From the NCBI RefSeq assembly GCF_027257195.1, contig NZ_JAPDFS010000001.1, forward strand, positions 682,821 to 746,820: 64,000 bases of DNA. The letters run 5' to 3'. The notes below the pieces were generated by a model that was not told the origin of the DNA, did no database searches, and was given only the letters and a program-made list of their open reading frames with translations. Shown here one piece after another: positions 1-64,000 of the stretch. A program made the translations under genes and the position numbers. The stretch is from Halorubrum sp. F4. Its GTDB lineage: Archaea; Halobacteriota; Halobacteria; Halobacteriales; Haloferacaceae. Each line of letters opens with the position of its first letter. Within the stretch, counting starts at the first letter, position 1.

Positions 1-398
1 TCGGAGCCGCTCCCCGGCTCCGTCAGCGCCCACGCGCCGAGCCCCTCCCCTTCGGCGAGCGGGCGGAGCCATCGATCCTTCTGTGCCTCCGTGCCGAACG
101 CCTCGATGGGTTTCGCTCCGAGGGAGGTGTGTGCCGCGTACGAGAGCCCGATCCCGCCCGAGACGCGACCGAGCTCCTCGGTCACCAGCGCGTACATGAG
201 CTGGTCGCCGCCGAGCCCGCCGTACTCCTCGCTCACCGGGATCCCCATCACGTCGAGGTCGGCGAGCGCCGCGAAGGTCTCCTCGGGGAACCGGTGGTCG
301 TCCTCGATCTCCTGGGCGATCGGACGGATCTCGGACTCACAGAACTCCCTGACGGTGTCCCTGATCATCCGGTGTTCCGCGGGGGGCTCGAACTCCAT
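1..398 (-). CDS. acyl-CoA dehydrogenase, N-terminal part (gene runs off the left edge)
   Basis: The reverse strand encodes about 132 residues starting MEFEPPAEHRMIRD at an ATG at 398. The sequence shows the N-terminal helical domain of FAD-dependent acyl-CoA dehydrogenases (EEYGGLGGDQLMYALVTEELGR) and reaches the conserved substrate/FAD loop WALTEPGSGSD just at the window edge. Such enzymes oxidise acyl-CoA thioesters to 2-enoyl-CoA in the cytoplasm and pass electrons to ETF. A TATA-like GTTTATGC lies about 30 bp before the ATG, so a leaderless transcript is likely. It is divergent from the kinase gene at 568. Chain-length or branched-chain specificity cannot be told from this part. Confidence 0.9.
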   Translation of the reverse strand, partial: MEFEPPAEHRMIRDTVREFCESEIRPIAQEIEDDHRFPEETFAALADLDVMGIPVSEEYGGLGGDQLMYALVTEELGRVSGGIGLSYAAHTSLGAKPIEAFGTEAQKDRWLRPLAEGEGLGAWALTEPGSGS

Positions 399-567
399 GA
401 CCGGAGGTTTTCCCGCCGCGAGCATAAACGACACGACGATCAGGATCGATCGGGTTGGATAGAGCGGCGGAGCGACGCTTCCGCGAGCGCCGGGAAGCCC
501 TCGCTACCGATCCTCGCGCGAGCCGCTCGCGATCCTTTATGCGTCGCCGGCGCGTGGACCGGTACGT

Positions 568-1446
568 ATGGAGTTTCGCCGACTCGTCAGGGGGACCGCG
601 AGCTGGCCCGAGCTGGAGGGGGTCGTCCGCGAGTTGGCGGACCGGTACGACCGCGACCGCGTGCGCGTCGAGTTCCTCGACGCGGACAACTGGCTGTCGA
701 TCCCGTTCGTGCTCGACGACGACCTCTTCGTGAAGGTGATCACGCGGCAGAACACGCTCGTCCACACGCTCTTCACCACCGGCCGGAACCTCGGAGCCTT
801 CTCGGCCGGCACCGAGGGCTTCTTCGAGCGCCACGAGACGCCCTATGAGATGGCCCGCCACGAGCTGGAGGCCACCCGGAAGGTCCAGGAGATCGGCGTG
901 AACGCGCCCGAGCCGATCGAGGCGTTCGAGGTGGACGGGTTCGGCGTCCTGGTGTTGGAATATCTGCCCGAGTTCCGCACGCTGGACGAGATCGACCACG
1001 AGCGGGAACGCGAGCTCGCGCCGGAGCTGTTCGAGACCCTGCGGCGGATCCACGACGCCGGGCTCGCTCACGGGGACGTGCGCGCGGAGAACGTGCTGGT
1101 CCTCGACGGCGAGATCTACGTCATCGACGCGACGAACGTGAGCGAGAACGGTCGGACGGACGCCCGGTCGTACGACCTCGCCAGCGCGCTCGCCGCGCTG
1201 GAACCCCTCATCGGCGCGCCGGCCGCGATCGACGCGGCGCTCGCGAGCTACGACCCCGCGGAGCTGCTCGCGGCCCGCCGGTTCCTGGACTTCGTCGCGA
1301 TCCGTCCGGACCACGACTTCGACGCCGCCGAACTCAAGGGGGAGATCGAAAAGCGCGCGACCGCCGACGGGGCGACCGAGGGGAACACGAGGGGCGGAGT
1401 GGACATCGGGACGGGGACCTCCTCGGAGGCCGATCGCTCCACGTAG
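568..1446 (+). CDS. RIO-like atypical serine/threonine protein kinase
   Basis: A 292-residue protein with a compact kinase fold: a candidate ATP-binding lysine K56 (LFVKVI), the catalytic loop HGDVRAEN with D170 and N175, and a metal-binding VIDATN with D187 where classical kinases have DFG. The small lobe and missing activation segment resemble the RIO/Bud32/ABC1 group rather than Hanks-type kinases. The last 40 residues are low complexity (GATEGNTRGG). TATA-like CTTTATGC about 30 bp upstream fixes the start at 568. RIO kinases act in ribosome maturation in other archaea; whether this divergent member does is not shown, and no ribosomal gene is adjacent. Confidence 0.72.
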   Translation: MEFRRLVRGTASWPELEGVVRELADRYDRDRVRVEFLDADNWLSIPFVLDDDLFVKVITRQNTLVHTLFTTGRNLGAFSAGTEGFFERHETPYEMARHELEATRKVQEIGVNAPEPIEAFEVDGFGVLVLEYLPEFRTLDEIDHERERELAPELFETLRRIHDAGLAHGDVRAENVLVLDGEIYVIDATNVSENGRTDARSYDLASALAALEPLIGAPAAIDAALASYDPAELLAARRFLDFVAIRPDHDFDAAELKGEIEKRATADGATEGNTRGGVDIGTGTSSEADRST

Positions 1447-1505
1447 TCGTCGCTCCACGCGCTTATCGCTCCACGTTCTCGTCCAGTCACGTCGACCGCG
1501 GAGGA

Positions 1506-2399
1506 TCACTCTTCGAGCGACTTCCGTATCGCGTCCGCGACACGCTCGAGGGGCGGAGCACTCAGCGGGCCGGCGGCGACGACCCGCTCGCGCGGGCGGC
1601 CGACCGGCCGGGCGACCCGTTCGGTCTCGACGAGTCCGGCGTCGATCAGGCGACGCTTGATCCGGGTGAACGTGGAGGGGCTCCCGAGCCCGGCGTCCTC
1701 ACAGGCGCGTCGGAGCGTGTGGTCGTGCGTTCCGTGGCGCGCGCCGACCGCGTACGCGCGGGTTCGTGGGCCGGCGGGGTCGTCCCCGCCGAGGTCGGGA
1801 CCCGAATCGAGCAGCCGGACGACGTCTTCCGCGACCGCCTCGCCGCATCGTTCCCGGAACGCGCCGTACACGCGATGACGGCTCGGGGTCCGGAGCCGAT
1901 GCTCGTCGGCGTCCGCGACGACCGGCTCGTACCGGTCCCGAAGCGTCCGATCGTCTCCGATCGGGTGCCACCGCGCCGCGTCTCCGTCTCCCTCGCCGTC
2001 TCCCTGGTTACCGACGAGAACGCAGCCCGTCGCGTCGCCGGCGAGGACGGCGTTCGGCTGTGGTTTCGTGAGGACCCGGAGCCCGATCGCGCCCGCGTCC
2101 ACCAGCGCGGCGAGACGACTCGCGTCGCGAAACCCGTCCGTGACCGACTCGAACGTAGCGGCGGTCACGAGTACCGTGAGCGAGGGCAGTCCCGCCGGCG
2201 TCGCGGACGCGTCTCGCCTCCCGACGGCAGCCGCTCGAAGCGCCGGGAAGTCGGGATCGACGAGGTTCGGAGCCGCCTCGCGGTACGCTCCGACGACCGC
2301 CGACAGCAAGGGCGGTTCCGGATCGACGAGCAGCGGGTCCGCGAACGACCCGAGCGGCAGCGAACCCTCCGCGGTCGGGATCGCCGGATCGGGGGACAT
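1506..2399 (-). CDS. TbsP-like transcriptional regulator (DUF5821 family)
   Basis: A 297-residue haloarchaeal protein. The middle carries the family pattern ESVTDGFRDASRLAALVDAG, then LRDRYEPVVADADEHRLRTPS; the C-terminus is a winged helix (SPSTFTRIKRRLIDAGLVET followed by RPVGRPRERV). This arrangement matches TbsP, which in Haloferax volcanii acts with TrmB on the glycolytic gene gapII; that function is known for the family founder and only inferred here. The N-terminal 60 residues are proline-rich and less familiar, so this may be a paralogue. A TATA-like GTTAATCC lies about 28 bp before the ATG at 2399. Confidence 0.7.
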   Translation of the reverse strand: MSPDPAIPTAEGSLPLGSFADPLLVDPEPPLLSAVVGAYREAAPNLVDPDFPALRAAAVGRRDASATPAGLPSLTVLVTAATFESVTDGFRDASRLAALVDAGAIGLRVLTKPQPNAVLAGDATGCVLVGNQGDGEGDGDAARWHPIGDDRTLRDRYEPVVADADEHRLRTPSRHRVYGAFRERCGEAVAEDVVRLLDSGPDLGGDDPAGPRTRAYAVGARHGTHDHTLRRACEDAGLGSPSTFTRIKRRLIDAGLVETERVARPVGRPRERVVAAGPLSAPPLERVADAIRKSLEE

Positions 2400-2509
2400 G
2401 GCTCACCGTTCGCGGCGACCGGATTAACTGTTTAGGCGCTCCGAGCGACGAGGGTGACGACGACGCGGCTCGTCGGGTCGCGTCGAACGGAATCGGGGCC
2501 GCCTCGGCG

Positions 2510-3085
2510 CTACTCCTGGACGTAGACGGCACCCTTCATTCCCACCGCCTCGTGGGGCGTACAGACGTACGTGTGGACGCCGGACTCCTCGAAGGTGTAC
2601 TCGAAGGTGTGCCCCGAGTCGCCGACCGTCTCGCTCTCGAAGGCGTCGTCGGAGTGTGAGACGTTGTGGTCGCCGCCCTCGCCGGTCCACTCCCAGACGA
2701 CCGTCGTGCCGGGGGTGACCGCCACCGCCGCCGGGCCGAACGAGAGGCCGTCCGCCGCTCCGACCTCGACGGACACCTCGTCGGCGTCGGTCCGGTCCAC
2801 GGTGCCCTCGTAGTTGCCCACGCCGTCGAACCAGCCGTCGTAGTTCGGCTCCTCCGAGAGGTACTCCGCGTCGCCGCCGGAGTCGCCGCCCCCGTCGGAG
2901 CCACTTCCGCCATCGCTCCCGGAATCGCCCCCGTCGCTTTCGGAGTCGCCTCCGCCGCTCCCGCCGCCGTCTCCGCCGGATTCACCGCTGGCCCCGCCGC
3001 CGGAACAGCCGGCGAGAAGCGTCGAGACGCCGATCGTCGCGGTGGTTCCGATGAACGTCCGTCGGTCGAGCGTGTCGTGACTCAT
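2510..3085 (-). CDS. halocyanin-type blue copper lipoprotein
   Basis: A 191-residue secreted electron carrier. The start has a twin-arginine signal (DRRTFIGTT, R8-R9) ending in a lipobox LLAGC with C27, so it is likely Tat-exported and lipid-anchored outside the membrane. Residues 28-72 are a Gly/Ser/Asp linker. The halocyanin domain follows (YDGWFDGVGNYEGTVDR), and the type-1 copper ligands are visible: His in GDHNVSH and Cys, His, Met in CTPHEAVGMKG. Halocyanins pass electrons between membrane complexes and oxidases; the partner here is unknown. Neighbours (aroA' and the TbsP-like regulator) are unrelated. Confidence 0.93.
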   Translation of the reverse strand: MSHDTLDRRTFIGTTATIGVSTLLAGCSGGGASGESGGDGGGSGGGDSESDGGDSGSDGGSGSDGGGDSGGDAEYLSEEPNYDGWFDGVGNYEGTVDRTDADEVSVEVGAADGLSFGPAAVAVTPGTTVVWEWTGEGGDHNVSHSDDAFESETVGDSGHTFEYTFEESGVHTYVCTPHEAVGMKGAVYVQE

Positions 3086-3244
3086 ACGGGCTCACGTAGG
3101 TCGCGAGGGGAGATATTCCCCGTGAGAGTTCCCGTGGAATGGGCCGGTCGACCGAACAGTTCGGGTCGAAGGGAAAAAGGGAGGACGCGGCGGAACGCGA
3201 GCGACGGGCGACCCGTGGCGTCGACGGCGCTCGCGTCCGGACGC

Positions 3245-4036
3245 TCAGGCCTCGAGGAAGCCGCCGGCTTCGAGCGCCGACTCCACGTCGGCGTCGTCGT
3301 GGACGACCGCGGACACCGCGCTCGCGATCCCCGTGGGGTCGTCGTGCTGGAAGATCGACCGTCCCATCGAGACGCCGGCGGCGCCGCCGTCCATCGCGCC
3401 GCGGACCATCTCGACGGTCTCGCGGTCCGTTCCCTTCGAGCCGCCGGCGATGACGACCGGGAGCCTGGTCGACTCGGTGACGCGTCCGAAGGAGTCTCCG
3501 TCGCCGGAGTAGCCGGTCTTGACCACGTCGGAGCCGAGCTCCTCGGCGAGCCGGACGGCGTGGCCGAGCGACTCGGGATCCGTGCTGTCGACGCCGGGCC
3601 CGCGCGCGTACGCCATCGCGAGCACGGGAAGCCCGAGCCGCGAGGCGTCCTCGGAGAGCTCGGCCAGCTCCTCGATCTGGTCGGGCTCGTAGTCGGACCC
3701 GACGTTGATGTGGAACGAGACCGCGTCAGCGCCGGCACGGACCGCGGCCTCCGCGCTCGCGGTGACGCGTTTGTCCTGCTCGTCGGGGCCGATCGTCGTC
3801 GAGGCGTTGACGTGAACGATGTATCCCGCGCCGTTCTTGTTGTCGTGGACGCGCGGGGCGATCCCCTTCTGGGTGAGCACCGCGTCCGCGCCGCCCCGAG
3901 TGACGCCGTCTATCGTCGACTCGATGTCGACGAGTCCCTTCACCGCGCCCATGGTGATCCCGTGGTCCATCGGGACGATGAGGTATCGATCGTTCGTGGA
4001 GATCCGGTCGAGTCGTGCCGAGAGTCCTGCTGTCAT
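3245..4036 (-). CDS. aroA': 2-amino-3,7-dideoxy-D-threo-hept-6-ulosonate synthase (archaeal AroA')
   Basis: A 263-residue class I aldolase of the DhnA/FbaB type that starts the archaeal shikimate route from aspartate semialdehyde and a 6-deoxy-5-ketofructose phosphate, yielding dehydroquinate precursors. Active-site residues known from the Methanocaldococcus enzyme are all present: D24 in PMDHG, Y143 in MAYARGPG, and the Schiff-base lysine K173 in VVKTGYSGD; the phosphate loop is SMGRSIFQH. It lies 181 bp downstream of trpA on the same strand, joining the entry and tryptophan ends of aromatic synthesis. CATAAGAG about 25 bp before the ATG suggests it also has its own leaderless promoter. Confidence 0.93.
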   Translation of the reverse strand: MTAGLSARLDRISTNDRYLIVPMDHGITMGAVKGLVDIESTIDGVTRGGADAVLTQKGIAPRVHDNKNGAGYIVHVNASTTIGPDEQDKRVTASAEAAVRAGADAVSFHINVGSDYEPDQIEELAELSEDASRLGLPVLAMAYARGPGVDSTDPESLGHAVRLAEELGSDVVKTGYSGDGDSFGRVTESTRLPVVIAGGSKGTDRETVEMVRGAMDGGAAGVSMGRSIFQHDDPTGIASAVSAVVHDDADVESALEAGGFLEA

Positions 4037-4180
4037 TGTGGATCGCTCTTATGTGACCCTGTGTCAAAGGGAGGTAAGTCGGTTTCGTTCCGGGACGTAT
4101 TGGCTTGGATCCGCATCCCGGACCCTCGCAGTCATGCGGTGCGGGTCGAAGGGATCACCCCACCACGGTCCGACGCGGCT

Positions 4181-4228
4181 CCGCCGCCGCGGGTCAGCGC
4201 GACTCCGCCGCCGCGGGTCAGCGCGACT
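4181..4228. repeat. 2 x 24-bp tandem duplication over the trpA stop codon
   Basis: Two exact 24-bp copies (4181-4204 and 4205-4228), unit beginning CCGCCGCCGCGGGTCAGC. The right copy holds the trpA stop (TCA at 4218-4220 on the plus strand); the left copy is in the downstream spacer. It looks like a slippage duplication of the gene end. Confidence 0.9.
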
Positions 4229-5072
4229 CCGCGGCCTCCGTCCGCGCCGCGTAGCCGCGCTCGGCACCCGCCTTCAGCTCCCGCGAGAGCGACTCGAGCC
4301 GGTCGGCGACCGCCTCCGTCGACAGGTCCGCTTCGACGCCCTCGGCGACGATGTCCACCAGCGCGGAGCCGACGATGATCCCGTCCGCGCCGCCGGCGAC
4401 GATCCGCTCGGCGTGCTCGCCCGACGAGATCCCGAACCCGACCGCCTTCGGCACGTCGTACTCGCGGAGGCGGTCGAGGCTCTCGGTCGTGCTGTCGGCC
4501 ACGTCGCTCTTCGCGCCGGTCGTCCCGAGCCGCGCCTGGACGTAGACGTATCCCGAGACCCGGCTCATGATGCGCTCGAGCCGGTCGCCCGTGGTCGTCG
4601 GCGCGACGATGAACACGAGATCGAGCCCGAACTCGTCGCAGGCCTCCCGCAGCGGGTCGGCCTCCTCGGCCGGGAGGTCGGGGACGACGAACCCCTCCAA
4701 GCCGACCTCGGCGGCCTTCTCGACGAAGTCGCGGGGGCCGTCGCCGTCCCCATACTGGTAGATCAGGTTGTAGTACGTCATACAGACGAGCGGCGCGTCG
4801 ACGTCGAGCTTCTCGACGAACGCGAAGAACCGGTCGGGCGTCATCCCGCCCTCGAGCGAGCGGACGACCGCACCCTGGATCGTCGGCCCCTCGGCGATCG
4901 GCTCGGAGAAGGGAAGCCCCAGTTCGATGACGTCGGCCCCGCCGCGGTCGAGCGCCTCGACGTACTCGAGCGAGGCGTCGTAGTCGGGGTCGCCGACCGC
5001 GAGGTACGGGACGTAGGCGGGACCGCCCTCGAACGCCGCCGCGAGCGCCTCGCTGTTTCCGGTCGCCGGCAT
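4218..5072 (-). CDS. trpA: tryptophan synthase alpha subunit
   Basis: A 284-residue TIM barrel that cleaves indole-3-glycerol phosphate to indole and passes it to TrpB. The catalytic glutamate is E50 in [11 protein letters not shown]. The second acid, Asp60 in the E. coli enzyme (PLADGPTIQ), is here Glu61 (PIAEGPTIQ). The phosphate site is [23 protein letters not shown]. The ATG at 5072 follows the trpB stop with no gap, so the two subunits are translationally coupled. Third gene of trpCBA. Its 3' end lies in a 24-bp tandem duplication. Confidence 0.96.
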
Positions 5073-6377
5073 TCAGATCCCCCCCGAGAACATCGACATG
5101 TCGGGTGCACCCGCGACGTCGCGCTTGTCGGTCTCCTCGATCACCGACTCGAGGTCCTTGTCGCCGCGGCCGGAGACGGTCACGACAACCCGCTCGCCGA
5201 GGTCCTCGGCGTGCTCCTCGAGGTAGCCGAAGGCGTGGGCGGTCTCCAGCGCGGGGATGATCCCCTCGGTGTTCGAGAGGCGGTGAAAGCCCTCGAGGGC
5301 GGCGTCGTCGTCGACCGCGACCGGCGTGACCCGCCCCTCGTCGACGAGGTACGCGAGTTCGGGGCCGACGCCGGCGTAGTCGAGTCCGGAGGAGACCGAG
5401 TGGCTCTCCATGATCTGGCCGTCGGAGTCCTGGAGCAGCTTGGTGCGCGCGCCGTGGAGCACGCCCTCCTCGCCGGCGAAGAGCGACGCGGAGTTGGGCG
5501 CGACGCCCGCCTCCTCGTCGACCTCCAGCGTGGAGCCGCCCGCCTCGATCGCGTGGAGCGCGACGGATTCGTCGTCGACGAACGCCGCGAACGACCCCAT
5601 CGTGTTGGAGCCGCCGCCCGCGCAGGCGACCACGTCGGTCGGGAGGTCGCCCGTCTTCTCGATCGACTGTGCGCGCGCCTCCTCGGAGATGACCGCCTGG
5701 AAGTCCCGGACCATCACCGGGAAGGGATGCGGACCGACGACCGACCCGATCACGTAGTGGGTGTTCTCGACGGTGGTCGCCCAGTCGCGCATCGTCTCGG
5801 AGATGGCTTCCTTCAGCGTACCGCGGCCGGCGGTGACCGGGTTCACCTCCGCGCCGTTGAGTTTCATCCGGAAGACGTTGGGACGCTGGCGGTTGATGTC
5901 GCGCTCGCCCATGTAGATCTCACAGGGCATGTCGAGGTGCGCCGCGGCCATCGCGGTCGCGGTGCCGTGCTGGCCCGCGCCCGTCTCCGCGACGATCCGT
6001 TCCTTCCCCATGTACTTCGCGAGCAGCACCTGGCCGAGGGCGTTGTTCAGCTTGTGTGCGCCGCCGTGAAGGAGGTCCTCGCGTTTGAGATACACCTCCC
6101 GGTCGTAGCGCTCGGAGAGCCGCTCGGCGCGCTGGAGCGGGGTCGGCCGGCCGCCGAAGTCGGCGAGTCGCTCGCGGAACTCGTCCATGAAGCCGTCCTC
6201 GTTGTCGAGGACGTATCGCTCGTAGGCGTCGGTCAGTTCCTCGATGGCGGGCATCAGCGCCTCGGGGACGTACTGGCCGCCGTAGCGGCCGAACTTCCCG
6301 TCGTCGCGGCCGCGGCGTCGGCCGGGGCGACGCGAGAGCTCGGGCGCGTCGTTCGTCGTGGGTTCGGTCTCGCTCAT
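5073..6377 (-). CDS. trpB: tryptophan synthase beta subunit
   Basis: A 434-residue PLP enzyme that condenses indole with serine. The PLP lysine K109 (HGGAHKLNN), the catalytic glutamate E131 (AETGAGQHG), and the phosphate loop GGGSNTMG near residue 255 are all present. The first 28 residues ([15 protein letters not shown]) are an extra basic start common in haloarchaeal copies; the conserved core begins [13 protein letters not shown], so this is the TrpB1 type that pairs with TrpA, not the stand-alone TrpB2. It overlaps trpC by 4 nt (ATGA) and abuts trpA. Confidence 0.97.
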
Positions 6378-7231
6378 ATACGTGTCTCCGGGGAGTCGTC
6401 GGTGGAATGGGTGTCGGTTTCCGCCCGGGTCAGCGCCCGCGTGTTCGCCTCGACGTCGCCGTCCATGATCGCGCTCCCGACGAGCAACGCGTCCGCGCCC
6501 GCCGCCCGCATCCGGCGGGCGTCCGCGGGCGTCGCGATCCCGCTTTCGGCGATCAGCGTGGCGTCGTCGGGGACCTCCGGTGCGACCGACTCGAAGGTCC
6601 CGAGGTCGACGTCCAGCCTCGCGAGGTCGCGGTTGTTCACGCCGACCGTCGTCGCGCCCGCGTCGACGGCGGCGGCGAGCTCCTCCCGGTCGTGGACCTC
6701 GACGAGGACCTGGAATCCGCGGTCGCGGGCGGCCGCAAGTAGGTCGGGGAGGTCGTCGCCGACGAACCGGGCGATGAGCAGGACCACGTCGCTCTCGACG
6801 GCGTCGAGCTGCGACTCCGCCACGAGGAAGTCCTTGCGGAGGACCGGCACGTCGACCGCCTCTCGCACGCGCTCGAGGGTATCCGTGCTCCCGCCGAAGT
6901 GCTCCGGCTCGGTGAGCACGCTCAACGCGGCCGCCCCGCCGGCGACCATCGACTCGGCCAGCTCGACCGGGTCGTCCTCCCGGGTTCCCTCCGTGGTCGG
7001 ACTCGTCGGTTTGACCTCCGCGATCACGGGAACGCGCCCGTCGGCCTCCGCGCGCTCGAAGGCCGCGCGGAGGTCACGCGGATCGACGGCGACGCGGTCG
7101 GTCCCGGGCCCTCCGCCCGCCTCGTTGTCTCGCCCGTCCGCCCCGTCGTCCCGTCCGTCCGTCCCCGCCCGATCGCGGGCCGCGGCCAGGATCGACCGTA
7201 CCGCCGGATCCAACTCCGCCGTATCGTTCAT
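6374..7231 (-). CDS. trpC: indole-3-glycerol-phosphate synthase
   Basis: A 285-residue TIM barrel converting carboxyphenylamino-deoxyribulose phosphate to indole-3-glycerol phosphate, first gene of trpCBA. Active-site segments are [31 protein letters not shown] and IAESGI, and the phosphate loop is [11 protein letters not shown]. Residues 24-44 are a Gly/Asp-rich insertion ([17 protein letters not shown]) near the N-terminus, probably a disordered loop. The ATG at 7231 lies inside a 24-bp palindrome with a TGTACA centre, so repressor binding would cover the start of the message. TrpD, E, F and G are not in the window, so the pathway is split over two loci as in other haloarchaea. Confidence 0.95.
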
Positions 7232-7249
7232 TACTGTACACTAATGAAC
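7226..7249 (-). promoter_or_regulatory. trp operator: 24-bp palindrome centred on TGTACA
   Basis: Arms GTTCATTA (7226-7233) and TAATGAAC (7242-7249) are exact inverted copies around TGTACA (7235-7240); only the two bases next to the core break the symmetry. The left arm contains the trpC start codon. TGTACA is the TRP box bound by TrpY in Methanothermobacter; use by a haloarchaeal regulator is inference. Confidence 0.7.
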
Positions 7250-7254
7250 GTATC

Positions 7255-7265
7255 TGTACATAAGG
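7255..7265 (-). promoter_or_regulatory. trpCBA TATA region with a second TGTACA box
   Basis: On the minus strand CTTATGTACAG lies about 25-34 bp before the trpC ATG, the usual TATA distance for a leaderless haloarchaeal gene. TGTACA at 7255-7260 overlaps it and is exactly 20 bp (two helical turns) from the palindrome core, so two bound proteins would sit on the same face and block TBP. Confidence 0.6.
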
Positions 7266-7336
7266 CTTGCGGGGACGGGTCCCCGACGACGGGGCGCCTC
7301 GGTCGGTTTAACCGTCGCGGGCGCACACCGGAACGT

Positions 7337-7801
7337 ATGTCCACGACCGGTACCTCCGGGGTTTTCGCGCGCGAGTACGACGCGATCGGGCGAGCGGTCG
7401 AGGCGGGCTTCGCCGGCGGGAAGCTGATCGCGGTGTCGTTCCCCGATCGGGTCCCCGAGGACGCCGAGGGCGATCACCCGGTTCTCGACCGGATCGGCGA
7501 CCACCTCGCGGCGGGCGACGAGCGGTTCGACGACGTCGAGATCGGGCTCACCGTCCCGACCGACGAGCGACGGGTGCTCGAGGCGCTCCGTGAGCTACCC
7601 GTCGGAGAGTCCTCGTCAGTGAGTCGGCTCACGCGACTGGCCGGACTCGACGACAACGACGCCGAGGACCTCGAGCTGGTGACGCGGGCGCTCCGCGAGA
7701 ACCCGCTCCCGATCGTCCTCCCGGACCACCGCGTGGAGGGTGGCCCGTACGCGACCCCCGGGAAGGTCCGGACGACGCTCCGGCGGGTCGAGGGGTTGTA
7801 G
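7337..7801 (+). CDS. alkyltransferase-like (MGMT/ATL-family) protein without the active cysteine
   Basis: A 154-residue protein with the C-terminal fold of O6-alkylguanine-DNA alkyltransferases: RELPVGESSSVSRLTRLAG corresponds to the helix-turn-helix and LPDHRVEGGPYATPGKVR to the active-site/asparagine-hinge region. The methyl-accepting cysteine of PCHR is D130 here, so it cannot repair by methyl transfer; it resembles alkyltransferase-like proteins that bind damaged bases and recruit excision repair. The start at 7337 is chosen because TATA-like GTTTAACC lies 25-32 bp upstream; an in-frame ATG at 7243 would add 31 residues and run through the trp operator. Divergent from trpC. Confidence 0.68.
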   Translation: MSTTGTSGVFAREYDAIGRAVEAGFAGGKLIAVSFPDRVPEDAEGDHPVLDRIGDHLAAGDERFDDVEIGLTVPTDERRVLEALRELPVGESSSVSRLTRLAGLDDNDAEDLELVTRALRENPLPIVLPDHRVEGGPYATPGKVRTTLRRVEGL

Positions 7802-7905
7802 TCGGCGGGACGGCCGTGCGGATCGCGACGTGCGGTCGCGGCAGTCGTGGCGGGGCGGTCGCGGCGGCCGTGCCGACCCTCTCGCCCGCCACCTCGGCCG
7901 TCCCT

Positions 7906-8211
7906 TCAACAGCCGACGACCGGGTCCGCCTCCTCGCCCTCTGAGAGCGGGTTCTCCTCCTCGCCGACGACCGGCGTCGCGTCACCCGCAGGGCTCGCGT
8001 TCATCACACACCAGGCGTTCCCGCGACGCCCGACCCGGCGGAGGTCGAGCCGGACGACGTCGCCGAGGTCGACCTCGTCGAGTAGGTCCTCGAACTCCTC
8101 GCCATCGCATTCGACCACGTGAAACGTGCTGTTCCGGGACGGGTCCCGGACCGTCATCGCGTCGTGATCGTTCCGTACCCTGACGACGACGTACCTGCCG
8201 CTCCGTTTCAT
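7906..8211 (-). CDS. small acidic haloarchaeal protein of unknown function
   Basis: A 101-residue soluble protein. Residues 1-75 (KRSGRYVVVRVRNDHDAMTV ... FHVVECDGEEFEDLLDEVDLGDVVRLDLRRVG) look like a small beta-barrel followed by an acidic helix; the tail is variable and ends VVGC. I do not recognise a characterised family. The ATG at 8211 is preferred over the adjacent GTG; a TTTATT element about 28 bp upstream fits a leaderless promoter. It is divergent from the acetyl-CoA synthetase paralogue with 179 bp between them that hold both promoters. Confidence 0.6.
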   Translation of the reverse strand: MKRSGRYVVVRVRNDHDAMTVRDPSRNSTFHVVECDGEEFEDLLDEVDLGDVVRLDLRRVGRRGNAWCVMNASPAGDATPVVGEEENPLSEGEEADPVVGC

Positions 8212-8390
8212 CACGTGTTAACATGCGAAACTACCGGCAATAAATGTTGGGTACGAAAGCATCGGATCCACACGATCGGCTCGGGTTCGACGGCGGCCGT
8301 GGACGGGAGAAGCGGAGGGGCCGATCCGGAGAAGGAGGTGGTCGGGGAAGGGCGGACAAAGTATACGGTCCTCCGGTCTGGAGTACCCGT

Positions 8391-10352
8391 ATGGACGACG
8401 CCGGGGCCGACGGCCGGCACGCGAGGGATCCGTCCGGCGGCGAGGAGACGATCGATCCGCCGGAGGCGTTCCGCGAATCGGCCGCCGTCGCCGACGCCGA
8501 CGTGTACGACTCGTTCGCGACCGACTGGCCCGACGCGTGGCGGGCAGCCGCCGACCTGCTCGAGTGGGAGCGCTACCCCGAGACGGTGCTCGACGACGGC
8601 GATCCCCCCTTCTACGAGTGGTTCCCCGACGGCCGGCTCAACGCCTCGGTCAACTGTCTCGACCGCCACCTCGAGGAGCGGCGCAACCAGCTGGCGATCC
8701 GCTGGTTCGGCAAGCGCGGCGAGCGCCGGTCGTACACCTACGCGGACCTCCATCGCGAGGTGAACGCCGCCGCCGCGGGGCTCCGGGAGTTGGGCGTCGG
8801 CGAGGGCGACGTGGTCACCCTCTACCTCCCGATGATCCCGGAGCTGCCGGTCGTCATGCTCGCGTGTGCGCGCATCGGCGCGCCCCACAACGTCGTCTTC
8901 GCCGGACTCTCGGCGGAGGCGCTCGCGACGCGGATCGACGCGGCTGACTCCGGATATCTGATCACGTGTGACGGCTACTATCGGCGGGAGGACGCGTTCA
9001 ACCAGAAGTCGCGCGCGGACAACGCCCGGCTCCGGGCCGACGCCGACCTCGCGGCGACGGTCGTCGTCGACCGCCTCGGCGACGAGCTCGAGATACCCCT
9101 CGGCGAGAACGAACACGATTACGGGACGCTGATCGGAGAACACGAGGGCGAGACGGTGGAGCCGGTCGCCCGCGACGCGACCGACCTGCTCTTCGTGATG
9201 TACACCTCGGGAACCACCGGGCGACCGAAGGGCGTCGAGCACGCCACGGGCGGCTACCTCTCGCACGTCGCGTGGACGACCCGGAACGTCCTCGACGTCC
9301 GGCCGGACGACACCTACTGGTGTGCCGCCGACATCGGCTGGATCACCGGCCACTCCTACGGGGTGTACGGCCCGCTCTCGGTCGGGACGACGACGGTGCT
9401 CTACGAGGGATCGCCCGACTACCCCGACCGCGACCGCGTGTGGGACCTGATCGAACGCAACGCGGTCAGCGTCTTCTACACATCTCCCACCGCGATCCGC
9501 TCGTTCATGAAGTGGGGGGTGGAGTACCCGGAGGCCCACGACCTCTCCTCGATCCGGCTGCTCGGAACCGTCGGCGAGTCGATCACGCCGAAGGCGTGGC
9601 GGTGGTACCACGAGCACGTCGGCGGGGGCGACGTCCCCGTCGTCGACACCTGGTGGCAGACGGAGACCGGCGCGATCACGCTGGCGACGCTGCCGGGCGT
9701 CACGCCGATGAAGCCCGGGAAGGTCGGCCCGCCGCTGCCGGGGATCGACGCCCGCGTCGTCGATCGCGACGGCGACCCCGTCGAGCCGGGCGAGACCGGC
9801 TATCTGACGCTCGCGTCGCCGTGGCCCGGCATGCTCCGCGGACTGCGCGAGGGTGACGAGCGGTACCGGCGGGAGTACTGGGTCGAAGGCGAGGACGGGT
9901 GGCGCTACCGCACCGGCGACGGCGCGACCGTCGACGAGGACGGGTACGTGACGATCCTGGGTCGCGTCGACGACGTGATCAACGTCCGGGCCCACCGCTT
10001 CAACACCGCCGAGCTGGAGTCGGCGATCGTCGCCGTCGACGGCGTCACCGAGGCGGCGGTCGTCGGCGACGACGACGGGGGCGTCGTGGGGTACGTGACG
10101 ACCCGCGGCGACGTGGACCCCGACGCCGCCCTCCGGGAGGCGATCACGGCGGAGGTCGCCGGCGTCGTCGCGGAGGTCGCCCGGCCCGACCGGATCGTCT
10201 TCACCCCCGAGCTTCCGAAGACCCGGTCCGGCAAGATCATGCGTCGACTGCTGGAGGACATCGCCCGCGGCGAGGAGTTCGGGGACGTGAGCGCGCTGCG
10301 GAACCCCGAGGTCGTCGGCGAGATCGAGTCCACCGTTCGCGACGGGGAGTGA
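8391..10352 (+). CDS. acs: acetyl-CoA synthetase (AMP-forming) paralogue with altered CoA-site motif
   Basis: A 653-residue ANL-family enzyme making acyl-CoA from acid, ATP and CoA. It has the P-loop YTSGTTGRPKG (about 271-281), the acetate-pocket tryptophan in ADIGWITGHSY, the WWQTETG adenylate motif, GRVDDVIN at the domain hinge, and the acetylatable lysine context PKTRSGKIMRRLL. In the usual VSGHR motif it reads VRAHR (R533-A534), unlike the second copy at 12533, so thioester-step kinetics or substrate may differ. The ATG at 8391 is chosen over upstream in-frame starts because AAAGTATACG lies 25-33 bp before it. First gene of the acetate cluster. Confidence 0.88.
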   Translation: MDDAGADGRHARDPSGGEETIDPPEAFRESAAVADADVYDSFATDWPDAWRAAADLLEWERYPETVLDDGDPPFYEWFPDGRLNASVNCLDRHLEERRNQLAIRWFGKRGERRSYTYADLHREVNAAAAGLRELGVGEGDVVTLYLPMIPELPVVMLACARIGAPHNVVFAGLSAEALATRIDAADSGYLITCDGYYRREDAFNQKSRADNARLRADADLAATVVVDRLGDELEIPLGENEHDYGTLIGEHEGETVEPVARDATDLLFVMYTSGTTGRPKGVEHATGGYLSHVAWTTRNVLDVRPDDTYWCAADIGWITGHSYGVYGPLSVGTTTVLYEGSPDYPDRDRVWDLIERNAVSVFYTSPTAIRSFMKWGVEYPEAHDLSSIRLLGTVGESITPKAWRWYHEHVGGGDVPVVDTWWQTETGAITLATLPGVTPMKPGKVGPPLPGIDARVVDRDGDPVEPGETGYLTLASPWPGMLRGLREGDERYRREYWVEGEDGWRYRTGDGATVDEDGYVTILGRVDDVINVRAHRFNTAELESAIVAVDGVTEAAVVGDDDGGVVGYVTTRGDVDPDAALREAITAEVAGVVAEVARPDRIVFTPELPKTRSGKIMRRLLEDIARGEEFGDVSALRNPEVVGEIESTVRDGE

Positions 10353-10499
10353 TTTCGTATGCAGAGTGAGAAGCGAAACGAGATATCGTCCTCTAAGGAG
10401 GGGATCGATCGAGGCTGTGGCCGATCTCGGTTTGCGAGCCGTGTACCGACCAGCTATCACAAGAATCTAGTTTCGGTCCATCGGAGAGATACGAAACGA

Positions 10500-12401
10500 A
10501 TGGCCGAGACGATCCCCTCCGAAGCGTACGACGCGCTGGTGACGGCGGCGGAGACGCATCGGGCGGCGATCGTCGTCCGGCTCGCCGGAGAGGCCGGCCT
10601 CCGTACCGCCGAGATCACGCGCGTCCGCCCCCGTGACCGCCGGGAGTCGGAGTCGACCCCCGGGACGTATCTCCTTTCGGTCCCGACGGAGGACCGGGCT
10701 GGGACCGACCGCGAGACCGTGATCCCGGCGTCGCTTTCCGCGGCGCTCCGGCGGTACGCCGAAAGCGAGGGGATCGCGTCCGACGAGCCGTTCGTGGACG
10801 TCTCCACGCGTCGCGTCCAGATGCTGGTGCGCGAGACCGCCGAGCGGGCCGGGGAGCGTCGGAACGACCCGTCCCTGGCGTCGGTCACGCCACGGGATCT
10901 GCGGCGCGTCTTCGCCCGACGGCTGCTCGTCGACCGCGGGGTCGACCCGCACGTGGTCCGCGAGGCGGGCGGGTGGAAGACGATGGACGCGTTGGATCCC
11001 CACCTGGACCCGCTCGACGGGGAGGCGATCGCCACGGCGGTCGCCGGGGGCGATCGAGTTTCCGTGCCCGACCGGATCGATGGGGCCGACCGGAACGATG
11101 GGGGCGCTCGGATCGATGGGAGCGCTCGGATCGACGGGAGCCCTCGGGTCGACGGCGACGAAGGATCGCGCGCCTATCGATCCGGATCCGACGGGGAATC
11201 CCCGCTCCTCGCCGCATTTGAGGCGATCGTGGACGCTCCCGGCGGAGAGACGTCGTTCGAGGCGGTCGTCGAGCGGGTGACCGACGGGGAACGCTGGCGG
11301 GGGGCGTGCGTCGTCCGCGGCCGATCGACGGGCGGACGGAGCGACGACTTCCTCGCGGCTGCCGGGGACGTGGAGCCGAGCTCGGTTCCGGCGGCGGTGA
11401 CCGTGCCGGCCGAGACGGACGGCTCGGATCCGCCGTGGAACGCGACGATCGCGGATCGGGAGACGACGACCGCCGGGGCGGCCGGGCCGGTCGTCGACGA
11501 GGAGGGGAACCAGCAGGGAGACGAAGCGGCCTGGATCGCGGCCCCGATCGCGTATCGCGGGACCGCCTACGGAACGCTGTGTCTCCTCGCGGCCGACGCG
11601 CCGGTGACGCCGACGGAACGACGGGCGGTCGGGGCGCTCGGACGCTGTCTCGGCTGGGCGGTCGCGGCCGGGCGGTGGCGGGAACTGCTCCACTCGGACG
11701 CGGTCACGGAAGTCGAGTTCCGCACGTCGTCGTCGGCAGCGTTCCTCGCGTCGGCGAGCGCCGCGCTCGACTGCCGGATCGAACTCGATTCGACGGTCGC
11801 GGTCTCGGCGGCGGCCTCGCGGTGGTATCTCCGCGTGACTGGGGCCGGGACCCGGGCGGTCGCCGACGCGGTCGAGGGGACGACGGGCGCGTCCGAGATA
11901 CGGGTGATCGAGACCCGCCAGGACGGGTGTTCCGTGTCGGTTCGAGTGACCGGCGGGTCGTTCGTCCGGACGTTGACCGAGCGCGGCGCGGCGGTCGACG
12001 ACGCGGTCGCGACGGAGGGAGAGGTCCGAGTCGTCGCGGCCCTCCCCGACGGTACCGACGTCCGCCGGATCGCGGACGGGCTCCGGGGGTCGTTCCCGGA
12101 CGCGCGGCTCGTGAGCAAGGAGTCGGTCGCGCGCTCCCCCCGAACCGAGTCGGCGTTACGGGAGGGCGTCGCCGACCGACTCACCGACCGCCAGTGGGCG
12201 ACGCTGTCGGCGGCGTATCACAGCGGCTACTTCGACTGGCCGCGGGGAAGCACGGCCGAGGAGGTCGCGGACGCCATGGACGTCTCCTCGCCGACGTTCC
12301 ACAACCACCTCCGGAAGGCGGAGCGAGCCCTCCTCGAGACGCTCTTCGAGGAGCGTGATGGACGGGATCGCGACCGTCGCGATGGACGGGCCCCCCCGTG
12401 A
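10500..12401 (+). CDS. Bat-type (HTH_10) transcriptional activator with N-terminal degenerate integrase domain
   Basis: A 633-residue regulator. Residues 1-185 have a tyrosine-recombinase fold (GLRTAEI with R35; TPRDLRRVFARRL with R135), but the first catalytic histidine is R132, the second is W159, and there is no tyrosine at the catalytic position, so it should bind but not cut DNA. Residues 191-220 are five 6-residue repeats of the type ARIDGS. A GAF-like sensor domain (about 235-400) and the bacterio-opsin activator domain follow, then a C-terminal HTH_10 (LTDRQWATLSAAYHSGYFDW, SSPTFHNHLRKAERALL). Lying between two acs genes, it probably controls acetate activation; this is inferred from position only. 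Confidence 0.82.
   Translation: MAETIPSEAYDALVTAAETHRAAIVVRLAGEAGLRTAEITRVRPRDRRESESTPGTYLLSVPTEDRAGTDRETVIPASLSAALRRYAESEGIASDEPFVDVSTRRVQMLVRETAERAGERRNDPSLASVTPRDLRRVFARRLLVDRGVDPHVVREAGGWKTMDALDPHLDPLDGEAIATAVAGGDRVSVPDRIDGADRNDGGARIDGSARIDGSPRVDGDEGSRAYRSGSDGESPLLAAFEAIVDAPGGETSFEAVVERVTDGERWRGACVVRGRSTGGRSDDFLAAAGDVEPSSVPAAVTVPAETDGSDPPWNATIADRETTTAGAAGPVVDEEGNQQGDEAAWIAAPIAYRGTAYGTLCLLAADAPVTPTERRAVGALGRCLGWAVAAGRWRELLHSDAVTEVEFRTSSSAAFLASASAALDCRIELDSTVAVSAAASRWYLRVTGAGTRAVADAVEGTTGASEIRVIETRQDGCSVSVRVTGGSFVRTLTERGAAVDDAVATEGEVRVVAALPDGTDVRRIADGLRGSFPDARLVSKESVARSPRTESALREGVADRLTDRQWATLSAAYHSGYFDWPRGSTAEEVADAMDVSSPTFHNHLRKAERALLETLFEERDGRDRDRRDGRAPP
11070..11159 (+). repeat. five in-frame 18-bp repeats in the Bat-type regulator
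   Basis: Five imperfect 18-bp units (11070, 11088, 11106, 11124, 11142) encode DRIDGA, DRNDGG, ARIDGS, ARIDGS and PRVDGD between the integrase-like and GAF-like domains. They make a charged flexible linker whose length could vary by slippage without breaking the frame. Confidence 0.85.
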
Positions 12402-12532
12402 ACGCTCTCCGGAGTCGACCCCTCGGCTCCGGCTCCGACCATCGATCCCGCCTCCCCGCCCGTATCCTTCACGATTTTTCGTATTTAGGGTGGTTGTTTA
12501 TGTAGGCCCTTTCGGAGTATACGATCGGACCC

Positions 12533-14527
12533 ATGACAGAGGAAGACGGACAACTGGAAGCGAGACTGGCGGAACAGGAGGTGTTCGAGCCGTCCGACTC
12601 GTTCGTCGAGCAGGCGAACGTATCGGACGCGGACATCTACGAGACGTTCGACGAGAACTGGCCGCAGTGTTGGGAGGCCGCCGCGTCGCTGCTCGACTGG
12701 GAGACGGACTACGATCAGGTGCTCGACGACGACGACCCGCCCTTCTACGAGTGGTTCACGGGCGGGGAGCTGAACGCCTCGGCGAACTGCCTCGACCGAC
12801 ACCTCGAGGAGCGCGGCGACGAGGCCGCCATCGAGTGGGTCGGCGAGCCCGTCGACGAGGAGAACCGCACGTACACCTACGAGGAGCTCCACCGCGAGGT
12901 CAACGAGTTCGCGGCCGCGCTACGGGACATGGGCGTCGAGGAGGACGACGTGGTCACGATGTACATGCCGATGATCCCGGAGCTGCCGGTCGCGATGTTG
13001 GCGTGTGCACGCATCGGCGCGCCCCACAGCGTCGTCTTCGCGGGGTTCTCCGCGGAGGCGCTCGCGACGCGAATGAACTCGGCCGACTCCGAGTACCTGA
13101 TCACGTGTGACGGCTACTACCGGCGTGGCGACCCGCTCGACCACCTCGAGAAGGCCAACGAGGGGCTCGCGAACGTCGACCACGGGACCACGACCGTCGT
13201 CGTCGACCGACTCGGCCCCAACGACGACGACTTCGGCCACGACCTCGGCGACGACCAGCTCGACTACGGGAACCTCGTCGAGGAGCACGCCGGCGCGGAG
13301 GTCGACCCCGTCACCCGGGACGCCGAGGACATGCTCTTCCTGATGTACACCTCCGGGACGACCGGGAAACCGAAGGGCGTGAAACACACCACGGGCGGCT
13401 ATCTCTCGTGGGTCTCGTGGACCTCGCAGGCGGTACTGGACGTCAAACCCGAGGACACGTACTTCTGTTCGGCCGACATCGGCTGGATCACGGGTCACTC
13501 CTACATCGTCTACGGACCGCTCGCGCTCGGAACGACGACGATGATGTACGAGGGGACGCCCGACCACCCCGACCGTGATCGCCTCTGGGAGGTCGTCGAG
13601 GAGTACGAGGCGACCCAGCTGTACACCGCGCCGACCGCGATCCGCGCGTTCATGAAGTGGGGTTCGGAGTACCCGGACGCTCACGACCTCTCGAGTCTCC
13701 GACTGCTCGGGACCGTCGGCGAGCCGATCAATCCGCGCGCCTGGAAGTGGTACTACAAGCACATCGGCGACGAGGACTGTCCCGTCGTCGACACGTGGTG
13801 GCAGACCGAGACGGGCGGAATGATGATCACCACCCTGCCGGGCGTCAAGGACATGAAGCCCGGTTCCGCGGGTCCGCCGTTGCCGGGGCTCGACGTGGAG
13901 ATCCTCGACACTAGAGGCGAGGAGATCGAGGCCGGACAGGCCGGCTACCTCACCGTTCAGAAGCCGTGGCCCGGAATGCTCCGGACGCTGTACAAGAACG
14001 ACGAGCGGTTCATCGAGGAGTACTGGGCGGAGTACTCCGACACGGACTCGAACGACCCCGACGACTGGGTGTACTTCCCCGAGGACGGCGCGAAGATCGA
14101 CGAGGACGGCTACATCACCGTTCTCGGCCGCGTCGACGACGTGATCAACGTCTCCGGCCACCGGCTCGGCACGATGGAGATCGAGTCGGCGATCGTCGGC
14201 GTCGAGGGGGTCGCCGAGGCCGCGGTCGTCGGCGGGAACCACGACATCAAGGGCGAGGCCGTCTACGCCTACGTGATCACGGAGGACGGCTACGAGGGGA
14301 ACGTCGAACTCCGCGAGCGGATCGTCGCGGGCGTCGAGGACGCCATCGGTCCGATCGCCCGCCCCGAGCGGATCGTCTTCAGCCCGGACCTCCCGAAGAC
14401 CCGGTCGGGAAAGATCATGCGGCGACTGCTCGAGAATATCGCCGACGGCGAGGAGATCGGCAACACCAGCACGCTTCGTAACCCCGAGATCGTCGAGGAG
14501 ATCCAAGCCAAAGCGAACGACGACTGA
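12533..14527 (+). CDS. acs: acetyl-CoA synthetase (AMP-forming)
   Basis: A 664-residue acetyl-CoA synthetase with all hallmark motifs: YTSGTTGKPKG, ADIGWITGHSY (acetate-size pocket), WWQTETGGMM, GRVDDVINVSGHRLGTMEIE with the standard SG before HR, and PKTRSGKIMRRLL around the lysine that is acetylated in bacterial homologues. It activates acetate for the TCA and anaplerotic cycles. Closely similar over its length to the paralogue at 8391. TTTATGTA about 30 bp before the ATG is the probable TATA box. The acetate symporter genes follow 105 bp downstream after a hairpin. Confidence 0.96.
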   Translation: MTEEDGQLEARLAEQEVFEPSDSFVEQANVSDADIYETFDENWPQCWEAAASLLDWETDYDQVLDDDDPPFYEWFTGGELNASANCLDRHLEERGDEAAIEWVGEPVDEENRTYTYEELHREVNEFAAALRDMGVEEDDVVTMYMPMIPELPVAMLACARIGAPHSVVFAGFSAEALATRMNSADSEYLITCDGYYRRGDPLDHLEKANEGLANVDHGTTTVVVDRLGPNDDDFGHDLGDDQLDYGNLVEEHAGAEVDPVTRDAEDMLFLMYTSGTTGKPKGVKHTTGGYLSWVSWTSQAVLDVKPEDTYFCSADIGWITGHSYIVYGPLALGTTTMMYEGTPDHPDRDRLWEVVEEYEATQLYTAPTAIRAFMKWGSEYPDAHDLSSLRLLGTVGEPINPRAWKWYYKHIGDEDCPVVDTWWQTETGGMMITTLPGVKDMKPGSAGPPLPGLDVEILDTRGEEIEAGQAGYLTVQKPWPGMLRTLYKNDERFIEEYWAEYSDTDSNDPDDWVYFPEDGAKIDEDGYITVLGRVDDVINVSGHRLGTMEIESAIVGVEGVAEAAVVGGNHDIKGEAVYAYVITEDGYEGNVELRERIVAGVEDAIGPIARPERIVFSPDLPKTRSGKIMRRLLENIADGEEIGNTSTLRNPEIVEEIQAKANDD

Positions 14528-14537
14528 CGACCGTTTC

Positions 14538-14563
14538 TCCGGTCCGGCCCCGTCCGGACCGGA
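14538..14563 (+). terminator. perfect 10-bp hairpin after acs
   Basis: TCCGGTCCGG (14538-14547) pairs exactly with CCGGACCGGA (14554-14563) across a 6-nt loop, 10 nt after the acs stop. There is no long T tract after it, so it may protect the 3' end or attenuate read-through rather than be a classic terminator. Confidence 0.4.
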
Positions 14564-14632
14564 TCGCGTTCGACCGAACCGATCCCCGACGCATCGATCG
14601 AGGACCATCCGCGAAGACGTACGGATCACATC

Positions 14633-15073
14633 ATGACAGATAACGACATGCACGACCGAGCGAACGCCACCGAGACCGACGGCGGCGTCGCGGCCGGAGC
14701 CGCACAGGCACATCGAGACACGAACTACCTCGACTCGGAGGTGAACATCCTCAGCCCGAGCACCCCGTACATGCGCGATCACCTCCGCATCGTCTGGACG
14801 GGGTTCGCCGTGTGGGTCCTCGCGATCTGGGGTCCCGTAACGCTGACGAGACTCGCACCCGACGTGATGACGAGCCAGATGCCGATCTTAGCCTTCCCGC
14901 TCCACTACTTCCTCGTCGCGTTCGGCGCGCCGACCAGCGCGCTGATCCTCGCGTTCTGGTACTCCCGCAAGCGGGACGCGCTCGACGAGAAGTACGGCAT
15001 CGATCACGCCCCCGACACGGAGACCGCGAGCGGCGCTGAGGCCGCGGCGACGGACGGAGGACCCGACGAATGA
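14633..15073 (+). CDS. small subunit of sodium/solute symporter (DUF4212 family)
   Basis: A 146-residue membrane protein with two transmembrane helices (about 53-73, VWTGFAVWVLAIWGPVTL, and 83-105, ILAFPLHYFLVAFGAPTSAL) and hydrophilic ends. The pattern LRIVWTGFAVW ... FWYSRKRDALDEKYGI is that of the DUF4212 small subunit always found next to a large SSF permease. The stop overlaps the start of that permease by 4 nt, so they should be made together. Position after acs indicates acetate or another short organic acid as substrate, by inference. Confidence 0.85.
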   Translation: MTDNDMHDRANATETDGGVAAGAAQAHRDTNYLDSEVNILSPSTPYMRDHLRIVWTGFAVWVLAIWGPVTLTRLAPDVMTSQMPILAFPLHYFLVAFGAPTSALILAFWYSRKRDALDEKYGIDHAPDTETASGAEAAATDGGPDE

Positions 15074-16836
15074 CGGGAGCGGTCCTCCTACAGGAGTCCC
15101 TCCTTCCGGAGGCGCTCGACATCTCGTTCAAGCTGGCGCCGTCGATCCTCGTGCTCGCGATGTTGGGGCTGTTCCTCACGATCGGCTTCGTCTTCCGCGT
15201 CGCCGACACCGACGACATGTGGGTCGCGGGCCGATCCATCGGGAACGTCGAGAACGGGATGGCGATCGGGGCGAACTGGATGTCGGCCGCCTCGTACCTC
15301 GGCATGGCGGCGTCGATCGCGTTAGCGGGGTTCTACGGGCTCGTGTACGTCGTCGGCTGGACGACGGGGTATTTCATCCTCCTCATCTTCCTCGCCGCGC
15401 AGCTGCGCCGGTTCGGGAAGTACACGGCGCCGGACTTCGTCGGGGACCGATTCAACTCCGACACCGCGCGCGCCATCGCGGCGGTGACGACGTTCCTCAT
15501 CGGCTTCGTCTACGCCATCGGGCAGGCGAAGGGCATGGCGCTCGTCGGCCTGTACATCTTCGGTGATTACGGCGGACTCATCCCCGGCCTGGACGGCTAT
15601 CAGGTGATGGTCGTCGCGATGATGGTCGTCACCGTCGGCTACCTGACGCTGTCCGGGATGCTGGGCGCCACGAAGAACCAGGCGGTCCAGTACGTCATCC
15701 TCATTCTCGCGTTCATCATCGGACTGTTCGTCGTCGGCTACACCAACGGTTACTCCACGGTGTTGCCGCAGCTCGAGTACGGCGCGCTGATCAATCAGCT
15801 CGGCAGCGAGTTCTCCGAGCCGTTCGCGTCCTCGAGTTACTACCTCTGGGTCGCCACCACCTTCTCGCTCATCTTCGGTACCTGCGGTCTGCCGCACGTG
15901 CTCGTCCGGTTCTACACGGTCGAAACCGAACGAACGGCTCGATGGTCGACCGTCTGGGGCCTCTTTTTCATCTGTATCCTGTACTGGAGCGCGCCGGCCT
16001 TCGCGGCGTTCGGTACGGACCTCTACTCCCAGAACGTCGGCGCGACGTACGGCGATCCCGGCATGACGAGCGCGGCCAGCGAGGTCATCGTCGTGCTGGC
16101 GGCACAGCTGTCCGGACTACCGGACTGGTTCGTCGGCATCGTCGCGGCGGGCGGTATCGCCGCGGCGATCGCGACGGTCGCCGGTCTGTTCATCGCCGGA
16201 TCGTCGGCGATCAGTCACGACATCTACATGAACATCATCAACGAGGACGCGACACAGCGTCAACAGATCCTCGTCGGCCGCCTCTCGATCGTCGCGCTCG
16301 GCGCGCTGACCACGCTGGCCGCGCTCAATCCCGCGTCGTCGATCGCTGCGCTCGTGGGATACGCGTTCTCGCTCGCTGGCTCCGTCCTGTTCCCGATGTT
16401 CTTCCTCGGCATGTGGTGGGAGAACGCCAATCGACAGGGGGCGCTCGCCGGCATGACGACCGGGCTGACGCTCTGGTCCGTCCCGATGATCAACGAGATC
16501 GTCCCGACGTACATCGGATCGCTCGAGGCGCCGCTGTCGGCGGGACTGGCCCAGTGGATGCCCGCCATCGGCTCGGCGCTGATCACCCTCCCGGTCGTGT
16601 TCGTGGTCACCATCGTCGTCTCGATGGCGACCGACGAGCCGTCGCTCGAAACGAAGCGGATCGTCCGGCAGTGTCACAGCCCCGAGCCGATGGGGCAACA
16701 GGAGACCGCCGAGGACGTCGTCGCCGACGGCGGCGAGGAGGTGGCGACCGACGGTGGCCGCGCAGTCGACGACGCGGGCACCGACGGCGACCACACGACG
16801 GACGAGGCAACTGACGACGCGGCCACGGAGGAGTGA
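15070..16836 (+). CDS. sodium:solute symporter family permease, probably acetate uptake
   Basis: A 588-residue permease of the SSF superfamily (ActP/VC_2705-like) with about 13 predicted helices. Family segments seen are WVAGRSIGNVENGMAIGANWMSAASYLGMA near the N-terminus, FGKYTAPDFVGDRF, and the gating/sodium region GGIAAAIATVAGLFIAGSSAISHDIYMN. The last 50 residues are an acidic tail of Asp/Thr/Gly. It is coupled by ATGA to the DUF4212 small subunit, follows acs, and precedes a UspA gene, the common acetate-uptake arrangement. Substrate is inferred from context. Confidence 0.88.
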   Translation: MTGAVLLQESLLPEALDISFKLAPSILVLAMLGLFLTIGFVFRVADTDDMWVAGRSIGNVENGMAIGANWMSAASYLGMAASIALAGFYGLVYVVGWTTGYFILLIFLAAQLRRFGKYTAPDFVGDRFNSDTARAIAAVTTFLIGFVYAIGQAKGMALVGLYIFGDYGGLIPGLDGYQVMVVAMMVVTVGYLTLSGMLGATKNQAVQYVILILAFIIGLFVVGYTNGYSTVLPQLEYGALINQLGSEFSEPFASSSYYLWVATTFSLIFGTCGLPHVLVRFYTVETERTARWSTVWGLFFICILYWSAPAFAAFGTDLYSQNVGATYGDPGMTSAASEVIVVLAAQLSGLPDWFVGIVAAGGIAAAIATVAGLFIAGSSAISHDIYMNIINEDATQRQQILVGRLSIVALGALTTLAALNPASSIAALVGYAFSLAGSVLFPMFFLGMWWENANRQGALAGMTTGLTLWSVPMINEIVPTYIGSLEAPLSAGLAQWMPAIGSALITLPVVFVVTIVVSMATDEPSLETKRIVRQCHSPEPMGQQETAEDVVADGGEEVATDGGRAVDDAGTDGDHTTDEATDDAATEE

Positions 16837-16839
16837 TCC

Positions 16840-17301
16840 ATGTACGAACGCATCCTGATTCCCACGGACGGAAGCGACGTCGCGGAGGCGGCCGTCGACC
16901 ACGCGCTCGACCTCGCGGAGCAGTACGACGCCGAGGTTCACGCGCTGTACGTGGTCGACATCGACTCCGTGAACTTCAGTCTCGGAACCGAACAGGTCGA
17001 CCGGCTCAAACAGGGTCGGTTCGACGAGATGGAGGAGCTGAAGGAGCGGGCGGACGAGGCGACCGGCGTGGTCGCCGGGCGTGGATCCGAACGGGGCGTC
17101 GACGTCGTCGAGCACGTCTCGGGCGGCCGGCCGCACAAGGTGATCGCCGACTACGCCGAGGACCACGGGATCGACCTCATCGTGATGGGGAGCCACGGCA
17201 GGGCCGGCGTCCGGCGTGCGCTCCTCGGGAGCGTCACGGAGCGTACGCTGCGCTCGACGCACGTCCCCGTCCTCGTCGTCGACTACGTCGACGAGGACTG
17301 A
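16840..17301 (+). CDS. universal stress protein A family protein
   Basis: A 153-residue UspA domain starting MYERILIPTDGS, with the ATP-binding signature GSHGRAGVRRALLGSVTERTL (the G-2X-G-9X-G(S/T) pattern) and a C-terminal VPVLVV strand. It starts 3 nt after the symporter stop, so it is in the same transcript. UspA proteins often accompany transporters in haloarchaea; a role in tuning the permease is possible but not shown. Confidence 0.9.
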   Translation: MYERILIPTDGSDVAEAAVDHALDLAEQYDAEVHALYVVDIDSVNFSLGTEQVDRLKQGRFDEMEELKERADEATGVVAGRGSERGVDVVEHVSGGRPHKVIADYAEDHGIDLIVMGSHGRAGVRRALLGSVTERTLRSTHVPVLVVDYVDED

Positions 17302-17410
17302 CTCGCGGCCCTGGACGGCTTCCGCCCCGCGACCGGGCGTCGATCCGTCTCCCGCCGTCGACGCGTTTCGCTTCCGGAACACCGACGTACCCCGACCGAC
17401 ACGCTCACGC

Positions 17411-17668
17411 ATGACCGGGACCGAACCGACCGATGAACCGGACGAGGACACCCTCCTCGACCGCGTCGGGTCGCACGTCCGCGAGAATCGGAACGGCATG
17501 CTACAGGACCTCGTGTTCGCGGTCGTGTGGGTGACGCTCACCTCCCTCCTCTACGACTTCGCGTTCGCGAGCGCCCCGCAGTGGGTGCTGTACATGTTCC
17601 TGCTCGCCGGGATCCCGGCGTACTTCGGCTTCTTCGTCTCGCTGGAGATGGCGAAGGAACGGCGGTAG
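17411..17668 (+). CDS. small two-helix membrane protein
   Basis: An 85-residue protein with an acidic N-terminus (TGTEPTDEPDEDTLLDRV) and two hydrophobic helices (about 35-55, LVFAVVWVTLTSLLYDFAF, and 59-79, VLYMFLLAGIPAYFGFFVSL). It is the last gene of the acetate cluster strand, 109 bp after uspA. I do not recognise a named family; the ATG at 17411 is preferred because upstream in-frame sequence has no typical haloarchaeal start. Confidence 0.6.
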   Translation: MTGTEPTDEPDEDTLLDRVGSHVRENRNGMLQDLVFAVVWVTLTSLLYDFAFASAPQWVLYMFLLAGIPAYFGFFVSLEMAKERR

Positions 17669-17679
17669 TCACCGCGGTT

Positions 17680-19245
17680 TCAATCGTCGAGCGTCTCGGC
17701 GGACGCCTCGGCGTTCTCCTCGTCGTCTCCGACCGCGACGGAGGAGTCCGCGTCCGGGTCGATCGCCGTCTCCCCGGGTTCGTCGATGACCCCCTCCGTC
17801 CACGTTCCCCGCCGGAACCACGCCACGCCGAGGACGAACGAGACGACCGCGGCCGTCGTGTACGCCCACCAGAGCCCCTCGACTCCCCAGGCGAGTCCCG
17901 TGTAACCGACCTCGAAGGCGGGGACGGCGAGCGGGCCGACGGAGAACCCGCCGAGGGTGACGCTCACGGCTCCGAACGCTAAGAGTGCGGCGACCGGGAT
18001 CCGGAAGATCCACCGCGAGAGCAGCGACAGCGCCATCGCCACCTTGGTGTGACCCGCGCCGCGGAACGCGCCCTGGATAACCATGAGGCCGCCGAAGAAG
18101 GCCCACGAGAGCGCGACGATCCGCAGGAATCCGATCCCCTCCGCGATCGTCGCCGGGTCGTCGACGAAGACGCCCATCGCGACTCCCGGAAACACCCAGA
18201 CGAGTCCGCCGGCCACCGCGAGCAGCCCCATCGTCCCGGCGGTGGCCGCGCGCGTGACTGCGGCCGCACGGTCGGGCGTTTCCGCGCCGAGGTTCTGTCC
18301 CACGCCGGTCGCGGTCGCCTGGCCGACCGCGCCGGCGACGCCCCACGAGATCGACATCAGTCGGACGCCGATGCCGTACGCGGCCGTCGCGGCCGGACCG
18401 AACCGCGCGACGAGCGCCGCCATCGCGACCGCCGCAAACGACCGCGCCCATCCGTCGAGCGTCCCCGGATATCCCACATCGATCAGCTTCCGCAGGATCT
18501 CGGGGTTGGGCCGGAGGTCGCGGACGTAGAGCTTCACGCCCCAGTCACCCCGGAGCAGGATCCAGATCCCGACCGCGGTCGCGAACAGGCGGGCGATGAA
18601 CGTCGCGATCGCGGCCCCACGGGTCCCCATTGCCGGGATCGGCCCCCAGCCGAGGATGAAGACGGGGTCGATGACGATGTTGAGCGCCGCGGAGATCGCG
18701 ACGAGCCACATCGCGGTCCGCGTGTCGCCGGCTCCCTGGAGCGACGCGCGGAACGCGAAGAAGAGGAAGGTGAGCGGCAGCGTGAGGAAGATCACCTCGA
18801 TGTACGCGAGCGACTCCGTGAACACCGCGTCGCGTGCGCCGATCCAGTAGAGCAGCCAGTGACGTGCCGCGAATCCGACGGCCGCGAGGACGACGCTCAC
18901 GACGATCGCGAGCAACACCGTCTGGGCGACGATCTCGTCCGCCCGGCGGTCCTCGCCCGCGCCGACGTGCTGGGAGACCAAGGCGATCGTCGCGGCGGTG
19001 AGCCCCATCGCGGTGGAGACGAACAGCCACGACAGCGGGAACATGAGCGAGACGGCGGCGACCGCGTCGGTGCTCACGCGTCCCACCCAGAACATGTCCG
19101 CGAGGTTGTACAGCGTCTGGAGGAGGTTACCGAGCACCAGCGGCCACGCGAGGTCGAACAGCTTCGGGGAGATGGCTCCCGTCGTCATGTCGACCCGGGC
19201 GTCGTCGTTTCCCACGGGGAGGTCCGTCCGGCCAGTAGGGCGCAT
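17680..19245 (-). CDS. MATE family efflux transporter
   Basis: A 521-residue integral membrane protein with about 12 helices in two halves, each opening with family patterns: LAWPLVLGNLLQTLYNLADMFWVG in the first and LIDVGYPGTLDGWARSF in the second; GWGPIPAMGTRGAAIATFIAR is a classic MATE stretch. MATE carriers export drugs or metabolites against sodium or protons. The start at 19245 (MRPTGRTDLP) is uncertain; the inner ATG at 19188 (MTTGAISPKLF) is equally close to the conserved core. Tail to tail with the small membrane gene at 17411. Confidence 0.9.
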   Translation of the reverse strand: MRPTGRTDLPVGNDDARVDMTTGAISPKLFDLAWPLVLGNLLQTLYNLADMFWVGRVSTDAVAAVSLMFPLSWLFVSTAMGLTAATIALVSQHVGAGEDRRADEIVAQTVLLAIVVSVVLAAVGFAARHWLLYWIGARDAVFTESLAYIEVIFLTLPLTFLFFAFRASLQGAGDTRTAMWLVAISAALNIVIDPVFILGWGPIPAMGTRGAAIATFIARLFATAVGIWILLRGDWGVKLYVRDLRPNPEILRKLIDVGYPGTLDGWARSFAAVAMAALVARFGPAATAAYGIGVRLMSISWGVAGAVGQATATGVGQNLGAETPDRAAAVTRAATAGTMGLLAVAGGLVWVFPGVAMGVFVDDPATIAEGIGFLRIVALSWAFFGGLMVIQGAFRGAGHTKVAMALSLLSRWIFRIPVAALLAFGAVSVTLGGFSVGPLAVPAFEVGYTGLAWGVEGLWWAYTTAAVVSFVLGVAWFRRGTWTEGVIDEPGETAIDPDADSSVAVGDDEENAEASAETLDD

Positions 19246-19277
19246 CCGACCTAATCTTTCGGGAGCCGGCGGGGTAA

Positions 19278-19377
19278 GCGAGGTCGAGGGAGCGAAGCGA
19301 CCGAGACCTCGTGGCGGAGCGGGGAGCGAAGCGACCCGCGGAGCAAGCTGTCCCGGAGCGAAGCGACCGAGACCTCG
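19278..19377. repeat. cluster of GGAGCGAAGCGACC repeats between MATE and peptidase genes
   Basis: Three copies of GGAGCGAAGCGACC occur in 100 bp (near 19289, 19323 and 19354); the first and third are followed by GAGACCTCG. The first also pairs with an upstream CGAGGTC, giving a short hairpin. Such GAGCGAAGCGA-type units are scattered in haloarchaeal intergenic DNA. Confidence 0.65.
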
Positions 19378-19442
19378 CTCACCTCCCGGACACCGGTGCC
19401 GCGACCGCAAGGACGAGGACCCGCCCCGACGTCGGACTCGAC

Positions 19443-20927
19443 ATGGACGACGAGGAACACGCGAACGACGGGGCGCGCACGGACGGCGGGGTATCGGACG
19501 GAAACGACGCGCTCGCGGCGGCGGTGGACGAACGGGTCGACGCGTATCGCGACCGCCTCTTCGAGCTACTCGCCCAACCCAGCGTCTCGACGACCGGGGA
19601 GGGAATGGATGTCGCCGCGGATCTGGTGATCGACGTCCTCGAGGACGCCGGGCTCGACGCGGAACGGATCGACACCGAGCGATACCCGCTCGTGTACGCG
19701 GAGCGAGGTCCCGTGGGTGACGAGGACGACGCCGACGACACGGGCGACGCTGCCGAGACCGGGGACGACGTGCCGACCGTTCTCTTTTACGGCCACTACG
19801 ACGTCCAGCCGCCGGGCGACGTCGACGCCTGGGAGTCGCCGGCGTTCGAGCCGACGATCCGCGACGGCTCCATCTACGCCCGCGGTTCGGGCGACAACAA
19901 GGGCCAGTTCGCGGCCCACGCGTTCGCGGTCGACGCGCTCCTCGCGGCCGACGCGTTCCCGGACGTGACGGTGAAACTGCTGATCGAGGGCGGCGAGGAG
20001 AGCGGGAGCGCCGGGCTCCGCGAGTACCTCCGGAGCCAACCCGACGCCCTCGCCGACGTCGACCTCGTGTACGTCGCCGACGGGCCGCGCCACGCGGTCG
20101 CGGGCGAGGACGGCGTCCGCGCGGGCGTGCCGACGTTGATGTACGGCAACCGTGGCGTCCTCTCGGTCCAGGTCGACCTCCGGACCGCGAACACCGACCT
20201 CCACTCGGGCAACTTCGGCGGACCGGTCCCCGGCGCGACGAACCGACTCGTCGAACTGCTCGCGTCGATGCGCGCGGACGACGGCGACGGGGTCGACGTC
20301 GACGGCTTCCACGACGGGACCGCGATCACCGACGCCGATCGCGAGCTCGTGGCGGCGATCCCCGACGACAGCGAGGCGATCCGCGAGGAACTGGACGTCG
20401 ACCGCTTCGTCACCGACGACCCCTACTATGAGCGGCTGTTGACCCGCCCGACCATGACGATCAACGGGCTCTCGGGCGGCTACCAGGGCGAGGGGATGAA
20501 GACCGTCCTTCCGGCGACGGCGTCGGCGAAGCTCGACTTCCGGCTCGTCCCCAACCAGGACCCCGACGCCGTCTTCGAGGCGGTCCGGAGCCACCTCCGC
20601 GAGCGCGAGCCGCGGGTCGAGGTGGCGAAACACGGCACGTTCCCGCCGATGAAGACGCCGGTCGACACGCCGATGGCCGCGCCGGTCCGCGACGCGCTCG
20701 AAACGGTGTGGGACGAGGAGGTGGTCGAACTCCCCGTGCTCGGCGGGAGCCTGCCAGCCGCCTACTTCCGCGAGGTGGAGGCGCTCGCGGACGTCCCCGT
20801 GCTCGTCGTCCCGTACGCCAACCACGACCAGGGGAACCACTCGCCGAACGAGCACCTCGACGTCGACTGCTTCGAGAACGGGATCCGGACGAGCGCGCGG
20901 GTGATCCGGTCGCTCGGCTCGCGCTGA
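19443..20927 (+). CDS. M20 family metallopeptidase (dipeptidase/deacylase type)
   Basis: A 494-residue zinc peptidase. Metal and catalytic segments are visible: YGHYDVQPPGD (first His and Asp), YARGSGDNKGQ (bridging Asp), IEGGEESGSAGL (general base Glu and ligand Glu), VYVADGP, and the final NHDQGNHSPNEH histidine. The lid dimerisation insertion (NTDLHSGNFGGPVPGATNRL) places it with the dipeptidase/carnosinase group rather than with ArgE or DapE. Residues 1-25 are acidic and variable. A cytoplasmic role in peptide turnover is likely; the substrate is not predictable. Confidence 0.88.
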   Translation: MDDEEHANDGARTDGGVSDGNDALAAAVDERVDAYRDRLFELLAQPSVSTTGEGMDVAADLVIDVLEDAGLDAERIDTERYPLVYAERGPVGDEDDADDTGDAAETGDDVPTVLFYGHYDVQPPGDVDAWESPAFEPTIRDGSIYARGSGDNKGQFAAHAFAVDALLAADAFPDVTVKLLIEGGEESGSAGLREYLRSQPDALADVDLVYVADGPRHAVAGEDGVRAGVPTLMYGNRGVLSVQVDLRTANTDLHSGNFGGPVPGATNRLVELLASMRADDGDGVDVDGFHDGTAITDADRELVAAIPDDSEAIREELDVDRFVTDDPYYERLLTRPTMTINGLSGGYQGEGMKTVLPATASAKLDFRLVPNQDPDAVFEAVRSHLREREPRVEVAKHGTFPPMKTPVDTPMAAPVRDALETVWDEEVVELPVLGGSLPAAYFREVEALADVPVLVVPYANHDQGNHSPNEHLDVDCFENGIRTSARVIRSLGSR

Positions 20928-20930
20928 TCC

Positions 20931-21896
20931 CTACGCCACGCGGTTCTCGATCGTCCCGTAGTCGCCGGCTTCCTCGGCCCGTTCGAGGTTGGTCGCGACG
21001 ATCTCCGCGAGTCGGGCGTAGTACTCGGGCGAGTGACCGGCGTTGTGGGGCGTGATCGACACGTTGTCGAACCCCCACAGGTCGTGGTCGGCCGGGAGCG
21101 GCTCCGGATCCGTGACGTCGAGTGCGGCACCCCGGAGGCGGTTCGTTCGGACCGCCGAAAGCAACGCGTCGGTGTCGACGATCGGACCGCGACCGACGTT
21201 CACCAGGACCGCGCTCGACGGGAGCGTCTCGAACTCCGCCGTTCCGACCAGCCCCCTCGTCTCCGCCGTGAGCGGGGAGGCGATCACGAGGTAGTCGGTC
21301 CGCGAGAGCGCCTCGTGGAACGCGTCGTGGTCGAACCCGATCACTTCGTCGGTCGGACCTCCCTTGTCGGGAGTGTACCGAACGCCGACCGTCTCCACGC
21401 CGAACGGCGGCAACCGACGGGCGACCTCCCGACCGATCGCGCCGAGCCCGACGATCGTCACCGTGTCCCCCTTCAGCTCCCGCGACTGGTGGTGGCGCCA
21501 CTCCCGTTTCTCGTTCTGCCGCCACGACCGATGGAAGTCGCGGGTGAAGACCAGGAGCTGTCCGAGGACGTACTCGGCGATGTTCGGGCCGTGAACGCCC
21601 GACCCGTTCGAGACGGCGATGCCGCGCTCGGCGAGCGTCTCGAGCGGGAGGTGACCGGTTCCGGCGGAGGCGCACGCGAAGTACTCCATCGCCTCCGCGG
21701 CCTCCAGGACCGCCGGCGGGAGCCGGTGGCCGGTCACCACCGGGGCCCGCCCGACGAGCTCCCGCTCCTCGGCCGGCGTCGCCGCCCGCGCCACCGTCCG
21801 ATCCGGGAGACGGCTCCGGAGCTCCCGCGCGTACTCCTCGGTGTCCATCCCGTGAGCGCTTCGTCGGAGCACGACCACGTCGGGAGCGTCGGTCAT
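20931..21896 (-). CDS. D-2-hydroxyacid dehydrogenase
   Basis: A 321-residue NAD(P)-dependent dehydrogenase of the D-isomer family. It has the Rossmann motif GLGAIGREVA, the catalytic arginine in VNVGRGPIVD, the acid in DVTDPEPLP, and the catalytic histidine in ITPHNAGHSP. It closely resembles haloarchaeal D2-hydroxyacid dehydrogenases that reduce 2-ketoacids. Its stop is 3 nt from the stop of the convergent M20 gene. The physiological ketoacid is unknown. Confidence 0.9.
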   Translation of the reverse strand: MTDAPDVVVLRRSAHGMDTEEYARELRSRLPDRTVARAATPAEERELVGRAPVVTGHRLPPAVLEAAEAMEYFACASAGTGHLPLETLAERGIAVSNGSGVHGPNIAEYVLGQLLVFTRDFHRSWRQNEKREWRHHQSRELKGDTVTIVGLGAIGREVARRLPPFGVETVGVRYTPDKGGPTDEVIGFDHDAFHEALSRTDYLVIASPLTAETRGLVGTAEFETLPSSAVLVNVGRGPIVDTDALLSAVRTNRLRGAALDVTDPEPLPADHDLWGFDNVSITPHNAGHSPEYYARLAEIVATNLERAEEAGDYGTIENRVA

Positions 21897-22002
21897 CGGG
21901 CGTCACCACGGATTTCAGGAACGGATCCGGTCATACATCCGGATATGGGGCGACAGAAATAAATCCGCGCTCGTGTCGGGAGCGGGACGGGTACACCCAA
22001 CA

Positions 22003-22010
22003 CTTATATT
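22003..22010 (+). promoter_or_regulatory. TATA box of the cold-shock gene
   Basis: CTTATATT about 26-33 bp before the ATG at 22036, the clearest TATA element in this part of the window, consistent with a strongly expressed leaderless gene. Confidence 0.7.
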
Positions 22011-22035
22011 CTCGTTACGAGAGGCTTCAGGTGCG

Positions 22036-22230
22036 ATGGCGACAGGCAAGGTCGACTTCTTCAACGACACCGGCGGTTACGGATTCATCGAGACTGACGA
22101 CGCTGACGAGGACGTGTTCTTCCACATGGAGGACGTCGGCGGCCCGGACCTCGAGGAAGGCCAGGAGGTAGAGTTCGATATCGAGGAGGCGGACAAGGGT
22201 CCGCGCGCGAAGAACCTCACTCGACTGTAA
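22036..22230 (+). CDS. cspA: cold-shock domain protein
   Basis: A 64-residue single-domain OB-fold protein (MATGKVDFFNDTGGYGFIETD ... DVFFHMEDV). RNP1 is GGYGFIE and RNP2 is DVFFHM, so it should bind single-stranded RNA or DNA. The start is fixed by the TATA box 26-33 bp upstream and by the match to the usual CspA length. Haloarchaea carry several copies; this one stands alone in 400 bp between convergent metabolic genes. Confidence 0.95.
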   Translation: MATGKVDFFNDTGGYGFIETDDADEDVFFHMEDVGGPDLEEGQEVEFDIEEADKGPRAKNLTRL

Positions 22231-22315
22231 CCGGCGGTTCGACGACCGCTCGGACAGTTCCCGAAACGCGTCCCGCGTATATTACGCCCGCCAGCGGCGG
22301 CATCGGTCGCAGACC

Positions 22316-23302
22316 CTACGAACCGTCCGACCCGTCGAACGGGAACGTCACGCCGGTCGCCTCGACGGAGTACTCCCAGAGCCGGCGCGCGTCCGCGCGG
22401 TCGTAGGACGCGTCGTTCGACCGGCCGACGGTCGGGTGCCCGCGCATGTTCATGAAGCCGCCCGGCTCGACGTACGCGCCGCCGTCGACGTCGGCGGTCG
22501 CGGCGTACAGCATGGGCTCGGCGCCGACCGCGGCGTCCTGGCCGAGGATCGCGTTCGCGAGCCGCATCCCGACTTTCAAGAGCGGATTACCGCTCTCGCT
22601 TGCGGTCCGTAGCTGGAGGTTCGTGTCCGCGTACCCCGGGTGGCAGGCGAGGCTCCTGACGCCGACGCCCTCGCCCGCCGACTCGGCCGCGTCGACCCGG
22701 CGCTGGAGCTCGTAGGCGAAGAGCAGATTGGCGAGTTTGCTCCGGCCGTACGCCCTCCACTTCCCGTACGACTCCTCCCAGTTGAGGTCCGAGAAGTCCA
22801 TCTCGCCCTGCTCGTGAGCCCCCGACGACTGCGTCACGACGCGGGCAGCGCCCTCCCCGCCGACCCCGTCGGCCGCGGTCAGGAGGTCGAAGAGCCGCCC
22901 GGTGAGCGCGAAGTGACCGAGGTGGTTGACGCCGAACTGTGTCTCGAAGCCGTCCGCGGTCTCGCTTCGCGGGATCGCCATGACGCCGGCGTTGTTACAG
23001 AGGACGTCGACCGCGTCGTAGTCGGCGGAGAGATCCCGAGCAAAGGACGCCACCGAGTCGAGCGAGGCGAGATCACACTCCCGGACGTCGAGGTCGGGAG
23101 CGACATCCGAATCACGAGACTGCGCGCGTATCTCGTCGGCCGCGTGCTCGCCCCGCTCGACGCTCCGGCACGCCATCACGACGGTCGCGCCCTTCCGGGC
23201 AAACGCCCGGGTCCCCTCGAATCCGAGCCCGCTGTTGGCTCCGGTGACGACCACCTTCTTCCCGTCCAGCCGCGGCATCTCGTTCGCCGTCCATACGGCC
23301 AT
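22316..23302 (-). CDS. short-chain dehydrogenase/reductase (retinol dehydrogenase-like)
   Basis: A 328-residue NADP-binding oxidoreductase with GANSGLGFEGTRAFARKGA (cofactor loop), LCNNAGVM, the catalytic serine in VTQSSGAH, and YGRSKLAN supplying Tyr and Lys. Length and the C-terminal HPGYADTNLQ region match the retinol-dehydrogenase/protochlorophyllide-reductase-like branch common in haloarchaea. The ATG at 23302 (MAVWTANEMPRL) is chosen over an upstream GTG. Substrate unknown; possibly carotenoid or lipid aldehydes, which is speculation from the family. Confidence 0.86.
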   Translation of the reverse strand: MAVWTANEMPRLDGKKVVVTGANSGLGFEGTRAFARKGATVVMACRSVERGEHAADEIRAQSRDSDVAPDLDVRECDLASLDSVASFARDLSADYDAVDVLCNNAGVMAIPRSETADGFETQFGVNHLGHFALTGRLFDLLTAADGVGGEGAARVVTQSSGAHEQGEMDFSDLNWEESYGKWRAYGRSKLANLLFAYELQRRVDAAESAGEGVGVRSLACHPGYADTNLQLRTASESGNPLLKVGMRLANAILGQDAAVGAEPMLYAATADVDGGAYVEPGGFMNMRGHPTVGRSNDASYDRADARRLWEYSVEATGVTFPFDGSDGS

Positions 23303-23395
23303 GATCGACCGTAGGGGTTTCACGGGCAGAAACCTGTCGACGGGCGAACCGATGCCCGTGGGGACTGCTCCGGACCGGGCGATGACTCCCCGCGA

Positions 23396-24463
23396 TCAGG
23401 TCTCCTCGAACCCGCTCAGCACCACGGTCACCGCGTCCTTGGACGGGACGTCGCGGACGCCGTACTCGGTCGGGTGCTGCCGTTCGTGGGGATACGCATC
23501 CGGCTGGGGAACCTCGTACGTCTCGTTCCCCTCGAACTCCCGAAGGAATTCCCGCGTGATCATCGGCTCGACGAACGCCAACCGCGACCCGCCGGCGTCG
23601 CCGACGAACCCCTGGATGAGGGTGTTGTCGAAGGCCTCCGGGTCGCCCGGCTCGCCCGGCGCGTCCGGGAGTTCGGGCGCGTCTTCCGGCGCGGTGTGTT
23701 CGCCCATGTCCGTGATGTAGCGCTGGTCGGCGACCGGATCCGGGGACCGGGCGTATCCCTCGGGGAGCTGGTCGTAATCGAAGTTCGTCTCCGTCACCTT
23801 CCCGTCGGGGTCCGGATCCGGGCTATCGGGCGTGTACTCCCCGTTCCCGGTGTCGTACGGCGGGAGTCGTGGGCCCTCGACGCTGTCGACCGTCGCCGGA
23901 TCGAGCATGTGGAAGTGGATGTCGAAGTGCGGCCTGAGCCACGCCCCCGCCCCGCCGAAGTGGCCGCCCGGATTCCAGTTGAGTCCCAGGAACGTGAACG
24001 GCGTCCGCTCCGCTGCCGGGAACGGGACGAAGAACTGTAGTGACTGCTTGAAATGGACCTTCGTCGCCTGTCCGCCGACGCGGTACTTGTCCGTCTCGGC
24101 CCGGTTGTCGGCTGCTGCGAGATCGTCGGCGCTCGGCAACCCCTCCAGTGCCGACCGTTCAAACTCGACGCCGTGATGTTTCGGATTCCCCGACGGCGTC
24201 TCGGTGGTGAACGTCCGAACTTCACCGTTTCCGAGGTTGACGCTACCCCCGTACTCGGTGATCCCCTTCGGCGGGAATCCGTTTCCACCGCCGTTTCCGC
24301 CGGCGTTCCCACCACCGTTTCCGCCTCGTCCGTTTCCAGGTGCGCCCGCGACCACCCCGGATCCGCCGACGAGGGCGGAGCCGACGACCGCTGACCGGAT
24401 GAAGGCTCGTCGTCCAGTAGTTCGCTGTCGATCCGACCGCTCGTCCGTGTGTTCCTCGAACAT
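23396..24463 (-). CDS. Tat-exported protein, possibly TTHB210-like (DUF5602)
   Basis: A 355-residue secreted protein. A twin-arginine signal (GRRAFIRSAVVGSALVGGSG) is followed by a Gly/Asn repeat region (GGNGGGNAGGNGGGNG, residues about 50-65). The mature part has ALEGLPSADDL, a metal-site-like PHFDIHFHMLDP, and a second His-rich end (YPHERQHPTEYG). The HFDIHFHM pattern recalls TTHB210/DUF5602 proteins of unknown role; I hold that lightly. There is no lipobox cysteine, so it should be released or loosely held outside. ATG at 24463 chosen because the Tat signal then starts 20 residues in. Confidence 0.68.
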   Translation of the reverse strand: MFEEHTDERSDRQRTTGRRAFIRSAVVGSALVGGSGVVAGAPGNGRGGNGGGNAGGNGGGNGFPPKGITEYGGSVNLGNGEVRTFTTETPSGNPKHHGVEFERSALEGLPSADDLAAADNRAETDKYRVGGQATKVHFKQSLQFFVPFPAAERTPFTFLGLNWNPGGHFGGAGAWLRPHFDIHFHMLDPATVDSVEGPRLPPYDTGNGEYTPDSPDPDPDGKVTETNFDYDQLPEGYARSPDPVADQRYITDMGEHTAPEDAPELPDAPGEPGDPEAFDNTLIQGFVGDAGGSRLAFVEPMITREFLREFEGNETYEVPQPDAYPHERQHPTEYGVRDVPSKDAVTVVLSGFEET

Positions 24464-24661
24464 GGTTCCTCGTTGCGGCCCGGATACGGCCATGTATCCA
24501 GTTACCGTACAACACACGTCAACATGCCGAAACGATATGAAAGTGATGGATAAAACGAGAATTAGATTCGTCGAAACAATGGTATTGATGATGCCGTTTG
24601 GAATCCGCCCGTCCGTCCAGGCCGCGAATCGTCGATTCTGATGTATGGATCGAAGCCGGTC

Positions 24662-24690
24662 CAACGTTCGTTCGATCAGCAACGTTCGTT
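24662..24690 (+). promoter_or_regulatory. direct repeat CAACGTTCGTT before the DJ-1/PfpI gene
   Basis: Two exact 11-bp copies (24662-24672 and 24680-24690), 18 bp apart, end where the TATA-like AAAGACTTATGA begins, 30-40 bp before the ATG at 24730. This is the position of an activator or repressor site touching BRE/TATA. Confidence 0.5.
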
Positions 24691-24729
24691 AAAGACTTAT
24701 GATGGCTCCCGACGTATCATCGAGACGCA

Positions 24730-25323
24730 ATGACGAAGGACATCCTGATGATCGTCGGCGACTTCGGAGAGGACTACGAGATCATGGTCCCGTTCCAGAC
24801 CCTGCAGGCGGTCGGCCACCGCGTCGACGCGGTGTGTCCGGACAGGGAGGAAGGCGAGACGGTCAAGACCGCGATCCACGACTTCCGCGGCGACCAGACG
24901 TACCTCGAGGAGCGCGGACACGACTTCGCGCTGACGGCGACGATGGACGAGGTCGACCCCGCCGACTACGACGCGCTCGTCGTCCCGGGCGGTCGTGCGC
25001 CCGAGTACCTCCGAACCCACGAGGAAGTGATCGAGACGGTCCAGCACTTCTTCGAGGCGGAGAAACCGGTGGTGGCGCTGTGTCACGGCCCGCAGATACT
25101 CGCGGCGGCGGGCGTCCTCGACGGCTACGAGATGACCGCCTACCCGGCGGTTCGCCCCGAGGTCGAGGCCGCGGGCTGTTCGTGGGTCGACGGCGTCGTT
25201 CGGGACGGCAACCTCGTCACGGGCCAGGCGTGGCCGGACCATCCGGAGTGGCTCGCCGAGTTCATCGACCTCCTCGGCGACGAGATCACGCACGGCGACC
25301 CGGTGGCGACGGCCGACGACTGA
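24730..25323 (+). CDS. DJ-1/PfpI family protein (glyoxalase III or amidase-like)
   Basis: A 197-residue member of the DJ-1/PfpI superfamily with the nucleophile elbow ALCHGPQ (C118-H119), an N-terminal acid pair in GEDYE (E14, E17), and [11 protein letters not shown] near residue 85. Family members act as glyoxalases, deglycases or intracellular peptidases that respond to carbonyl stress. The insertion [15 protein letters not shown] is typical of the protease-I-like branch. It has its own promoter with a repeated upstream element. Confidence 0.88.
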
Positions 25324-25446
25324 TCGCGGTCGTCCCCGACCGGTCGTCTTTTCGCGGTCGTCTCCGGTGGTCGCCACGAAACCGTCGGTCCGAGACGACG
25401 ATCGGGTTACAACTTAAGACGCTTCGGGTCCGATGTTTCGGCATCC

Positions 25447-26166
25447 ATGAGCACCGCCGACGCGGGAAAGCCGAACCTGTACGTCGTTCGAAACGAGCCG
25501 AATCCGGACCGGGAGTACCACTGTGACGCGCTGGCGTCGTGGTTTCCCGACGCCACGGAGGTGGACTTCGTCGCGGGCGAGCGCGTCCCGCTCGAGGAGG
25601 CTGACGGCGTCGTCCTCACCGGGAGCACCGCGGGCGTCTACGAGGTCGACGACCGCCCGTGGATCGCCGAGGCGGAGGAGTTCGTCCGCGATCTCGTCGA
25701 CCGAGGGATCCCGACGCTCGGCGTCTGTTTCGGCCATCAGGTCGTGAACTCCGCGCTCGGCGGGACGGTCGAGCAGGTCGAGACGACCCACGCGCTCGTC
25801 GAGGCCGACCTGGGCGACGACCCGATCTTCGACGGAGTCGCCCCGGTCGTCGTCGCCCTCCACGGCGACGCCGTCACGGAACTCGGCGACGGGTTGGAGG
25901 TGCTCGCCTCGGCCGACCACGCCCGGATCTTCGGCACGCGCCACCGGACCGCGCCGCTGTGGACCGTGCAGTTCCACCCGGAGATCGAGGCCGAACACCG
26001 CGAGGCGATCCGCGAGGCGGGCGACTGGGACGAACGGGAGTTCTCCTTCGCGGACGTCACGCCGGGGCGGGTCTTCGAGAACTTCGAGCGGCTCGTCGCG
26101 GAGCGGACGACCGCCGCCGCGTCGGAAACGCGCTCGGCCGTCGAGACGGCCGGAACGCCGGAGTAG
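25447..26166 (+). CDS. class I glutamine amidotransferase domain protein
   Basis: A 239-residue stand-alone GATase1 domain: nucleophile C94 in GVCFGHQ, and H177 and E179 in VQFHPEIE complete the triad. The fold order matches GMP-synthase-like amidotransferases, but the partner synthetase is not adjacent and the DNA/tail (TTAAASETRSAVETAG) is plain. It could be a gamma-glutamyl hydrolase-like enzyme. AACTTAAG about 30 bp before the ATG is a probable TATA box. Confidence 0.85.
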   Translation: MSTADAGKPNLYVVRNEPNPDREYHCDALASWFPDATEVDFVAGERVPLEEADGVVLTGSTAGVYEVDDRPWIAEAEEFVRDLVDRGIPTLGVCFGHQVVNSALGGTVEQVETTHALVEADLGDDPIFDGVAPVVVALHGDAVTELGDGLEVLASADHARIFGTRHRTAPLWTVQFHPEIEAEHREAIREAGDWDEREFSFADVTPGRVFENFERLVAERTTAAASETRSAVETAGTPE

Positions 26167-26204
26167 GTCGGTGCTATCGGTGGTGCTCGGTCCCCCGTGT
26201 CCGC

Positions 26205-26675
26205 TCACGAGAGGAACCGGTCGCTGACGTCCTCGTCCGGGATCATACACTGGTCCTTCCGCCCGAACCAGTCGTACCGGTTGTCCGCGACGAACTCGTA
26301 CAGCCGGTCGCGGAGCGGACGCGGGACGATCCGGCCCACCCCCGCGATCCGGTAGGGCCAACCGAGCAGCTCCGCGATCCGGATCGCGGCCCCCGACTTG
26401 GTGTAGGTCCGCTCGCCCTCGACGAGAACAAACGAGTCGAACTCCTCCGTCGGGAAGTCGTGTCGTTCCAGCAGCGCCTGGCCGGCCTCCGACTGCAACG
26501 CGGCGTACTTGAGCCGTCCCTCCGGGTCGCGCGGGATCAGGAACTGGATGACCCCGTTACAGAGGTTACAGACCCCGTCGAAGAGGACGACGGGCGTCTC
26601 CGGCGGGCTCGCTGCGGCTTCGTCGGCCGGGTCCGTGGCGTCTTCCGGGAGGTCCGTGGCGCCTTCCGATGCCAT
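26205..26675 (-). CDS. DCC-family thiol-disulfide oxidoreductase (DUF393)
   Basis: A 156-residue protein with the DGVCNLC motif (C36, C39) that names the family (DxxCxxC), followed by KYAALQSEAGQALL and SGAAIRIAELLG. It is predicted to have a thioredoxin-like fold and redox-active cysteine pair; in vivo partners are not known. The first 27 residues are a low-complexity acidic extension. The ATG lies 1 nt after the stop of the YqjF-like gene, so the two are co-transcribed. Confidence 0.88.
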   Translation of the reverse strand: MASEGATDLPEDATDPADEAAASPPETPVVLFDGVCNLCNGVIQFLIPRDPEGRLKYAALQSEAGQALLERHDFPTEEFDSFVLVEGERTYTKSGAAIRIAELLGWPYRIAGVGRIVPRPLRDRLYEFVADNRYDWFGRKDQCMIPDEDVSDRFLS

Positions 26676-26676
26676 C

Positions 26677-27378
26677 TCAGCTCACCTCCGCGGCCCGCCG
26701 GCTCCGCGAGGCCGTCACGTCCACCCCGGGGCTGTAGTAGCGCACGGGCTCCTCGTCCGGCCGACGGAACCCGTTCGCCCGGAGCAGCGTGTCGATCTCG
26801 ACGGTCGCCGCCGCGGGGTAGAGCGTCCACGGGTCGTGGTCCACGTCGGTGTATCGGACCGATCCGTCCGGGGCCTCGGTGTAGAACCGGTAGCGCTCCA
26901 CGAGGAACGTCGCGAGCGGGTCCGAGGGGGCCTCGAAGGGCTCGCCGGTCGGCCAGTAGGTCGCCTCGTATCGGGCGGGGCGGTCGCCGGGGTGTCGCCG
27001 GCGGCTGTCGAACGCGACCCGGCCGTCGTTCCACTCGAGGGAGATCCGGGCGTAGTAGTAGGGAAGGTGGTGGAACGCCCGCGCGCCGAGGACGCTCGCG
27101 AGCCCCTGTGCGTCGAGGCTGAAGAAGTAGACGCTCGGCACGCCGTCGTGGGTGACGTACGTCCGGACGTTCACCTCCGGCAGCCGCACGCCGAGCGACC
27201 GCGGGAGTCCCTCCGGCCGCACGGCGACGTTGGTGAAGGGGATCACGGAGAGCCACGCCGAGCCGTCGTGCTCGTCGGGCTCGAGGGCCTCGGGGAGGTG
27301 TGCCGCCACGAGCTCCGGGTCGACCGGCCAGCTCTCGAACAGCAGGTGTCGCCAGCCCATCTCCAACGGAAGAACCAT
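26677..27378 (-). CDS. YqjF family protein (DUF2071)
   Basis: A 233-residue protein matching DUF2071 from its start (MGWRHLLFESWPVDPELVAAHLP) through FTNVAVRPEGLP and VNVRTYVTHDGVPSVYFFSLDA to the end. Biochemical function is unestablished; family members recur beside small redox or stress genes, as here with the DCC protein directly downstream. First gene of the two-gene unit. Confidence 0.88.
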   Translation of the reverse strand: MVLPLEMGWRHLLFESWPVDPELVAAHLPEALEPDEHDGSAWLSVIPFTNVAVRPEGLPRSLGVRLPEVNVRTYVTHDGVPSVYFFSLDAQGLASVLGARAFHHLPYYYARISLEWNDGRVAFDSRRRHPGDRPARYEATYWPTGEPFEAPSDPLATFLVERYRFYTEAPDGSVRYTDVDHDPWTLYPAAATVEIDTLLRANGFRRPDEEPVRYYSPGVDVTASRSRRAAEVS

Positions 27379-27489
27379 GGTCGAACTCGGCGGCGCGGAG
27401 GAAAATACCTTCTGGCCGCGGTCGTCAGGGGCGTCCGAGGCGTCCGGACGCGTCCGGACGTGTTCGGTCGAGTCCGTCCCCGACCGCCC

Positions 27490-28518
27490 TCACGTCGCGA
27501 ACTTTCGCTCCAGGAACGTGACGAGGAGGTACGCCGCGAGTCGCTCCGTCCCCTCGGTGGCGTCGTATCGCGGGGCGACCTCCATCATATCGACGGCCCC
27601 GACCGCGTCGTGTGTGCCGAGCACCTCCATCGCCTCCAGCGCCTGGTGTGCGGTCAGTCCGCCGGGACACGGCGTCCCGGTACCGGGCGCGACGCCCGGA
27701 TCGACGGCGTCGACGTCGAAGGTGACGTACACCGCGTCCGCGTCCTCGGCGGCCGCCTCGACCGCGTCGGCGACGACCGGTCCGATCCCGCGTTCCTCGA
27801 CGTCTCGCATGGTGTACAGGTTCAACCCGGTCTCCTCGGCGAACTCGAAGTAGTCGGGCGACTCGTAGCCGCGGATCCCGACCTGGCTCACCGAGTCGTA
27901 CTCGACGCCGGGCAGCTCCGCTATCCGGGCGGTGCTCGACCCGTGGAAGTCGGTGCCGAAGACGGGGCTCTCGGAGACCGTGTCGGTGTGGGCGTCGATC
28001 TGGACGAAGCCGACGCGGTCGTGGTCCGACCCCTCGGCGAAGCCGCGGAAGGCGGGGAACGTACAGTAGTGGTCGCCGCCGATCATCACCGGAAACGTCC
28101 GTGCGGCGAGGGTCGCGGCGTGGGCGGTGACGCTCTCGGCGGTGGCCTCGTGGTCCATCGGGAAGACGGGGGCGTCGCCCACGTCCGCGACGGTGAACGC
28201 GTCGAAGTCCACCTGGTCGCCGGTTCGCATGTTCGTCAGCGCGCCCTTGTACTCGGAGAGGTACGCCCACCACGCGCTCGCCTCGCGGACCGCTCCCGGG
28301 CCGTACCGCGCGCCCGGTCGGTTGGAGACCGCCCCGTCGTAGGGGACGCCGAAGACCGCGACGTCGACGTCGTCGAGGTCGTCCGGGTCGCGCGGATCGG
28401 CCTTGAGAAACGTGTCGAGCCCGGCGTAGGCCATCTCGACGTCCGCGCCCGGCGTCGACTCACGGAAGGCCGCGGCCCGGTTCGCCGCGCCCGCCGCGTC
28501 CGGATCCGGATCGCTCAC
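27490..28518 (-). CDS. speB: agmatinase/ureohydrolase family enzyme
   Basis: A 342-residue manganese hydrolase. Binuclear metal ligands appear in GGDHYCTFP, QIDAHTDT and TFDVDAVDPGVAPGTGTP. The last stretch is typical of agmatinases, which split agmatine to putrescine and urea; arginase or guanidinobutyrase cannot be excluded. No ATG is in reasonable position: translation most likely begins at the GTG at 28518, whose bases overlap the TGA of a 27-codon ORF (GTGA), suggesting coupled re-initiation. The next in-frame Met is 30 residues in and would cut the conserved start. Confidence 0.85.
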   Translation of the reverse strand: MSDPDPDAAGAANRAAAFRESTPGADVEMAYAGLDTFLKADPRDPDDLDDVDVAVFGVPYDGAVSNRPGARYGPGAVREASAWWAYLSEYKGALTNMRTGDQVDFDAFTVADVGDAPVFPMDHEATAESVTAHAATLAARTFPVMIGGDHYCTFPAFRGFAEGSDHDRVGFVQIDAHTDTVSESPVFGTDFHGSSTARIAELPGVEYDSVSQVGIRGYESPDYFEFAEETGLNLYTMRDVEERGIGPVVADAVEAAAEDADAVYVTFDVDAVDPGVAPGTGTPCPGGLTAHQALEAMEVLGTHDAVGAVDMMEVAPRYDATEGTERLAAYLLVTFLERKFAT

Positions 28519-28598
28519 GCTCGGATCACCTCGCCGGCGTCGTCGCTCGTCGTATCGTTGCGGACGGTCTCGATCGCGTGGTGTCTCTGCCGTGTCAT
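28515..28598 (-). CDS. possible 27-aa leader peptide coupled to agmatinase
   Basis: An ATG at 28598 opens a 27-codon ORF (begins MTRQRHHAIETVRND, ends GEVIRA) whose TGA overlaps the GTG start of the agmatinase by 4 nt. It lies in the 194-bp spacer after the JAMM gene. The peptide is not a recognised protein; it may be a translated leader that controls agmatinase, or the apparent overlap may be chance. GTTTAATT near 28667-28674 would be the TATA box, leaving an untranslated leader of roughly 45 nt. Confidence 0.4.
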   Translation of the reverse strand: MTRQRHHAIETVRNDTTSDDAGEVIRA

Positions 28599-28712
28599 GT
28601 GTGTGTCTGAGGAGTCATGTGCCGATCGCGAAACGCGCGGTTCGCGTGGGCAGTCGCGTCGTCTCCAATTAAACGTTCGTGCCGGTGCTCGTTCGTGGGA
28701 GGTTCCGGACGT

Positions 28713-29246
28713 TCACGAACGGGTCCCGGTCCGGTCGTCGCGGAGCGCGACCGTCTCCGGTTCGAACCCCTCGTCGTCCCCCCGCCAGCGCCACGACCCG
28801 ACGAACGGGTGGCCGTCCAGCGCGCAGATGACGTACGAGTGATCGACCCACGTCGCGCGGGCGACGTCCGTCCCGCTCGGTTCCGCCGGTCCCGCGGGAT
28901 GTGAGTGATAGAACCCGACGACTTCGAGCCCGTCGTCCTCGATCGATTCGACGACTGCGAACAGCTCCTCCGGGTCGATCCGGTAGCGCGTCTCCGGCCG
29001 GTCGGCGACGTTGTCGGTCGGTCGGGCCTCGAGGACGACGCCGCGATCCCGGTCGATGGCGTCGTCGGCACGATTCCGATCGACGACGTCGTCGGCGCGA
29101 TCCCGGTCGACGGCCTCGTCGGCGCGTCTCCCCGCCAACACGCCGCACACCTCCGCCGGGGCGCCGCGGCGGGCGTGGTCGACGACGACGTCGTGGGCCC
29201 TGCGGGTGAACTCGATCACGGCCGGAATCACGTCGGAGCGACGCAT
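28713..29246 (-). CDS. JAMM/MPN metalloprotease (desampylase-like)
   Basis: A 177-residue JAB1/MPN domain. Zinc ligands and catalytic acid are in place: E32 ([10 protein letters not shown]), then [14 protein letters not shown] with H114, H116 and D127. Archaeal JAMM proteins such as HvJAMM1 remove ubiquitin-like SAMP modifiers; this is the most likely role, unproven here. Residues 42-69 are three nearly identical 9-residue units (AIDRDRADD type) inserted between strands beta1 and beta2, from a 27-bp repeat. The divergent top6B gene starts 108 bp away. Confidence 0.86.
29044..29124. repeat. three in-frame 27-bp repeats in the JAMM gene
   Basis: Units at 29044, 29071 and 29098 differ by a few bases each and encode 9 residues apiece in a surface loop after the first catalytic strand. 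Copy number could vary without changing frame. Confidence 0.85.
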
Positions 29247-29354
29247 AAACCCCTCCGTCGGGGCGGCGGGAACGGGGCGGGATCGACCCGGTCTCCACTT
29301 TCACCTCGCTGCCGGTTCGTTTTTATTCCCCTCGGCGAAAGGTACGGGCACCGA

Positions 29355-31838
29355 ATGACGTCCTTCCAGTCGAGTCTCGGCGAGGACGAGGGGATCGCGG
29401 AGGAGCTGGCCGAGAGCCAGCGCGAGATCTCCATCGCCGAGTTCTTCGAGAAGAACAAACACATGCTCGGGTTCGACTCGGGCGCTCGCGGGCTCGTCAC
29501 CGCCGTCAAGGAGGCGGTCGACAACGCCCTCGACGCGACCGAGGAGGCCGGGATCCTGCCCGACGTCTACGTCGAGATCACGGAGGTCGGCGACTACTAC
29601 CGCCTCGTGATCGAGGACAACGGGCCGGGGATCACGAAAGAGCAACTCCCGAAGGTCTTCGGGAAGTTATTGTATGGTTCGAGGTTCCACAAGCGCGAAC
29701 AAAATCGCGGTCAACAGGGGATCGGTATTTCAGCGGCTGTACTGTACGCTCAATTGACTTCCGGACAGCCCGCGAAGATCACGTCGCGGCCGAAGGGACA
29801 GTCGGAGGCGCAGTACTTCGAGTTGATCATCGACACGGACACCAACGAGCCGGAGATCAGCGTCGACGAGACCACCTCCTGGGACCGTCCACACGGCACG
29901 CGGATCGAGTTGGAGATGGAGGCGAACATGCGGGCGCGCTCGCAGCTCCACGACTACGTGAAACACACCGCCGTCGTCAACCCGCACGCCCGGATCGAGC
30001 TGCGCGAGCCGGGGCTCGAGGAGCCCTGGAAGTTCGAGCGCGCGACCGACGAGCTGCCGGCCGAGACGGAGGAGATCCGCCCACATCCGCACGGCGTCGA
30101 ACTCGGCGCGCTGATCAAGATGCTGGAGGCGACGGAGTCGTACTCGGTCTCGGGGTTCCTCCAGGAGGAGTTCACGCGAGTCGGCAAGAAGACCGCCGAC
30201 GGCGTCATCGACCAGTTCCGCGACCGCCACTACGGCCGGGAGCTCGCCTGGTCGCCGCCGTCGTCGCGGTCGACGGGGACGGGCGCGACGAGCGCGGACG
30301 TCGAGGCGGCGGTCGAGGCCGCCGTCGCGAACAAGGGCGCGGACGCGACCAGCTCGTTCGCCGGGGGAGTCGCCGAGACCGTGGCCGGAAACGACCACCT
30401 CTCTCGCTCCGATCTGGTGACGATCGTCGGGAACGTCGCGGACGCGGTGGAGGACGACACCGGCCGGACGTTCGGTTCCACGGTTCGGGAGAACGCCACG
30501 GAGGCTGCGTGGCGGGTCGTCACGACGGGCTCCGCGGGCGAGTCGGACGCGGCCGTGGGCGACGACCCGGACGCCGACGATGCCGGCGACGGCGACTCCC
30601 CGCTCGTGGCCGACCTGTACGCCCTCGTCGACGAGGCCACCTCGACGCGGAAGGACGACGAGACGATCAGAGCGATGGCGGAGGCGCTCGCGTTCCGGCT
30701 CGCCGACCTGGAGGGAGACGCCTACCGGATCACCCGCGACGACCTCGAGCGGCTCGTCGCCGACGCGGCGGCGTTCGTCGCCGAACAGCACGACGCCACG
30801 TTCGGCGAGACCGCCCGCGAGAACGTCGTCGAGTCGGTCTGGTCGCGGGCTCGAACCGTCCCCGACGACCCGCCGAAAGTGCGGGACGTGGCGGGAGACC
30901 GCGACGCCGCGGCCGACTTACTCGAGGCGATGCGCGGCACGGACATCCTCGCGCCGCCGACCGACTGTCTCGCGCCGATCACGGCCGAGCTGGTGGAGGC
31001 CGGGCTCCGCAAGGAGTACGACGCCGACTTCTACGCGGCGGCGACCCGGGACGCCGAGGTCCACGGCGGCGACCCGTTCATCGTCGAGGCCGGGATCGCC
31101 TACGGCGGGGAGATCCCCGCTGAGGGCGCGGTCGAGCTCCTGCGGTTCGCGAACCGCGTCCCGCTGGTCTATCAACGTGGCGCCTGTGCGACCACCGACG
31201 TGATCCGCACCATCGGCTGGCGCAACTACGGGCTCGACCAGCCCGGCGGCTCGGGGATGCCGAACGGCCCCGCAGTCATCAGCATCCACGTCGCATCGAC
31301 GAACGTCCCGTTCACGAGCGAGTCGAAGGACGCGATCGCGAACGTGCCCGCGATCGAGGACGAGATCGAGCTCGCGGTCCGCGAGGCAGCCCGCGAGCTG
31401 AAGTCGTACCTCAACAAGCGGCGTTCGATGCAACAGCGCCGGGAGAAACAGGACGTGCTCGGACGGATCCTCCCGGAGATGGCCGACAAGGTCTCGGAGG
31501 TGACCGGGCGCTCGCGGCCCGACATCGACGGCGCGCTGGCGCGGATCATGAACAACGTCAGCCTCGAACGCGAGGTCGACGACGGCACGGTCCGGCTCGT
31601 CGTCGAGAACCACTCGGACGTGAACGAGCGGCTGGAGATCACGGACATCGTCTCGACCGAGCCGACGGACGTCTCCGACGGCACCGTGGTGGACATGGAC
31701 GGCGAGTGGTTCGTCCAGTGGAAGCCCGAGGTCGCCTCGGGCGACGAGCGGGAACTGACCTACAGCGTCGACGGCGAGGCCGACTTCGAGGTCAGCGTCG
31801 GCGGCGTCGAGACGGAGAAACTCACGGTGAACGCGTAA
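29355..31838 (+). CDS. top6B: type IIB DNA topoisomerase VI subunit B
   Basis: An 827-residue ATPase subunit, far longer than the roughly 530-residue Sulfolobus protein. The Bergerat (GHKL) fold shows in [25 protein letters not shown] and [14 protein letters not shown]; the H2TH start [15 protein letters not shown] is at 267-281; the transducer resumes at [10 protein letters not shown] (533-542) with its switch lysine in [10 protein letters not shown]. The extra residues, about 298-515, contain two related helical modules (352-389 and 462-499, 14 of 38 identical without gaps). GTTTTTATT about 33 bp upstream is the TATA box. Followed at once by top6A; together they relax and decatenate DNA. 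Confidence 0.95.
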
Positions 31839-31882
31839 ATGACGACGGAGAACGCCAAATGACGACGGAGAACGCCAAATGA
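31839..31882 (+). repeat. 20-bp tandem repeat forming two 7-codon mini-ORFs between top6B and top6A
   Basis: ATGACGACGGAGAACGCCAA occurs at 31839 and 31859, and its first 9 bases recur at 31879 as the top6A start. Each full copy reads MTTENAK then TGA, the TGA overlapping the next ATG (AAATGA). The first ATG directly follows the top6B TAA. The unit clearly derives from the top6A start region. Confidence 0.85.
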
Positions 31883-32964
31883 CGACCGAAAGCGACGCAC
31901 GGGACCAGCTCATCGACCTGGCCGCGGACTTCTACGACCAGTTCGCGGCCGGGGAGATCCCGGAGATGGAGCTGCCGACCCGGACGAAGAGCAACATCGA
32001 GTACGACGAGGAGAGCGGGGTGTGGACGTACGGCGACCGCACGTCGATCCGGAGCGCCAACTCCGTCAACGGCGCGCGGAAGCTGCTCAAGGCGGCGTAC
32101 ACGATCGAGTTCCTCGCGGACCAGCTCGACGAGGACCGCTCGTCGACGCTGCGGGAGCTGTACTACCTCTCGGAGTCGTGGGACAACGACGAGGCGCAGT
32201 TCGGCTCACAGGACGAGTCGAACGATCTCATCGAGGACCTCGAGATCGTCACGGGCGTCACCCGCGAGGACTTCCACATGCGCCCGGAGGAGTCGGGCGC
32301 GACGCTCATGGGGCCGCTGGAGCTTCGCGAACAGACCCGCCGCGGGGAACGCGAGATCCACTGCCAGAAGGACGTCGGCGAGGGCGGCTACCAGATCCCG
32401 AACAACCCGGACATGATCGAGTTCCTCGACCACGACATCGACTTCGCGCTGGCGGTCGAGACCGGCGGGATGCGCGACCGGCTGGTCGAGAACGGGTTCG
32501 ACGAGGCGTACGACTGTCTCGTGATCCACCTCAAGGGCCAGCCCGCCCGGGCGACCCGCCGGATCACGAAGCGCGTCCACGACGAACTCGACGTGCCGAT
32601 CGTGGTCTTCGCCGACGGTGACCCGTGGTCCTACCGGATCTACGGCTCCGTCGCGTACGGGTCGATCAAGTCGGCGCACCTCTCGAAGTACCTCGCGACG
32701 CCCGAGGCGGAGTTCGTCGGAATACAACCCGAGGACATCGTGGAGTACGACCTCCCGTCGGACCCGCTTTCCGACTCCGACGTCAACGCCCTCGAGTCCG
32801 AGCTCGAGGACCCGCGGTTCCAGACCGACTACTGGGAGGAGCAGATCGAGCTCCAGCTCGACATCGGCAAGAAGTCCGAACAGCAGTCGCTCGCGAGCCG
32901 CGGGCTCGACTTCGTCACCGACACCTACCTCCCGGAGCGGCTCGACGAGATGGGCGTGATATAA
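31879..32964 (+). CDS. top6A: type IIB DNA topoisomerase VI subunit A (Spo11 homologue)
   Basis: A 361-residue DNA-cleaving subunit. The winged-helix catalytic tyrosine is in [12 protein letters not shown] (Y96 by alignment with Spo11), and the Toprim acids are in LAVETGGM and [13 protein letters not shown]. Length is standard for archaea. The start at 31879 is supported by [22 protein letters not shown] and by two upstream copies of its first codons. It makes the double-strand break through which TopVI passes a second duplex, and is in one transcript with top6B. Confidence 0.96.
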
Positions 32965-32989
32965 GCCGCCGGGGCTGGAACGGCCGACA

Positions 32990-34159
32990 ATGTTAACGGG
33001 GGTCAACGTCGCGTTGGGCGTCTCGGGCAGCATCGCGGCGGTGAAGGTGGTCGAACTCGCCCACGAGTTGCGCCGCCACGGCGCGAGCGTCCGCGCGGTG
33101 ATGACGCCGGCCGCGACGAACATCGTCCACCCGTGGGCGGTCGATTTCGCCACCGACGAGCCCGTCGTCACGGAGATAACCGGCGACGTCGAGCACGTCG
33201 AACTCTGCGGTCGCGACGGCTGGGCGGACGTGCTGTTGCTCGCGCCCGCGACCGCGAACACCGCGGGGAAGGTCGCGGCCGCCGTCGACGACACGCCGGT
33301 GACCACGTGTGCGACCACGGCGCTCGGCGCGGACGTGCCCGTCGTGATGGCCCCGGCGATGCACGAGCCGATGTACGACCACCCGGGCGTGCTCGCCGCG
33401 CTCGACACGCTCTCGGCGTGGGGGTTGACGTTCGCCGACCCGCGGATCGAGGAGGGGAAGGCGAAGATCGCCGCGGAGTCGACGATACTCACGGAGGTCG
33501 CCCGCGCGACGACGCCGGACACGCTCTCCGGTGCCCACGTCGTCGTCACGGCCGGCGCGACCAAGGAGCGGATCGACCCGATCCGGATCCTGACGAACCG
33601 GGCCTCCGGCAAGACGGGACGGGCGGTCGCCCGCGCGTGTTACGTCCGCGGGGCGGACGTGACGCTCGTGCAGGACGGCCCCGAGGTCCCCTACGCCGAT
33701 ACCGTCGCCGTCGAGACCGCGGACGAGATGATCGAGGCCTGTCGGGAGGCGGCCGTGACCGCGGACGCGCTGGTCTCGGCGGCGGCCATCTCCGATTTCA
33801 CCGCCGACGCCGTCGACGAGAAGATCCGGTCCGGGTCGCCGCTGTCGGTCGACCTCCGGCCGACGCCGAAGCTGCTCGACTCCGTCCGGGAGGCGCATCC
33901 CGACCTCCCGCTCGTCGGGTTCAAAGCCGAGACGTCCGGCGACGACGCGGCGATGGTCGCGGAGGCGGAACGCATCCGCGACCGGGTCGGGCTCGCGTTC
34001 GTCGTCGCCAACGACGCGAGCGTGATGGGCGACGACCGGACGCGCGTCCTGCTCGTCGGGGAGGCGGGCACCGACCCGGAGCCGGTCTCGGGGTCGAAGG
34101 ACGTCGTCGCCGGGCGGATCGCGGACCGGCTGGCGACGGTTCTGGAACGCGATGACTGA
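32990..34159 (+). CDS. coaBC: bifunctional phosphopantothenoylcysteine decarboxylase / phosphopantothenate-cysteine ligase
   Basis: A 389-residue CoA-synthesis enzyme. The N-terminal flavin decarboxylase (CoaC) shows GVSGSIAAVKVVELA, the APATANT motif and MAPAMHEPMY; the C-terminal ligase (CoaB) begins at VVVTAGATKERIDPIRILTNRASGKTG and includes ANDASVMG. Together they turn 4'-phosphopantothenate plus cysteine into 4'-phosphopantetheine. It starts 25 nt after top6A and may share its transcript. Confidence 0.95.
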   Translation: MLTGVNVALGVSGSIAAVKVVELAHELRRHGASVRAVMTPAATNIVHPWAVDFATDEPVVTEITGDVEHVELCGRDGWADVLLLAPATANTAGKVAAAVDDTPVTTCATTALGADVPVVMAPAMHEPMYDHPGVLAALDTLSAWGLTFADPRIEEGKAKIAAESTILTEVARATTPDTLSGAHVVVTAGATKERIDPIRILTNRASGKTGRAVARACYVRGADVTLVQDGPEVPYADTVAVETADEMIEACREAAVTADALVSAAAISDFTADAVDEKIRSGSPLSVDLRPTPKLLDSVREAHPDLPLVGFKAETSGDDAAMVAEAERIRDRVGLAFVVANDASVMGDDRTRVLLVGEAGTDPEPVSGSKDVVAGRIADRLATVLERDD

Positions 34160-34262
34160 CGGTCCCGAGCGGCGATCGGATCGGCCGACTCGACCGCCGG
34201 TAAGCCGACCGGGATACAAACTGTTTTGGGGCGGTAGGGCCACGCCTCGGGTAGACATACCC

Positions 34263-34316
34263 ATGTGTAGCCAGACGGCCATCCCCGACGCCGTGGGAGG
34301 TGAATCGGGTGGCTGA
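34263..34316 (+). CDS. possible 17-aa leader peptide upstream of mrpE
   Basis: ATG at 34263 opens MCSQTAIPDAVGGESGG, stopping at 34316, inside the mrpE coding start (GTG at 34309). The Shine-Dalgarno GGAGGTGA for mrpE is inside this ORF, so ribosomes reading the leader would open the mrpE start. It may be a translated coupler rather than a functional peptide. Confidence 0.4.
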   Translation: MCSQTAIPDAVGGESGG

Positions 34317-35481
34317 CGCCGGAGAAGCCGCCCCGAAGCGCGGTTCGGTCGTCGTGCCCGTCGAATCGACGCCGACGCTGCGCGCGACCGTCACACACCT
34401 CGTCGAGTCGGCGGCCGACGGCGAGTTCTCGTCGATCCACTTCGTCGTCTTCGCCACGTGGCGTCGCGACGACCCGGACACGGCCGACCGGGAGGCGGCC
34501 GTCGACCGGCTGCTCGAGCGCGTCTCGACGTGGGCCGAGGCCGACCTCGCGGACGCCGACGACGTCGACGTCGACGACGTGGAGGTCGTCACCGCGGTCG
34601 TCGGCGACGACGAATACCTCTTCGGGGCGGACGACTACGTCCGCGAACTGGCGGCGTACGCCGACGAACACGGCGCGGAGACCGTCGTGTTGGACCCGGA
34701 GTACACGCCGGTCGGCAACACGACGCTGCTCCAGCCGCTCGAGTTCGCCCTCTCGAGCACCGACCTGGCCGTCCGGGAGGCTCCCGTCACTCGGCCGACC
34801 CGCCGCGAGCGGCTTCGCAAGGAGGCGACCGGGATCCGCTTCGTAGCGATCTTCGGGCTGTCGCTCGCCTTCTACCTCGCGCTCGGCGACCCGCTCTACC
34901 CGTTCGACCTCGTGAGCGGCGTCGCGAGCGCGACTATCGTCGCGATCACGCTCTCGCGGATCAGCCTCGACGCCGATCCGTCCCTCCCGCGGACGCCGAT
35001 CCGGCTGCTCCGCGGTGCGGTGTACGTCCCCGTCCTGCTCCTCGAGATCCTCAAGTCGAACCTCGTCGTGGCGCGGGTGATACTCGACCCGCGGCTGCCG
35101 ATCGACCCGACGCTGAATCGGGTCCGCGTGATCGTCGGCAGCGGGCTCCCGATCACGACGCTCGCGAACTCGATCACGCTCACGCCGGGGACGCTGACCG
35201 TCCGCGCCCGCGACGGGAACCTCTACGTCCACTCGCTCATCCCGTGGGCCCGGGAGGGGCTCTTCGACGGCTCGCTGGAGCGCTGGACCCGGTTCGTCTT
35301 CTACGGTCGGGAGGCGGCCCGGCTGCCGACCCCACGCGAGCGAGACGACGTCGGGATCTTCCAGGGACCGGACGCGACCGAGGAGTACCCCGGCGCGCGC
35401 TCGGACGGCGGAACGCGCGAGGAGGGTGACCCCGTGGACGGCTCGGTCGCCGACGCCGACGAGGAGGTGACGCCGGAATGA
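34309..35481 (+). CDS. mrpE: Mrp-type antiporter subunit E fused to an N-terminal UspA-like domain
   Basis: A 390-residue protein. Residues 1-150 read like a universal-stress-protein domain (RGSVVVPVESTPTLRATVTHLVESA ... EYTPVGNTTLLQPLEFAL); residues 165-345 are the MnhE membrane domain with helices at FVAIFGLSLAFYLALG and GAVYVPVLLLEILKSNLVVARVI and the conserved SITLTPGTLTV turn. The GTG at 34309 is chosen over GTG 34300 because GGAGGTGA (34296-34303) is well placed for it. First gene of the nine-gene antiporter operon; the UspA-like part may sense nucleotides. Confidence 0.86.
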   Translation: MADAGEAAPKRGSVVVPVESTPTLRATVTHLVESAADGEFSSIHFVVFATWRRDDPDTADREAAVDRLLERVSTWAEADLADADDVDVDDVEVVTAVVGDDEYLFGADDYVRELAAYADEHGAETVVLDPEYTPVGNTTLLQPLEFALSSTDLAVREAPVTRPTRRERLRKEATGIRFVAIFGLSLAFYLALGDPLYPFDLVSGVASATIVAITLSRISLDADPSLPRTPIRLLRGAVYVPVLLLEILKSNLVVARVILDPRLPIDPTLNRVRVIVGSGLPITTLANSITLTPGTLTVRARDGNLYVHSLIPWAREGLFDGSLERWTRFVFYGREAARLPTPRERDDVGIFQGPDATEEYPGARSDGGTREEGDPVDGSVADADEEVTPE

Positions 35482-35783
35482 GCGTCGTCGACGCGACCCT
35501 CGGAGCCGGCTACACCGTGGGTGACTTCCTCCTCATCGTGGCCGCCGGCTTCGTCGTCCTCGCGATCGGGATGCTCTACCGGGCGGTGAAGGGTCCGACG
35601 ATGCAGGACCGCGTGCTCGCGGTCAACGTGCTCGGGACGAACACCGTGGTCATCCTCGCGATCCTCGGGGCCGCGCTCTCGGAGCCGACGTTCCTCGACA
35701 TCGCGCTGGTGTACGCGCTGTTGAACTTCCTGATGGCGATCGCCATCTCGAAGTTCACCGTCGAACGGGGTGGTGTCCTGTGA
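35478..35783 (+). CDS. mrpF: Mrp-type antiporter subunit F
   Basis: A 101-residue protein with three transmembrane helices and the family segment RAVKGPTMQDRVLAVNVLGTN between the first two. MrpF is needed for assembly of the multisubunit sodium/proton antiporter. ATGA overlap with mrpE and GTGA overlap with mrpG. Confidence 0.93.
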   Translation: MSVVDATLGAGYTVGDFLLIVAAGFVVLAIGMLYRAVKGPTMQDRVLAVNVLGTNTVVILAILGAALSEPTFLDIALVYALLNFLMAIAISKFTVERGGVL

Positions 35784-36109
35784 TCGACGCGATCGGTCCC
35801 GCGCGGCTCGCGCTGATCGTCGCCTTCAGCCTGCTCGGGCTGTTCTTCACCTTCGTCTCGATGACCGGCGTCATCCGGCTGCCGGACGTCTACTCCCGGG
35901 CGCACACCGCCTCGCAGGCGGACACGCTGGGAGCCGGCTTCACGCTCGCGGCGGTCGCGCTCGCGGCCGGCTGGCAGGGCGTGGGATTCAAGTCGGTACT
36001 CCTGGTCTTCTTCATCTTCGTGACGAACCCGACGGCGGCCCACGCCATCGCGCGGGCGGCCTTCGAGGCGGGGATCGTGCCGTGGACCGAGGGGGACGAG
36101 CGCCGATGA
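35780..36109 (+). CDS. mrpG: Mrp-type antiporter subunit G
   Basis: A 109-residue three-helix protein with the MnhG pattern GVIRLPDVYSRAHTASQADTLGAG. Begins at GTG 35780 overlapping the mrpF stop, ends overlapping the next ATG. Small subunit of the antiporter membrane core. Confidence 0.93.
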   Translation: MIDAIGPARLALIVAFSLLGLFFTFVSMTGVIRLPDVYSRAHTASQADTLGAGFTLAAVALAAGWQGVGFKSVLLVFFIFVTNPTAAHAIARAAFEAGIVPWTEGDERR

Positions 36110-36675
36110 CGGGGACCGTCTCGCCCGCCGTCGCGCAGGTCACCGCGATCGAGGCGAGCCTCTTCGTCTTCGTCGTGCTCACGGCGCTCGCGACCGCGTT
36201 CGCACGCGACGTGCTCGCCGCGGTCATCGTCTTCGGGGCCTACAGCCTCGGGATGGCCGCGCTGTACACCTTCTACCGCGCGCCCGACGTCGCGATGACG
36301 GAGGCGGCGATCTCCGCGGGCGTGACGACCGTCCTCCTGCTACTCACGCTCGCGAAGACGACGCGGATCGACCACGAGGCCGTCTTCGAGTCGGTGAACT
36401 ACCCGGCGGCCGGCGCGGCCGGACTGCTGTTCGCCGGCCTCGCGATCACCATGGTCGACGTTCCGGCGGTCGGTTCGCCGGACGCGCCGGTCTGGAGCAA
36501 CCCAGACGTCACCCAGTGGTACCTCGCGGAGACGTACGCCGAGACCGGCGTCGAGAACACCGTGATGGCGGTGTTGGCCGCGTTCCGCGGGTTCGACACC
36601 TTCGGCGAGGCGGTCGTCGTCTTCGCGGCCGGGATCGCCGCCCTCATCGTCCTCCGACGGGAGGTGTTCGCATGA
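36106..36675 (+). CDS. Mrp antiporter MbhD/MbhE-like subunit (DUF4040; C-terminal MrpA equivalent)
   Basis: A 189-residue membrane protein combining two modules that bacterial MrpA carries at its C-terminus: MbhD/DUF4040 (APDVAMTEAAISAGVTTVLLLLTLAK, residues about 60-85) and MbhE (VMAVLAAFRGFDTFGEAVVVFAAG, about 150-175). It anchors the small subunits next to the MrpA channel. Starts at ATG 36106 overlapping mrpG. Confidence 0.9.
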   Translation: MTGTVSPAVAQVTAIEASLFVFVVLTALATAFARDVLAAVIVFGAYSLGMAALYTFYRAPDVAMTEAAISAGVTTVLLLLTLAKTTRIDHEAVFESVNYPAAGAAGLLFAGLAITMVDVPAVGSPDAPVWSNPDVTQWYLAETYAETGVENTVMAVLAAFRGFDTFGEAVVVFAAGIAALIVLRREVFA

Positions 36676-37367
36676 GCGACGCTCCCGACGTCGACGCGGG
36701 TGGACGGGGAGACGAGAGCGGCGGACGCGACGACGCGGGCGGCAAACGCGACGCTGACGATGGCGGACGCGACGACGACCGATCCGGATCGGCCGATCCG
36801 CCCCGACGGTCCGGACGGCTCGACTCCGAGACGAGACAGGGAACGCCGTACACGGAGAGCCAGGTCATCATGTCGACGGTGAAGGTCGTCTCGCCGTTCG
36901 CGTTCACCTACGGGCTGTTCGTCACGTTCCACGGCGGCGGCTCGCCCGGCGGGGGCTTCCAGGGCGGTGCGATCATGGCGGCGGTCGTGTTCATGATCGC
37001 CTTCGCGTTCGGCATCGAGGCGACCCGGCAGTGGCTCGCCAACACGGTCGTCGTCGCGCTCGCGGTCGGCGGAACCCTCGCGTTCGCCGCGATCGGACTG
37101 CTCCCGGTCGCGCTCGGCGGGGCCTTCCTCCAGTACGACCTGCTCCCGCTGCCGATCCTCGATCCCGTGAAGTACGGGATGGAGGCGGTGGAGATAATCG
37201 GCATCGCCGCCATCGTGAGCGGCGTGCTCATGGGGCTGTTCTTCGTGCTCGCCCGCGGCTTCAACGGCGAGGACTCGGGACCGTCCATCGGCGAGCGGGA
37301 CCCGTTCTCCGACGGGGAGTCCCCGGAGGACGGCGACGGCGTCGCCACCGACGGGGGTGAGCGATGA
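36672..37367 (+). CDS. mrpB: Mrp-type antiporter subunit B
   Basis: A 231-residue protein. The first 60 residues are a hydrophilic Gly/Arg/Asp-rich extension (SGGRDDAGGKRDADDGGRDDD) absent from bacterial MrpB; the MnhB domain starts MSTVKVVSPFAFTYGLFVTFHGGGSPGGGFQGG and has four helices, then an acidic tail. ATGA overlaps on both sides. The extension is likely cytoplasmic and suited to high salt. Confidence 0.9.
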   Translation: MSDAPDVDAGGRGDESGGRDDAGGKRDADDGGRDDDRSGSADPPRRSGRLDSETRQGTPYTESQVIMSTVKVVSPFAFTYGLFVTFHGGGSPGGGFQGGAIMAAVVFMIAFAFGIEATRQWLANTVVVALAVGGTLAFAAIGLLPVALGGAFLQYDLLPLPILDPVKYGMEAVEIIGIAAIVSGVLMGLFFVLARGFNGEDSGPSIGERDPFSDGESPEDGDGVATDGGER

Positions 37368-37900
37368 CGACGCTTTCGGTCGGATCCGCCGCGCGGTCCA
37401 CGGCCGAGCTGCTCGCCGGGTCGTCCGTCGCCGCCGGTTCGGCACTCGACGTGCTCGGGACGCGTCACGCGTACGTGACGTTCGCGCTGCTGCTCTGTAT
37501 CGGACTCTACATGATGATCGCCAACCCCAACCTGGTGAAGAAAGTCATCGGCCTCAACCTGTTCCAGACCGCGATATTCCTGCTTTTCATCGCCTCGGCG
37601 TACGTCGAGGGCGGAGCGATCCCGATCGTCCACTCGGGCGGGGAGGGCCCGTACGTCAGCCCGCTCCCGCACGTGATCGTGCTCACCGCCATCGTCGTCG
37701 GCGTGAGCCTCACCGCAGTGGCGCTCGCGCTGTGCATCCGGATCTACGACGAGTACGGCACGCTCCGGGTCGACACCCTTCGGGAGCTCCTTCGCGAGGA
37801 GGGATCGCTGCCCGCGGGCCCGGGACTTCCGGGCACGGAGTCGGGACGCTCGGGCTCGGAGCCCGCGACTGGTCGCGAGGGAGGTGAGCGCGATGACTGA
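37364..37900 (+). CDS. mrpC: Mrp-type antiporter subunit C (NuoK-like)
   Basis: A 178-residue protein with three NuoK-type helices (TFALLLCIGLYMMIANPNLVKKVIGLNLFQTAIFLLF) and a membrane glutamate (Glu in SAYVEGGAIP is periplasm-facing); family sequence NLVKKVIGLNLFQTA is clear. The last 45 residues are a charged Gly/Ser tail. Overlaps mrpB by 4 nt and the D subunit by 8 nt. Confidence 0.9.
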   Translation: MTTLSVGSAARSTAELLAGSSVAAGSALDVLGTRHAYVTFALLLCIGLYMMIANPNLVKKVIGLNLFQTAIFLLFIASAYVEGGAIPIVHSGGEGPYVSPLPHVIVLTAIVVGVSLTAVALALCIRIYDEYGTLRVDTLRELLREEGSLPAGPGLPGTESGRSGSEPATGREGGERDD

Positions 37901-39500
37901 CGTGTTGTTGCCGCTCTCGATCGCGGTTCCCATCGTGGCGGCGACGCTACCGCTCGCGCTGGGGCTGCGGTACGACGACGTCGGCTGGCCGGTCGCGGCG
38001 GTCACGACCCTCGGAGTGGTCGGGTCGGCCGCCGCGGTCGCGCTCGAGGTGTACACGGCCGGCCCGTTCGACCACGAGTTGGGCGGGTTCGCGCCACCGA
38101 TCGGGATCGAGCTCGTCGCCGACGAGCTCTCGGCGGCGGTGTTCCTCCTCGTCGCGCTCGTCTCGGCGGCCACGCTCGTCCTCTCGCGGGCGATCGGTCC
38201 GCGCGGGAACGCCTTCCACAGCGCCTACCTGCTTCTGACGGGCGGGCTGGTCGGCGTCTCGCTCACGGGCGACCTGTTCAACCTGTTCGTCTTCCTCGAG
38301 ATCGTCGGGCTCACCACGTACGCGCTCATCGCGGCCGACCGCTCGGGCGCGAGCGCCTACGCCTCCCTGAAGTACCTCGTCGTGGGGACCGTCGGCGCGT
38401 CGCTGTACCTCGTCGGCGTCGGATACGTCTTCCTCGCGACGGGGACGCTGAACATGGCCGACGTGAGCACCCAGATCGTCGAACAGGCGAGTTACACCGA
38501 CCCGCTGATCCGGGCGGGGTACGCCTTCATCGTGGTCGGCTTCGCGCTGAAGATCGCGCTGTTCCCCGTCCACTCCTGGCAGCCGGACGCCTACCAGCGC
38601 GCGCCCGACGCGGTGACGACGCTCGTCGCCGCGCTCGTGTCGACAGCCAGCGCCTACGCGCTGATACGGGTGAGCTACTCCGTGTTCACCGTCGACTTCC
38701 TCGCCGCCAACGACGCGATCACGACGGGGATCCTCGTCGTTTCCGGCGTCTCGATACTCGCGGGGTCCGCGCTCGCGGTCATGCAATCGGACCTCAAACG
38801 GATGTTCGCGTACTCCTCGGTTGCACAGTTCGGAATGATCGCCGCCGCCGTCGGGATCGCCGACGAGACGGCGTTACTGGGGGGAATCGTCCACCTGTTC
38901 GGCCACGGTCTGATGAAGTTCGGGCTCTTCTGTGGACTCGCCCTCCTCGCCGCGGGCTACGGCGCGCGCCGCGTCGAGGACCTCGCAAGCCTCGCGCGTG
39001 ACGCCCCGTTCGCGGCCGGCGCGCTCGCCGTCCTCGGACTCTCGTTGGTCGGCATTCCCCCGTCTGTCGGGTTCCTCGGCAAGTGGTACATCGCGCTCGG
39101 GGCGGTCCGCTCCGCCGGCGCGACCGGCGGGGTCGTCGGGATCGGGCTCGCGGCGGTGATCCTCGCCAGCACGCTGTTCACGCTGGCGTACGTCGCCCGC
39201 GTGATAGAACAGTTGTACTTCGCGGGCGTCGACCGCGAGGACGCGGCACACGGGGTGACTGCTCCCGGCAACCGTGGCGGTCCCGGCGACGGGGCGGGCC
39301 GTAACGCCGGCAGCGCGGTCGCCGACGGGGGGGACGGCGGAAACGCCGGAGACGGCGTGGACGCCGCGGTTCCCGGAACGGTTCCGACCGCGCCGCTCGC
39401 CGTGCTCGTCGTCGCCGCGCTCGTCACGGTCGGACTCGGCTTCGCGGGGGCCGGGTTCGAGACGCTTCTCGACCCGTACCTCTCGGAGGTGTTCGCATGA
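37893..39500 (+). CDS. mrpD: Mrp-type antiporter subunit D (first NuoL/M/N-like subunit)
   Basis: A 535-residue, about 14-helix proton-translocating subunit. Key family features are the helix-5 glutamate in LFNLFVFLEIVGLTTYALI, the broken-helix lysine region FALKIALFPVHSWQPDAYQRAPDAV, and SDLKRMFAYSSVAQFG. A Gly/Asn/Asp-rich loop (GNRGGPGDGAGRNAGS) lies before the last helix. ATG 37893 is preferred over GTG 37884. Overlaps the next subunit by 4 nt. Confidence 0.92.
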   Translation: MTDVLLPLSIAVPIVAATLPLALGLRYDDVGWPVAAVTTLGVVGSAAAVALEVYTAGPFDHELGGFAPPIGIELVADELSAAVFLLVALVSAATLVLSRAIGPRGNAFHSAYLLLTGGLVGVSLTGDLFNLFVFLEIVGLTTYALIAADRSGASAYASLKYLVVGTVGASLYLVGVGYVFLATGTLNMADVSTQIVEQASYTDPLIRAGYAFIVVGFALKIALFPVHSWQPDAYQRAPDAVTTLVAALVSTASAYALIRVSYSVFTVDFLAANDAITTGILVVSGVSILAGSALAVMQSDLKRMFAYSSVAQFGMIAAAVGIADETALLGGIVHLFGHGLMKFGLFCGLALLAAGYGARRVEDLASLARDAPFAAGALAVLGLSLVGIPPSVGFLGKWYIALGAVRSAGATGGVVGIGLAAVILASTLFTLAYVARVIEQLYFAGVDREDAAHGVTAPGNRGGPGDGAGRNAGSAVADGGDGGNAGDGVDAAVPGTVPTAPLAVLVVAALVTVGLGFAGAGFETLLDPYLSEVFA

Positions 39501-41614
39501 CCGAAGCCATCGTTCAGGACCCACGTCCACTGCTCGCCGTCCTCGTCTCGCTCGTCGCGGCCGCGTTCATCGTCGCGTCGTACCGCTCGCCGAACGTCCG
39601 CGAGGGGTGGACGATCCTCGCGGCGGTCGCGAAGTTCGGGATCGTCGCCTCGATGCTTCCGCGCGTGCTCGAGGGAACCGTCTTCGAGTGGACGGTGGTC
39701 GAGTTCCTCCCGGACATCGCGTTCGTCCTCCGCGCGGACGCGCTCGGGATGCTGTTCGCGTTCCTCGCGTCCGGCCTCTGGATCGTCACCTCGTTTTACA
39801 GCATCGGGTACATGCGGGGGCTCGACGAGGCCAACCAGACTCGCTACTTCGCCGCGTTCGCCGTGTCGCTGTCGGCGACGATGGGGATCGCGTTCGCGGG
39901 CAACCTCGTGACGATCTTCGTCTTCTACGAGCTGTTGTCGATCGCGACCTACCCGCTCGTCGCCCACGACGAGACGCCGGAGGCGCGCTCGGCCGGCCGG
40001 AAGTACCTCGCGTACACGATGTTCGGCGGCGGCGTGCTCGTGCTCGCCGGGACCGTCATGGTCTACTGGCTGACGGGGACCGTCGCGTTCACCGCCGGCG
40101 GCATCGAGGAGCTCGCGAACGCCGACCCCGGGTTGGCGATGCTCGCCTTCTTCCTGCTCGCGATCGGTTTCGGCGTGAAGGCCGGGATCATGCCGCTGCA
40201 CCAGTGGCTTCCCGAGGCGATGGTCGCGCCGACGCCCGTCTCCGGACTGCTCCACGCGGTCGCGGTCGTCAAGTCCGGCGCGTTCGGCGTCTCGCGGGTC
40301 GTCCTCGACGTGTTCGGCCCGGAGCTCGTCTTCGACCTCTCGCTGCCGTTCGGCTTCTCCGCCGGGCTGGTGTTGTCGACGATCGGCGCGATCACGCTGA
40401 CTGCGGCCTCGCTCATCGCCCTCCGGAAGGACCACCTGAAACAGCGGCTCGCCTACTCGACGGTGAGCCAGTTGAGCTACATCGTGCTCGGGCTCGGCCT
40501 GTTCGGCTGGTACGGGCTCGTCGGGGCGCTGCTCCACATCCCGGCGCACGCGTTCATGAAGCTCACCCTGTTCTTCTGTGCCGGGAACCTCCACGTCTCG
40601 ACGCACACCGACTACATCTCGGAGATGGCGGGGATCGGAAAGCGGATGCCGCTGACGATGGGCGCGTTCACCGTCGCCTCGCTCGGGATGGCCGGGATCC
40701 CGCTTCTCGCCGGCTTCGTGAGCAAGTACTACATGCTGATCGGCGGGGTCCGGATGGGGATGGAACTGACCCCCGTCGCCTACTACCTCGTCGGCGCGCT
40801 GCTCCTATCCGGCGTCCTCAACGTCGCGTACTTCTGGCCGGTGATCTACACCGCCTTCTTCGAGGCGGAGGACGACCACGACGCGAAACCCCTCGTCGAC
40901 TTCCGGATGGGCGGGGAGCGACGGTCGACGCTGGCGGCGACCGCTGGTCGCGGCGCAGACGGCGACGCCGCGACCGACGGAGGGCGTCCCGAGGACGATG
41001 ACGACGCATCCGACGAGGACGCGGTCGACGTCGACGACATCGTCGAGGACGCCGACGGACCCGATGGCGAGGTCGACGCCGGGGCCCCCGAGGGTACGGA
41101 CGAGTCCGCGATCCCGGACGCGGAGATGGACGATCTCCCGACCGACGGGGAGGGCGTCGTCCGACCGGACTTCAACACGAGCGAACGCGACTTCTCGGAG
41201 CCCGCCGACCGGGTCGACACCGGCGACTACGCGGTCGACCAGCGTCCCTCGGACGTCGACGTCCCGTTCGGCGTCGGTCGGGACGATACGGGGGACGGCA
41301 GGGACGGCGGGATCGACGACGCTCCCGCGACCGACGTCGACCACGCAGACCACGATGAGCACGACGCCGACCACGTAGACCACGATGAGCACGACGCCGA
41401 CCACCACGGCGGACCGCCGGCCGGCGGTTGGGAGCACTTCCGCGGGCTCGAGGCCCTCCGGGGCCGCGAGTCCACGTGGTTCACGCTCGCGCCGATCCTC
41501 ACGGCGATGACGCTCGCCGTCCTGCTCGGCGTGATCCCCTACGAGATGGGCTTCCTGGAGCTGATCGAACTCATCGTCGACACGCGGCTCCCCGAGGAGG
41601 TGGCTCGCCCATGA
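39497..41614 (+). CDS. Mrp-type antiporter large subunit (second NuoL/M/N-like) with long His/Asp linker
   Basis: A 705-residue antiporter-like subunit. The core (to about residue 455) has VFYELLSIATYPLVAHDE with the conserved Glu, GVKAGIMPLHQWLPEAMVAPTPVSG, and KDHLKQRLAYSTVSQLSY. It is followed by about 190 hydrophilic residues, very acidic, ending in HADHDEHDADHVDHDEHDADHH, before a last transmembrane helix (WFTLAPILTAMTLAVLLGVIPY). A 30-bp DNA repeat builds the His/Asp part, which could bind divalent metals. Such an extended linker is unusual for this family. Confidence 0.88.
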   Translation: MTEAIVQDPRPLLAVLVSLVAAAFIVASYRSPNVREGWTILAAVAKFGIVASMLPRVLEGTVFEWTVVEFLPDIAFVLRADALGMLFAFLASGLWIVTSFYSIGYMRGLDEANQTRYFAAFAVSLSATMGIAFAGNLVTIFVFYELLSIATYPLVAHDETPEARSAGRKYLAYTMFGGGVLVLAGTVMVYWLTGTVAFTAGGIEELANADPGLAMLAFFLLAIGFGVKAGIMPLHQWLPEAMVAPTPVSGLLHAVAVVKSGAFGVSRVVLDVFGPELVFDLSLPFGFSAGLVLSTIGAITLTAASLIALRKDHLKQRLAYSTVSQLSYIVLGLGLFGWYGLVGALLHIPAHAFMKLTLFFCAGNLHVSTHTDYISEMAGIGKRMPLTMGAFTVASLGMAGIPLLAGFVSKYYMLIGGVRMGMELTPVAYYLVGALLLSGVLNVAYFWPVIYTAFFEAEDDHDAKPLVDFRMGGERRSTLAATAGRGADGDAATDGGRPEDDDDASDEDAVDVDDIVEDADGPDGEVDAGAPEGTDESAIPDAEMDDLPTDGEGVVRPDFNTSERDFSEPADRVDTGDYAVDQRPSDVDVPFGVGRDDTGDGRDGGIDDAPATDVDHADHDEHDADHVDHDEHDADHHGGPPAGGWEHFRGLEALRGRESTWFTLAPILTAMTLAVLLGVIPYEMGFLELIELIVDTRLPEEVARP
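41348..41404. repeat. 30-bp tandem repeat encoding the His/Asp linker
   Basis: Unit GACCACGATGAGCACGACGC... at 41348-41377 repeats at 41378-41404 (27 of 30 bp), in frame, encoding D-H-D-E-H-D-A-D-H-V twice. Confidence 0.85.
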
Positions 41615-43386
41615 CGGGCGCGACCGCCGCGTTGACCGCGATCCCGCCGTACCTCGTCGTCGCCGTCGCGTCGCTGCTCGTGCTCGCGCTCCCGCGGGCG
41701 ATCGGGCACGGCCTCGGCGCGCTGGCGACCGCGTTCGTCTTCGCGCAGGCGGTGCTGCTCGACGACGGCGGAACGGGCGCACACCTCGCGACGACGTTCC
41801 TCGAGTTCGACGTGGTCTTCTTCAACGTCGACGGGTTCTCGCTGCTGATGGGCGTCGTCGTCGGCTTCCTCGCGACGGCCGCGGTGTTGTACGCCTACGG
41901 CAGCGACGCCCCGAAGTGGGTCACGTCGCTCGCGCTGATCTACGTCGCCACCACGATCGGGACGATCTACGCCGGCGACTGGCTCACCCTGGTGTTCTTC
42001 TGGGAGCTGATGGCGGTCACCTCGACGCTGCTCGTCTGGCAGTACGGCGGCGCGGCGGTGCGGGCCGGCTATCGCTACGCGCTCTTTCACGGCACGGGCG
42101 GGACGATCCTGCTCGCCGCGGTCGTCGTCCACTTCGCGAACGCCGGAACGTTCCTGTTCTCGGCGACGAGCGGGATCGACCCGGCCGCGACCCTCCTCGC
42201 CGCGATCGGGATCGGGATCAACTGCGGATTCATCTTCCTCCATAGCTGGCTGCCCGACACCTACCCGCGCCCGCACGTGGCGGCGTCGGTGTTCCTCTCG
42301 GTGTTCACGACGAAGACCGCGGTGTACGTGATGTACCGTGCGTTCCCCGAGGGCGGCATGTGGCTCGCGTACCTCGGCGGCTTCATGGCCGTCTACGGGG
42401 CCTTCTTCGCGCTGCTCCAGTACGACCCGCGCCGGCTGCTGTCGTACCACATCCAGGCGCAGGTCGGCTACATGCTCGCGGGGCTCGGGCTCGCGACCTA
42501 CGTCGGCGAGTTCGCCGTCACCGGCGGCTTCGCGCACCTGTTCAACAACGTCCTCTACAAGAGCCTGCTGTTCATGGCGGTCGGCGTCGTGATCTACCGG
42601 ACCGGACTCGAGGACATCCGCGAGATGGGCGGGCTCTGGCGGGTGATGCCCGTCACCTTCCTCGTGTACGTCGTCGGGGCGGCCTCGATTACCGCCGTTC
42701 CCGGGTTCAACGGGTTCATCTCGAAGGGGATGGTGATCGACTCCGCTCACGAGGTCCACAACTACGAGCTGCTCCTCGGCGAGGGACTGCTCTGGTGGCT
42801 CCTCATCCTCGGCGGCGTCGGCACGTTCATGTCGTTCATCAAGCTCGGCTACTACGTGTTCTTCCACGGATCGGCGTCGATCTCGCCGGACGACGCCACG
42901 CCGTTCCAGACCGCGGGAATGCTGCTGGCCGCGGGCGCGTGCGTCTTCTTCGGCACGCCGCTGACCTACGGCTACCTCGTCGAGCTGATGCCGTTTACCG
43001 AGGTCGTCAAGCCGGAGCTTCACCCGTACAGCACGAGCCACCTGACCGAGAGCGCCGCGCTGCTCGTCGCCGGTTTCGTCGGCTTCTTCGCGCTGAAGCG
43101 GCCGCTGGGCTGGCTCGCCCACCACATGCGCGACGTCGACGCCGTCCTGTTCCCGGCCGCCTTCTACGCCGGGCGGTGGTCGGTGTGGGGCGTGACCGAG
43201 GGATGGGCCGCGGTCGACCGCGCGACGATGCGGTTCGTCGCGGGCGCGAAGTGGGTCGCGATGAACCCGCGGCAGCTGCTCGCGAACGCCGGCGTCGACG
43301 CCGAGATCCGGGCCGGGATCGGCCGGAGCGTGCTGTTCTTGACGCTCACGGCGGCCGTCACCCTGTTCGCGCTGCTTCTGGGGTGA
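41611..43386 (+). CDS. Mrp-type antiporter large subunit (third NuoL/M/N-like)
   Basis: A 591-residue, about 14-helix proton-conducting subunit: LTLVFFWELMAVTSTLLVWQ holds the helix-5 Glu, GFIFLHSWLPDTYPRPHVAASVFLS the discontinuous helix, and YDPRRLLSYHIQAQVGYM the helix-8 region. The C-terminal 120 residues after the core (AAFYAGRWSVWGVTEGW ... LLLG) end in an extra helix. Last gene of the operon; three large subunits in one Mrp-type operon recall membrane-bound hydrogenase-type (Mbh/Mbx) complexes. Confidence 0.9.
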   Translation: MTGATAALTAIPPYLVVAVASLLVLALPRAIGHGLGALATAFVFAQAVLLDDGGTGAHLATTFLEFDVVFFNVDGFSLLMGVVVGFLATAAVLYAYGSDAPKWVTSLALIYVATTIGTIYAGDWLTLVFFWELMAVTSTLLVWQYGGAAVRAGYRYALFHGTGGTILLAAVVVHFANAGTFLFSATSGIDPAATLLAAIGIGINCGFIFLHSWLPDTYPRPHVAASVFLSVFTTKTAVYVMYRAFPEGGMWLAYLGGFMAVYGAFFALLQYDPRRLLSYHIQAQVGYMLAGLGLATYVGEFAVTGGFAHLFNNVLYKSLLFMAVGVVIYRTGLEDIREMGGLWRVMPVTFLVYVVGAASITAVPGFNGFISKGMVIDSAHEVHNYELLLGEGLLWWLLILGGVGTFMSFIKLGYYVFFHGSASISPDDATPFQTAGMLLAAGACVFFGTPLTYGYLVELMPFTEVVKPELHPYSTSHLTESAALLVAGFVGFFALKRPLGWLAHHMRDVDAVLFPAAFYAGRWSVWGVTEGWAAVDRATMRFVAGAKWVAMNPRQLLANAGVDAEIRAGIGRSVLFLTLTAAVTLFALLLG

Positions 43387-43396
43387 CCGGGTTCGA

Positions 43397-44248
43397 ATGT
43401 CGGTCGCGCTGGACGCGCTCGTGTTGCCGGCGTTCGAGGAGCTCGACCCGCTGCCGACAGTGGGTGAGGTCGGCCCGTGGGAGGACGCCTACGACCTCAC
43501 GGAGCGGATCGACGTCCCGGGGGTTCCCGCCCCGTTGCGTCACGACGGCGACGGACTCGGGGTCGTCCCGACGGGGATCGGCAAGACCGCGGCGGCGACG
43601 ACGACCGCCGCGCTCCGCGCCGGCGACGCCGCCGACCTGACGGACGCGCTCGTCCTCTCGGTCGGGATCGCCGGCGCGCCGCCCGACCTCCCGGTCGGAT
43701 CGGTCGTGATCGCCGACGCGATCGTCGACTGGGACGACAAGTGCCGGTTCGATCCGGCCGACGGGGAGGTTCCGATCGCTCCCGATCCCTACACGGAGGG
43801 GCAGGGCGTCTTCGACCTCGATCCCGACCTCGTCTCGACTGCGACCGAAGCGGCGGAAGACGCGGTCGATCTGACGACCCACGCCGATCTCGAGGAGGCC
43901 GCGGAGGGGAGCGACCCGACCGTCGTCGTCGGAACCAACGTCTGTGCGGACGAGCTGTGGCACGGCCGGACCGTCGCCGAGCGCGTGTCGTGGTTCGTCG
44001 AGGCGGTCGGACGGGGCCCGTACCGCGCGACCGAGATGGAGGACTCGGGGACGGCCGCGGCGCTCCGACGGTTCGGCCTCGGCGATCGGTACCTCAGCAT
44101 CCGCGGGATCTCGAACCACGACCGGCCGGAGCCCGGGAGCTCCTCACGCGAGTCGTTCGAGACGTCGCTCACCGAGACGGGAGTGGAGGTCGGGCTCGCG
44201 AACGCCGTGCGGGTCGCGCGGGCGATCGTCGACGATCGGCGAGGATAG
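43397..44248 (+). CDS. nucleoside phosphorylase-superfamily protein (purine nucleoside permease-like)
   Basis: A 283-residue protein with the PNP/UDP fold: VLSVGIAGAPPDLPVGSVVIADAIVDWD in the middle and TEMEDSGTAAALRRFG near the C-terminus (the base-proximal acid region), plus GTNVCADELWHGRTVAERV, which resembles the NUP (purine nucleoside permease) branch. No membrane segment is seen, so I take it for a soluble enzyme acting on a nucleoside. It begins 10 nt after the antiporter operon and is probably in the same transcript, though unrelated in role. Confidence 0.68.
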   Translation: MSVALDALVLPAFEELDPLPTVGEVGPWEDAYDLTERIDVPGVPAPLRHDGDGLGVVPTGIGKTAAATTTAALRAGDAADLTDALVLSVGIAGAPPDLPVGSVVIADAIVDWDDKCRFDPADGEVPIAPDPYTEGQGVFDLDPDLVSTATEAAEDAVDLTTHADLEEAAEGSDPTVVVGTNVCADELWHGRTVAERVSWFVEAVGRGPYRATEMEDSGTAAALRRFGLGDRYLSIRGISNHDRPEPGSSSRESFETSLTETGVEVGLANAVRVARAIVDDRRG

Positions 44249-44308
44249 ACGCGGAGCGAGGGTTCGGGAGAACGGGCCCGAATGCGGAGAGAAACGACGC
44301 AGCCGGAG

Positions 44309-44344
44309 GGATCGGCTCAGTGGTCTCGGAAGGATCGGCTCAGT
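44309..44344. repeat. 13-bp repeat duplicating the end of the winged-helix gene
   Basis: GGATCGGCTCAGT occurs at 44309-44321 and 44332-44344; the right copy contains the stop codon of the minus-strand regulator gene. Confidence 0.8.
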
Positions 44345-44693
44345 ACTCCTCGTACGCGAGGTTCATCAGCCACTGCGAGAACGCGTCGGACTGCGGGTCG
44401 ATCTCCTCCTCGCCGATGAACGGCGACAGCATGTCGCCGGCCATCAGAAGCGAGAAGTCGAGGTCTCTCGGGGCCGGCTCCAGGTAGTAGGTGTTGTGGC
44501 CGTCGTACACCGTGTTCTCGCGCTGGATCAGCCCGGACTCCTGTAAGGCCTCCGCGATTCGGCTCCCCTTTCGCGAGGAGACGTCGAGCTCCTTCCAGAA
44601 GTCGCTCTGGTGGATCCCGCCGGTCTCGCGGATGAGCTCGAGGCCGGCGCGCTCGTCCGCCGACAGCTCGGACTCGAGTTCGGACACGCTCAT
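44340..44693 (-). CDS. winged helix-turn-helix regulator
   Basis: A 117-residue protein with a winged helix at residues 12-70: LSADERAGLELIRETGGIHQSDFWKELDVSSRKG (helices 1-2), RIAEALQESGLIQRE (recognition helix and turn), then a wing ending YYLEP. The C-terminal 45 residues are acidic and helical. Related to MarR/TrmB-like haloarchaeal regulators; the target is unknown. GTTTTAAGC about 28 bp before the ATG gives a leaderless promoter. Confidence 0.78.
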   Translation of the reverse strand: MSVSELESELSADERAGLELIRETGGIHQSDFWKELDVSSRKGSRIAEALQESGLIQRENTVYDGHNTYYLEPAPRDLDFSLLMAGDMLSPFIGEEEIDPQSDAFSQWLMNLAYEEY

Positions 44694-44718
44694 ACCCACA
44701 CAGCCGCCGGCGAGTCGC

Positions 44719-45492
44719 TTAAAACTGGCTTTCCGTCCGGAAGCCCGCCGGAATCGCGATCGGTTCGGCCGCCGTCTCACAGGGGGGGCCGTCGGCGAAC
44801 GCCATCGCCGGCTCGGGGCCGGTCCGGATCCGGGTGAACGAGCGCGTTCCATAGCCGTCACCGTGGATACACGCGCCGTACGCGTGGTCGGCGAGAGCCT
44901 CGCTCGCACGGTCGAGCCACGCCTCGCCGGATTCCCCCGATTGGGGGACGAGCGCGTCCGCGATCCGGCGGACGCTCTCCGCGCGCTCCCCGCCGACCTC
45001 CGCTCGCCGGTCGGGTATCGCGAACCGTGCCTCTCCGTTCACCGTGCCGCCGACGTTGCCGACGACGTGAACCCCCGGATCGAGACGGGTAACCGCCAGC
45101 CCGCCGTCGTACGAGCAGAGGAAGGCCGCCGCGCCGTCGGCGAGGATGAGGTTGAAACCGTCGTAGTCGCGGTCGGCGGTCTCCCCTTCGACCGCTCGAA
45201 CCGCCGACTCCGCGGACGGCTCCCGCAGGCAGTCCTCGACGAGCAGGCCCCGCGAGCGGTCTCCCTCGCGGTCGGCCTCGAGCCACCGGTTCGTGACGGC
45301 GACGACGACGCCGGCGTCGTTGGTCCCGATCCAGGTGCCGCCGGCCTCGGCGTCGCGCGGCGCGATGAACCGGAGGTCGTCTCCCCGGACGGAAGGAGGC
45401 TCCGAGGCGCGCCCGAGCGACTCGTCGCGGTTGGCGGCCAGCGCCACCGGGACCTCCGGGAAGACCCGCCATGCGAGCGTGAGCGTGCACAC
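44719..45492 (-). CDS. NRDE/TANGO2 family protein
   Basis: A 257-residue protein that starts with the typical CTLTLAWRVFPEVPVALAANRDE (the NRDE motif) and continues IGTNDAGVVVAVTNRW and YDGFNLILADG. The start is a GTG at 45492 that places Cys2 second, as required if the family is an N-terminal nucleophile hydrolase. Eukaryotic homologues (TANGO2) affect haem and lipid metabolism; the archaeal role is not known. Confidence 0.83.
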   Translation of the reverse strand: MCTLTLAWRVFPEVPVALAANRDESLGRASEPPSVRGDDLRFIAPRDAEAGGTWIGTNDAGVVVAVTNRWLEADREGDRSRGLLVEDCLREPSAESAVRAVEGETADRDYDGFNLILADGAAAFLCSYDGGLAVTRLDPGVHVVGNVGGTVNGEARFAIPDRRAEVGGERAESVRRIADALVPQSGESGEAWLDRASEALADHAYGACIHGDGYGTRSFTRIRTGPEPAMAFADGPPCETAAEPIAIPAGFRTESQF

Positions 45493-45568
45493 GATTCCGA
45501 GTGGGACGGGCCGGGTGAAAAGCCCGACGCCGACGGGGGTCCACCGGGAACATACGTTTACTCGCGAT

Positions 45569-45582
45569 AAAAGAAATCTTTT
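45569..45582 (+). promoter_or_regulatory. inverted repeat AAAAG-AAAT-CTTTT at the gdh TATA region
   Basis: Arms AAAAG (45569-45573) and CTTTT (45578-45582), 26-39 bp before the gdh ATG, coincide with the TATA position, so a bound regulator would compete with TBP or recruit it. It is the only A+T-rich block in the local 150 bp. Confidence 0.5.
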
Positions 45583-45607
45583 GGTCACTGGGGTTCTCGG
45601 TCCGCGT

Positions 45608-46678
45608 ATGAAAGCGATCGCCGTGTACGAGGACGGAACCGAGCCGGTCGTGATCGAGAAACCACGTCCGGAGCCCGAGGCCGGCGAGGCGTTGGTCCGT
45701 ACGCTCCGCGTCGGCGTCGACGGGACGGATCACGAAGTCATCGCCGGCGGCCACGGCGGACGACCCGAGGGAGAAGACCACATCGTGCTCGGTCACGAGG
45801 CGGTCGGGGTCGTCGAGGAGCCGAACGACACGCCGTTCGAGGTCGGCGACGTGGTCGTCCCGACGGTCCGCCGGCCGCCGAACGGCGCGAACGAGTACTT
45901 CGCGCGCGGCGAGCCGGACATGGCCCCCGACGGCGAGTATCACGAGCGGGGGATCGTGGGCGCGCACGGCTTCATGGCCGAGTACTTCACGAGCCCCGCG
46001 GAGTTCCTCGTCGAGATCCCGCCCGAACTCGCCGAGTGGGGCTTCCTCGTCGAGCCCGCGTCGATCACGGAGAAGGCGCTCGAACACGCGTTCGCGAGCC
46101 GGTCCGCGTTCCACTGGGAGCCGGACTCGGCGCTCGTGTTGGGGAACGGCTCGCTCGGACTGCTCACCGTCGCGATGCTGGACGCGGACCTCGATCGGAT
46201 CTACTGTCTCGGCCGCCGGGAACGACCCGACCCGACGATCGACGTGATCGAGTCGCTCGGGGCGACGTACGTGAACTCGAACGACACGTCGGTCCCGGAC
46301 GTTCCCGACGTCCACGAGCCGATGGACCTCGTCTACGAGGCGACGGGGTACGCGCCTCACGCCTTCGAGACGATCGAGGCGCTCGCGCCGAACGGGGTCG
46401 CGGCGCTGCTCGGCGTGCCCGGCGACTGGACGTTCGAGGTCGACGGCGGCCGGCTCCACCGCGAGCTCGTCTTACACAACAAGGCGCTCGTGGGCAGCGT
46501 CAACTCCGGATACGAACACTTCGAGGCGGCCGTCGAGTCGCTGTCGGTGCTCTCGGAGCCGTTCCTCTCGGATCTGGTCACCGGCGTCCATCCGCTCGAG
46601 TCGTTCGAGGCGGCCTTCGTGGATGACGACACGACTATTAAAACGGCGGTCGAATTCGCCGCATATGAAGAACGTTGA
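45608..46678 (+). CDS. gdh: glucose 1-dehydrogenase (medium-chain, zinc-dependent)
   Basis: A 356-residue dehydrogenase that oxidises glucose with NAD(P) to gluconolactone, first step of the semi-phosphorylated Entner-Doudoroff pathway used by haloarchaea. Zinc-site residues follow the Haloferax mediterranei enzyme: D38 in GVDGTDHEV (Asp where alcohol dehydrogenases have Cys), H63-E64 in VLGHEAVG, and E148 in LVEPASITEKA. The cofactor motif is GNGSLGLL with LGRR after it. The last 14 nt overlap gfcR. Confidence 0.94.
   Translation: MKAIAVYEDGTEPVVIEKPRPEPEAGEALVRTLRVGVDGTDHEVIAGGHGGRPEGEDHIVLGHEAVGVVEEPNDTPFEVGDVVVPTVRRPPNGANEYFARGEPDMAPDGEYHERGIVGAHGFMAEYFTSPAEFLVEIPPELAEWGFLVEPASITEKALEHAFASRSAFHWEPDSALVLGNGSLGLLTVAMLDADLDRIYCLGRRERPDPTIDVIESLGATYVNSNDTSVPDVPDVHEPMDLVYEATGYAPHAFETIEALAPNGVAALLGVPGDWTFEVDGGRLHRELVLHNKALVGSVNSGYEHFEAAVESLSVLSEPFLSDLVTGVHPLESFEAAFVDDDTTIKTAVEFAAYEER
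46635..46642 (+). promoter_or_regulatory. gfcR TATA box inside gdh
   Basis: CTATTAAA lies 23-30 bp before the gfcR ATG, within the gdh coding end, so gfcR has its own leaderless promoter as well as any read-through from gdh. Confidence 0.6.
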
Positions 46679-47297
46679 CGACCTGATCGACAGCGCGGCC
46701 GAGCTCGCCGAACACGGGCTTTCGAAGGGCGAGATCGCCGACGAGCTGAACGTCTCGCGGGAGACGGCGAGCTGGCTCGTCGAGCGCGCCGGCGGAAACG
46801 ACGGGGGCGCACCGGAGACCGACGCCGGAACGACCGCCGACATCCACGTGGACTGGTCGGCGCTCGGTCGCGACTCCACGCGGCTCACCTACGCCGCGAA
46901 GGCGATGGCCGACCTCCTCACGAAGGAGGGCGAGTCGGTCGACCTGACCGTCGGAATCGAGAAGGCCGGCGCTCCCCTCGCGACCGCGGTCGCTCGCGAG
47001 CTCGACACGGACCTCGGCACGTACGCCCCGGCGAAACACCAGTGGGAGGAGGGTGACATCGCCGACCACGGCGGGGGGTTCTCCCGGAACTTCGCCGCGA
47101 TCCGCGACCGCGACTGCTACGTCGTCGACGACATCGTCACCTCGGGGACGACCATGCGCGAGTCGATCGACGCGATCCGCGAACACGGCGGCGAGCCGGT
47201 CGCGTGCGTCGTGCTCGTCGACAAGGTCGGCTACGACGAGCTCGACGGCGTTCCGGTCCACTCGCTCGTCGACGTCGTCAGCGTCGATCGCGAGTGA
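46665..47297 (+). CDS. gfcR: sugar-catabolism transcriptional regulator GfcR (HTH + PRTase fold)
   Basis: A 210-residue regulator: N-terminal HTH (AEHGLSKGEIADELNVSRETASWLVERAGG) fused to a phosphoribosyltransferase-like domain with CYVVDDIVTSGTTMRE (the PRPP motif, VVDDIVTSG) and PLATAVARELD. This architecture is GfcR, which in Haloferax volcanii activates glucose and fructose degradation genes. Its overlap with gdh, a gene of that pathway, supports the call. It was formerly labelled orotate phosphoribosyltransferase-like. Confidence 0.92.
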   Translation: MKNVDDLIDSAAELAEHGLSKGEIADELNVSRETASWLVERAGGNDGGAPETDAGTTADIHVDWSALGRDSTRLTYAAKAMADLLTKEGESVDLTVGIEKAGAPLATAVARELDTDLGTYAPAKHQWEEGDIADHGGGFSRNFAAIRDRDCYVVDDIVTSGTTMRESIDAIREHGGEPVACVVLVDKVGYDELDGVPVHSLVDVVSVDRE

Positions 47298-47327
47298 GCG
47301 GACCGCGAGTGAGCGAACCGCGAGTGG
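47290..47327. repeat. 15-bp tandem repeat over the gfcR stop codon
   Basis: GCGAGTGAGCGGACC (47290), GCGAGTGAGCGAACC (47305) and a partial third copy (47320). The first contains the gfcR TGA at 47295-47297. Confidence 0.8.
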
Positions 47328-47438
47328 AAGAGCGAGCGGACCGCGGACGAGCCGGTCCCGGGTGAGGGAGTCGCGGGCGAGTTGCTCTCGCAGTGGGCGG
47401 CCGGAACCCCTTTGGCTCGTCGCCGCCTAACGGTCCTC

Positions 47439-47783
47439 ATGACGTTCCAGCCCGAAAGCGACATGGACGAGGACGTAGTGCGCGAGCGCGTCGACGAGGC
47501 GATAGCCGACAACGACGTGGTGCTCTTCATGAAGGGGAACCGACTGATGCCGCAGTGCGGCTACTCACAGCGTGCCATCGAGCTGATAAGCGGGCACGTC
47601 GAGGAGTTCGAGACGGTCGACGTGCTGCCCGCGCTTCCGGCCTACCGAGACGCGCTCGCGGATCACAGCGGCTGGGAGACGATCCCGCAGACGTTCGTCG
47701 ACGGGGAGTTCGTCGGCGGCAGCGACGTGCTCGGGGAGCTCGAAGAGCGCGGCGAGCTGGCCGCCGAGCTCGGAGCCGAGTAG
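47439..47783 (+). CDS. monothiol glutaredoxin-like protein
   Basis: A 114-residue Grx4-type domain with a single active cysteine C40 in MPQCGYSQRA (CGYS, a variant of CGFS), the cis-proline in TIPQTFVDGEF, and GGSDVLGEL at the end. CGFS-type glutaredoxins bind or transfer iron-sulfur clusters. The ATG at 47439 is taken; an internal ATG at residue 9 is possible. Confidence 0.9.
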   Translation: MTFQPESDMDEDVVRERVDEAIADNDVVLFMKGNRLMPQCGYSQRAIELISGHVEEFETVDVLPALPAYRDALADHSGWETIPQTFVDGEFVGGSDVLGELEERGELAAELGAE

Positions 47784-47840
47784 CCGCGCAGTCGCCCGAA
47801 ACCGTCCCGCCCGCTTCCGAGCCCTCCGAAGAGTAGCCCA

Positions 47841-47870
47841 TATAAGCCTACGTCACCTAGGTGGGGTAGG
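47841..47870 (+). promoter_or_regulatory. TATA box followed by a 24-bp inverted repeat
   Basis: TATAAG at 47841-47846 is followed at once by arms CCTAC/GTAGG (47847-47851, 47866-47870) that enclose the perfect palindrome CACCTAGGTG (47854-47863); 10 of 12 bases per half pair. It lies between TATA and the expected transcript start, about 62-85 bp before the ATG at 47932, so the message has a leader of about 60 nt. Confidence 0.6.
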
Positions 47871-47931
47871 TGCAGTCGTTTACCGCCCGCGTCGCGACGA
47901 CCGGTCCGACCCACACCCATCCCAGTAAACA

Positions 47932-48501
47932 ATGACAGGCCGCGTGTTCCGACTTCATTCGACGCTCGAACTGCCACTCGAAGACGTAGAGGCGTACTTC
48001 GACGAAGACCCCGACCTCCCCGCGGAGATCGACGACATCGACATCACGCGTCGAAACAACACCCTCATCATCAAGGCCCTGTCCGACGACGAGAGCATCA
48101 GCAAGTACACCCCGACGGCCCAGCTGAAAGCCTCGGTGACGGAGACCCGGGTGTACGAGGAGGAGCCCCCGCGAGCCGGCGGTCCGCAGTGGATGGACGA
48201 CGAAGAGGAGGAGATCCCCTCCGAACTCGTCGAGTTCGCGTGTTTCAAGGGTGACCGCGAGACCGTCCTCCAGAACACCGCGCTCCAGTACCCGATGTTC
48301 CTCGTGCTCCGCGAGATCGCGACCCGTGCGGAGAAGGGGACGCTCACGGCCATCACGGAGGCCGACGGCGAGCTCGAGGCGACCCGGATCGTCGAGGGCG
48401 AGTCCCGTCCCGCGAGCATCGAAGTCGTCGAGAGCCCGCAGGGCGCGGGCGACGGCGACGGCGGCGTGAACTGGCGCGACAACGAGTTCATCTCGGACTG
48501 A
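47932..48501 (+). CDS. conserved haloarchaeal protein of unknown function
   Basis: A 189-residue acidic soluble protein beginning MTGRVFRLHSTLELPLEDVEAYFDEDP, with DIDITRRNNTLIIKALSDDESISKYTPTAQLKASVTETRV in the middle and an aromatic/acidic region (PQWMDDEEEEIPSELVEFACFKGDRETVLQNTALQYPMFLVLREIA). No motif I can tie to a function. It has an unusual promoter: strong TATA, a near-perfect 24-bp inverted repeat, and a leader of about 60 nt, which suggests regulated, possibly high, expression. Confidence 0.75.
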   Translation: MTGRVFRLHSTLELPLEDVEAYFDEDPDLPAEIDDIDITRRNNTLIIKALSDDESISKYTPTAQLKASVTETRVYEEEPPRAGGPQWMDDEEEEIPSELVEFACFKGDRETVLQNTALQYPMFLVLREIATRAEKGTLTAITEADGELEATRIVEGESRPASIEVVESPQGAGDGDGGVNWRDNEFISD

Positions 48502-48597
48502 GTCGACGACGCGATCGAGACGACGCGACGGCGCGCTGTTTTCCTCTCGACGCCACACGAACAGACTTTATTATCCCCTTCTCGGAGTACCGACGAA

Positions 48598-49887
48598 ATG
48601 AGTCTCGTTTCAGACGCGTGGTCGAGGTACCGGTCGGTCCCGATCGTGTATCGGATCGGAGTCGCGTTCCTTCTCGGCTCGCTCTTGGGGCTGGGTCTCG
48701 GCGAGCCGGCGACGGCGCTCCGGCCTCTCGGTGACCTCTTCGTCAGACTGTTGAGCATGCTCATCATTCCCATCGTGGTGTTCACCCTGCTGATGGGTGC
48801 ACGCCGGCTCACGCCGAGCAAGCTCGGACGGGTCGGCGGACAGACCGTCGGGCTCTTCGCTCTCACGTCGACGCTGTCCGTGTTCATCGGGCTCGCGGTG
48901 TCGAACCTGATCGATCCGGGCACGGGCCTGACGCTGGGCGACGCCGAGGTGGACCCGGCCGACGCGCCGGACCCCGTCGAAGTGATCCTCGGGATCGTTC
49001 CGGAGAACCCTTTCGCCGCCATGGCCGAGGGGAACATCCTCCCGCTGATCTTCTTCGTCATCGTGTTCGCGTACGCGCTCGCGGTCGTCCAGGAGTCGGA
49101 CGTGAGCGAGAACGTCGCCGAGGGCGTCGAGTCCTTCTTCAACCTCGCGGAGGCGGGCGCGGAGGCGATGTTCAAGATCGTCTGGGGCGTCCTCGAGTTC
49201 GGGGTTCTCGGCGTGTTCGCGCTGATGGCCGCGGTCTTCGGCCAGGCGGGCGTCGACGCGATCGTCCCCTTCGCGCTGTTGATCCTCACGCTGGTGCTCG
49301 CCGTCGCGATCCACATCGCGGTGGTACATCTCGGGATCCTGATCGTCCTCTTCTCCCGACAGTCGCCGGTCGACTTCCTCGTCGGCGGTCGTGACGCGCT
49401 CGTGACCGCGTTGAGCATCCGCTCGTCGAGCGGAACGCTCCCCGTGACGATGTCGAACGCCGACGAGTACCTGAAGATCGACGAGAGCGTCTACAGCTTC
49501 TCGCTGCCGCTCGGCGCGACGGTGAACATGGACGGGACCGCGCTGTACCAGGGCGTCGTTGCGGTGTTCGCCGCGAACCTGGTCGGCGTCCAGCTCGGGC
49601 TCTTCGAGCAGTTGACCGTGGTCCTCATCGCCGTCCTCGCGAGCATCGGGTCGGCCGGCGTTCCCGGCACGGGGCTCATCATGCTGACGCTCGTGTTGAC
49701 CCAGCTCGGACTCCCGCTCGAGGTCGTCGGCTTCGTCGCCGGCGTCGACCCGATCCTCGACCGGCTGCGGACGATGACGAACATCTCCGGCGACCTCGCG
49801 GTGACGACGGTCGTCGCGAAGTGGAACGGCGCGGTCGACTTCACCGCGGGCGTCTGGGGCGGCGACACGCCACAGCCGGCCGACTGA
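48598..49887 (+). CDS. dicarboxylate/amino acid:cation symporter (DAACS family)
   Basis: A 429-residue GltPh-like transporter. Hallmarks: SSSGTLPVTM in hairpin HP1 (the serine-rich motif), NMDGTALYQGVVAVFAAN in TM7 (the NMDGT motif that binds sodium), SAGVPGTGLIMLTLVL in HP2, and VDPILDRLRTMTNISGDLAVTTVVAKW in TM8. It should import glutamate, aspartate or C4-dicarboxylates with sodium. TTTATTAT about 30 bp upstream is the TATA box. Confidence 0.93.
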   Translation: MSLVSDAWSRYRSVPIVYRIGVAFLLGSLLGLGLGEPATALRPLGDLFVRLLSMLIIPIVVFTLLMGARRLTPSKLGRVGGQTVGLFALTSTLSVFIGLAVSNLIDPGTGLTLGDAEVDPADAPDPVEVILGIVPENPFAAMAEGNILPLIFFVIVFAYALAVVQESDVSENVAEGVESFFNLAEAGAEAMFKIVWGVLEFGVLGVFALMAAVFGQAGVDAIVPFALLILTLVLAVAIHIAVVHLGILIVLFSRQSPVDFLVGGRDALVTALSIRSSSGTLPVTMSNADEYLKIDESVYSFSLPLGATVNMDGTALYQGVVAVFAANLVGVQLGLFEQLTVVLIAVLASIGSAGVPGTGLIMLTLVLTQLGLPLEVVGFVAGVDPILDRLRTMTNISGDLAVTTVVAKWNGAVDFTAGVWGGDTPQPAD

Positions 49888-49918
49888 GGCGAGCCGTCTC
49901 CCGCGTTCGGTTCTCTCG

Positions 49919-49984
49919 TGTATCTCGTCCGTTCCGTCCGTGTTTCTCGTCCGTTCCGTCCGTGTTTCTCGTCCGTTCCGTCCG
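49919..49984. repeat. three 22-bp tandem repeats in the spacer before dph6
   Basis: TGTTTCTCGTCCGTTCCGTC-type 22-bp units at 49919, 49941 and 49963, the last two exact, the first with one change. They fill the spacer between the symporter stop and the next promoter. Confidence 0.85.
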
Positions 49985-50000
49985 CATGCTCGCGTTTCCT

Positions 50001-50017
50001 CGACGTTTTAAGCGTCG
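50001..50017 (+). promoter_or_regulatory. TATA box flanked by inverted CGACG/CGTCG
   Basis: GTTTTAAG (about 50005-50012) is 23-30 bp before the ATG at 50035; CGACG at 50001-50005 and CGTCG at 50013-50017 flank it symmetrically. Confidence 0.45.
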
Positions 50018-50034
50018 CCCGCCCTACCGACGGT

Positions 50035-50751
50035 ATGACGGACCATTGGGTGAGCCTCTTTTCGGGCGGAAAGGACTCCTCGTGGGCGCTGTATCGAGCG
50101 CTCGAGGAGGGACTGAACGTCTCTCGACTCCTCACCGTTCACCCCGCCGGCGACTCCTACATGTACCACACGCCGGCGACGCACCTGGCCGAACTCGCCG
50201 CCGAGAGCATCGGGATCGACCTCGTGGAGGTCGAACCGGACGACTTCGGAGCCGACGACGTCGACGACGCTGGCGTCCAGGGCGACGCCGAACTGGAGCC
50301 GATGGAGGCCGCCCTCCGGGAGCTGGCCGCGACCGACGGGTTCGGTCTGGCGGGCGTCACCGCCGGGGCCGTCGAGAGCGAGTTTCAGACCAGCCGGATC
50401 CGCGCGATGTGCGACCGGCTCGGGATCGACCTCTTCGCGCCGCTTTGGGGGGAGGATCCCGTCGCGCTCGCCGAGGCGATGTTCGAGGCGGGCTTCGAGG
50501 TCCGGATCGTCCAGGTGGCCGCCTACGGCCTCGACGAGTCGTGGCTCGGACGACGCTACGACGCCGACGCCCTCGACGAGCTGCTCGACCTTCGAGAGGA
50601 GTACGGCGTCCACCCGCTCGGCGAGGGCGGGGAGTTCGAGACGTTCGTGGTCGACGGGCCCCACATGGACCGCCGGATCGACCTCTCGTACCGGACGGTC
50701 TGGGAGGGCGACCGCGGCCACCTCGAGGTGACGGACGCCGAGCTGGCCTGA
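50035..50751 (+). CDS. dph6: diphthine-ammonia ligase-like PP-loop protein
   Basis: A 238-residue N-type ATP pyrophosphatase with the PP-loop LFSGGKDSSWAL near its start and the family end region GVHPLGEGGEFETFVVDGP. This is the MJ0570/Dph6 family; Dph6 amidates diphthine on elongation factor 2 as the last step of diphthamide synthesis. The ATG at 50035 is fixed by the TATA box and by the match at MTDHWVSLFSGGKDS. Confidence 0.9.
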   Translation: MTDHWVSLFSGGKDSSWALYRALEEGLNVSRLLTVHPAGDSYMYHTPATHLAELAAESIGIDLVEVEPDDFGADDVDDAGVQGDAELEPMEAALRELAATDGFGLAGVTAGAVESEFQTSRIRAMCDRLGIDLFAPLWGEDPVALAEAMFEAGFEVRIVQVAAYGLDESWLGRRYDADALDELLDLREEYGVHPLGEGGEFETFVVDGPHMDRRIDLSYRTVWEGDRGHLEVTDAELA

Positions 50752-50815
50752 CCGGAGATCGGTCGCGAGTCGTGCGTATCCCGCGCGGAAGTCCTGCCAC
50801 CATGTGTGTCACTTT

Positions 50816-50840
50816 TCACCACGCGGACCACTCGTGGTGA
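50816..50840 (+). promoter_or_regulatory. perfect 8-bp inverted repeat just before the start codon
   Basis: TCACCACG (50816-50823) and CGTGGTGA (50833-50840) with a 9-nt centre end 1 nt before the ATG at 50842, covering the likely transcript start. ACTTTTCA at 50811-50818 may be the TATA element. Confidence 0.55.
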
Positions 50841-50841
50841 C

Positions 50842-51309
50842 ATGGACTTCGATCGGTACTGCGAGGCGGTCGCTGCGAACCGACGGAAACACGGATTCGA
50901 CCGACTCGACGGCGACGTCTCCGGGGTCGACGGACTCTGGCGAACGCGCGAGGAGGACCCGACGGTCGGGAGCGTTTCCCTTTTCGCGGCCGTCGCGGAC
51001 GCGGACGACTACGACCCCGACGACGTCGTCGAGGTGGCCGACCGGTTCCGGGGCGAGATCCTCTCCCGGCTCGGCGAACGGGACGGCACCACCCCGATCG
51101 GCTACGTCGCCTTCGCCGTCGGCTCCCCCGACGACGCGGTCGTGTCGGCGGCGACGTCGTACACCGTCGCCGAGCGACGGACGAACGTGTTCCCGCTGGT
51201 ATACGACACGAACGCCGAGGAACTCCACACGCACCCGGTCCCCAGGCTGAAGGGACGGGGCATCTACCGCCGCCAGTCGGCGGACGCCGAGCGGCTGTTC
51301 GACGTCTGA
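50842..51309 (+). CDS. haloarchaeal protein of unknown function
   Basis: A 155-residue soluble acidic protein starting MDFDRYCEAVAANRRKHGFD, with SVSLFAAVADADDYDPDDVVEVADRF, then VVSAATSYTVAERRTNVFPLVYD and LHTHPVPRLKGRGIYRRQ. I do not recognise the family. The conserved-looking basic segment near the C-terminus may contact nucleic acid, a guess. Its start is overlapped by an operator-like inverted repeat and its stop lies in an 11-bp tandem repeat. Confidence 0.65.
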   Translation: MDFDRYCEAVAANRRKHGFDRLDGDVSGVDGLWRTREEDPTVGSVSLFAAVADADDYDPDDVVEVADRFRGEILSRLGERDGTTPIGYVAFAVGSPDDAVVSAATSYTVAERRTNVFPLVYDTNAEELHTHPVPRLKGRGIYRRQSADAERLFDV

Positions 51310-51333
51310 TCGACGTCCGAGCGACGTCCGAGC
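51301..51333. repeat. 11-bp tandem repeat over a stop codon
   Basis: GACGTCTGATC, GACGTCCGAGC, GACGTCCGAGC at 51301, 51312 and 51323. The first unit contains the TGA of the preceding gene. Confidence 0.8.
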
Positions 51334-51364
51334 GACCGCCGCGGCGCTTTCCGGGGTCACCGGT

Positions 51365-52618
51365 TCAGGGCCAGTTGCCGCCCTGCTCGTAGGCGTTCAC
51401 GACTCGGCGGAGCGCGACGACGTACGCGGCGGTCCGGAGGTTCGGGAGCTCCTCCCGCTCGTAGGCCTCGACGATCCCGTCGAACGCCTCGGTGATGGTG
51501 CGTTCGAGCTCCTCGTTGACGCGCGACTCGGTCCAGTGGAACCGCTGCCGGTTCTGAACCCACTCGAAGTACGAGACGGTGACGCCGCCCGCGTTCGCGA
51601 ACACGTCGGGGACGACCCAGGTCCCGCGCTCGGTGAGCACGTCGTCCGCGCCGGGCGTGAGGGGGCCGTTCGCCGCCTCGACGACGACGTCCGCCCGGAG
51701 GTCCGTCGCGAGGTCGGCGTCGACGGCGTTCTCCAGGGCGGCGGGCACGAGAACGTCGACGTCGAGCATCAACAGCCCCTCGTTGGTGATCGGCTCGGCG
51801 TCGCCGTATCCCGAGACCGACCCCGTCTCGACCTTGTGGTCTTTGACCTCGCGAGCGTCGAGCCCGTCGGCGTCGTAGATCCCGCCGCTCGAGTCCGAGA
51901 CGGCGACCACGGTCGCGCCGAGGTCCTCGATGAGGGCGGCCGCGACCGAGCCGGCGTTGCCGTATCCCTGAACCGCGACGGTCGCGTTCTCGATGTCTCG
52001 GTCGAGCCAATCGAAGGTCTCGCGGGCCGCGAGCATCGTCGACCGACCGGTCGCCTCGACCCGTCCCTCGCTTCCGCCCGAATCGAGCGCCTTCCCGGTG
52101 ATCACGCCCGGCGCGGTCGTGTTCTCCAACGTCTCGTAGGTGTCCTTGATCCAGTTCATCTCCCGCTGGCCGGTGTTCACGTCCGGTGCGGGGACGTCAC
52201 GGTCCTCGCCGATCAGCGGCCGGAGCTCCGTCGCGAAGCTCCGCGTGAGCCGCTCGAGCTCGTCGGTCGAGTAGTCGGCCGGGTCGATCGCGATCCCTCC
52301 CTTTCCGCCGCCGTACGGGATGTCGACGACCGCACACTTGTACACCATCCAGCCGGAGAGCGCCTTCACTTCGTCGCGAGTGACGCCGGGATGATACCGG
52401 ATCCCGCCCTTGTAGGGACCGCGGTCGCCGTTGAACTGCGAGCGGTACGCACGGACCGTCTCCAGCGAGCCGTCGTCGCGTTCGAACGTCAAGTTCGTCT
52501 CCAGCACCCGTTCGGGGTTCTTCAGCCGCTCGATGACCCCCTCGTCGGCGTCGAGGTACGCCGCGGCGTCATCGATCTGCTCTTTCAGGCTCTCGTACGG
52601 GTTCGCCTCCTCGCTCAT
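51365..52618 (-). CDS. gdhB: glutamate dehydrogenase
   Basis: A 417-residue hexameric-type glutamate dehydrogenase interconverting glutamate and 2-oxoglutarate plus ammonia. Substrate lysines are K70 ([11 protein letters not shown]), K94 (VYKCAV) and the catalytic K106 (PYGGGKGGI); the cofactor motif is [12 protein letters not shown]. Haloarchaea have several copies with different coenzyme preference; this one cannot be assigned. The ATG at 52618 ([14 protein letters not shown]) is preferred over an upstream in-frame start. Confidence 0.94.
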
Positions 52619-52688
52619 ACCGGTCCATCCCAACCGCGTGAGTTAACGGTGGCGGCTGCGGTCCGCTCGAGTACGATCTGCCAGTGCT

Positions 52689-52757
52689 CCCCGTCGTCTC
52701 CCGTCAACCCTCCCCGTCGTCTCCCGTCAACCCTCCCCGTCGGCTCCCGTCAACCCT
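52689..52757. repeat. three 23-bp tandem repeats over the end of the CitE-like gene
   Basis: Units starting CCCCGTCGTCTCCCGTCAAC at 52689, 52712 and 52735 (the third with one change), plus a partial fourth copy. The second unit contains the stop codon (TCA at 52727-52729). The 23-bp length shifts frame between copies. Confidence 0.85.
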
Positions 52758-53674
52758 CCCCGTCGGCTCTCTCGAACTCCGGCGGCTACGGCGCGCTCGA
52801 TCACGCGCTCCGCCTGCGCGACGAGCGGCGCGTCGATCATCTCGCCGTCGACCGAGAAGACGCCCCGATCCGCCCGGTCCGCGGCGTCTCGGGCGTCGAG
52901 GACCGACTCGGCCCACTCGATCTCGTCGGTAGAGGGCGTGAACGCCTCGTTGATCGGGTCGACCTGATCCGGATGGATCGCCAGCTTGCCGTCGTATCCG
53001 AGCGTGGCCGCGAACTCGGCCTCCTCGCGGAGTCCCTCCTCGTCGGTGAAGTCGGTGTGAACGGTGTCGAGCGCGTCGACGTCCCCGGCGCTGGCCGCGA
53101 GGACGACGTGTTCACGGGCGTAGAGCACCTCCGTCCCCTCCGCGGTCCGCGTCGCGCCGAGGTCGGCGGCGAGGTCCTCCGCGCCGAAGACGAGGGCCGT
53201 CGTCGCCGAGGCGTTCGCGATCTCCCGGGCGGTGAGGACTCCCTCCGCGGTCTCGACGAGCGCGAAGACGACGGGGTCGATCCCGCGGTCGGCACACGAG
53301 TCGGCGACCCGATCGACCGCCGCGGCCGCCTCGACCTTCGGGAGCATGACCGCGTCGAGCCGGAGGTCTCCCTCCGTTCCGGGGGCGACGCTCCCGCCGT
53401 CCCGACCGCTTCCGCCGTCCGTTCCGTCCGGGCCGACGAGCGCGTCGAGATCGGTATCGGGCTCGTTCGGGCTCAGACGCACGCACACCTCCGCGTCGGG
53501 GTCGAAGGCGGGATCCGAGAGGACCGACCGTACTGACTCACGAGCGAAGTCCTTGCGCGCGGGTGCGACCGCGTCCTCCAGGTCGAAACACAGTACGTCC
53601 GCGTCCGTTCCGGGGGCCTTTCGCATCAGATCCGGTCTGTCGCCCGGCGAGAACAGGAGACTCCGACGGGACAT
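52727..53674 (-). CDS. HpcH/HpaI aldolase / CitE-like malyl-CoA lyase family protein
   Basis: A 315-residue TIM-barrel protein of the CitE-like lyase family: MSRRSLLFSPGDRPDLMRKA (start), CFDLEDAVAPARKD (metal-binding acid), VMLPKVEAA, LVETAEGVLTARE, VFGAEDLAADLG and KLAIHPDQV. Homologues in haloarchaea are (methyl)malyl-CoA lyases or malyl-CoA thioesterases. A Gly/Asp-rich insertion (DGTDGGSGRDGGS) sits near residue 120. It is divergent from a MaoC hydratase across a 118-bp promoter region. The C-terminal 8 residues are encoded by repeat DNA. Confidence 0.82.
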   Translation of the reverse strand: MSRRSLLFSPGDRPDLMRKAPGTDADVLCFDLEDAVAPARKDFARESVRSVLSDPAFDPDAEVCVRLSPNEPDTDLDALVGPDGTDGGSGRDGGSVAPGTEGDLRLDAVMLPKVEAAAAVDRVADSCADRGIDPVVFALVETAEGVLTAREIANASATTALVFGAEDLAADLGATRTAEGTEVLYAREHVVLAASAGDVDALDTVHTDFTDEEGLREEAEFAATLGYDGKLAIHPDQVDPINEAFTPSTDEIEWAESVLDARDAADRADRGVFSVDGEMIDAPLVAQAERVIERAVAAGVRESRRGGLTGADGEG

Positions 53675-53792
53675 GTGAGTGCCTCCTCGCGGCCGGACAA
53701 TAAATCGATCGTGGGACCCACAGTCACCGATTCGATGGTAGACGACCGGCACGGTCGACAGCGATATGTGACCGCCCGTGGAGGTGTTCGCC

Positions 53793-54311
53793 ATGACGGG
53801 ACGCTACTACGAGGAGTTCGAGGTCGGCGAGACGATCGAACACCGACGGCGGCGGACGGTGAGCGAGGCCGACAACCAGCGGTTCTGTGACATGACGATG
53901 AACCAGCAGCCGCTCCATCTCGACTCGGCGTTCGCGGCCGACACGCAGTTCGGCGAACGGCTCGTCAACGGCCTCTACACCATGTCGCTCGCGGTCGGCG
54001 TCTCGATCCCCGAGACGACGGACGGGACGATCGTCGCCAACCTCTCGTACGACGACGTCGAACATCCGAATCCCGTTTTCCACGGCGACACGATCCGGGC
54101 GCGATCGACGGTGCTCGAAAAGCACGAGACGAGCGACGGCGACCGTGGGATCGTCACCATGCGCGTCGAGGCGTTCAAAGTCGCAAACGCGGGCGACGAC
54201 GGCGACGTCAAGGAGGGCGATGGAGACGACGACGTGCTCGTCTGTTCGTTCGAGCGGACCGCCCTCTCGCTGAAGCGACCCGAGGGCGACGACGCCGACG
54301 CGAGCGACTAG
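53793..54311 (+). CDS. MaoC-like hot-dog dehydratase
   Basis: A 172-residue single hot-dog domain: YYEEFEVGETIEHRRRRTVSEADNQRFCDMTMNQQPLHLDS, where the D-x(4)-H-type hydratase region is MTMNQQPLHLD, and NGLYTMSLAVGVSI. MaoC proteins hydrate 2-enoyl-CoAs. Next to a CitE-like lyase and glutamate dehydrogenase it could serve mesaconyl-CoA or related C5 chemistry, but the known haloarchaeal mesaconyl-CoA hydratase is a longer protein. The ATG at 53793 follows GGAGGTG at a good distance. Confidence 0.85.
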   Translation: MTGRYYEEFEVGETIEHRRRRTVSEADNQRFCDMTMNQQPLHLDSAFAADTQFGERLVNGLYTMSLAVGVSIPETTDGTIVANLSYDDVEHPNPVFHGDTIRARSTVLEKHETSDGDRGIVTMRVEAFKVANAGDDGDVKEGDGDDDVLVCSFERTALSLKRPEGDDADASD

Positions 54312-54319
54312 ACGGTCCC

Positions 54320-54895
54320 CTACCCGTCCGCGAGCAGCAGTCCGAGGTACGACGTTCGGACCTGGTCGTCCGCGTCGAGTCCGAGCGTCGAAAGCGTCTC
54401 TATCGCGGCCTCCCGGGTTGGACCGATATCGTCCGCGGCTTCGATCTCCCGTTCGATCTCCACGAACTCGCCGACCCGATCGACGGAATCGAGCGTGACG
54501 GTGAACCCCCGGAAGCGCCAGTACTCACGGCGCTTCTCGACGGTCGCCGCGGGCTCGAAGCCGAGGCCGTCGAGGACGCCGGCGAGCTCCTCGCCGTCGT
54601 CGACCCCGGTCTCGTGTTCCGAGCGAGTCTTCGACCCGTCGTCCACCAACGGCCCCTTGTAGGTGAGTCGGACCGACTCCCCGTCGGCGGGTTCGTCACC
54701 CGCTCGGTTCCGTCCCTCGAGAGCCGTCTCCCGTCGGATCCGCAGCGCCTCGTCGGTCTCGACGAACTCGCGATGGGGCGCGTCGTAGTAGACGTCCCGC
54801 TGCCGGCGGATCTCGACGGAGTCGGCGTCGAGCTCGCGGAGCCGGTCCCGGACGGTTCCGAGGGACGCCGGGACCTTGATCTCGACCTCGTACAT
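54320..54895 (-). CDS. cyaB: class IV adenylate cyclase / CYTH domain protein
   Basis: A 191-residue CYTH triphosphate-tunnel enzyme with the EVEIK signature at the start (E3, E5, K7), then DVYYDAPHREFVETDEALRIRRE, VRLTYKGPL, and EFVEIEREI. Archaeal CyaB-like proteins may act on triphosphates or thiamine triphosphate rather than make cAMP. The reading frame ends 8 nt from the convergent maoC stop. Confidence 0.88.
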   Translation of the reverse strand: MYEVEIKVPASLGTVRDRLRELDADSVEIRRQRDVYYDAPHREFVETDEALRIRRETALEGRNRAGDEPADGESVRLTYKGPLVDDGSKTRSEHETGVDDGEELAGVLDGLGFEPAATVEKRREYWRFRGFTVTLDSVDRVGEFVEIEREIEAADDIGPTREAAIETLSTLGLDADDQVRTSYLGLLLADG

Positions 54896-54987
54896 ACGTC
54901 CGCGTCGCCGGGGGCCGTGAAAAGGTCGACGGGACGGTTCCCGGCCCGAACCGTGCGCCTTAAGAGTGTAACGGGTGATGTTCCGCT

Positions 54988-55935
54988 ATGAGCGATCAGG
55001 AGCAGGCGGACGCGGCCGAGAGCGCCGAAGAGGCCGACGCCGAATCGGACGCCGAACCGGAGACCGAGGACGCCGGACTCGCGGACGGCGACTTCGTTCG
55101 ACTCGCCTACACCATCCGGACGGCCGACGACGGCGACGTCATCGACACGACCGACGAGGACGTCGCCGAGGAGGCCGAGATCGACACCGACGAGTACGAC
55201 TTCGAGCCTCGAATCGTCGCGCTCGGTGCCGGCCACGTCTTCCCGTCCGTCGAGGAGGAACTGATCGGCAAGTCCGTCGGCGACGAGGGGACCGTCGACG
55301 TCCCCGCCGACGACGCCTTCGGCGAGTACGACCCCGACGAGGTCGAGACGGTCAAGGCCGACAAGATCCCCGAGGACAGCCGCTACCCCGGCGCGCAGGT
55401 CCAGATCGACAACCGCCAGGGTCACCTCGAGACGATCATCGGCGGCCGCGCCCGCGTCGACTTCAACCACCCGCTGGCCGGCGAGGACCTCGAGTACGAG
55501 TACGAGGTGCTCGAGGTCATCGAGGACCGCGAGGAGAAGGCCGCCGGCATGCTCGGGATGTACCTCCAGGACGCCCCTGAAGTCCGGATCGAGACCGTCA
55601 CCGAGGAGGAGGAGACCGTCACCGAGGACGACGACGGCGAGGAGGTCGTCGAGACCGAGGAGGTCGAAAAGGACGTCCTCTACGTCACGGCGACCCAGGC
55701 GATGCAGATGAACCAGCAGTGGATGTTCCAGAAACAGCAGATCGCCCAGGACCTCATGGGCCGGCTCGACCTCGACCGCGTCGTCGTCGAGGAGGTCATC
55801 GAGGGCGGCGGCATGGGCGGGCTCGGCGGCATGATGGGCGGCATGGGCGGCGCCGGTGCCGGCGACATCGAGGAGGCATTGGAAGACATCGACGTCGACG
55901 CCGACGAGATCGCCGACGAACTCGACGAGGAGTAA
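54988..55935 (+). CDS. FKBP-type peptidyl-prolyl isomerase (SlyD-like)
   Basis: A 315-residue protein. An acidic N-terminal 30 residues precede the FKBP domain (DFVRLAYTIRTADDGDVIDTT), the inserted-in-flap chaperone domain (LGAGHVFPSVEEELIGKSVGDEGTVDVPADDAFGEYDPDEV ... VDFNHPLAGEDLEYEYEVLEV) and a long C-terminal extension (MFQKQQIAQDLMG; GGMGGLGGMMGGMGG). It catalyses prolyl isomerisation and prevents aggregation. CTTAAGAG about 28 bp upstream is the TATA box. The last codons lie in a 25-bp repeat. Confidence 0.92.
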   Translation: MSDQEQADAAESAEEADAESDAEPETEDAGLADGDFVRLAYTIRTADDGDVIDTTDEDVAEEAEIDTDEYDFEPRIVALGAGHVFPSVEEELIGKSVGDEGTVDVPADDAFGEYDPDEVETVKADKIPEDSRYPGAQVQIDNRQGHLETIIGGRARVDFNHPLAGEDLEYEYEVLEVIEDREEKAAGMLGMYLQDAPEVRIETVTEEEETVTEDDDGEEVVETEEVEKDVLYVTATQAMQMNQQWMFQKQQIAQDLMGRLDLDRVVVEEVIEGGGMGGLGGMMGGMGGAGAGDIEEALEDIDVDADEIADELDEE

Positions 55936-55966
55936 CCTCCGGTCGACGCCGACGAGATCGCCGACG
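55894..55966. repeat. 25-bp repeat spanning the end of the FKBP gene
   Basis: GTCGACGCCGACGAGATCGC-type 25-bp sequence at 55894-55918 (coding) and 55942-55966 (after the stop), 48 bp apart and in phase, so the 3' end of the gene was copied downstream. Confidence 0.85.
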
Positions 55967-56112
55967 CTCCGGATCGTTGGCGTGACAGGCGGCAGTTTCG
56001 ACCCGCTCCGTCGAACGGGACGCTTCCTCCCCCGTCGAACCGTCCTCCGCGCGCCGATTCCGTCCCGCGAACGAACCGATCCTTTTGCGTACTCCGACCG
56101 ACACTCACGAGT

Positions 56113-56370
56113 ATGGAGATCGAACGGGCACGCGAGGACCTCGTCGTCGCCGCGGCCGCGGGTATCGCGACGATCACCGTCGCCGTCCTCTCGAGCGTCG
56201 TGTCGGGGATAACGGTCGGTACGCTACCGTCGCTCGCACCGCTCGGGGTGTACGCCGCGTACCTCTTCTCGCGGAAGGGCGGGCCCTACGGATCGGGGGA
56301 CACGCCGCGTAACTGGGCGGCAGTCGCGCTCGGCGCCGGGATCGTCGTGCTCGTCGTCGGGATTCTGTAG
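56113..56370 (+). CDS. small membrane protein
   Basis: An 85-residue protein with hydrophobic segments at about 10-48 (LVVAAAAGIATITVAVLSSV, then LPSLAPLGVYAAYLFS, probably two helices) and 66-85 (WAAVALGAGIVVLVVGIL). Between them is RKGGPYGSGDTPRN. No named family recognised. CCTTTTGC about 28 bp upstream gives a leaderless start at 56113. Confidence 0.65.
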   Translation: MEIERAREDLVVAAAAGIATITVAVLSSVVSGITVGTLPSLAPLGVYAAYLFSRKGGPYGSGDTPRNWAAVALGAGIVVLVVGIL

Positions 56371-56414
56371 AGATCCATCCCGCGCCGGCCCTCATCTCCG
56401 CCCCTACCGGTCGC

Positions 56415-57041
56415 TCACGCGATGTCGCGGCTCGTGTCGACGGAGACGGTGTCGGTGAGCTTGAGCTTGACCGGTTCCTCGAGTGCGGCCCCACCACGGA
56501 ACTTCGGCACCGCGAGACGGTTCTCGATGGCGGTCCCCGTGACCACCGTCCGGAGGTCGAAGACGACGTCCGCGACCTGCTCGGTCGCGAGACGGTTCCG
56601 GGACCGCTCGCCGCCCGTCTTGAGCGCGTGGAGCACGACGGTCGCACCCGCCTCGGCTATTCGCTCGTCGAGGTCCGCCAGTAGCGACCGATACCGGACC
56701 GGATCCGCGTCCTCGAGCGGCTCCGTGGAGTCGACGATCACCGTCCCGCCGTCCGGGATCGACGACAAGTACGTGCGCACGCTCTCGATCGGACCTTCGC
56801 CGTCGACGGCCTCGACGACCGGGTCGCCGGTCTCGACGGACGACGCGGAGAGGCCGCTCTCGACCGCCTCGGCCGACCGGACGGTCGTCAGATACAGGCT
56901 CTCCCGGACGCCCGCGAAGGTGTTCAAGAACAGCTCGGACTGGCTGGCCGGGTCGGCCTTCAACGTCACCACGCTCCCGGCGGGGAGCCCGCCGTCGAGT
57001 TCCCTGTCCAAGACCGGGATCCCGGTCGGCAGCCGCTCCAT
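56415..57041 (-). CDS. RecA-superfamily ATPase-like protein with degenerate P-loop
   Basis: A 208-residue protein of the RAD55/KaiC type (PTGIPVLDRELDGGLPAGSVVTLKADPASQSELFL). The Walker A position reads KADPASQSE, with no GKT, so ATP binding is doubtful. Walker B-like VIVDSTEPLE, and VVLHALKTGGERSRNRLATEQVADVVFDLR follow. Such inactive RecA-like proteins are common in haloarchaea and may be regulators. It lies 83 bp downstream of a MinD-like ATPase on the same strand. Confidence 0.75.
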   Translation of the reverse strand: MERLPTGIPVLDRELDGGLPAGSVVTLKADPASQSELFLNTFAGVRESLYLTTVRSAEAVESGLSASSVETGDPVVEAVDGEGPIESVRTYLSSIPDGGTVIVDSTEPLEDADPVRYRSLLADLDERIAEAGATVVLHALKTGGERSRNRLATEQVADVVFDLRTVVTGTAIENRLAVPKFRGGAALEEPVKLKLTDTVSVDTSRDIA

Positions 57042-57124
57042 GCGCGCAACTGACTCGCCCGGACGTTTGGCTCTGTCGGTGACTCGAACCCGACGACGAC
57101 CCGACTCGACGCTCCGCCGTCGGT

Positions 57125-57916
57125 TCACGCTATCCGCCACCGGTCGCGACCGTACGTCTCGACGAGCGTCTCCGCGGCCGAGTCGTACGCCGCCTCGACC
57201 GCCGCGTCCTCGAGCGGTACGGGCGACCGAGCCGGGATCCGGCCGAGCACCGGACAGCGGAACAGCTCCGAGACCGCGTCCGGAACCGACCGCCCGCGGG
57301 TGACGACGACCCCGAGGGGCGGACACTCGAGCCGGCGAGCTATCGCCGCGGTCTTCGCGGCGTCCCGAAGCGCGGGCCGGCGAAGCGGCGTCACCAACAC
57401 GCACCGGTCGGCCGCGCGTAGCGGTGCCGCCACGTCCGGTGACGCTCCGGCCGGACAGTCGAGGAGAAGCGGGGCGTCCTCAGGAACCACGTCGTCGAGG
57501 TCTTCGAGGACGACGGCCGCGTCGTGCTGTCGCGGCCGATCCGGCGCGTCGAGCACGACCGGTGCGCAGCGATCGACCGGGACCGGTCGCTTTCCACGAG
57601 CGACCTGCGTGACCGTCGAGCGTCCTCCCGGTTCGATCGATCCGCTCCCCACCGATCCGCTCCCCGTCGATTTCGCCTCGAGCGTTTCGGACTCGACCGC
57701 TCCGGAACGAGGCGATTCGGGCGTCGCGACCGGCGTTCCGGTCTCGTCCGCCAGCTCCGCGAGGTTCGGGAGGTCCCAGTCCGCGTCCGCGGCGACCACC
57801 GGCGCGCCGCGTCGCGAGAGCGCCCGCGCGAGTCCCACGGTCGTCGTCGTCTTTCCGCTTCCACCCTTTCCGCCGGCGACGGCTATCACGCGACGGGCTG
57901 GGTCGCTATGGCACAT
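57125..57916 (-). CDS. MinD/ParA-like ATPase
   Basis: A 263-residue deviant Walker-A ATPase: VAGGKGGSGKTTTTVG (K17 and K22), ADADWDLPNL for the A' box, and LLLDCPAGAS for Walker B; VVTRG and GRIPARSPVP follow as in MinD. Residues 60-110 are a serine/glycine/arginine-rich insertion that interrupts the fold after switch I, unusual in length. There is no C-terminal amphipathic helix for membrane binding. Probably works with the neighbouring RecA-like protein; target unknown. Confidence 0.82.
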   Translation of the reverse strand: MCHSDPARRVIAVAGGKGGSGKTTTTVGLARALSRRGAPVVAADADWDLPNLAELADETGTPVATPESPRSGAVESETLEAKSTGSGSVGSGSIEPGGRSTVTQVARGKRPVPVDRCAPVVLDAPDRPRQHDAAVVLEDLDDVVPEDAPLLLDCPAGASPDVAAPLRAADRCVLVTPLRRPALRDAAKTAAIARRLECPPLGVVVTRGRSVPDAVSELFRCPVLGRIPARSPVPLEDAAVEAAYDSAAETLVETYGRDRWRIA

Positions 57917-57949
57917 AAAGGGACGGTCGAGGGAGGAGCCGGTCGGGGA

Positions 57950-58324
57950 CTAGTCGTGACAGCAGCCGCCGGCCTCGCCGCCGAAGTCGACCGCGAGCGG
58001 TTCCGATATCGCCTCGTTGACCGACTCGAGGCGGTCCGAGAGGTCGTCCTGTGCGTCGAGGAACTCGCTCATCGCGGGCATCGAGTGGAGTTCCTCCTGG
58101 GCGTTCTGGACGCGATGGAGGTCGGACTGGGTCGCGTCACCGGTCTGGCGCGCCTGCATGAACTCGGCGCGGATCCGCTCGAACTCGTCGATCCGTTCCT
58201 GGACGTCCTCGTCGTGCTGGACCGCCTCGCGTGCCTCCTCGAAGCGCTCGTACTCGGGGGTCGCCGCGATCCGCTCGCCGAGTTCGCGTCCGAGCTCCTC
58301 GATGGGGGCCTGTTCGACGCTCAT
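57950..58324 (-). CDS. YlbF/YmcA (RicAF-type) family protein
   Basis: A 124-residue all-helical protein: ELGERIAATPEYERFEEAREAVQHDEDVQERIDEFERIRAEFMQARQTG is the family core. It ends GGCCHD, a C-terminal Cys pair; the Bacillus Ric complex of YlbF, YmcA and YaaT binds iron-sulfur clusters and affects RNA processing, so a cluster here is possible but inferred. It is upstream of the MinD-like gene on the same strand (33 bp), suggesting one transcript. Confidence 0.83.
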   Translation of the reverse strand: MSVEQAPIEELGRELGERIAATPEYERFEEAREAVQHDEDVQERIDEFERIRAEFMQARQTGDATQSDLHRVQNAQEELHSMPAMSEFLDAQDDLSDRLESVNEAISEPLAVDFGGEAGGCCHD

Positions 58325-58449
58325 GGTTCCCGTTACGGGGCGATCGGTTTCAACCTGCCGGAGGGGGCGGATCGCGGTCGGATCCCGGACCCGATCACCG
58401 ACCCGGCACGGACACGAGCCTTTTGACCGATCACGCACAACCGACGACC

Positions 58450-59262
58450 ATGCCCGACGAGCCTGCGGAGAACATCAGCGGCGGTCCGGACGGCGGCGGC
58501 GAGACCGACGAGTTCGCGCCCGGCGACGGCGACTCCCGTGCCGAGGCCGTCGTCGACGAACTCGGCGAGCTGTACTGGCGGAAGGCGTACGGCGGCCGCG
58601 ACGGGTTCGAGTGTCTCGTCCGGACGATCCTCTCACAGAACACGTCCGACAAGGCGAGCCAGCCCGCACACGACTCGCTGATGGAACGGTACGGTCCCGC
58701 CGAGCGGCTGGCCGAGACGCTCGCGGACGGCGACCGGGACGAGCTCGCCGAGACGATCGCGTCCGCCGGACTGTACAACCGGAAGTCGACGGTCATCGGG
58801 GAGGCGGCCGCGTGGGCGCTCCGGGAGTTCGACTCCACCGAGGCGTTCGACCGGTTCGTCGCCGAGAGCGATCCGGGCGAGGTGCGCGAGACGCTGTTGT
58901 CCGTGGACGGGGTCGGCCCGAAGACGGCCGACTGCGTCCTGCTCTTCGCGGGCGGCCGCGGCGGCGTCTTTCCCGTCGACACTCACGTTCACCGGATCGC
59001 CCGACGGATGGGGTTGGCCCCGCCCGACGCCGACCACGAGGCGGTCCGCGAGGCCATCGAGGCCGAGGTGCCGCCGGAGAAGTGCGGCTTCGGACACACC
59101 GCGATGATCCAGTTCGGCCGGGAGTACTGCTCCGCGCGCGATCCCGCCTGTCTCGACGATCCGGAAGCCTGCCCGCTGTACGACTTGTGTGACCGGGTCG
59201 GCGTCGACGAGTTCGATGGCTCCTTCGTCGATCCCGGGGAGACGGTGACGACCGACGACTGA
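58450..59262 (+). CDS. nth: endonuclease III (HhH-GPD DNA glycosylase/AP lyase)
   Basis: A 270-residue base-excision repair enzyme. The helix-hairpin-helix and catalytic lysine are in LLSVDGVGPKTADCVLL, the catalytic Asp in FPVDTHVHRIARRMG, and a [4Fe-4S] cluster is indicated by the cysteines in KCGFG, CSARDPAC and CPLYDLC. The first 30 residues are a low-complexity extension. It removes oxidised pyrimidines and nicks abasic sites. ATG 58450 overlaps no other start. Confidence 0.93.
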   Translation: MPDEPAENISGGPDGGGETDEFAPGDGDSRAEAVVDELGELYWRKAYGGRDGFECLVRTILSQNTSDKASQPAHDSLMERYGPAERLAETLADGDRDELAETIASAGLYNRKSTVIGEAAAWALREFDSTEAFDRFVAESDPGEVRETLLSVDGVGPKTADCVLLFAGGRGGVFPVDTHVHRIARRMGLAPPDADHEAVREAIEAEVPPEKCGFGHTAMIQFGREYCSARDPACLDDPEACPLYDLCDRVGVDEFDGSFVDPGETVTTDD

Positions 59263-59341
59263 CCTCTCGGCGACCCCGGCGACGCGGTCACCGACGCTGT
59301 CGGTCCACCAAGCACTTACCGCGTCCGCGACGACGGGAGGT

Positions 59342-59923
59342 ATGTCACCCACCGAGCGCGCGGATACGATGCGGCGTCTCGCTACCGGCGCGGCGGGCGG
59401 ACTCGCGGCGTACGTCCTCGGCTACCTGGTCGTGTACGCGACCCAGCGCGGCCGGGTCGGCGAACAGCTCCGGGGGTTCAACGTCTTCGCCGACCTCTTC
59501 GGCGGCGACCCGATCCCTGCGTGGAAGGCGGTCGGGTGGGTGTTCTACAACGCACACCTCGTCGCCACGGAGGTGCCGGCCCCGCTCGGCGGGACCCGAG
59601 TGGTGAACTTCATCGCCGAGGCGGACGCCGGGTCACTGGCAGCGATGTACGTCGTCCCGCCGGCCCTCCTGCTCGCCGCCGGCCTCCTCGCGGGGCGGCT
59701 CGCGTCGACCGCTGAGCCGACCGAGGGCGCTCTCGCCGGCGGCCTCGTCGCCGTCGGATACCTCCCGCTCGCGCTGTTCGGGGTCGTCGCCTTCGGTTAC
59801 TCGATCGGCGACGGGACGATCGCCCCCGTCCTCCCGACGGCCGGCCTCCTCGCGGGAGTCGTCTACCCCGTCGGCTTCGGCGCGCTCGGCGGCGCGGCCG
59901 CGACGCTCCTCGGGAACGAATAA
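59342..59923 (+). CDS. haloarchaeal multi-helix membrane protein
   Basis: A 193-residue protein with four or five helices (about 13-32, 99-118, 128-150 and 158-187) and a hydrophilic loop NVFADLFGGDPIPAWKAVGWVFYNAHLVATEV. Family unknown to me; it resembles transporter-like proteins of haloarchaea annotated only as hypothetical. TTACC-rich region at 59310-59320 may be its promoter. Confidence 0.65.
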   Translation: MSPTERADTMRRLATGAAGGLAAYVLGYLVVYATQRGRVGEQLRGFNVFADLFGGDPIPAWKAVGWVFYNAHLVATEVPAPLGGTRVVNFIAEADAGSLAAMYVVPPALLLAAGLLAGRLASTAEPTEGALAGGLVAVGYLPLALFGVVAFGYSIGDGTIAPVLPTAGLLAGVVYPVGFGALGGAAATLLGNE

Positions 59924-59978
59924 GCGAAACGAACGCCGAACCCCGGCGACGCACGGATCGGCCAGCGTCGCCAGCGCG

Positions 59979-60428
59979 TCAGTACCCGTCCTCGGGGTCG
60001 AACCGGTCGCCGTACTCCCGAACGGGGTCGACGGGCCGCCCCTCGTCGGTCTCGGGTGCGACGTAGTCGACGAACGATTCGACGTCCGGCTCGCGGACGC
60101 GCACCTCGATGTCGATGTCGCCGAGCTCGTCGGGGTCGCCCACCGCGAAGTTGACGACGCCCTCGAAGGCCGCCTGCTTCTTCAAAGCGAACGAAAAGCC
60201 GTCGTCGGTCGAGTTGCGCAGGAACACCCGCCGCGCGGTGTCGAGGATCTCCTGTTCGTGGAGCACGTCCGAAAAGGCATCGAGGGTGTGCGTCTCCGCG
60301 ACGAGGCGGCCGTCCTCGTGGACCGGCTCGGCGTCGGGGAACACGTTCCGGACCGCGTCGGCGACCCGGTCCGTCACCTCGGTGTCGTTGACCGGCGCGA
60401 CGATCCGGACGTCGACGCTGTATATCAC
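59979..60428 (-). CDS. UPF0201 family RNA-binding-like protein
   Basis: A 149-residue protein matching UPF0201: MIYSVDVRIVAPVNDTEVTDRVADAVRNVFPDA, then LRNSTDDGFSFALKKQAAFEGVVNF and GDIDIEVRV. An RNA-binding fold related to ribosomal L5 has been proposed for the family. Its start overlaps the end of the UPF0200 kinase-like gene by 4 nt, the usual archaeal pairing. Confidence 0.88.
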   Translation of the reverse strand: MIYSVDVRIVAPVNDTEVTDRVADAVRNVFPDAEPVHEDGRLVAETHTLDAFSDVLHEQEILDTARRVFLRNSTDDGFSFALKKQAAFEGVVNFAVGDPDELGDIDIEVRVREPDVESFVDYVAPETDEGRPVDPVREYGDRFDPEDGY

Positions 60429-61030
60429 GGGCTCTCACCTCCCCGTGCGTCGGCGGGTCCGGTCGCGTGGGAGTCGCTCTCGGCCGCGATACCGAGGACC
60501 TCGCGGACTCGATCGCGGAACGCCTCGAGCGTCCCGGTGTTGTCGATCTCGACGTCCGCGCGCTCGAGCGTCTCGCCCAGTCCGAGATCGATCTCGCGCT
60601 CGTCGCGCTCGCGGAGCGCCTCGAGGTCGGAGTCGGAGTCGTCGCGGCCGCGCTCGCCGAGCCGCTCGGCGCGAAGCTCGAAGGGGGCGTGGATCGCCAG
60701 GAGCGTGAACTCGTCGCCGAAGGCCTCGCGGAAGGCCTCGAGTTCGACGGTGGAGCGGAGGCCGTCGACGAGGACCGTCTCCGCCTCGGCATCGTCGGCC
60801 GCCTCGCGGATCCGCGGGATCGTTCGGGCGGCGATGGCGTCGTCACCCTCCTCCTCGCGGAGGAGGCCGGCGATCCGCCCGTGGTGTTCGGCCGGATCGA
60901 GGCCCCGATCGCGACACTCCTCGCGGATCACGTCGCCCATGACGACGACCGGGACGCCGGCCGCCTCGGCGACGTTGGCCGCCTCTCCCTTGCCGCTTCC
61001 CGGGAGGCCGACGGTACCGATGACGTTCAT
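60425..61030 (-). CDS. UPF0200 family P-loop kinase-like protein
   Basis: A 201-residue nucleotide kinase-like protein with the P-loop GTVGLPGSGKGEAA and the motif VVVMGDVIREE after it; LVDGLRSTVELEAFRE corresponds to the second acidic box. It resembles dephospho-CoA kinase or adenylate kinase but the substrate is unknown. First of the two-gene unit with UPF0201. Upstream is the tRNA-Arg, divergent. Confidence 0.88.
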   Translation of the reverse strand: MNVIGTVGLPGSGKGEAANVAEAAGVPVVVMGDVIREECRDRGLDPAEHHGRIAGLLREEEGDDAIAARTIPRIREAADDAEAETVLVDGLRSTVELEAFREAFGDEFTLLAIHAPFELRAERLGERGRDDSDSDLEALRERDEREIDLGLGETLERADVEIDNTGTLEAFRDRVREVLGIAAESDSHATGPADARGGESP

Positions 61031-61142
61031 TACCGGGGGCTACCGGTGTCGTGGACTTAGGCTTGCCGTTGGCGTCCGCACACCGGCCGCGGCGACGCGA
61101 ACCACGACGGTTTTTACCCGCCCGCCCGGATGACCGAACCGA

Positions 61143-61217
61143 GGGCACGTAGCTCAGCCAGGATAGAGCGTCGGACTTCTAATCCGATGGTCGTGGGTTC
61201 GAATCCCATCGTGCTCG
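61143..61217 (+). tRNA. tRNA-Arg, anticodon TCT
   Basis: Acceptor GGGCACG pairs with CGTGCTC (one G-T); D-stem GCTC/GAGC; anticodon stem TCGGA/TCCGA around the loop CTTCTAA, giving anticodon TCT (reads AGA/AGG); T-stem GTGGG/CCCAT with TTCGAAT loop; discriminator G at 61217. No CCA is encoded and no intron is seen. tRNA 3' ends are common integration sites, and a different kind of sequence starts directly after it. Confidence 0.96.
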
Positions 61218-61218
61218 T

Positions 61219-61240
61219 CCCAAAACCTTCGGTTCTTGGG
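61219..61240 (+). other. hairpin directly after the tRNA
   Basis: CCCAA pairs with TTGGG and AACC with GGTT around a 3-nt loop, with one bulged base: 9 base pairs beginning 2 nt after the tRNA. It may end the tRNA transcript or mark the junction of the inserted DNA. Confidence 0.45.
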
Positions 61241-61326
61241 TCGTTCCTGAAACGCGATATAACAACCACTTCAGGCCCTTAGAGTCCGGTTTTCTGTTCG
61301 GGTCTGAAACCTGCGATTCGGTGTCC

Positions 61327-61341
61327 GTTCAGAACCTGAAC
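61327..61341 (+). promoter_or_regulatory. operator-like inverted repeat GTTCAG-AAC-CTGAAC
   Basis: Perfect 6-bp arms with a 3-nt centre, 51-65 bp before the zinc-finger gene start, followed immediately by CGCGAC/GTCGCG (61341-61346 and 61355-61360). Likely regulatory site of the replication operon. Confidence 0.5.
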
Positions 61342-61377
61342 GCGACCCTTCGTAGTCGCGCGGTTTTCGTTGTTCTC

Positions 61378-61387
61378 GGGGGTGATC
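61378..61387 (+). promoter_or_regulatory. ribosome binding site for the zinc-finger gene
   Basis: GGGGGTGATC matches the haloarchaeal 16S 3' end complement (GGAGGTGATC) at 9 of 10 positions and lies 4 nt before the GTG at 61392, fixing that start. Confidence 0.65.
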
Positions 61388-61391
61388 GGCG

Positions 61392-61568
61392 GTGAGCCTG
61401 ACCGACGGCTCGACCGGGACGACCCTGACCGCTGACGGTCCAGGTGAGTTCTGGTGCGCCTTCTGTAACCAGCGGTGTACCCGGAACTCGACAACCGGTG
61501 TCGAGTACGGTCACGCCCTGGACTGCCTCGAGCGGCCCGACGACCTCGATAATCCCGACGAGAAGTGA
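61392..61568 (+). CDS. 58-aa zinc-finger protein of the element
   Basis: A GTG-started protein with WCAFCNQRCTRNSTTGVE followed by YGHALDCLE: Cys-x2-Cys then His-x4-Cys, a treble-clef or rubredoxin-like small zinc site. The N-terminal 18 residues are Ser/Thr/Gly-rich and the tail is acidic (ERPDDLDNPDEK). Its TGA overlaps the GTG of the next ORF (GTGA). Small zinc fingers of this kind occur in haloarchaeal plasmids and pleolipoviruses; role unknown, possibly copy control or transcription. Confidence 0.68.
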   Translation: MSLTDGSTGTTLTADGPGEFWCAFCNQRCTRNSTTGVEYGHALDCLERPDDLDNPDEK

Positions 61569-61801
61569 GCCGGCCAGCTGCGCGCCGGTTCACCTCCCCA
61601 CGGGTCCGGCACGATCTCGCTCGCCTCGTCGACGCGACCCTCGGCAGTCTCTCCGAGCGGTCGGCAACCTTGCGGTCCGTGAGGTCCGGCGTACCCGGAC
61701 CGAACGGTGCCGACCGCGCACAGGCGACCGAAGGGAGCCAAACGAGTGGCGGTGCGGTCGCGGAGCGGTCGCTGTCGCGCACACCTGGAGGTGAGCGATG
61801 A
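61565..61801 (+). CDS. 78-aa basic protein of the element
   Basis: A GTG-started, arginine- and serine-rich protein (RPAARRFTSPRVRHDLARLVDATLGSLSERSATLRSVRSG) with no membrane segment and no recognised family. Evidence that it is real is its linkage: GTGA overlap with the zinc-finger gene before it and ATGA overlap with rep after it. Its codons are as GC-rich as the chromosome, so the alternative is that it is just a coupling leader for rep. Confidence 0.5.
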   Translation: MSRPAARRFTSPRVRHDLARLVDATLGSLSERSATLRSVRSGVPGPNGADRAQATEGSQTSGGAVAERSLSRTPGGER

Positions 61802-63729
61802 GCGCTCCCGACGAAGGTGGTGCGTCTTGGCCTTCCAAGGAGACTAACTCTGTAACGGCTTCTCTCACCGGATTAGAGGAGGACGCCGATCCCATCGTCG
61901 AACGTGTGAGCGAGTTCGCTACTGAGTACCCCCATCTCGCCGATCAACCCCTCTCGACCACGCACGGGCGGAAACTTCGTCGGATCGTCACGGAAGCCGA
62001 CTGGGAAAAGGAATTCGTCGACCCTGATCACCCGCTGGAAGACGCCTTCGCTGTCGACAGTCTCCGCAAACGGTCCGCCGGGACGTGGATCGACGCTGTT
62101 CACGCGTTCCTCCGGGCGCACCACGAGTACAAAGGAATGCTCGCTCGATTCGAAGATCGAGAATCCGGCGACGAGTTCGACGTTCCGCTCGTCGACGCGT
62201 GGGGAAAGGAGTACAGCAAGAAGCAGTACGCACGGGCCCGCGCGCTCCAGCGACAGATGTCTGGTGGCAAGCGTCCGTCCGGTGGCGAAGCGATCCCTGC
62301 GTGGAATGACCCGGTGACGACCATGCTCACGCTGACCGCGTCGTCAGTTCCGAACGGAAACCGACTTTCTCCCGTCGACCAAATGGACGAGATTCACGAC
62401 GCGTTCAGCTACGGCGGCGTCCGCGACACGCTTCGGAACGTGATGGAATATCATCTCGACCTCGAGCCCGAACAGTGGGGCTACTGGCTCCAGGCAGAAC
62501 CGCACGGAATGGGTACATCCTCGAACCCTGACGAAGAACCGGGGCTTAACGCCTGTTACACGCACATCCACGTCGGCGTCTACTTCGACGGCGGTCGCTT
62601 TGACGATCTCCGTCCGGTCGCCTCCGAGTTCGAACGAGTGATCGACAAACACCTCGAAGTGTGCGATCCCGCTGGCTGGTCCGCTCACAACTATGAGGCT
62701 ATCGACGATTATCTCCTCGAGGACGACGGCTGTATCTCGATGAACGCAGACGTCGGTAACCTCGGTTCCTACCTCGCCGCGTACATGGGCGGCTATACCG
62801 AGGACCTGCTCGACAAGCCGATCGAGTACATCGCCTGGGGTGCCGTCTACTGGTCGGCAGCTCGTCGACGGACCTCACGGTCCCAAACCGTGAATCAGGC
62901 CATCCGCGCCGATCGGTGTGAACAACGTGCCGAGAACGAAGAATCTGGACAGGTCGACCCACACGGAGAACGCGTCCGATGGGACGACGGCCACGGCGAC
63001 GACGTAGTTTGCTCGTGCTGTGGCTCACCGTGGACGATCGACCAGGACCGGCTCGACGGTCCGCCCGAACAGGAGTCGGTCCTCGACGACGATCTCTACT
63101 GGGCGGCTGATGTAGCGATATCCTCGCCGCAACCTGAGACTAACCGATCGCTCGCCGAACGCTGGCCGAGTGCGGATAGTGCGTGGTCATACGGAGAATC
63201 GCCTCGGAAGGCGTTGATCCGCGATCGAGTTCAGGACTACCTCGAGGTACACGGGAGAGACGTCTCTCTCCCGGCGATGCTCGCACATCTGAACATCGAC
63301 CCGTCGTTCAAGAAGTTCGTCGGCGAGCTGCTGAACGGTGAGGAACAACCGGACTTCGAGGTGGTCGACCGTCACTCGACCGTACCGGAGTTCGGCTACG
63401 AGCTGAAGGCGATCGTCGACCGCGAGGGGAACGAACACCAGCCCGGCGGGGGTGGTGTCGACATGGTGTCGCTCGAGCTGCCGGTCAAGAACATCATCGA
63501 GAACACTCGCCTCGCGAACGATCTCGTACAGGGAGAGGTATTCCGTGACGCTCGCTCGGAAGTGGCGAGCCACGATCCGAAAGTGATCGCTGGTCGATTC
63601 GTCAAGGACGGCATTACGGAGCCCGAAGTCGCCGATCGGCTCCTCGTCGTTAACGACTATCACGTCTCTAATCCGGAGATGGACCGCGACGAACCGCGAC
63701 CGTGTATGCTTCCACCTGCTGAGAAGTAA
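61798..63729 (+). CDS. rep: HUH rolling-circle replication initiator (Rep)
   Basis: A 643-residue protein. Rolling-circle motifs are visible: motif 1 MLTLTA (176-181), motif 2 THIHVGVYF with the H-I-H metal pair (255-263), and motif 3 YLAAYMGGY (325-333) with the nicking tyrosines. A Cys-x-Cys-Cys cluster (VCSCCGSPW) follows near 405, and the C-terminal 230 residues (SPRKALIRDRVQDYLEVHGRD ... ) may be a DNA-binding or helicase-interacting part. GGAGGTGAGCG before ATG 61798 is a good ribosome site. Reps of this form drive haloarchaeal plasmids and alphapleolipoviruses. Codon use is more A/T-rich than in flanking genes, a sign of recent acquisition. Confidence 0.82.
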   Translation: MSAPDEGGASWPSKETNSVTASLTGLEEDADPIVERVSEFATEYPHLADQPLSTTHGRKLRRIVTEADWEKEFVDPDHPLEDAFAVDSLRKRSAGTWIDAVHAFLRAHHEYKGMLARFEDRESGDEFDVPLVDAWGKEYSKKQYARARALQRQMSGGKRPSGGEAIPAWNDPVTTMLTLTASSVPNGNRLSPVDQMDEIHDAFSYGGVRDTLRNVMEYHLDLEPEQWGYWLQAEPHGMGTSSNPDEEPGLNACYTHIHVGVYFDGGRFDDLRPVASEFERVIDKHLEVCDPAGWSAHNYEAIDDYLLEDDGCISMNADVGNLGSYLAAYMGGYTEDLLDKPIEYIAWGAVYWSAARRRTSRSQTVNQAIRADRCEQRAENEESGQVDPHGERVRWDDGHGDDVVCSCCGSPWTIDQDRLDGPPEQESVLDDDLYWAADVAISSPQPETNRSLAERWPSADSAWSYGESPRKALIRDRVQDYLEVHGRDVSLPAMLAHLNIDPSFKKFVGELLNGEEQPDFEVVDRHSTVPEFGYELKAIVDREGNEHQPGGGGVDMVSLELPVKNIIENTRLANDLVQGEVFRDARSEVASHDPKVIAGRFVKDGITEPEVADRLLVVNDYHVSNPEMDRDEPRPCMLPPAEK

Positions 63730-63767
63730 ACCGAAATCTTCGACGGCTCGTCTCTGACTACTTTCAC

Positions 63768-63781
63768 TTAGCCTAGGCTAA
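63768..63781 (+). promoter_or_regulatory. 14-bp palindrome TTAGCCTAGGCTAA before the last gene
   Basis: A perfect palindrome immediately followed by a second inverted repeat GTTAT-AC-ATAAC (63783-63794) that contains the TATA element, about 25-36 bp before the ATG at 63819. A repressor at the palindrome would contact BRE/TATA. Confidence 0.6.
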
Positions 63782-63818
63782 TGTTATACATAACTTCTCT
63801 TTCGACTAACAGTTGGAG

Positions 63819-64000
63819 ATGTCGACTGAAAACCCGACACCGCCTGACGGTTTCGAACAGTTCCAGAGTAGCGATCCCGACAGCGACGTGCCGACTGTCG
63901 AACTCGGTCCCGGTGACGTACTGGAAGGACTCGTTCTCGACTTCACCGAAGGTGAGGGAGAGTACGGCCCCTGGTACCGCCTGAAGATCAAGGACGAGAG
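63819..64000 (+). CDS. element protein, possible OB-fold (cut by the window end)
   Basis: Sixty visible residues starting MSTENPTPPDGFEQFQSSDP, then VELGPGDVLEGLVLDFTEGE and YGPWYRLKIKDE. The alternating beta pattern GDVLEGLVLDF ... YRLKI looks like the first strands of an OB-fold, as in single-stranded DNA-binding proteins of plasmids, but the fragment is too short to be sure. Own promoter with a palindrome; likely partner of Rep. Confidence 0.6.
   Translation, partial: MSTENPTPPDGFEQFQSSDPDSDVPTVELGPGDVLEGLVLDFTEGEGEYGPWYRLKIKDE

Follow-up and report, generated by a model that had tools for sequence, protein, structure and literature searches.

The trpCBA promoter of Halorubrum sp. F4 carries a 36-bp array of four TRP-box-like hexamers with an exact 10-bp period, and comparison of sequences makes it very probable that the array serves as operator to a TrpY-type tryptophan repressor, which would control both trpCBA and a second operon, trpDFEG, in trans. 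The site lies in a stretch of 64,000 nt that was analysed as a whole and is called the window below. A sequence-only reading of the window had already suggested a TrpY-type regulator acting through TGTACA boxes, and this suggestion is now well supported by a TrpY-family protein in all 116 haloarchaeal genomes sampled, by arrays at both trp operons and by the same phasing of boxes in Methanobacteriales.

The minus-strand sequence of the trpC promoter is CGCAAGCCTTATGTACAGATACGTTCATTAGTGTACAGTAATGAACG. The earlier reading had described a 24-bp palindrome around TGTACA on the trpC start codon and a second TGTACA 20 bp off, and each of these features was confirmed. The palindrome (7226-7249) reads GTTCATTACTGTACACTAATGAAC. 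Its arms, GTTCATTA and TAATGAAC, are exact over 8 bases and 11 of its 12 pairs match, the single failing pair being the C's at 7234 and 7241 that adjoin the central TGTACA. It covers the start codon, a minus-strand ATG at 7231-7229 (ORF 6374-7231), and the second TGTACA (7255-7260) falls in CTTATGTA. We take CTTATGTA to be a TATA-like stretch and CGCAAG at 7266-7271 to be BRE-like, and from the TATA-like stretch we infer the position of the trpC transcript start. The last gene in the table begins 181 bp beyond trpA; its enzyme performs the first step of the archaeal aromatic pathway, and the gene probably belongs to the trpCBA operon and corresponds to OE1472F of H. salinarum.

Table. Features of the trpCBA promoter and the genes downstream of it, in window positions
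Feature	Position	Strand	Evidence
Four-box TRP-box-like array, 36 bp, exact 10-bp period, trpCBA promoter	7225..7260	-	model R1 match 7226-7260, E 3.4e-6
Box 1, TGTACA, overlaps TATA-like stretch	7255..7260	-	<=1 mismatch in 113/116 genomes
Box 2, CGTTCA (core GTNC), palindrome left arm	7245..7250	-	GNNC core in 113/116
Box 3, TGTACA, palindrome centre	7235..7240	-	<=1 mismatch in 112/116
Box 4, TGAACG, on start codon, palindrome right arm	7225..7230	-	<=2 mismatches to TGTACA in 86% of 115
24-bp palindrome, 11/12 pairs	7226..7249		sequence read directly
TATA-like CTTATGTA	7257..7264	-	GCAAG+TATA part 1.39 bits per column over 115 genomes
trpC, indole-3-glycerol phosphate synthase	6374..7231	-	NF041303 (haloarchaeal TrpC), 419.6 bits, cut-off 380
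trpB	5073..6377	-	TIGR00263, 577.9 bits
trpA	4218..5072	-	TIGR00262, 245.2 bits
2-amino-3,7-dideoxy-D-threo-hept-6-ulosonate synthase	3245..4036	-	TIGR01949, 358.8 bits

The earlier reading had suggested looking for the palindrome at the trp promoters of relatives, and the site is present there. A sample of 116 haloarchaeal genomes was drawn from the class; trpC was found in every one, all 116 upstream regions were read, and 115 trpC promoters carry the array in the same register and without gaps. The exception, genome G021, has no array within 300 bp upstream of trpC, though TrpY is present; it was excluded from the trpC and trpD profiles, which comprise 115 and 44 sequences. Over the 115 sequences, the information content is 1.28 bits per column in the array, compared with 0.09-0.15 across the 80 bp before it and 0.65 across the 20 coding bases that follow. 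Members of different families are 69% identical in the array, 27-29% identical in the upstream sequence and 45% identical in those coding bases. The start codon falls in the same column throughout (ATG in 114 of 115, GTG or TTG in one). TGTACA with up to two mismatches reaches more than 20% of these sequences only at offsets 9, 19, 29 and 39 (99, 73, 100 and 86%). Exact TGTACA occurs at box 1 in 63 and at box 3 in 70 of the 116 promoters, at both in 41 and at either in 92. On this alignment, the conserved unit consists of four TGTACA-like boxes in an exact 10-bp repeat, running from the TATA to the start codon; the spacing puts the boxes on one face of the helix.

The palindrome itself did not hold up as the notable unit. 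Pairing is best at the right register, where 8.2 of 12 pairs match on average; slid registers give 1.4-5.7. A perfect palindrome had to be rejected as the conserved unit, with all 8 arm pairs intact in only 4 of the 115 sequences overall and in 2 of 15 from the genus to which the window belongs. What the earlier reading took for a long palindrome is instead a local reading of the four-box array, and it results from the near mirror symmetry of boxes 2 and 4 about box 3.

The genome encodes one TrpY-family protein, of 166 aa, which scores 230.7 bits against a cut-off of 180 for NCBIfam NF053754. Its gene lies beside radA on contig C13, unlinked to trpC (contig C1) and trpD (contig C34). The earlier reading had proposed a search for a TrpY homologue, and a single protein above the NCBIfam TrpY_fam cut-off was found in each of the 116 haloarchaeal genomes. 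The family is also present in 145 of 148 genomes sampled from the phylum, 140 of them above the cut-off; 24 of these 148 are haloarchaea that also belong to the set of 116. In the order of a Methanobacteriaceae genome, 119 of 120 genomes have it (115 above the cut-off). Since every genome of the sampled class has both TrpY and the trp genes, their presence or absence cannot link them. The protein from Halorubrum sp. F4 gives a weak ACT match, below the Pfam cut-off. The fold predicted for the TrpY of the Methanobacteriaceae genome (locus L369) from 48 sequences has a mean pLDDT of 90, with helices at 44-50 and 55-67 in the N-terminal part, and in a fold search the best solved matches to its C-terminal part were proteins with ACT domains; Lrp- and NikR-type regulators matched at rmsd 9-16 and were not used. 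A sequence search found no solved TrpY structure (best E 0.19). TrpY is predicted to consist of a helix-turn-helix and an ACT domain. No TGTACA was found within 60 nt upstream of trpY at the 31 haloarchaeal loci examined, and autoregulation of haloarchaeal trpY was rejected on this ground. Two observations concern individual loci: in Halorubrum sp. F4 a single TGTACA box (L176, 1808) ends on the first base of the radA ATG, beside trpY, and the TrpY of G021 begins with MW, as does methanogen TrpY.

We further examined trpY neighbourhoods in other archaea. A scan of named genomes for TrpY relatives, of which the best 80 of 334 were taken, showed a trp-like gene within 4 kb of the TrpY-family gene at 24 of the 80 loci (TrpA-E sought). 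trpC, trpD and trpE lie beside trpY in Methanolliviera, Methanoliparum and Hadarchaeum (on one contig only a partial trpE), and in the Methanobacteriaceae genome trpE is divergent from trpY, as it is at 18 further loci fetched from the order of that genome. At the other 18 of the 24 loci, TrpY stands beside a trpB-like gene, mostly about 30% identical, which may be TrpB2; such a pair may form a small switch of its own. These trpY/trpB-like loci come from Bathyarchaeota, Methanomethylicota and other archaea (L353-L356, L359, L364-L367, L379, L380, L382, L384-L386, L390, L394 and L398). The Archaeoglobi loci among the 80 showed no link of trpY with trp genes.

The trpY-trpE regions allowed the spacing of the boxes to be counted outside the haloarchaea. 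From the order of L369, taken to be Methanobacteriales, 30 loci were fetched, and 18 have trpE alongside trpY. In these 18 regions, the distances between hexamers that differ from TGTACA at one position at most are 10, 30 and 40 bp in 17, 14 and 12 cases, the next commonest spacing being 36 bp (6 times) and shuffles giving about 0.11 per spacing; the loci are related, and the counts are not independent. At the other 12, trpE was not found nearby, and in 11 of these a single TGTACA stands 28 nt ahead of the start of trpY. The same count over 111 haloarchaeal trpC upstream regions gave spacings of 20, 10 and 30 bp, 108, 68 and 11 times. In other families of the phylum, 33 genomes were searched for trpE and 30 loci were read: three-box phased arrays stand upstream of trpE in 8 of the 30. 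Shuffles of single bases gave 0.06, a control that underestimates how often AT-rich promoters produce such arrays by chance. The remaining 22 loci are without an array, and in many of them trpE is perhaps not the first gene of its operon.

These arrays bear on the identity of the protein that would bind them. The site could be an operator whose main ligand is another amino-acid regulator, such as the Lrp/AsnC protein LrpA2 (trh1), assembling on phased sites. According to PMC4162585, induction of LrpA2 in H. salinarum was 14.9-fold when aromatic amino acids were lacking, and LrpA2 was proposed as a regulator there. PMC6737238 states that up to 2019 no haloarchaeal homologue of TrpY had been examined and that the function of these proteins could not be estimated, which was counted in favour of LrpA2. 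Phased arrays would suit any assembling regulator, including those of the Lrp/AsnC type. We nevertheless regard LrpA2 as quite unlikely to be the main ligand: TGTACA is the known TRP box of TrpY, the same hexamer recurs with the same 10-bp phasing between trpY and trpE of Methanobacteriales, and the matches listed in a genome-wide search are confined to trp operons, unlike the targets of a global Lrp regulator. That search used a 36-column model trained on the trpC and trpD arrays of the haloarchaeal class, with 91 rows thinned for near-duplicates from 127 distinct ones (trpD rows exclude G001, G007 and G021). Among the 150 matches listed from the 116 genomes, which reach an E of about 0.0024, 88 are at trpC, including two reverse readings of sites already counted (G075 and G054), and 62 at trpD. 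The latter comprise 30 at known trpD genes and 32 single matches in genomes where trpD had still to be located; the loci of these 32 were fetched, examined only for the presence of the trpD gene and all shown to hold the trpD start (20/20 and 12/12). The earlier reading had asked whether the palindrome also occurs at unrelated genes, and none appears among the 150 matches listed; weaker matches include a third in the genome of Halorubrum sp. F4. Because the model was made from trpC and trpD sites, it favours such sites, and weaker targets of other kinds may exist.

The trpD promoters weigh on a different alternative, namely that the conserved block is only a core promoter and start context (BRE, TATA, initiator and leaderless ATG) and that the operon is strongly expressed but has no repressor of its own. 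In its favour, the TATA-like stretch shares bases with box 1, and the ATG and second codon share bases with box 4; these elements would be constrained anyway, so that the contribution of box 4 itself is uncertain; the GCAAG+TATA part is also as conserved as the array (see table). trpD was located in 64 of 64 genomes, and 45 of those promoters were read one by one. In the 44-sequence profile, TGTAC-like boxes stand at offsets 10, 20, 40 and 50 in 100, 100, 98 and 73% of the sequences, again in 10-bp phase, with a different conserved stretch in place of a box at the third position and weaker off-phase peaks of 0.36 at offset 25 and 0.25 at offset 52. The cores of boxes 1 and 2 are each kept in 44 of the 45 promoters. 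The TATA and ATG are placed differently from those of trpC, and the phased boxes are still present. This argues against a mere core promoter, as does the conservation at trpC of boxes 2 and 3, which lie between TATA and ATG. Such a block should moreover recur elsewhere, whereas every one of the 150 matches listed belongs to trpC or trpD. We consider this explanation very improbable. G021, whose trpC (L161) is without an array, nevertheless carries a pair of exact TGTACA with 20-bp spacing in front of trpD (L124).

A functionless chance palindrome in an AT-rich promoter, for which one could cite the rarity of perfect arms and the general excess of TGTACA in the window, is almost certainly not the explanation, given the between-family identity in the array against that upstream and the fixed register at 115 of 116 promoters. 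The window holds 15 copies of TGTACA where 1.3 would be expected; the 13 outside the trpC promoter are all in GC-rich contexts, so the hexamer alone says little, and its over-representation was dropped as evidence. The 36-column model scores the trpC array at E = 3.4e-6, and its one other match is the palindrome read in reverse, which overlaps the array (E 0.0033). Two of the other 13 copies of TGTACA, at 9199 and 13344, lie in ATGTACACCTC.GG contexts, and translation by eye from that ATG gives MYTSGTTG, which presumably resembles a motif of acyl-CoA synthetases.

At the scale of the 3.28-Mb genome, pairs of exact TGTACA with 8-20 bp between them occur in only 2 places, the trpC promoter and a site upstream of a plasmid parA. 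Exact TGTACA-N4-TGTACA is found only at trpD, as its first two boxes. With up to two mismatches, this pattern has 28 forward places against 25 in a reversed control, so the exact match alone was used. The parA site is a cluster of TGTACA on contig C57 (L003, 1360-1524) with two copies 18 bp apart, in a stretch that recurs with 93-97% identity, along most of its length, on plasmids from several genera of haloarchaea; the site is perhaps a partition or replication site. This pair was set aside, since 18 bp is off the 10-bp phase and the stretch is shared among plasmids.

The closest known counterpart is the TrpY/TRP box system of Methanothermobacter thermautotrophicus, which Xie and Reeve reportedly described in 2005 for trpY-trpEGCFBAD. 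In work attributed to Karr et al. in 2008, repression of trpB2 by TrpY is said to need further TrpY assembly and to be blocked by insertions, which would fit phased boxes. The haloarchaeal case resembles this system in its TGTACA boxes on trp promoters, its TrpY-family protein and its phasing in multiples of 10 bp, the last seen in the 18 loci of the order. It differs from the known circuit in the position of trpY, which in Halorubrum sp. F4 has radA as its neighbour, is not divergent from trpE and shares no contig with trpC or trpD. The 31 haloarchaeal trpY promoters read are box-less, with no sign of autoregulation boxes, unlike those of Methanobacteriales. Two operons would be served in trans, and the trpC boxes reach the start codon. 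The Methanothermobacter system is also described in PMC6737238. The same paper presents Tar (TK0271) of T. kodakarensis, which likewise regulates aromatic operons in an archaeon, trp among them, but as an activator and a different protein.

Published observations point both ways for a TrpY-type repressor. PMC4162585 reports joint induction of trpCBA-OE1472F and trpD1FE1G1 in H. salinarum when aromatic amino acids are absent. Against the repressor reading counts PMC13147458, where the native promoter of Haloferax trpCBA is called 'not tightly regulated' with reference to Large et al. 2007. PMC6737238 also reports that the TrpY homologue of T. kodakarensis is not involved in trp control, which again counts against; all 116 haloarchaeal proteins pass the cut-off of the NF053754 family, whose relatives include this Thermococcus protein (TK1227). 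Among the sequence data, the box-less trpY promoters, the array-less trpC of G021 and the 22 trpE loci lacking an array weigh in the same direction. In the Thermococcus locus L381 (2597-3091), the ACT part reads INIVQ, against IRQ or IRY in the other alignment rows shown (about half of 48). This may fit the different role of the Thermococcus TrpY and could mark a loss of tryptophan sensing, which we offer only as a lead. No haloarchaeal TrpY operator was found in the literature searched, which comprised titles and abstract openings, most subscription journals lying outside it.

If the array is a TrpY operator, the switch would work as follows. When tryptophan is plentiful, it would be bound by the ACT domain of TrpY, and TrpY subunits would then bind side by side along the boxes. 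The assembly would cover the TATA box and the transcript start, keeping them from TBP/TFB and RNA polymerase, and with the promoters covered both trp operons would be shut together. When tryptophan is short, the assembly would disperse and both operons would open. It is conceivable, at somewhat less than even odds, that TrpY is an ancient assembling repressor whose grammar of 10-bp multiples predates the split of haloarchaea and Methanobacteriales, with tryptophan as the glue between subunits on one face of the DNA. If so, few known repressor-operator pairs would be as deeply conserved as TrpY and its boxes, and haloarchaea would have rewired the circuit from an adjacent, self-regulated trpY to an unlinked, box-less one. 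The hexamer becomes an operator rule, boxes at multiples of 10 bp, for haloarchaea, Methanobacteriales and some other families of the haloarchaeal phylum. For haloarchaea, genetic model organisms among them, the array and TrpY provide a concrete, testable operator and repressor candidate for tryptophan synthesis, and possibly an endogenous regulated promoter.
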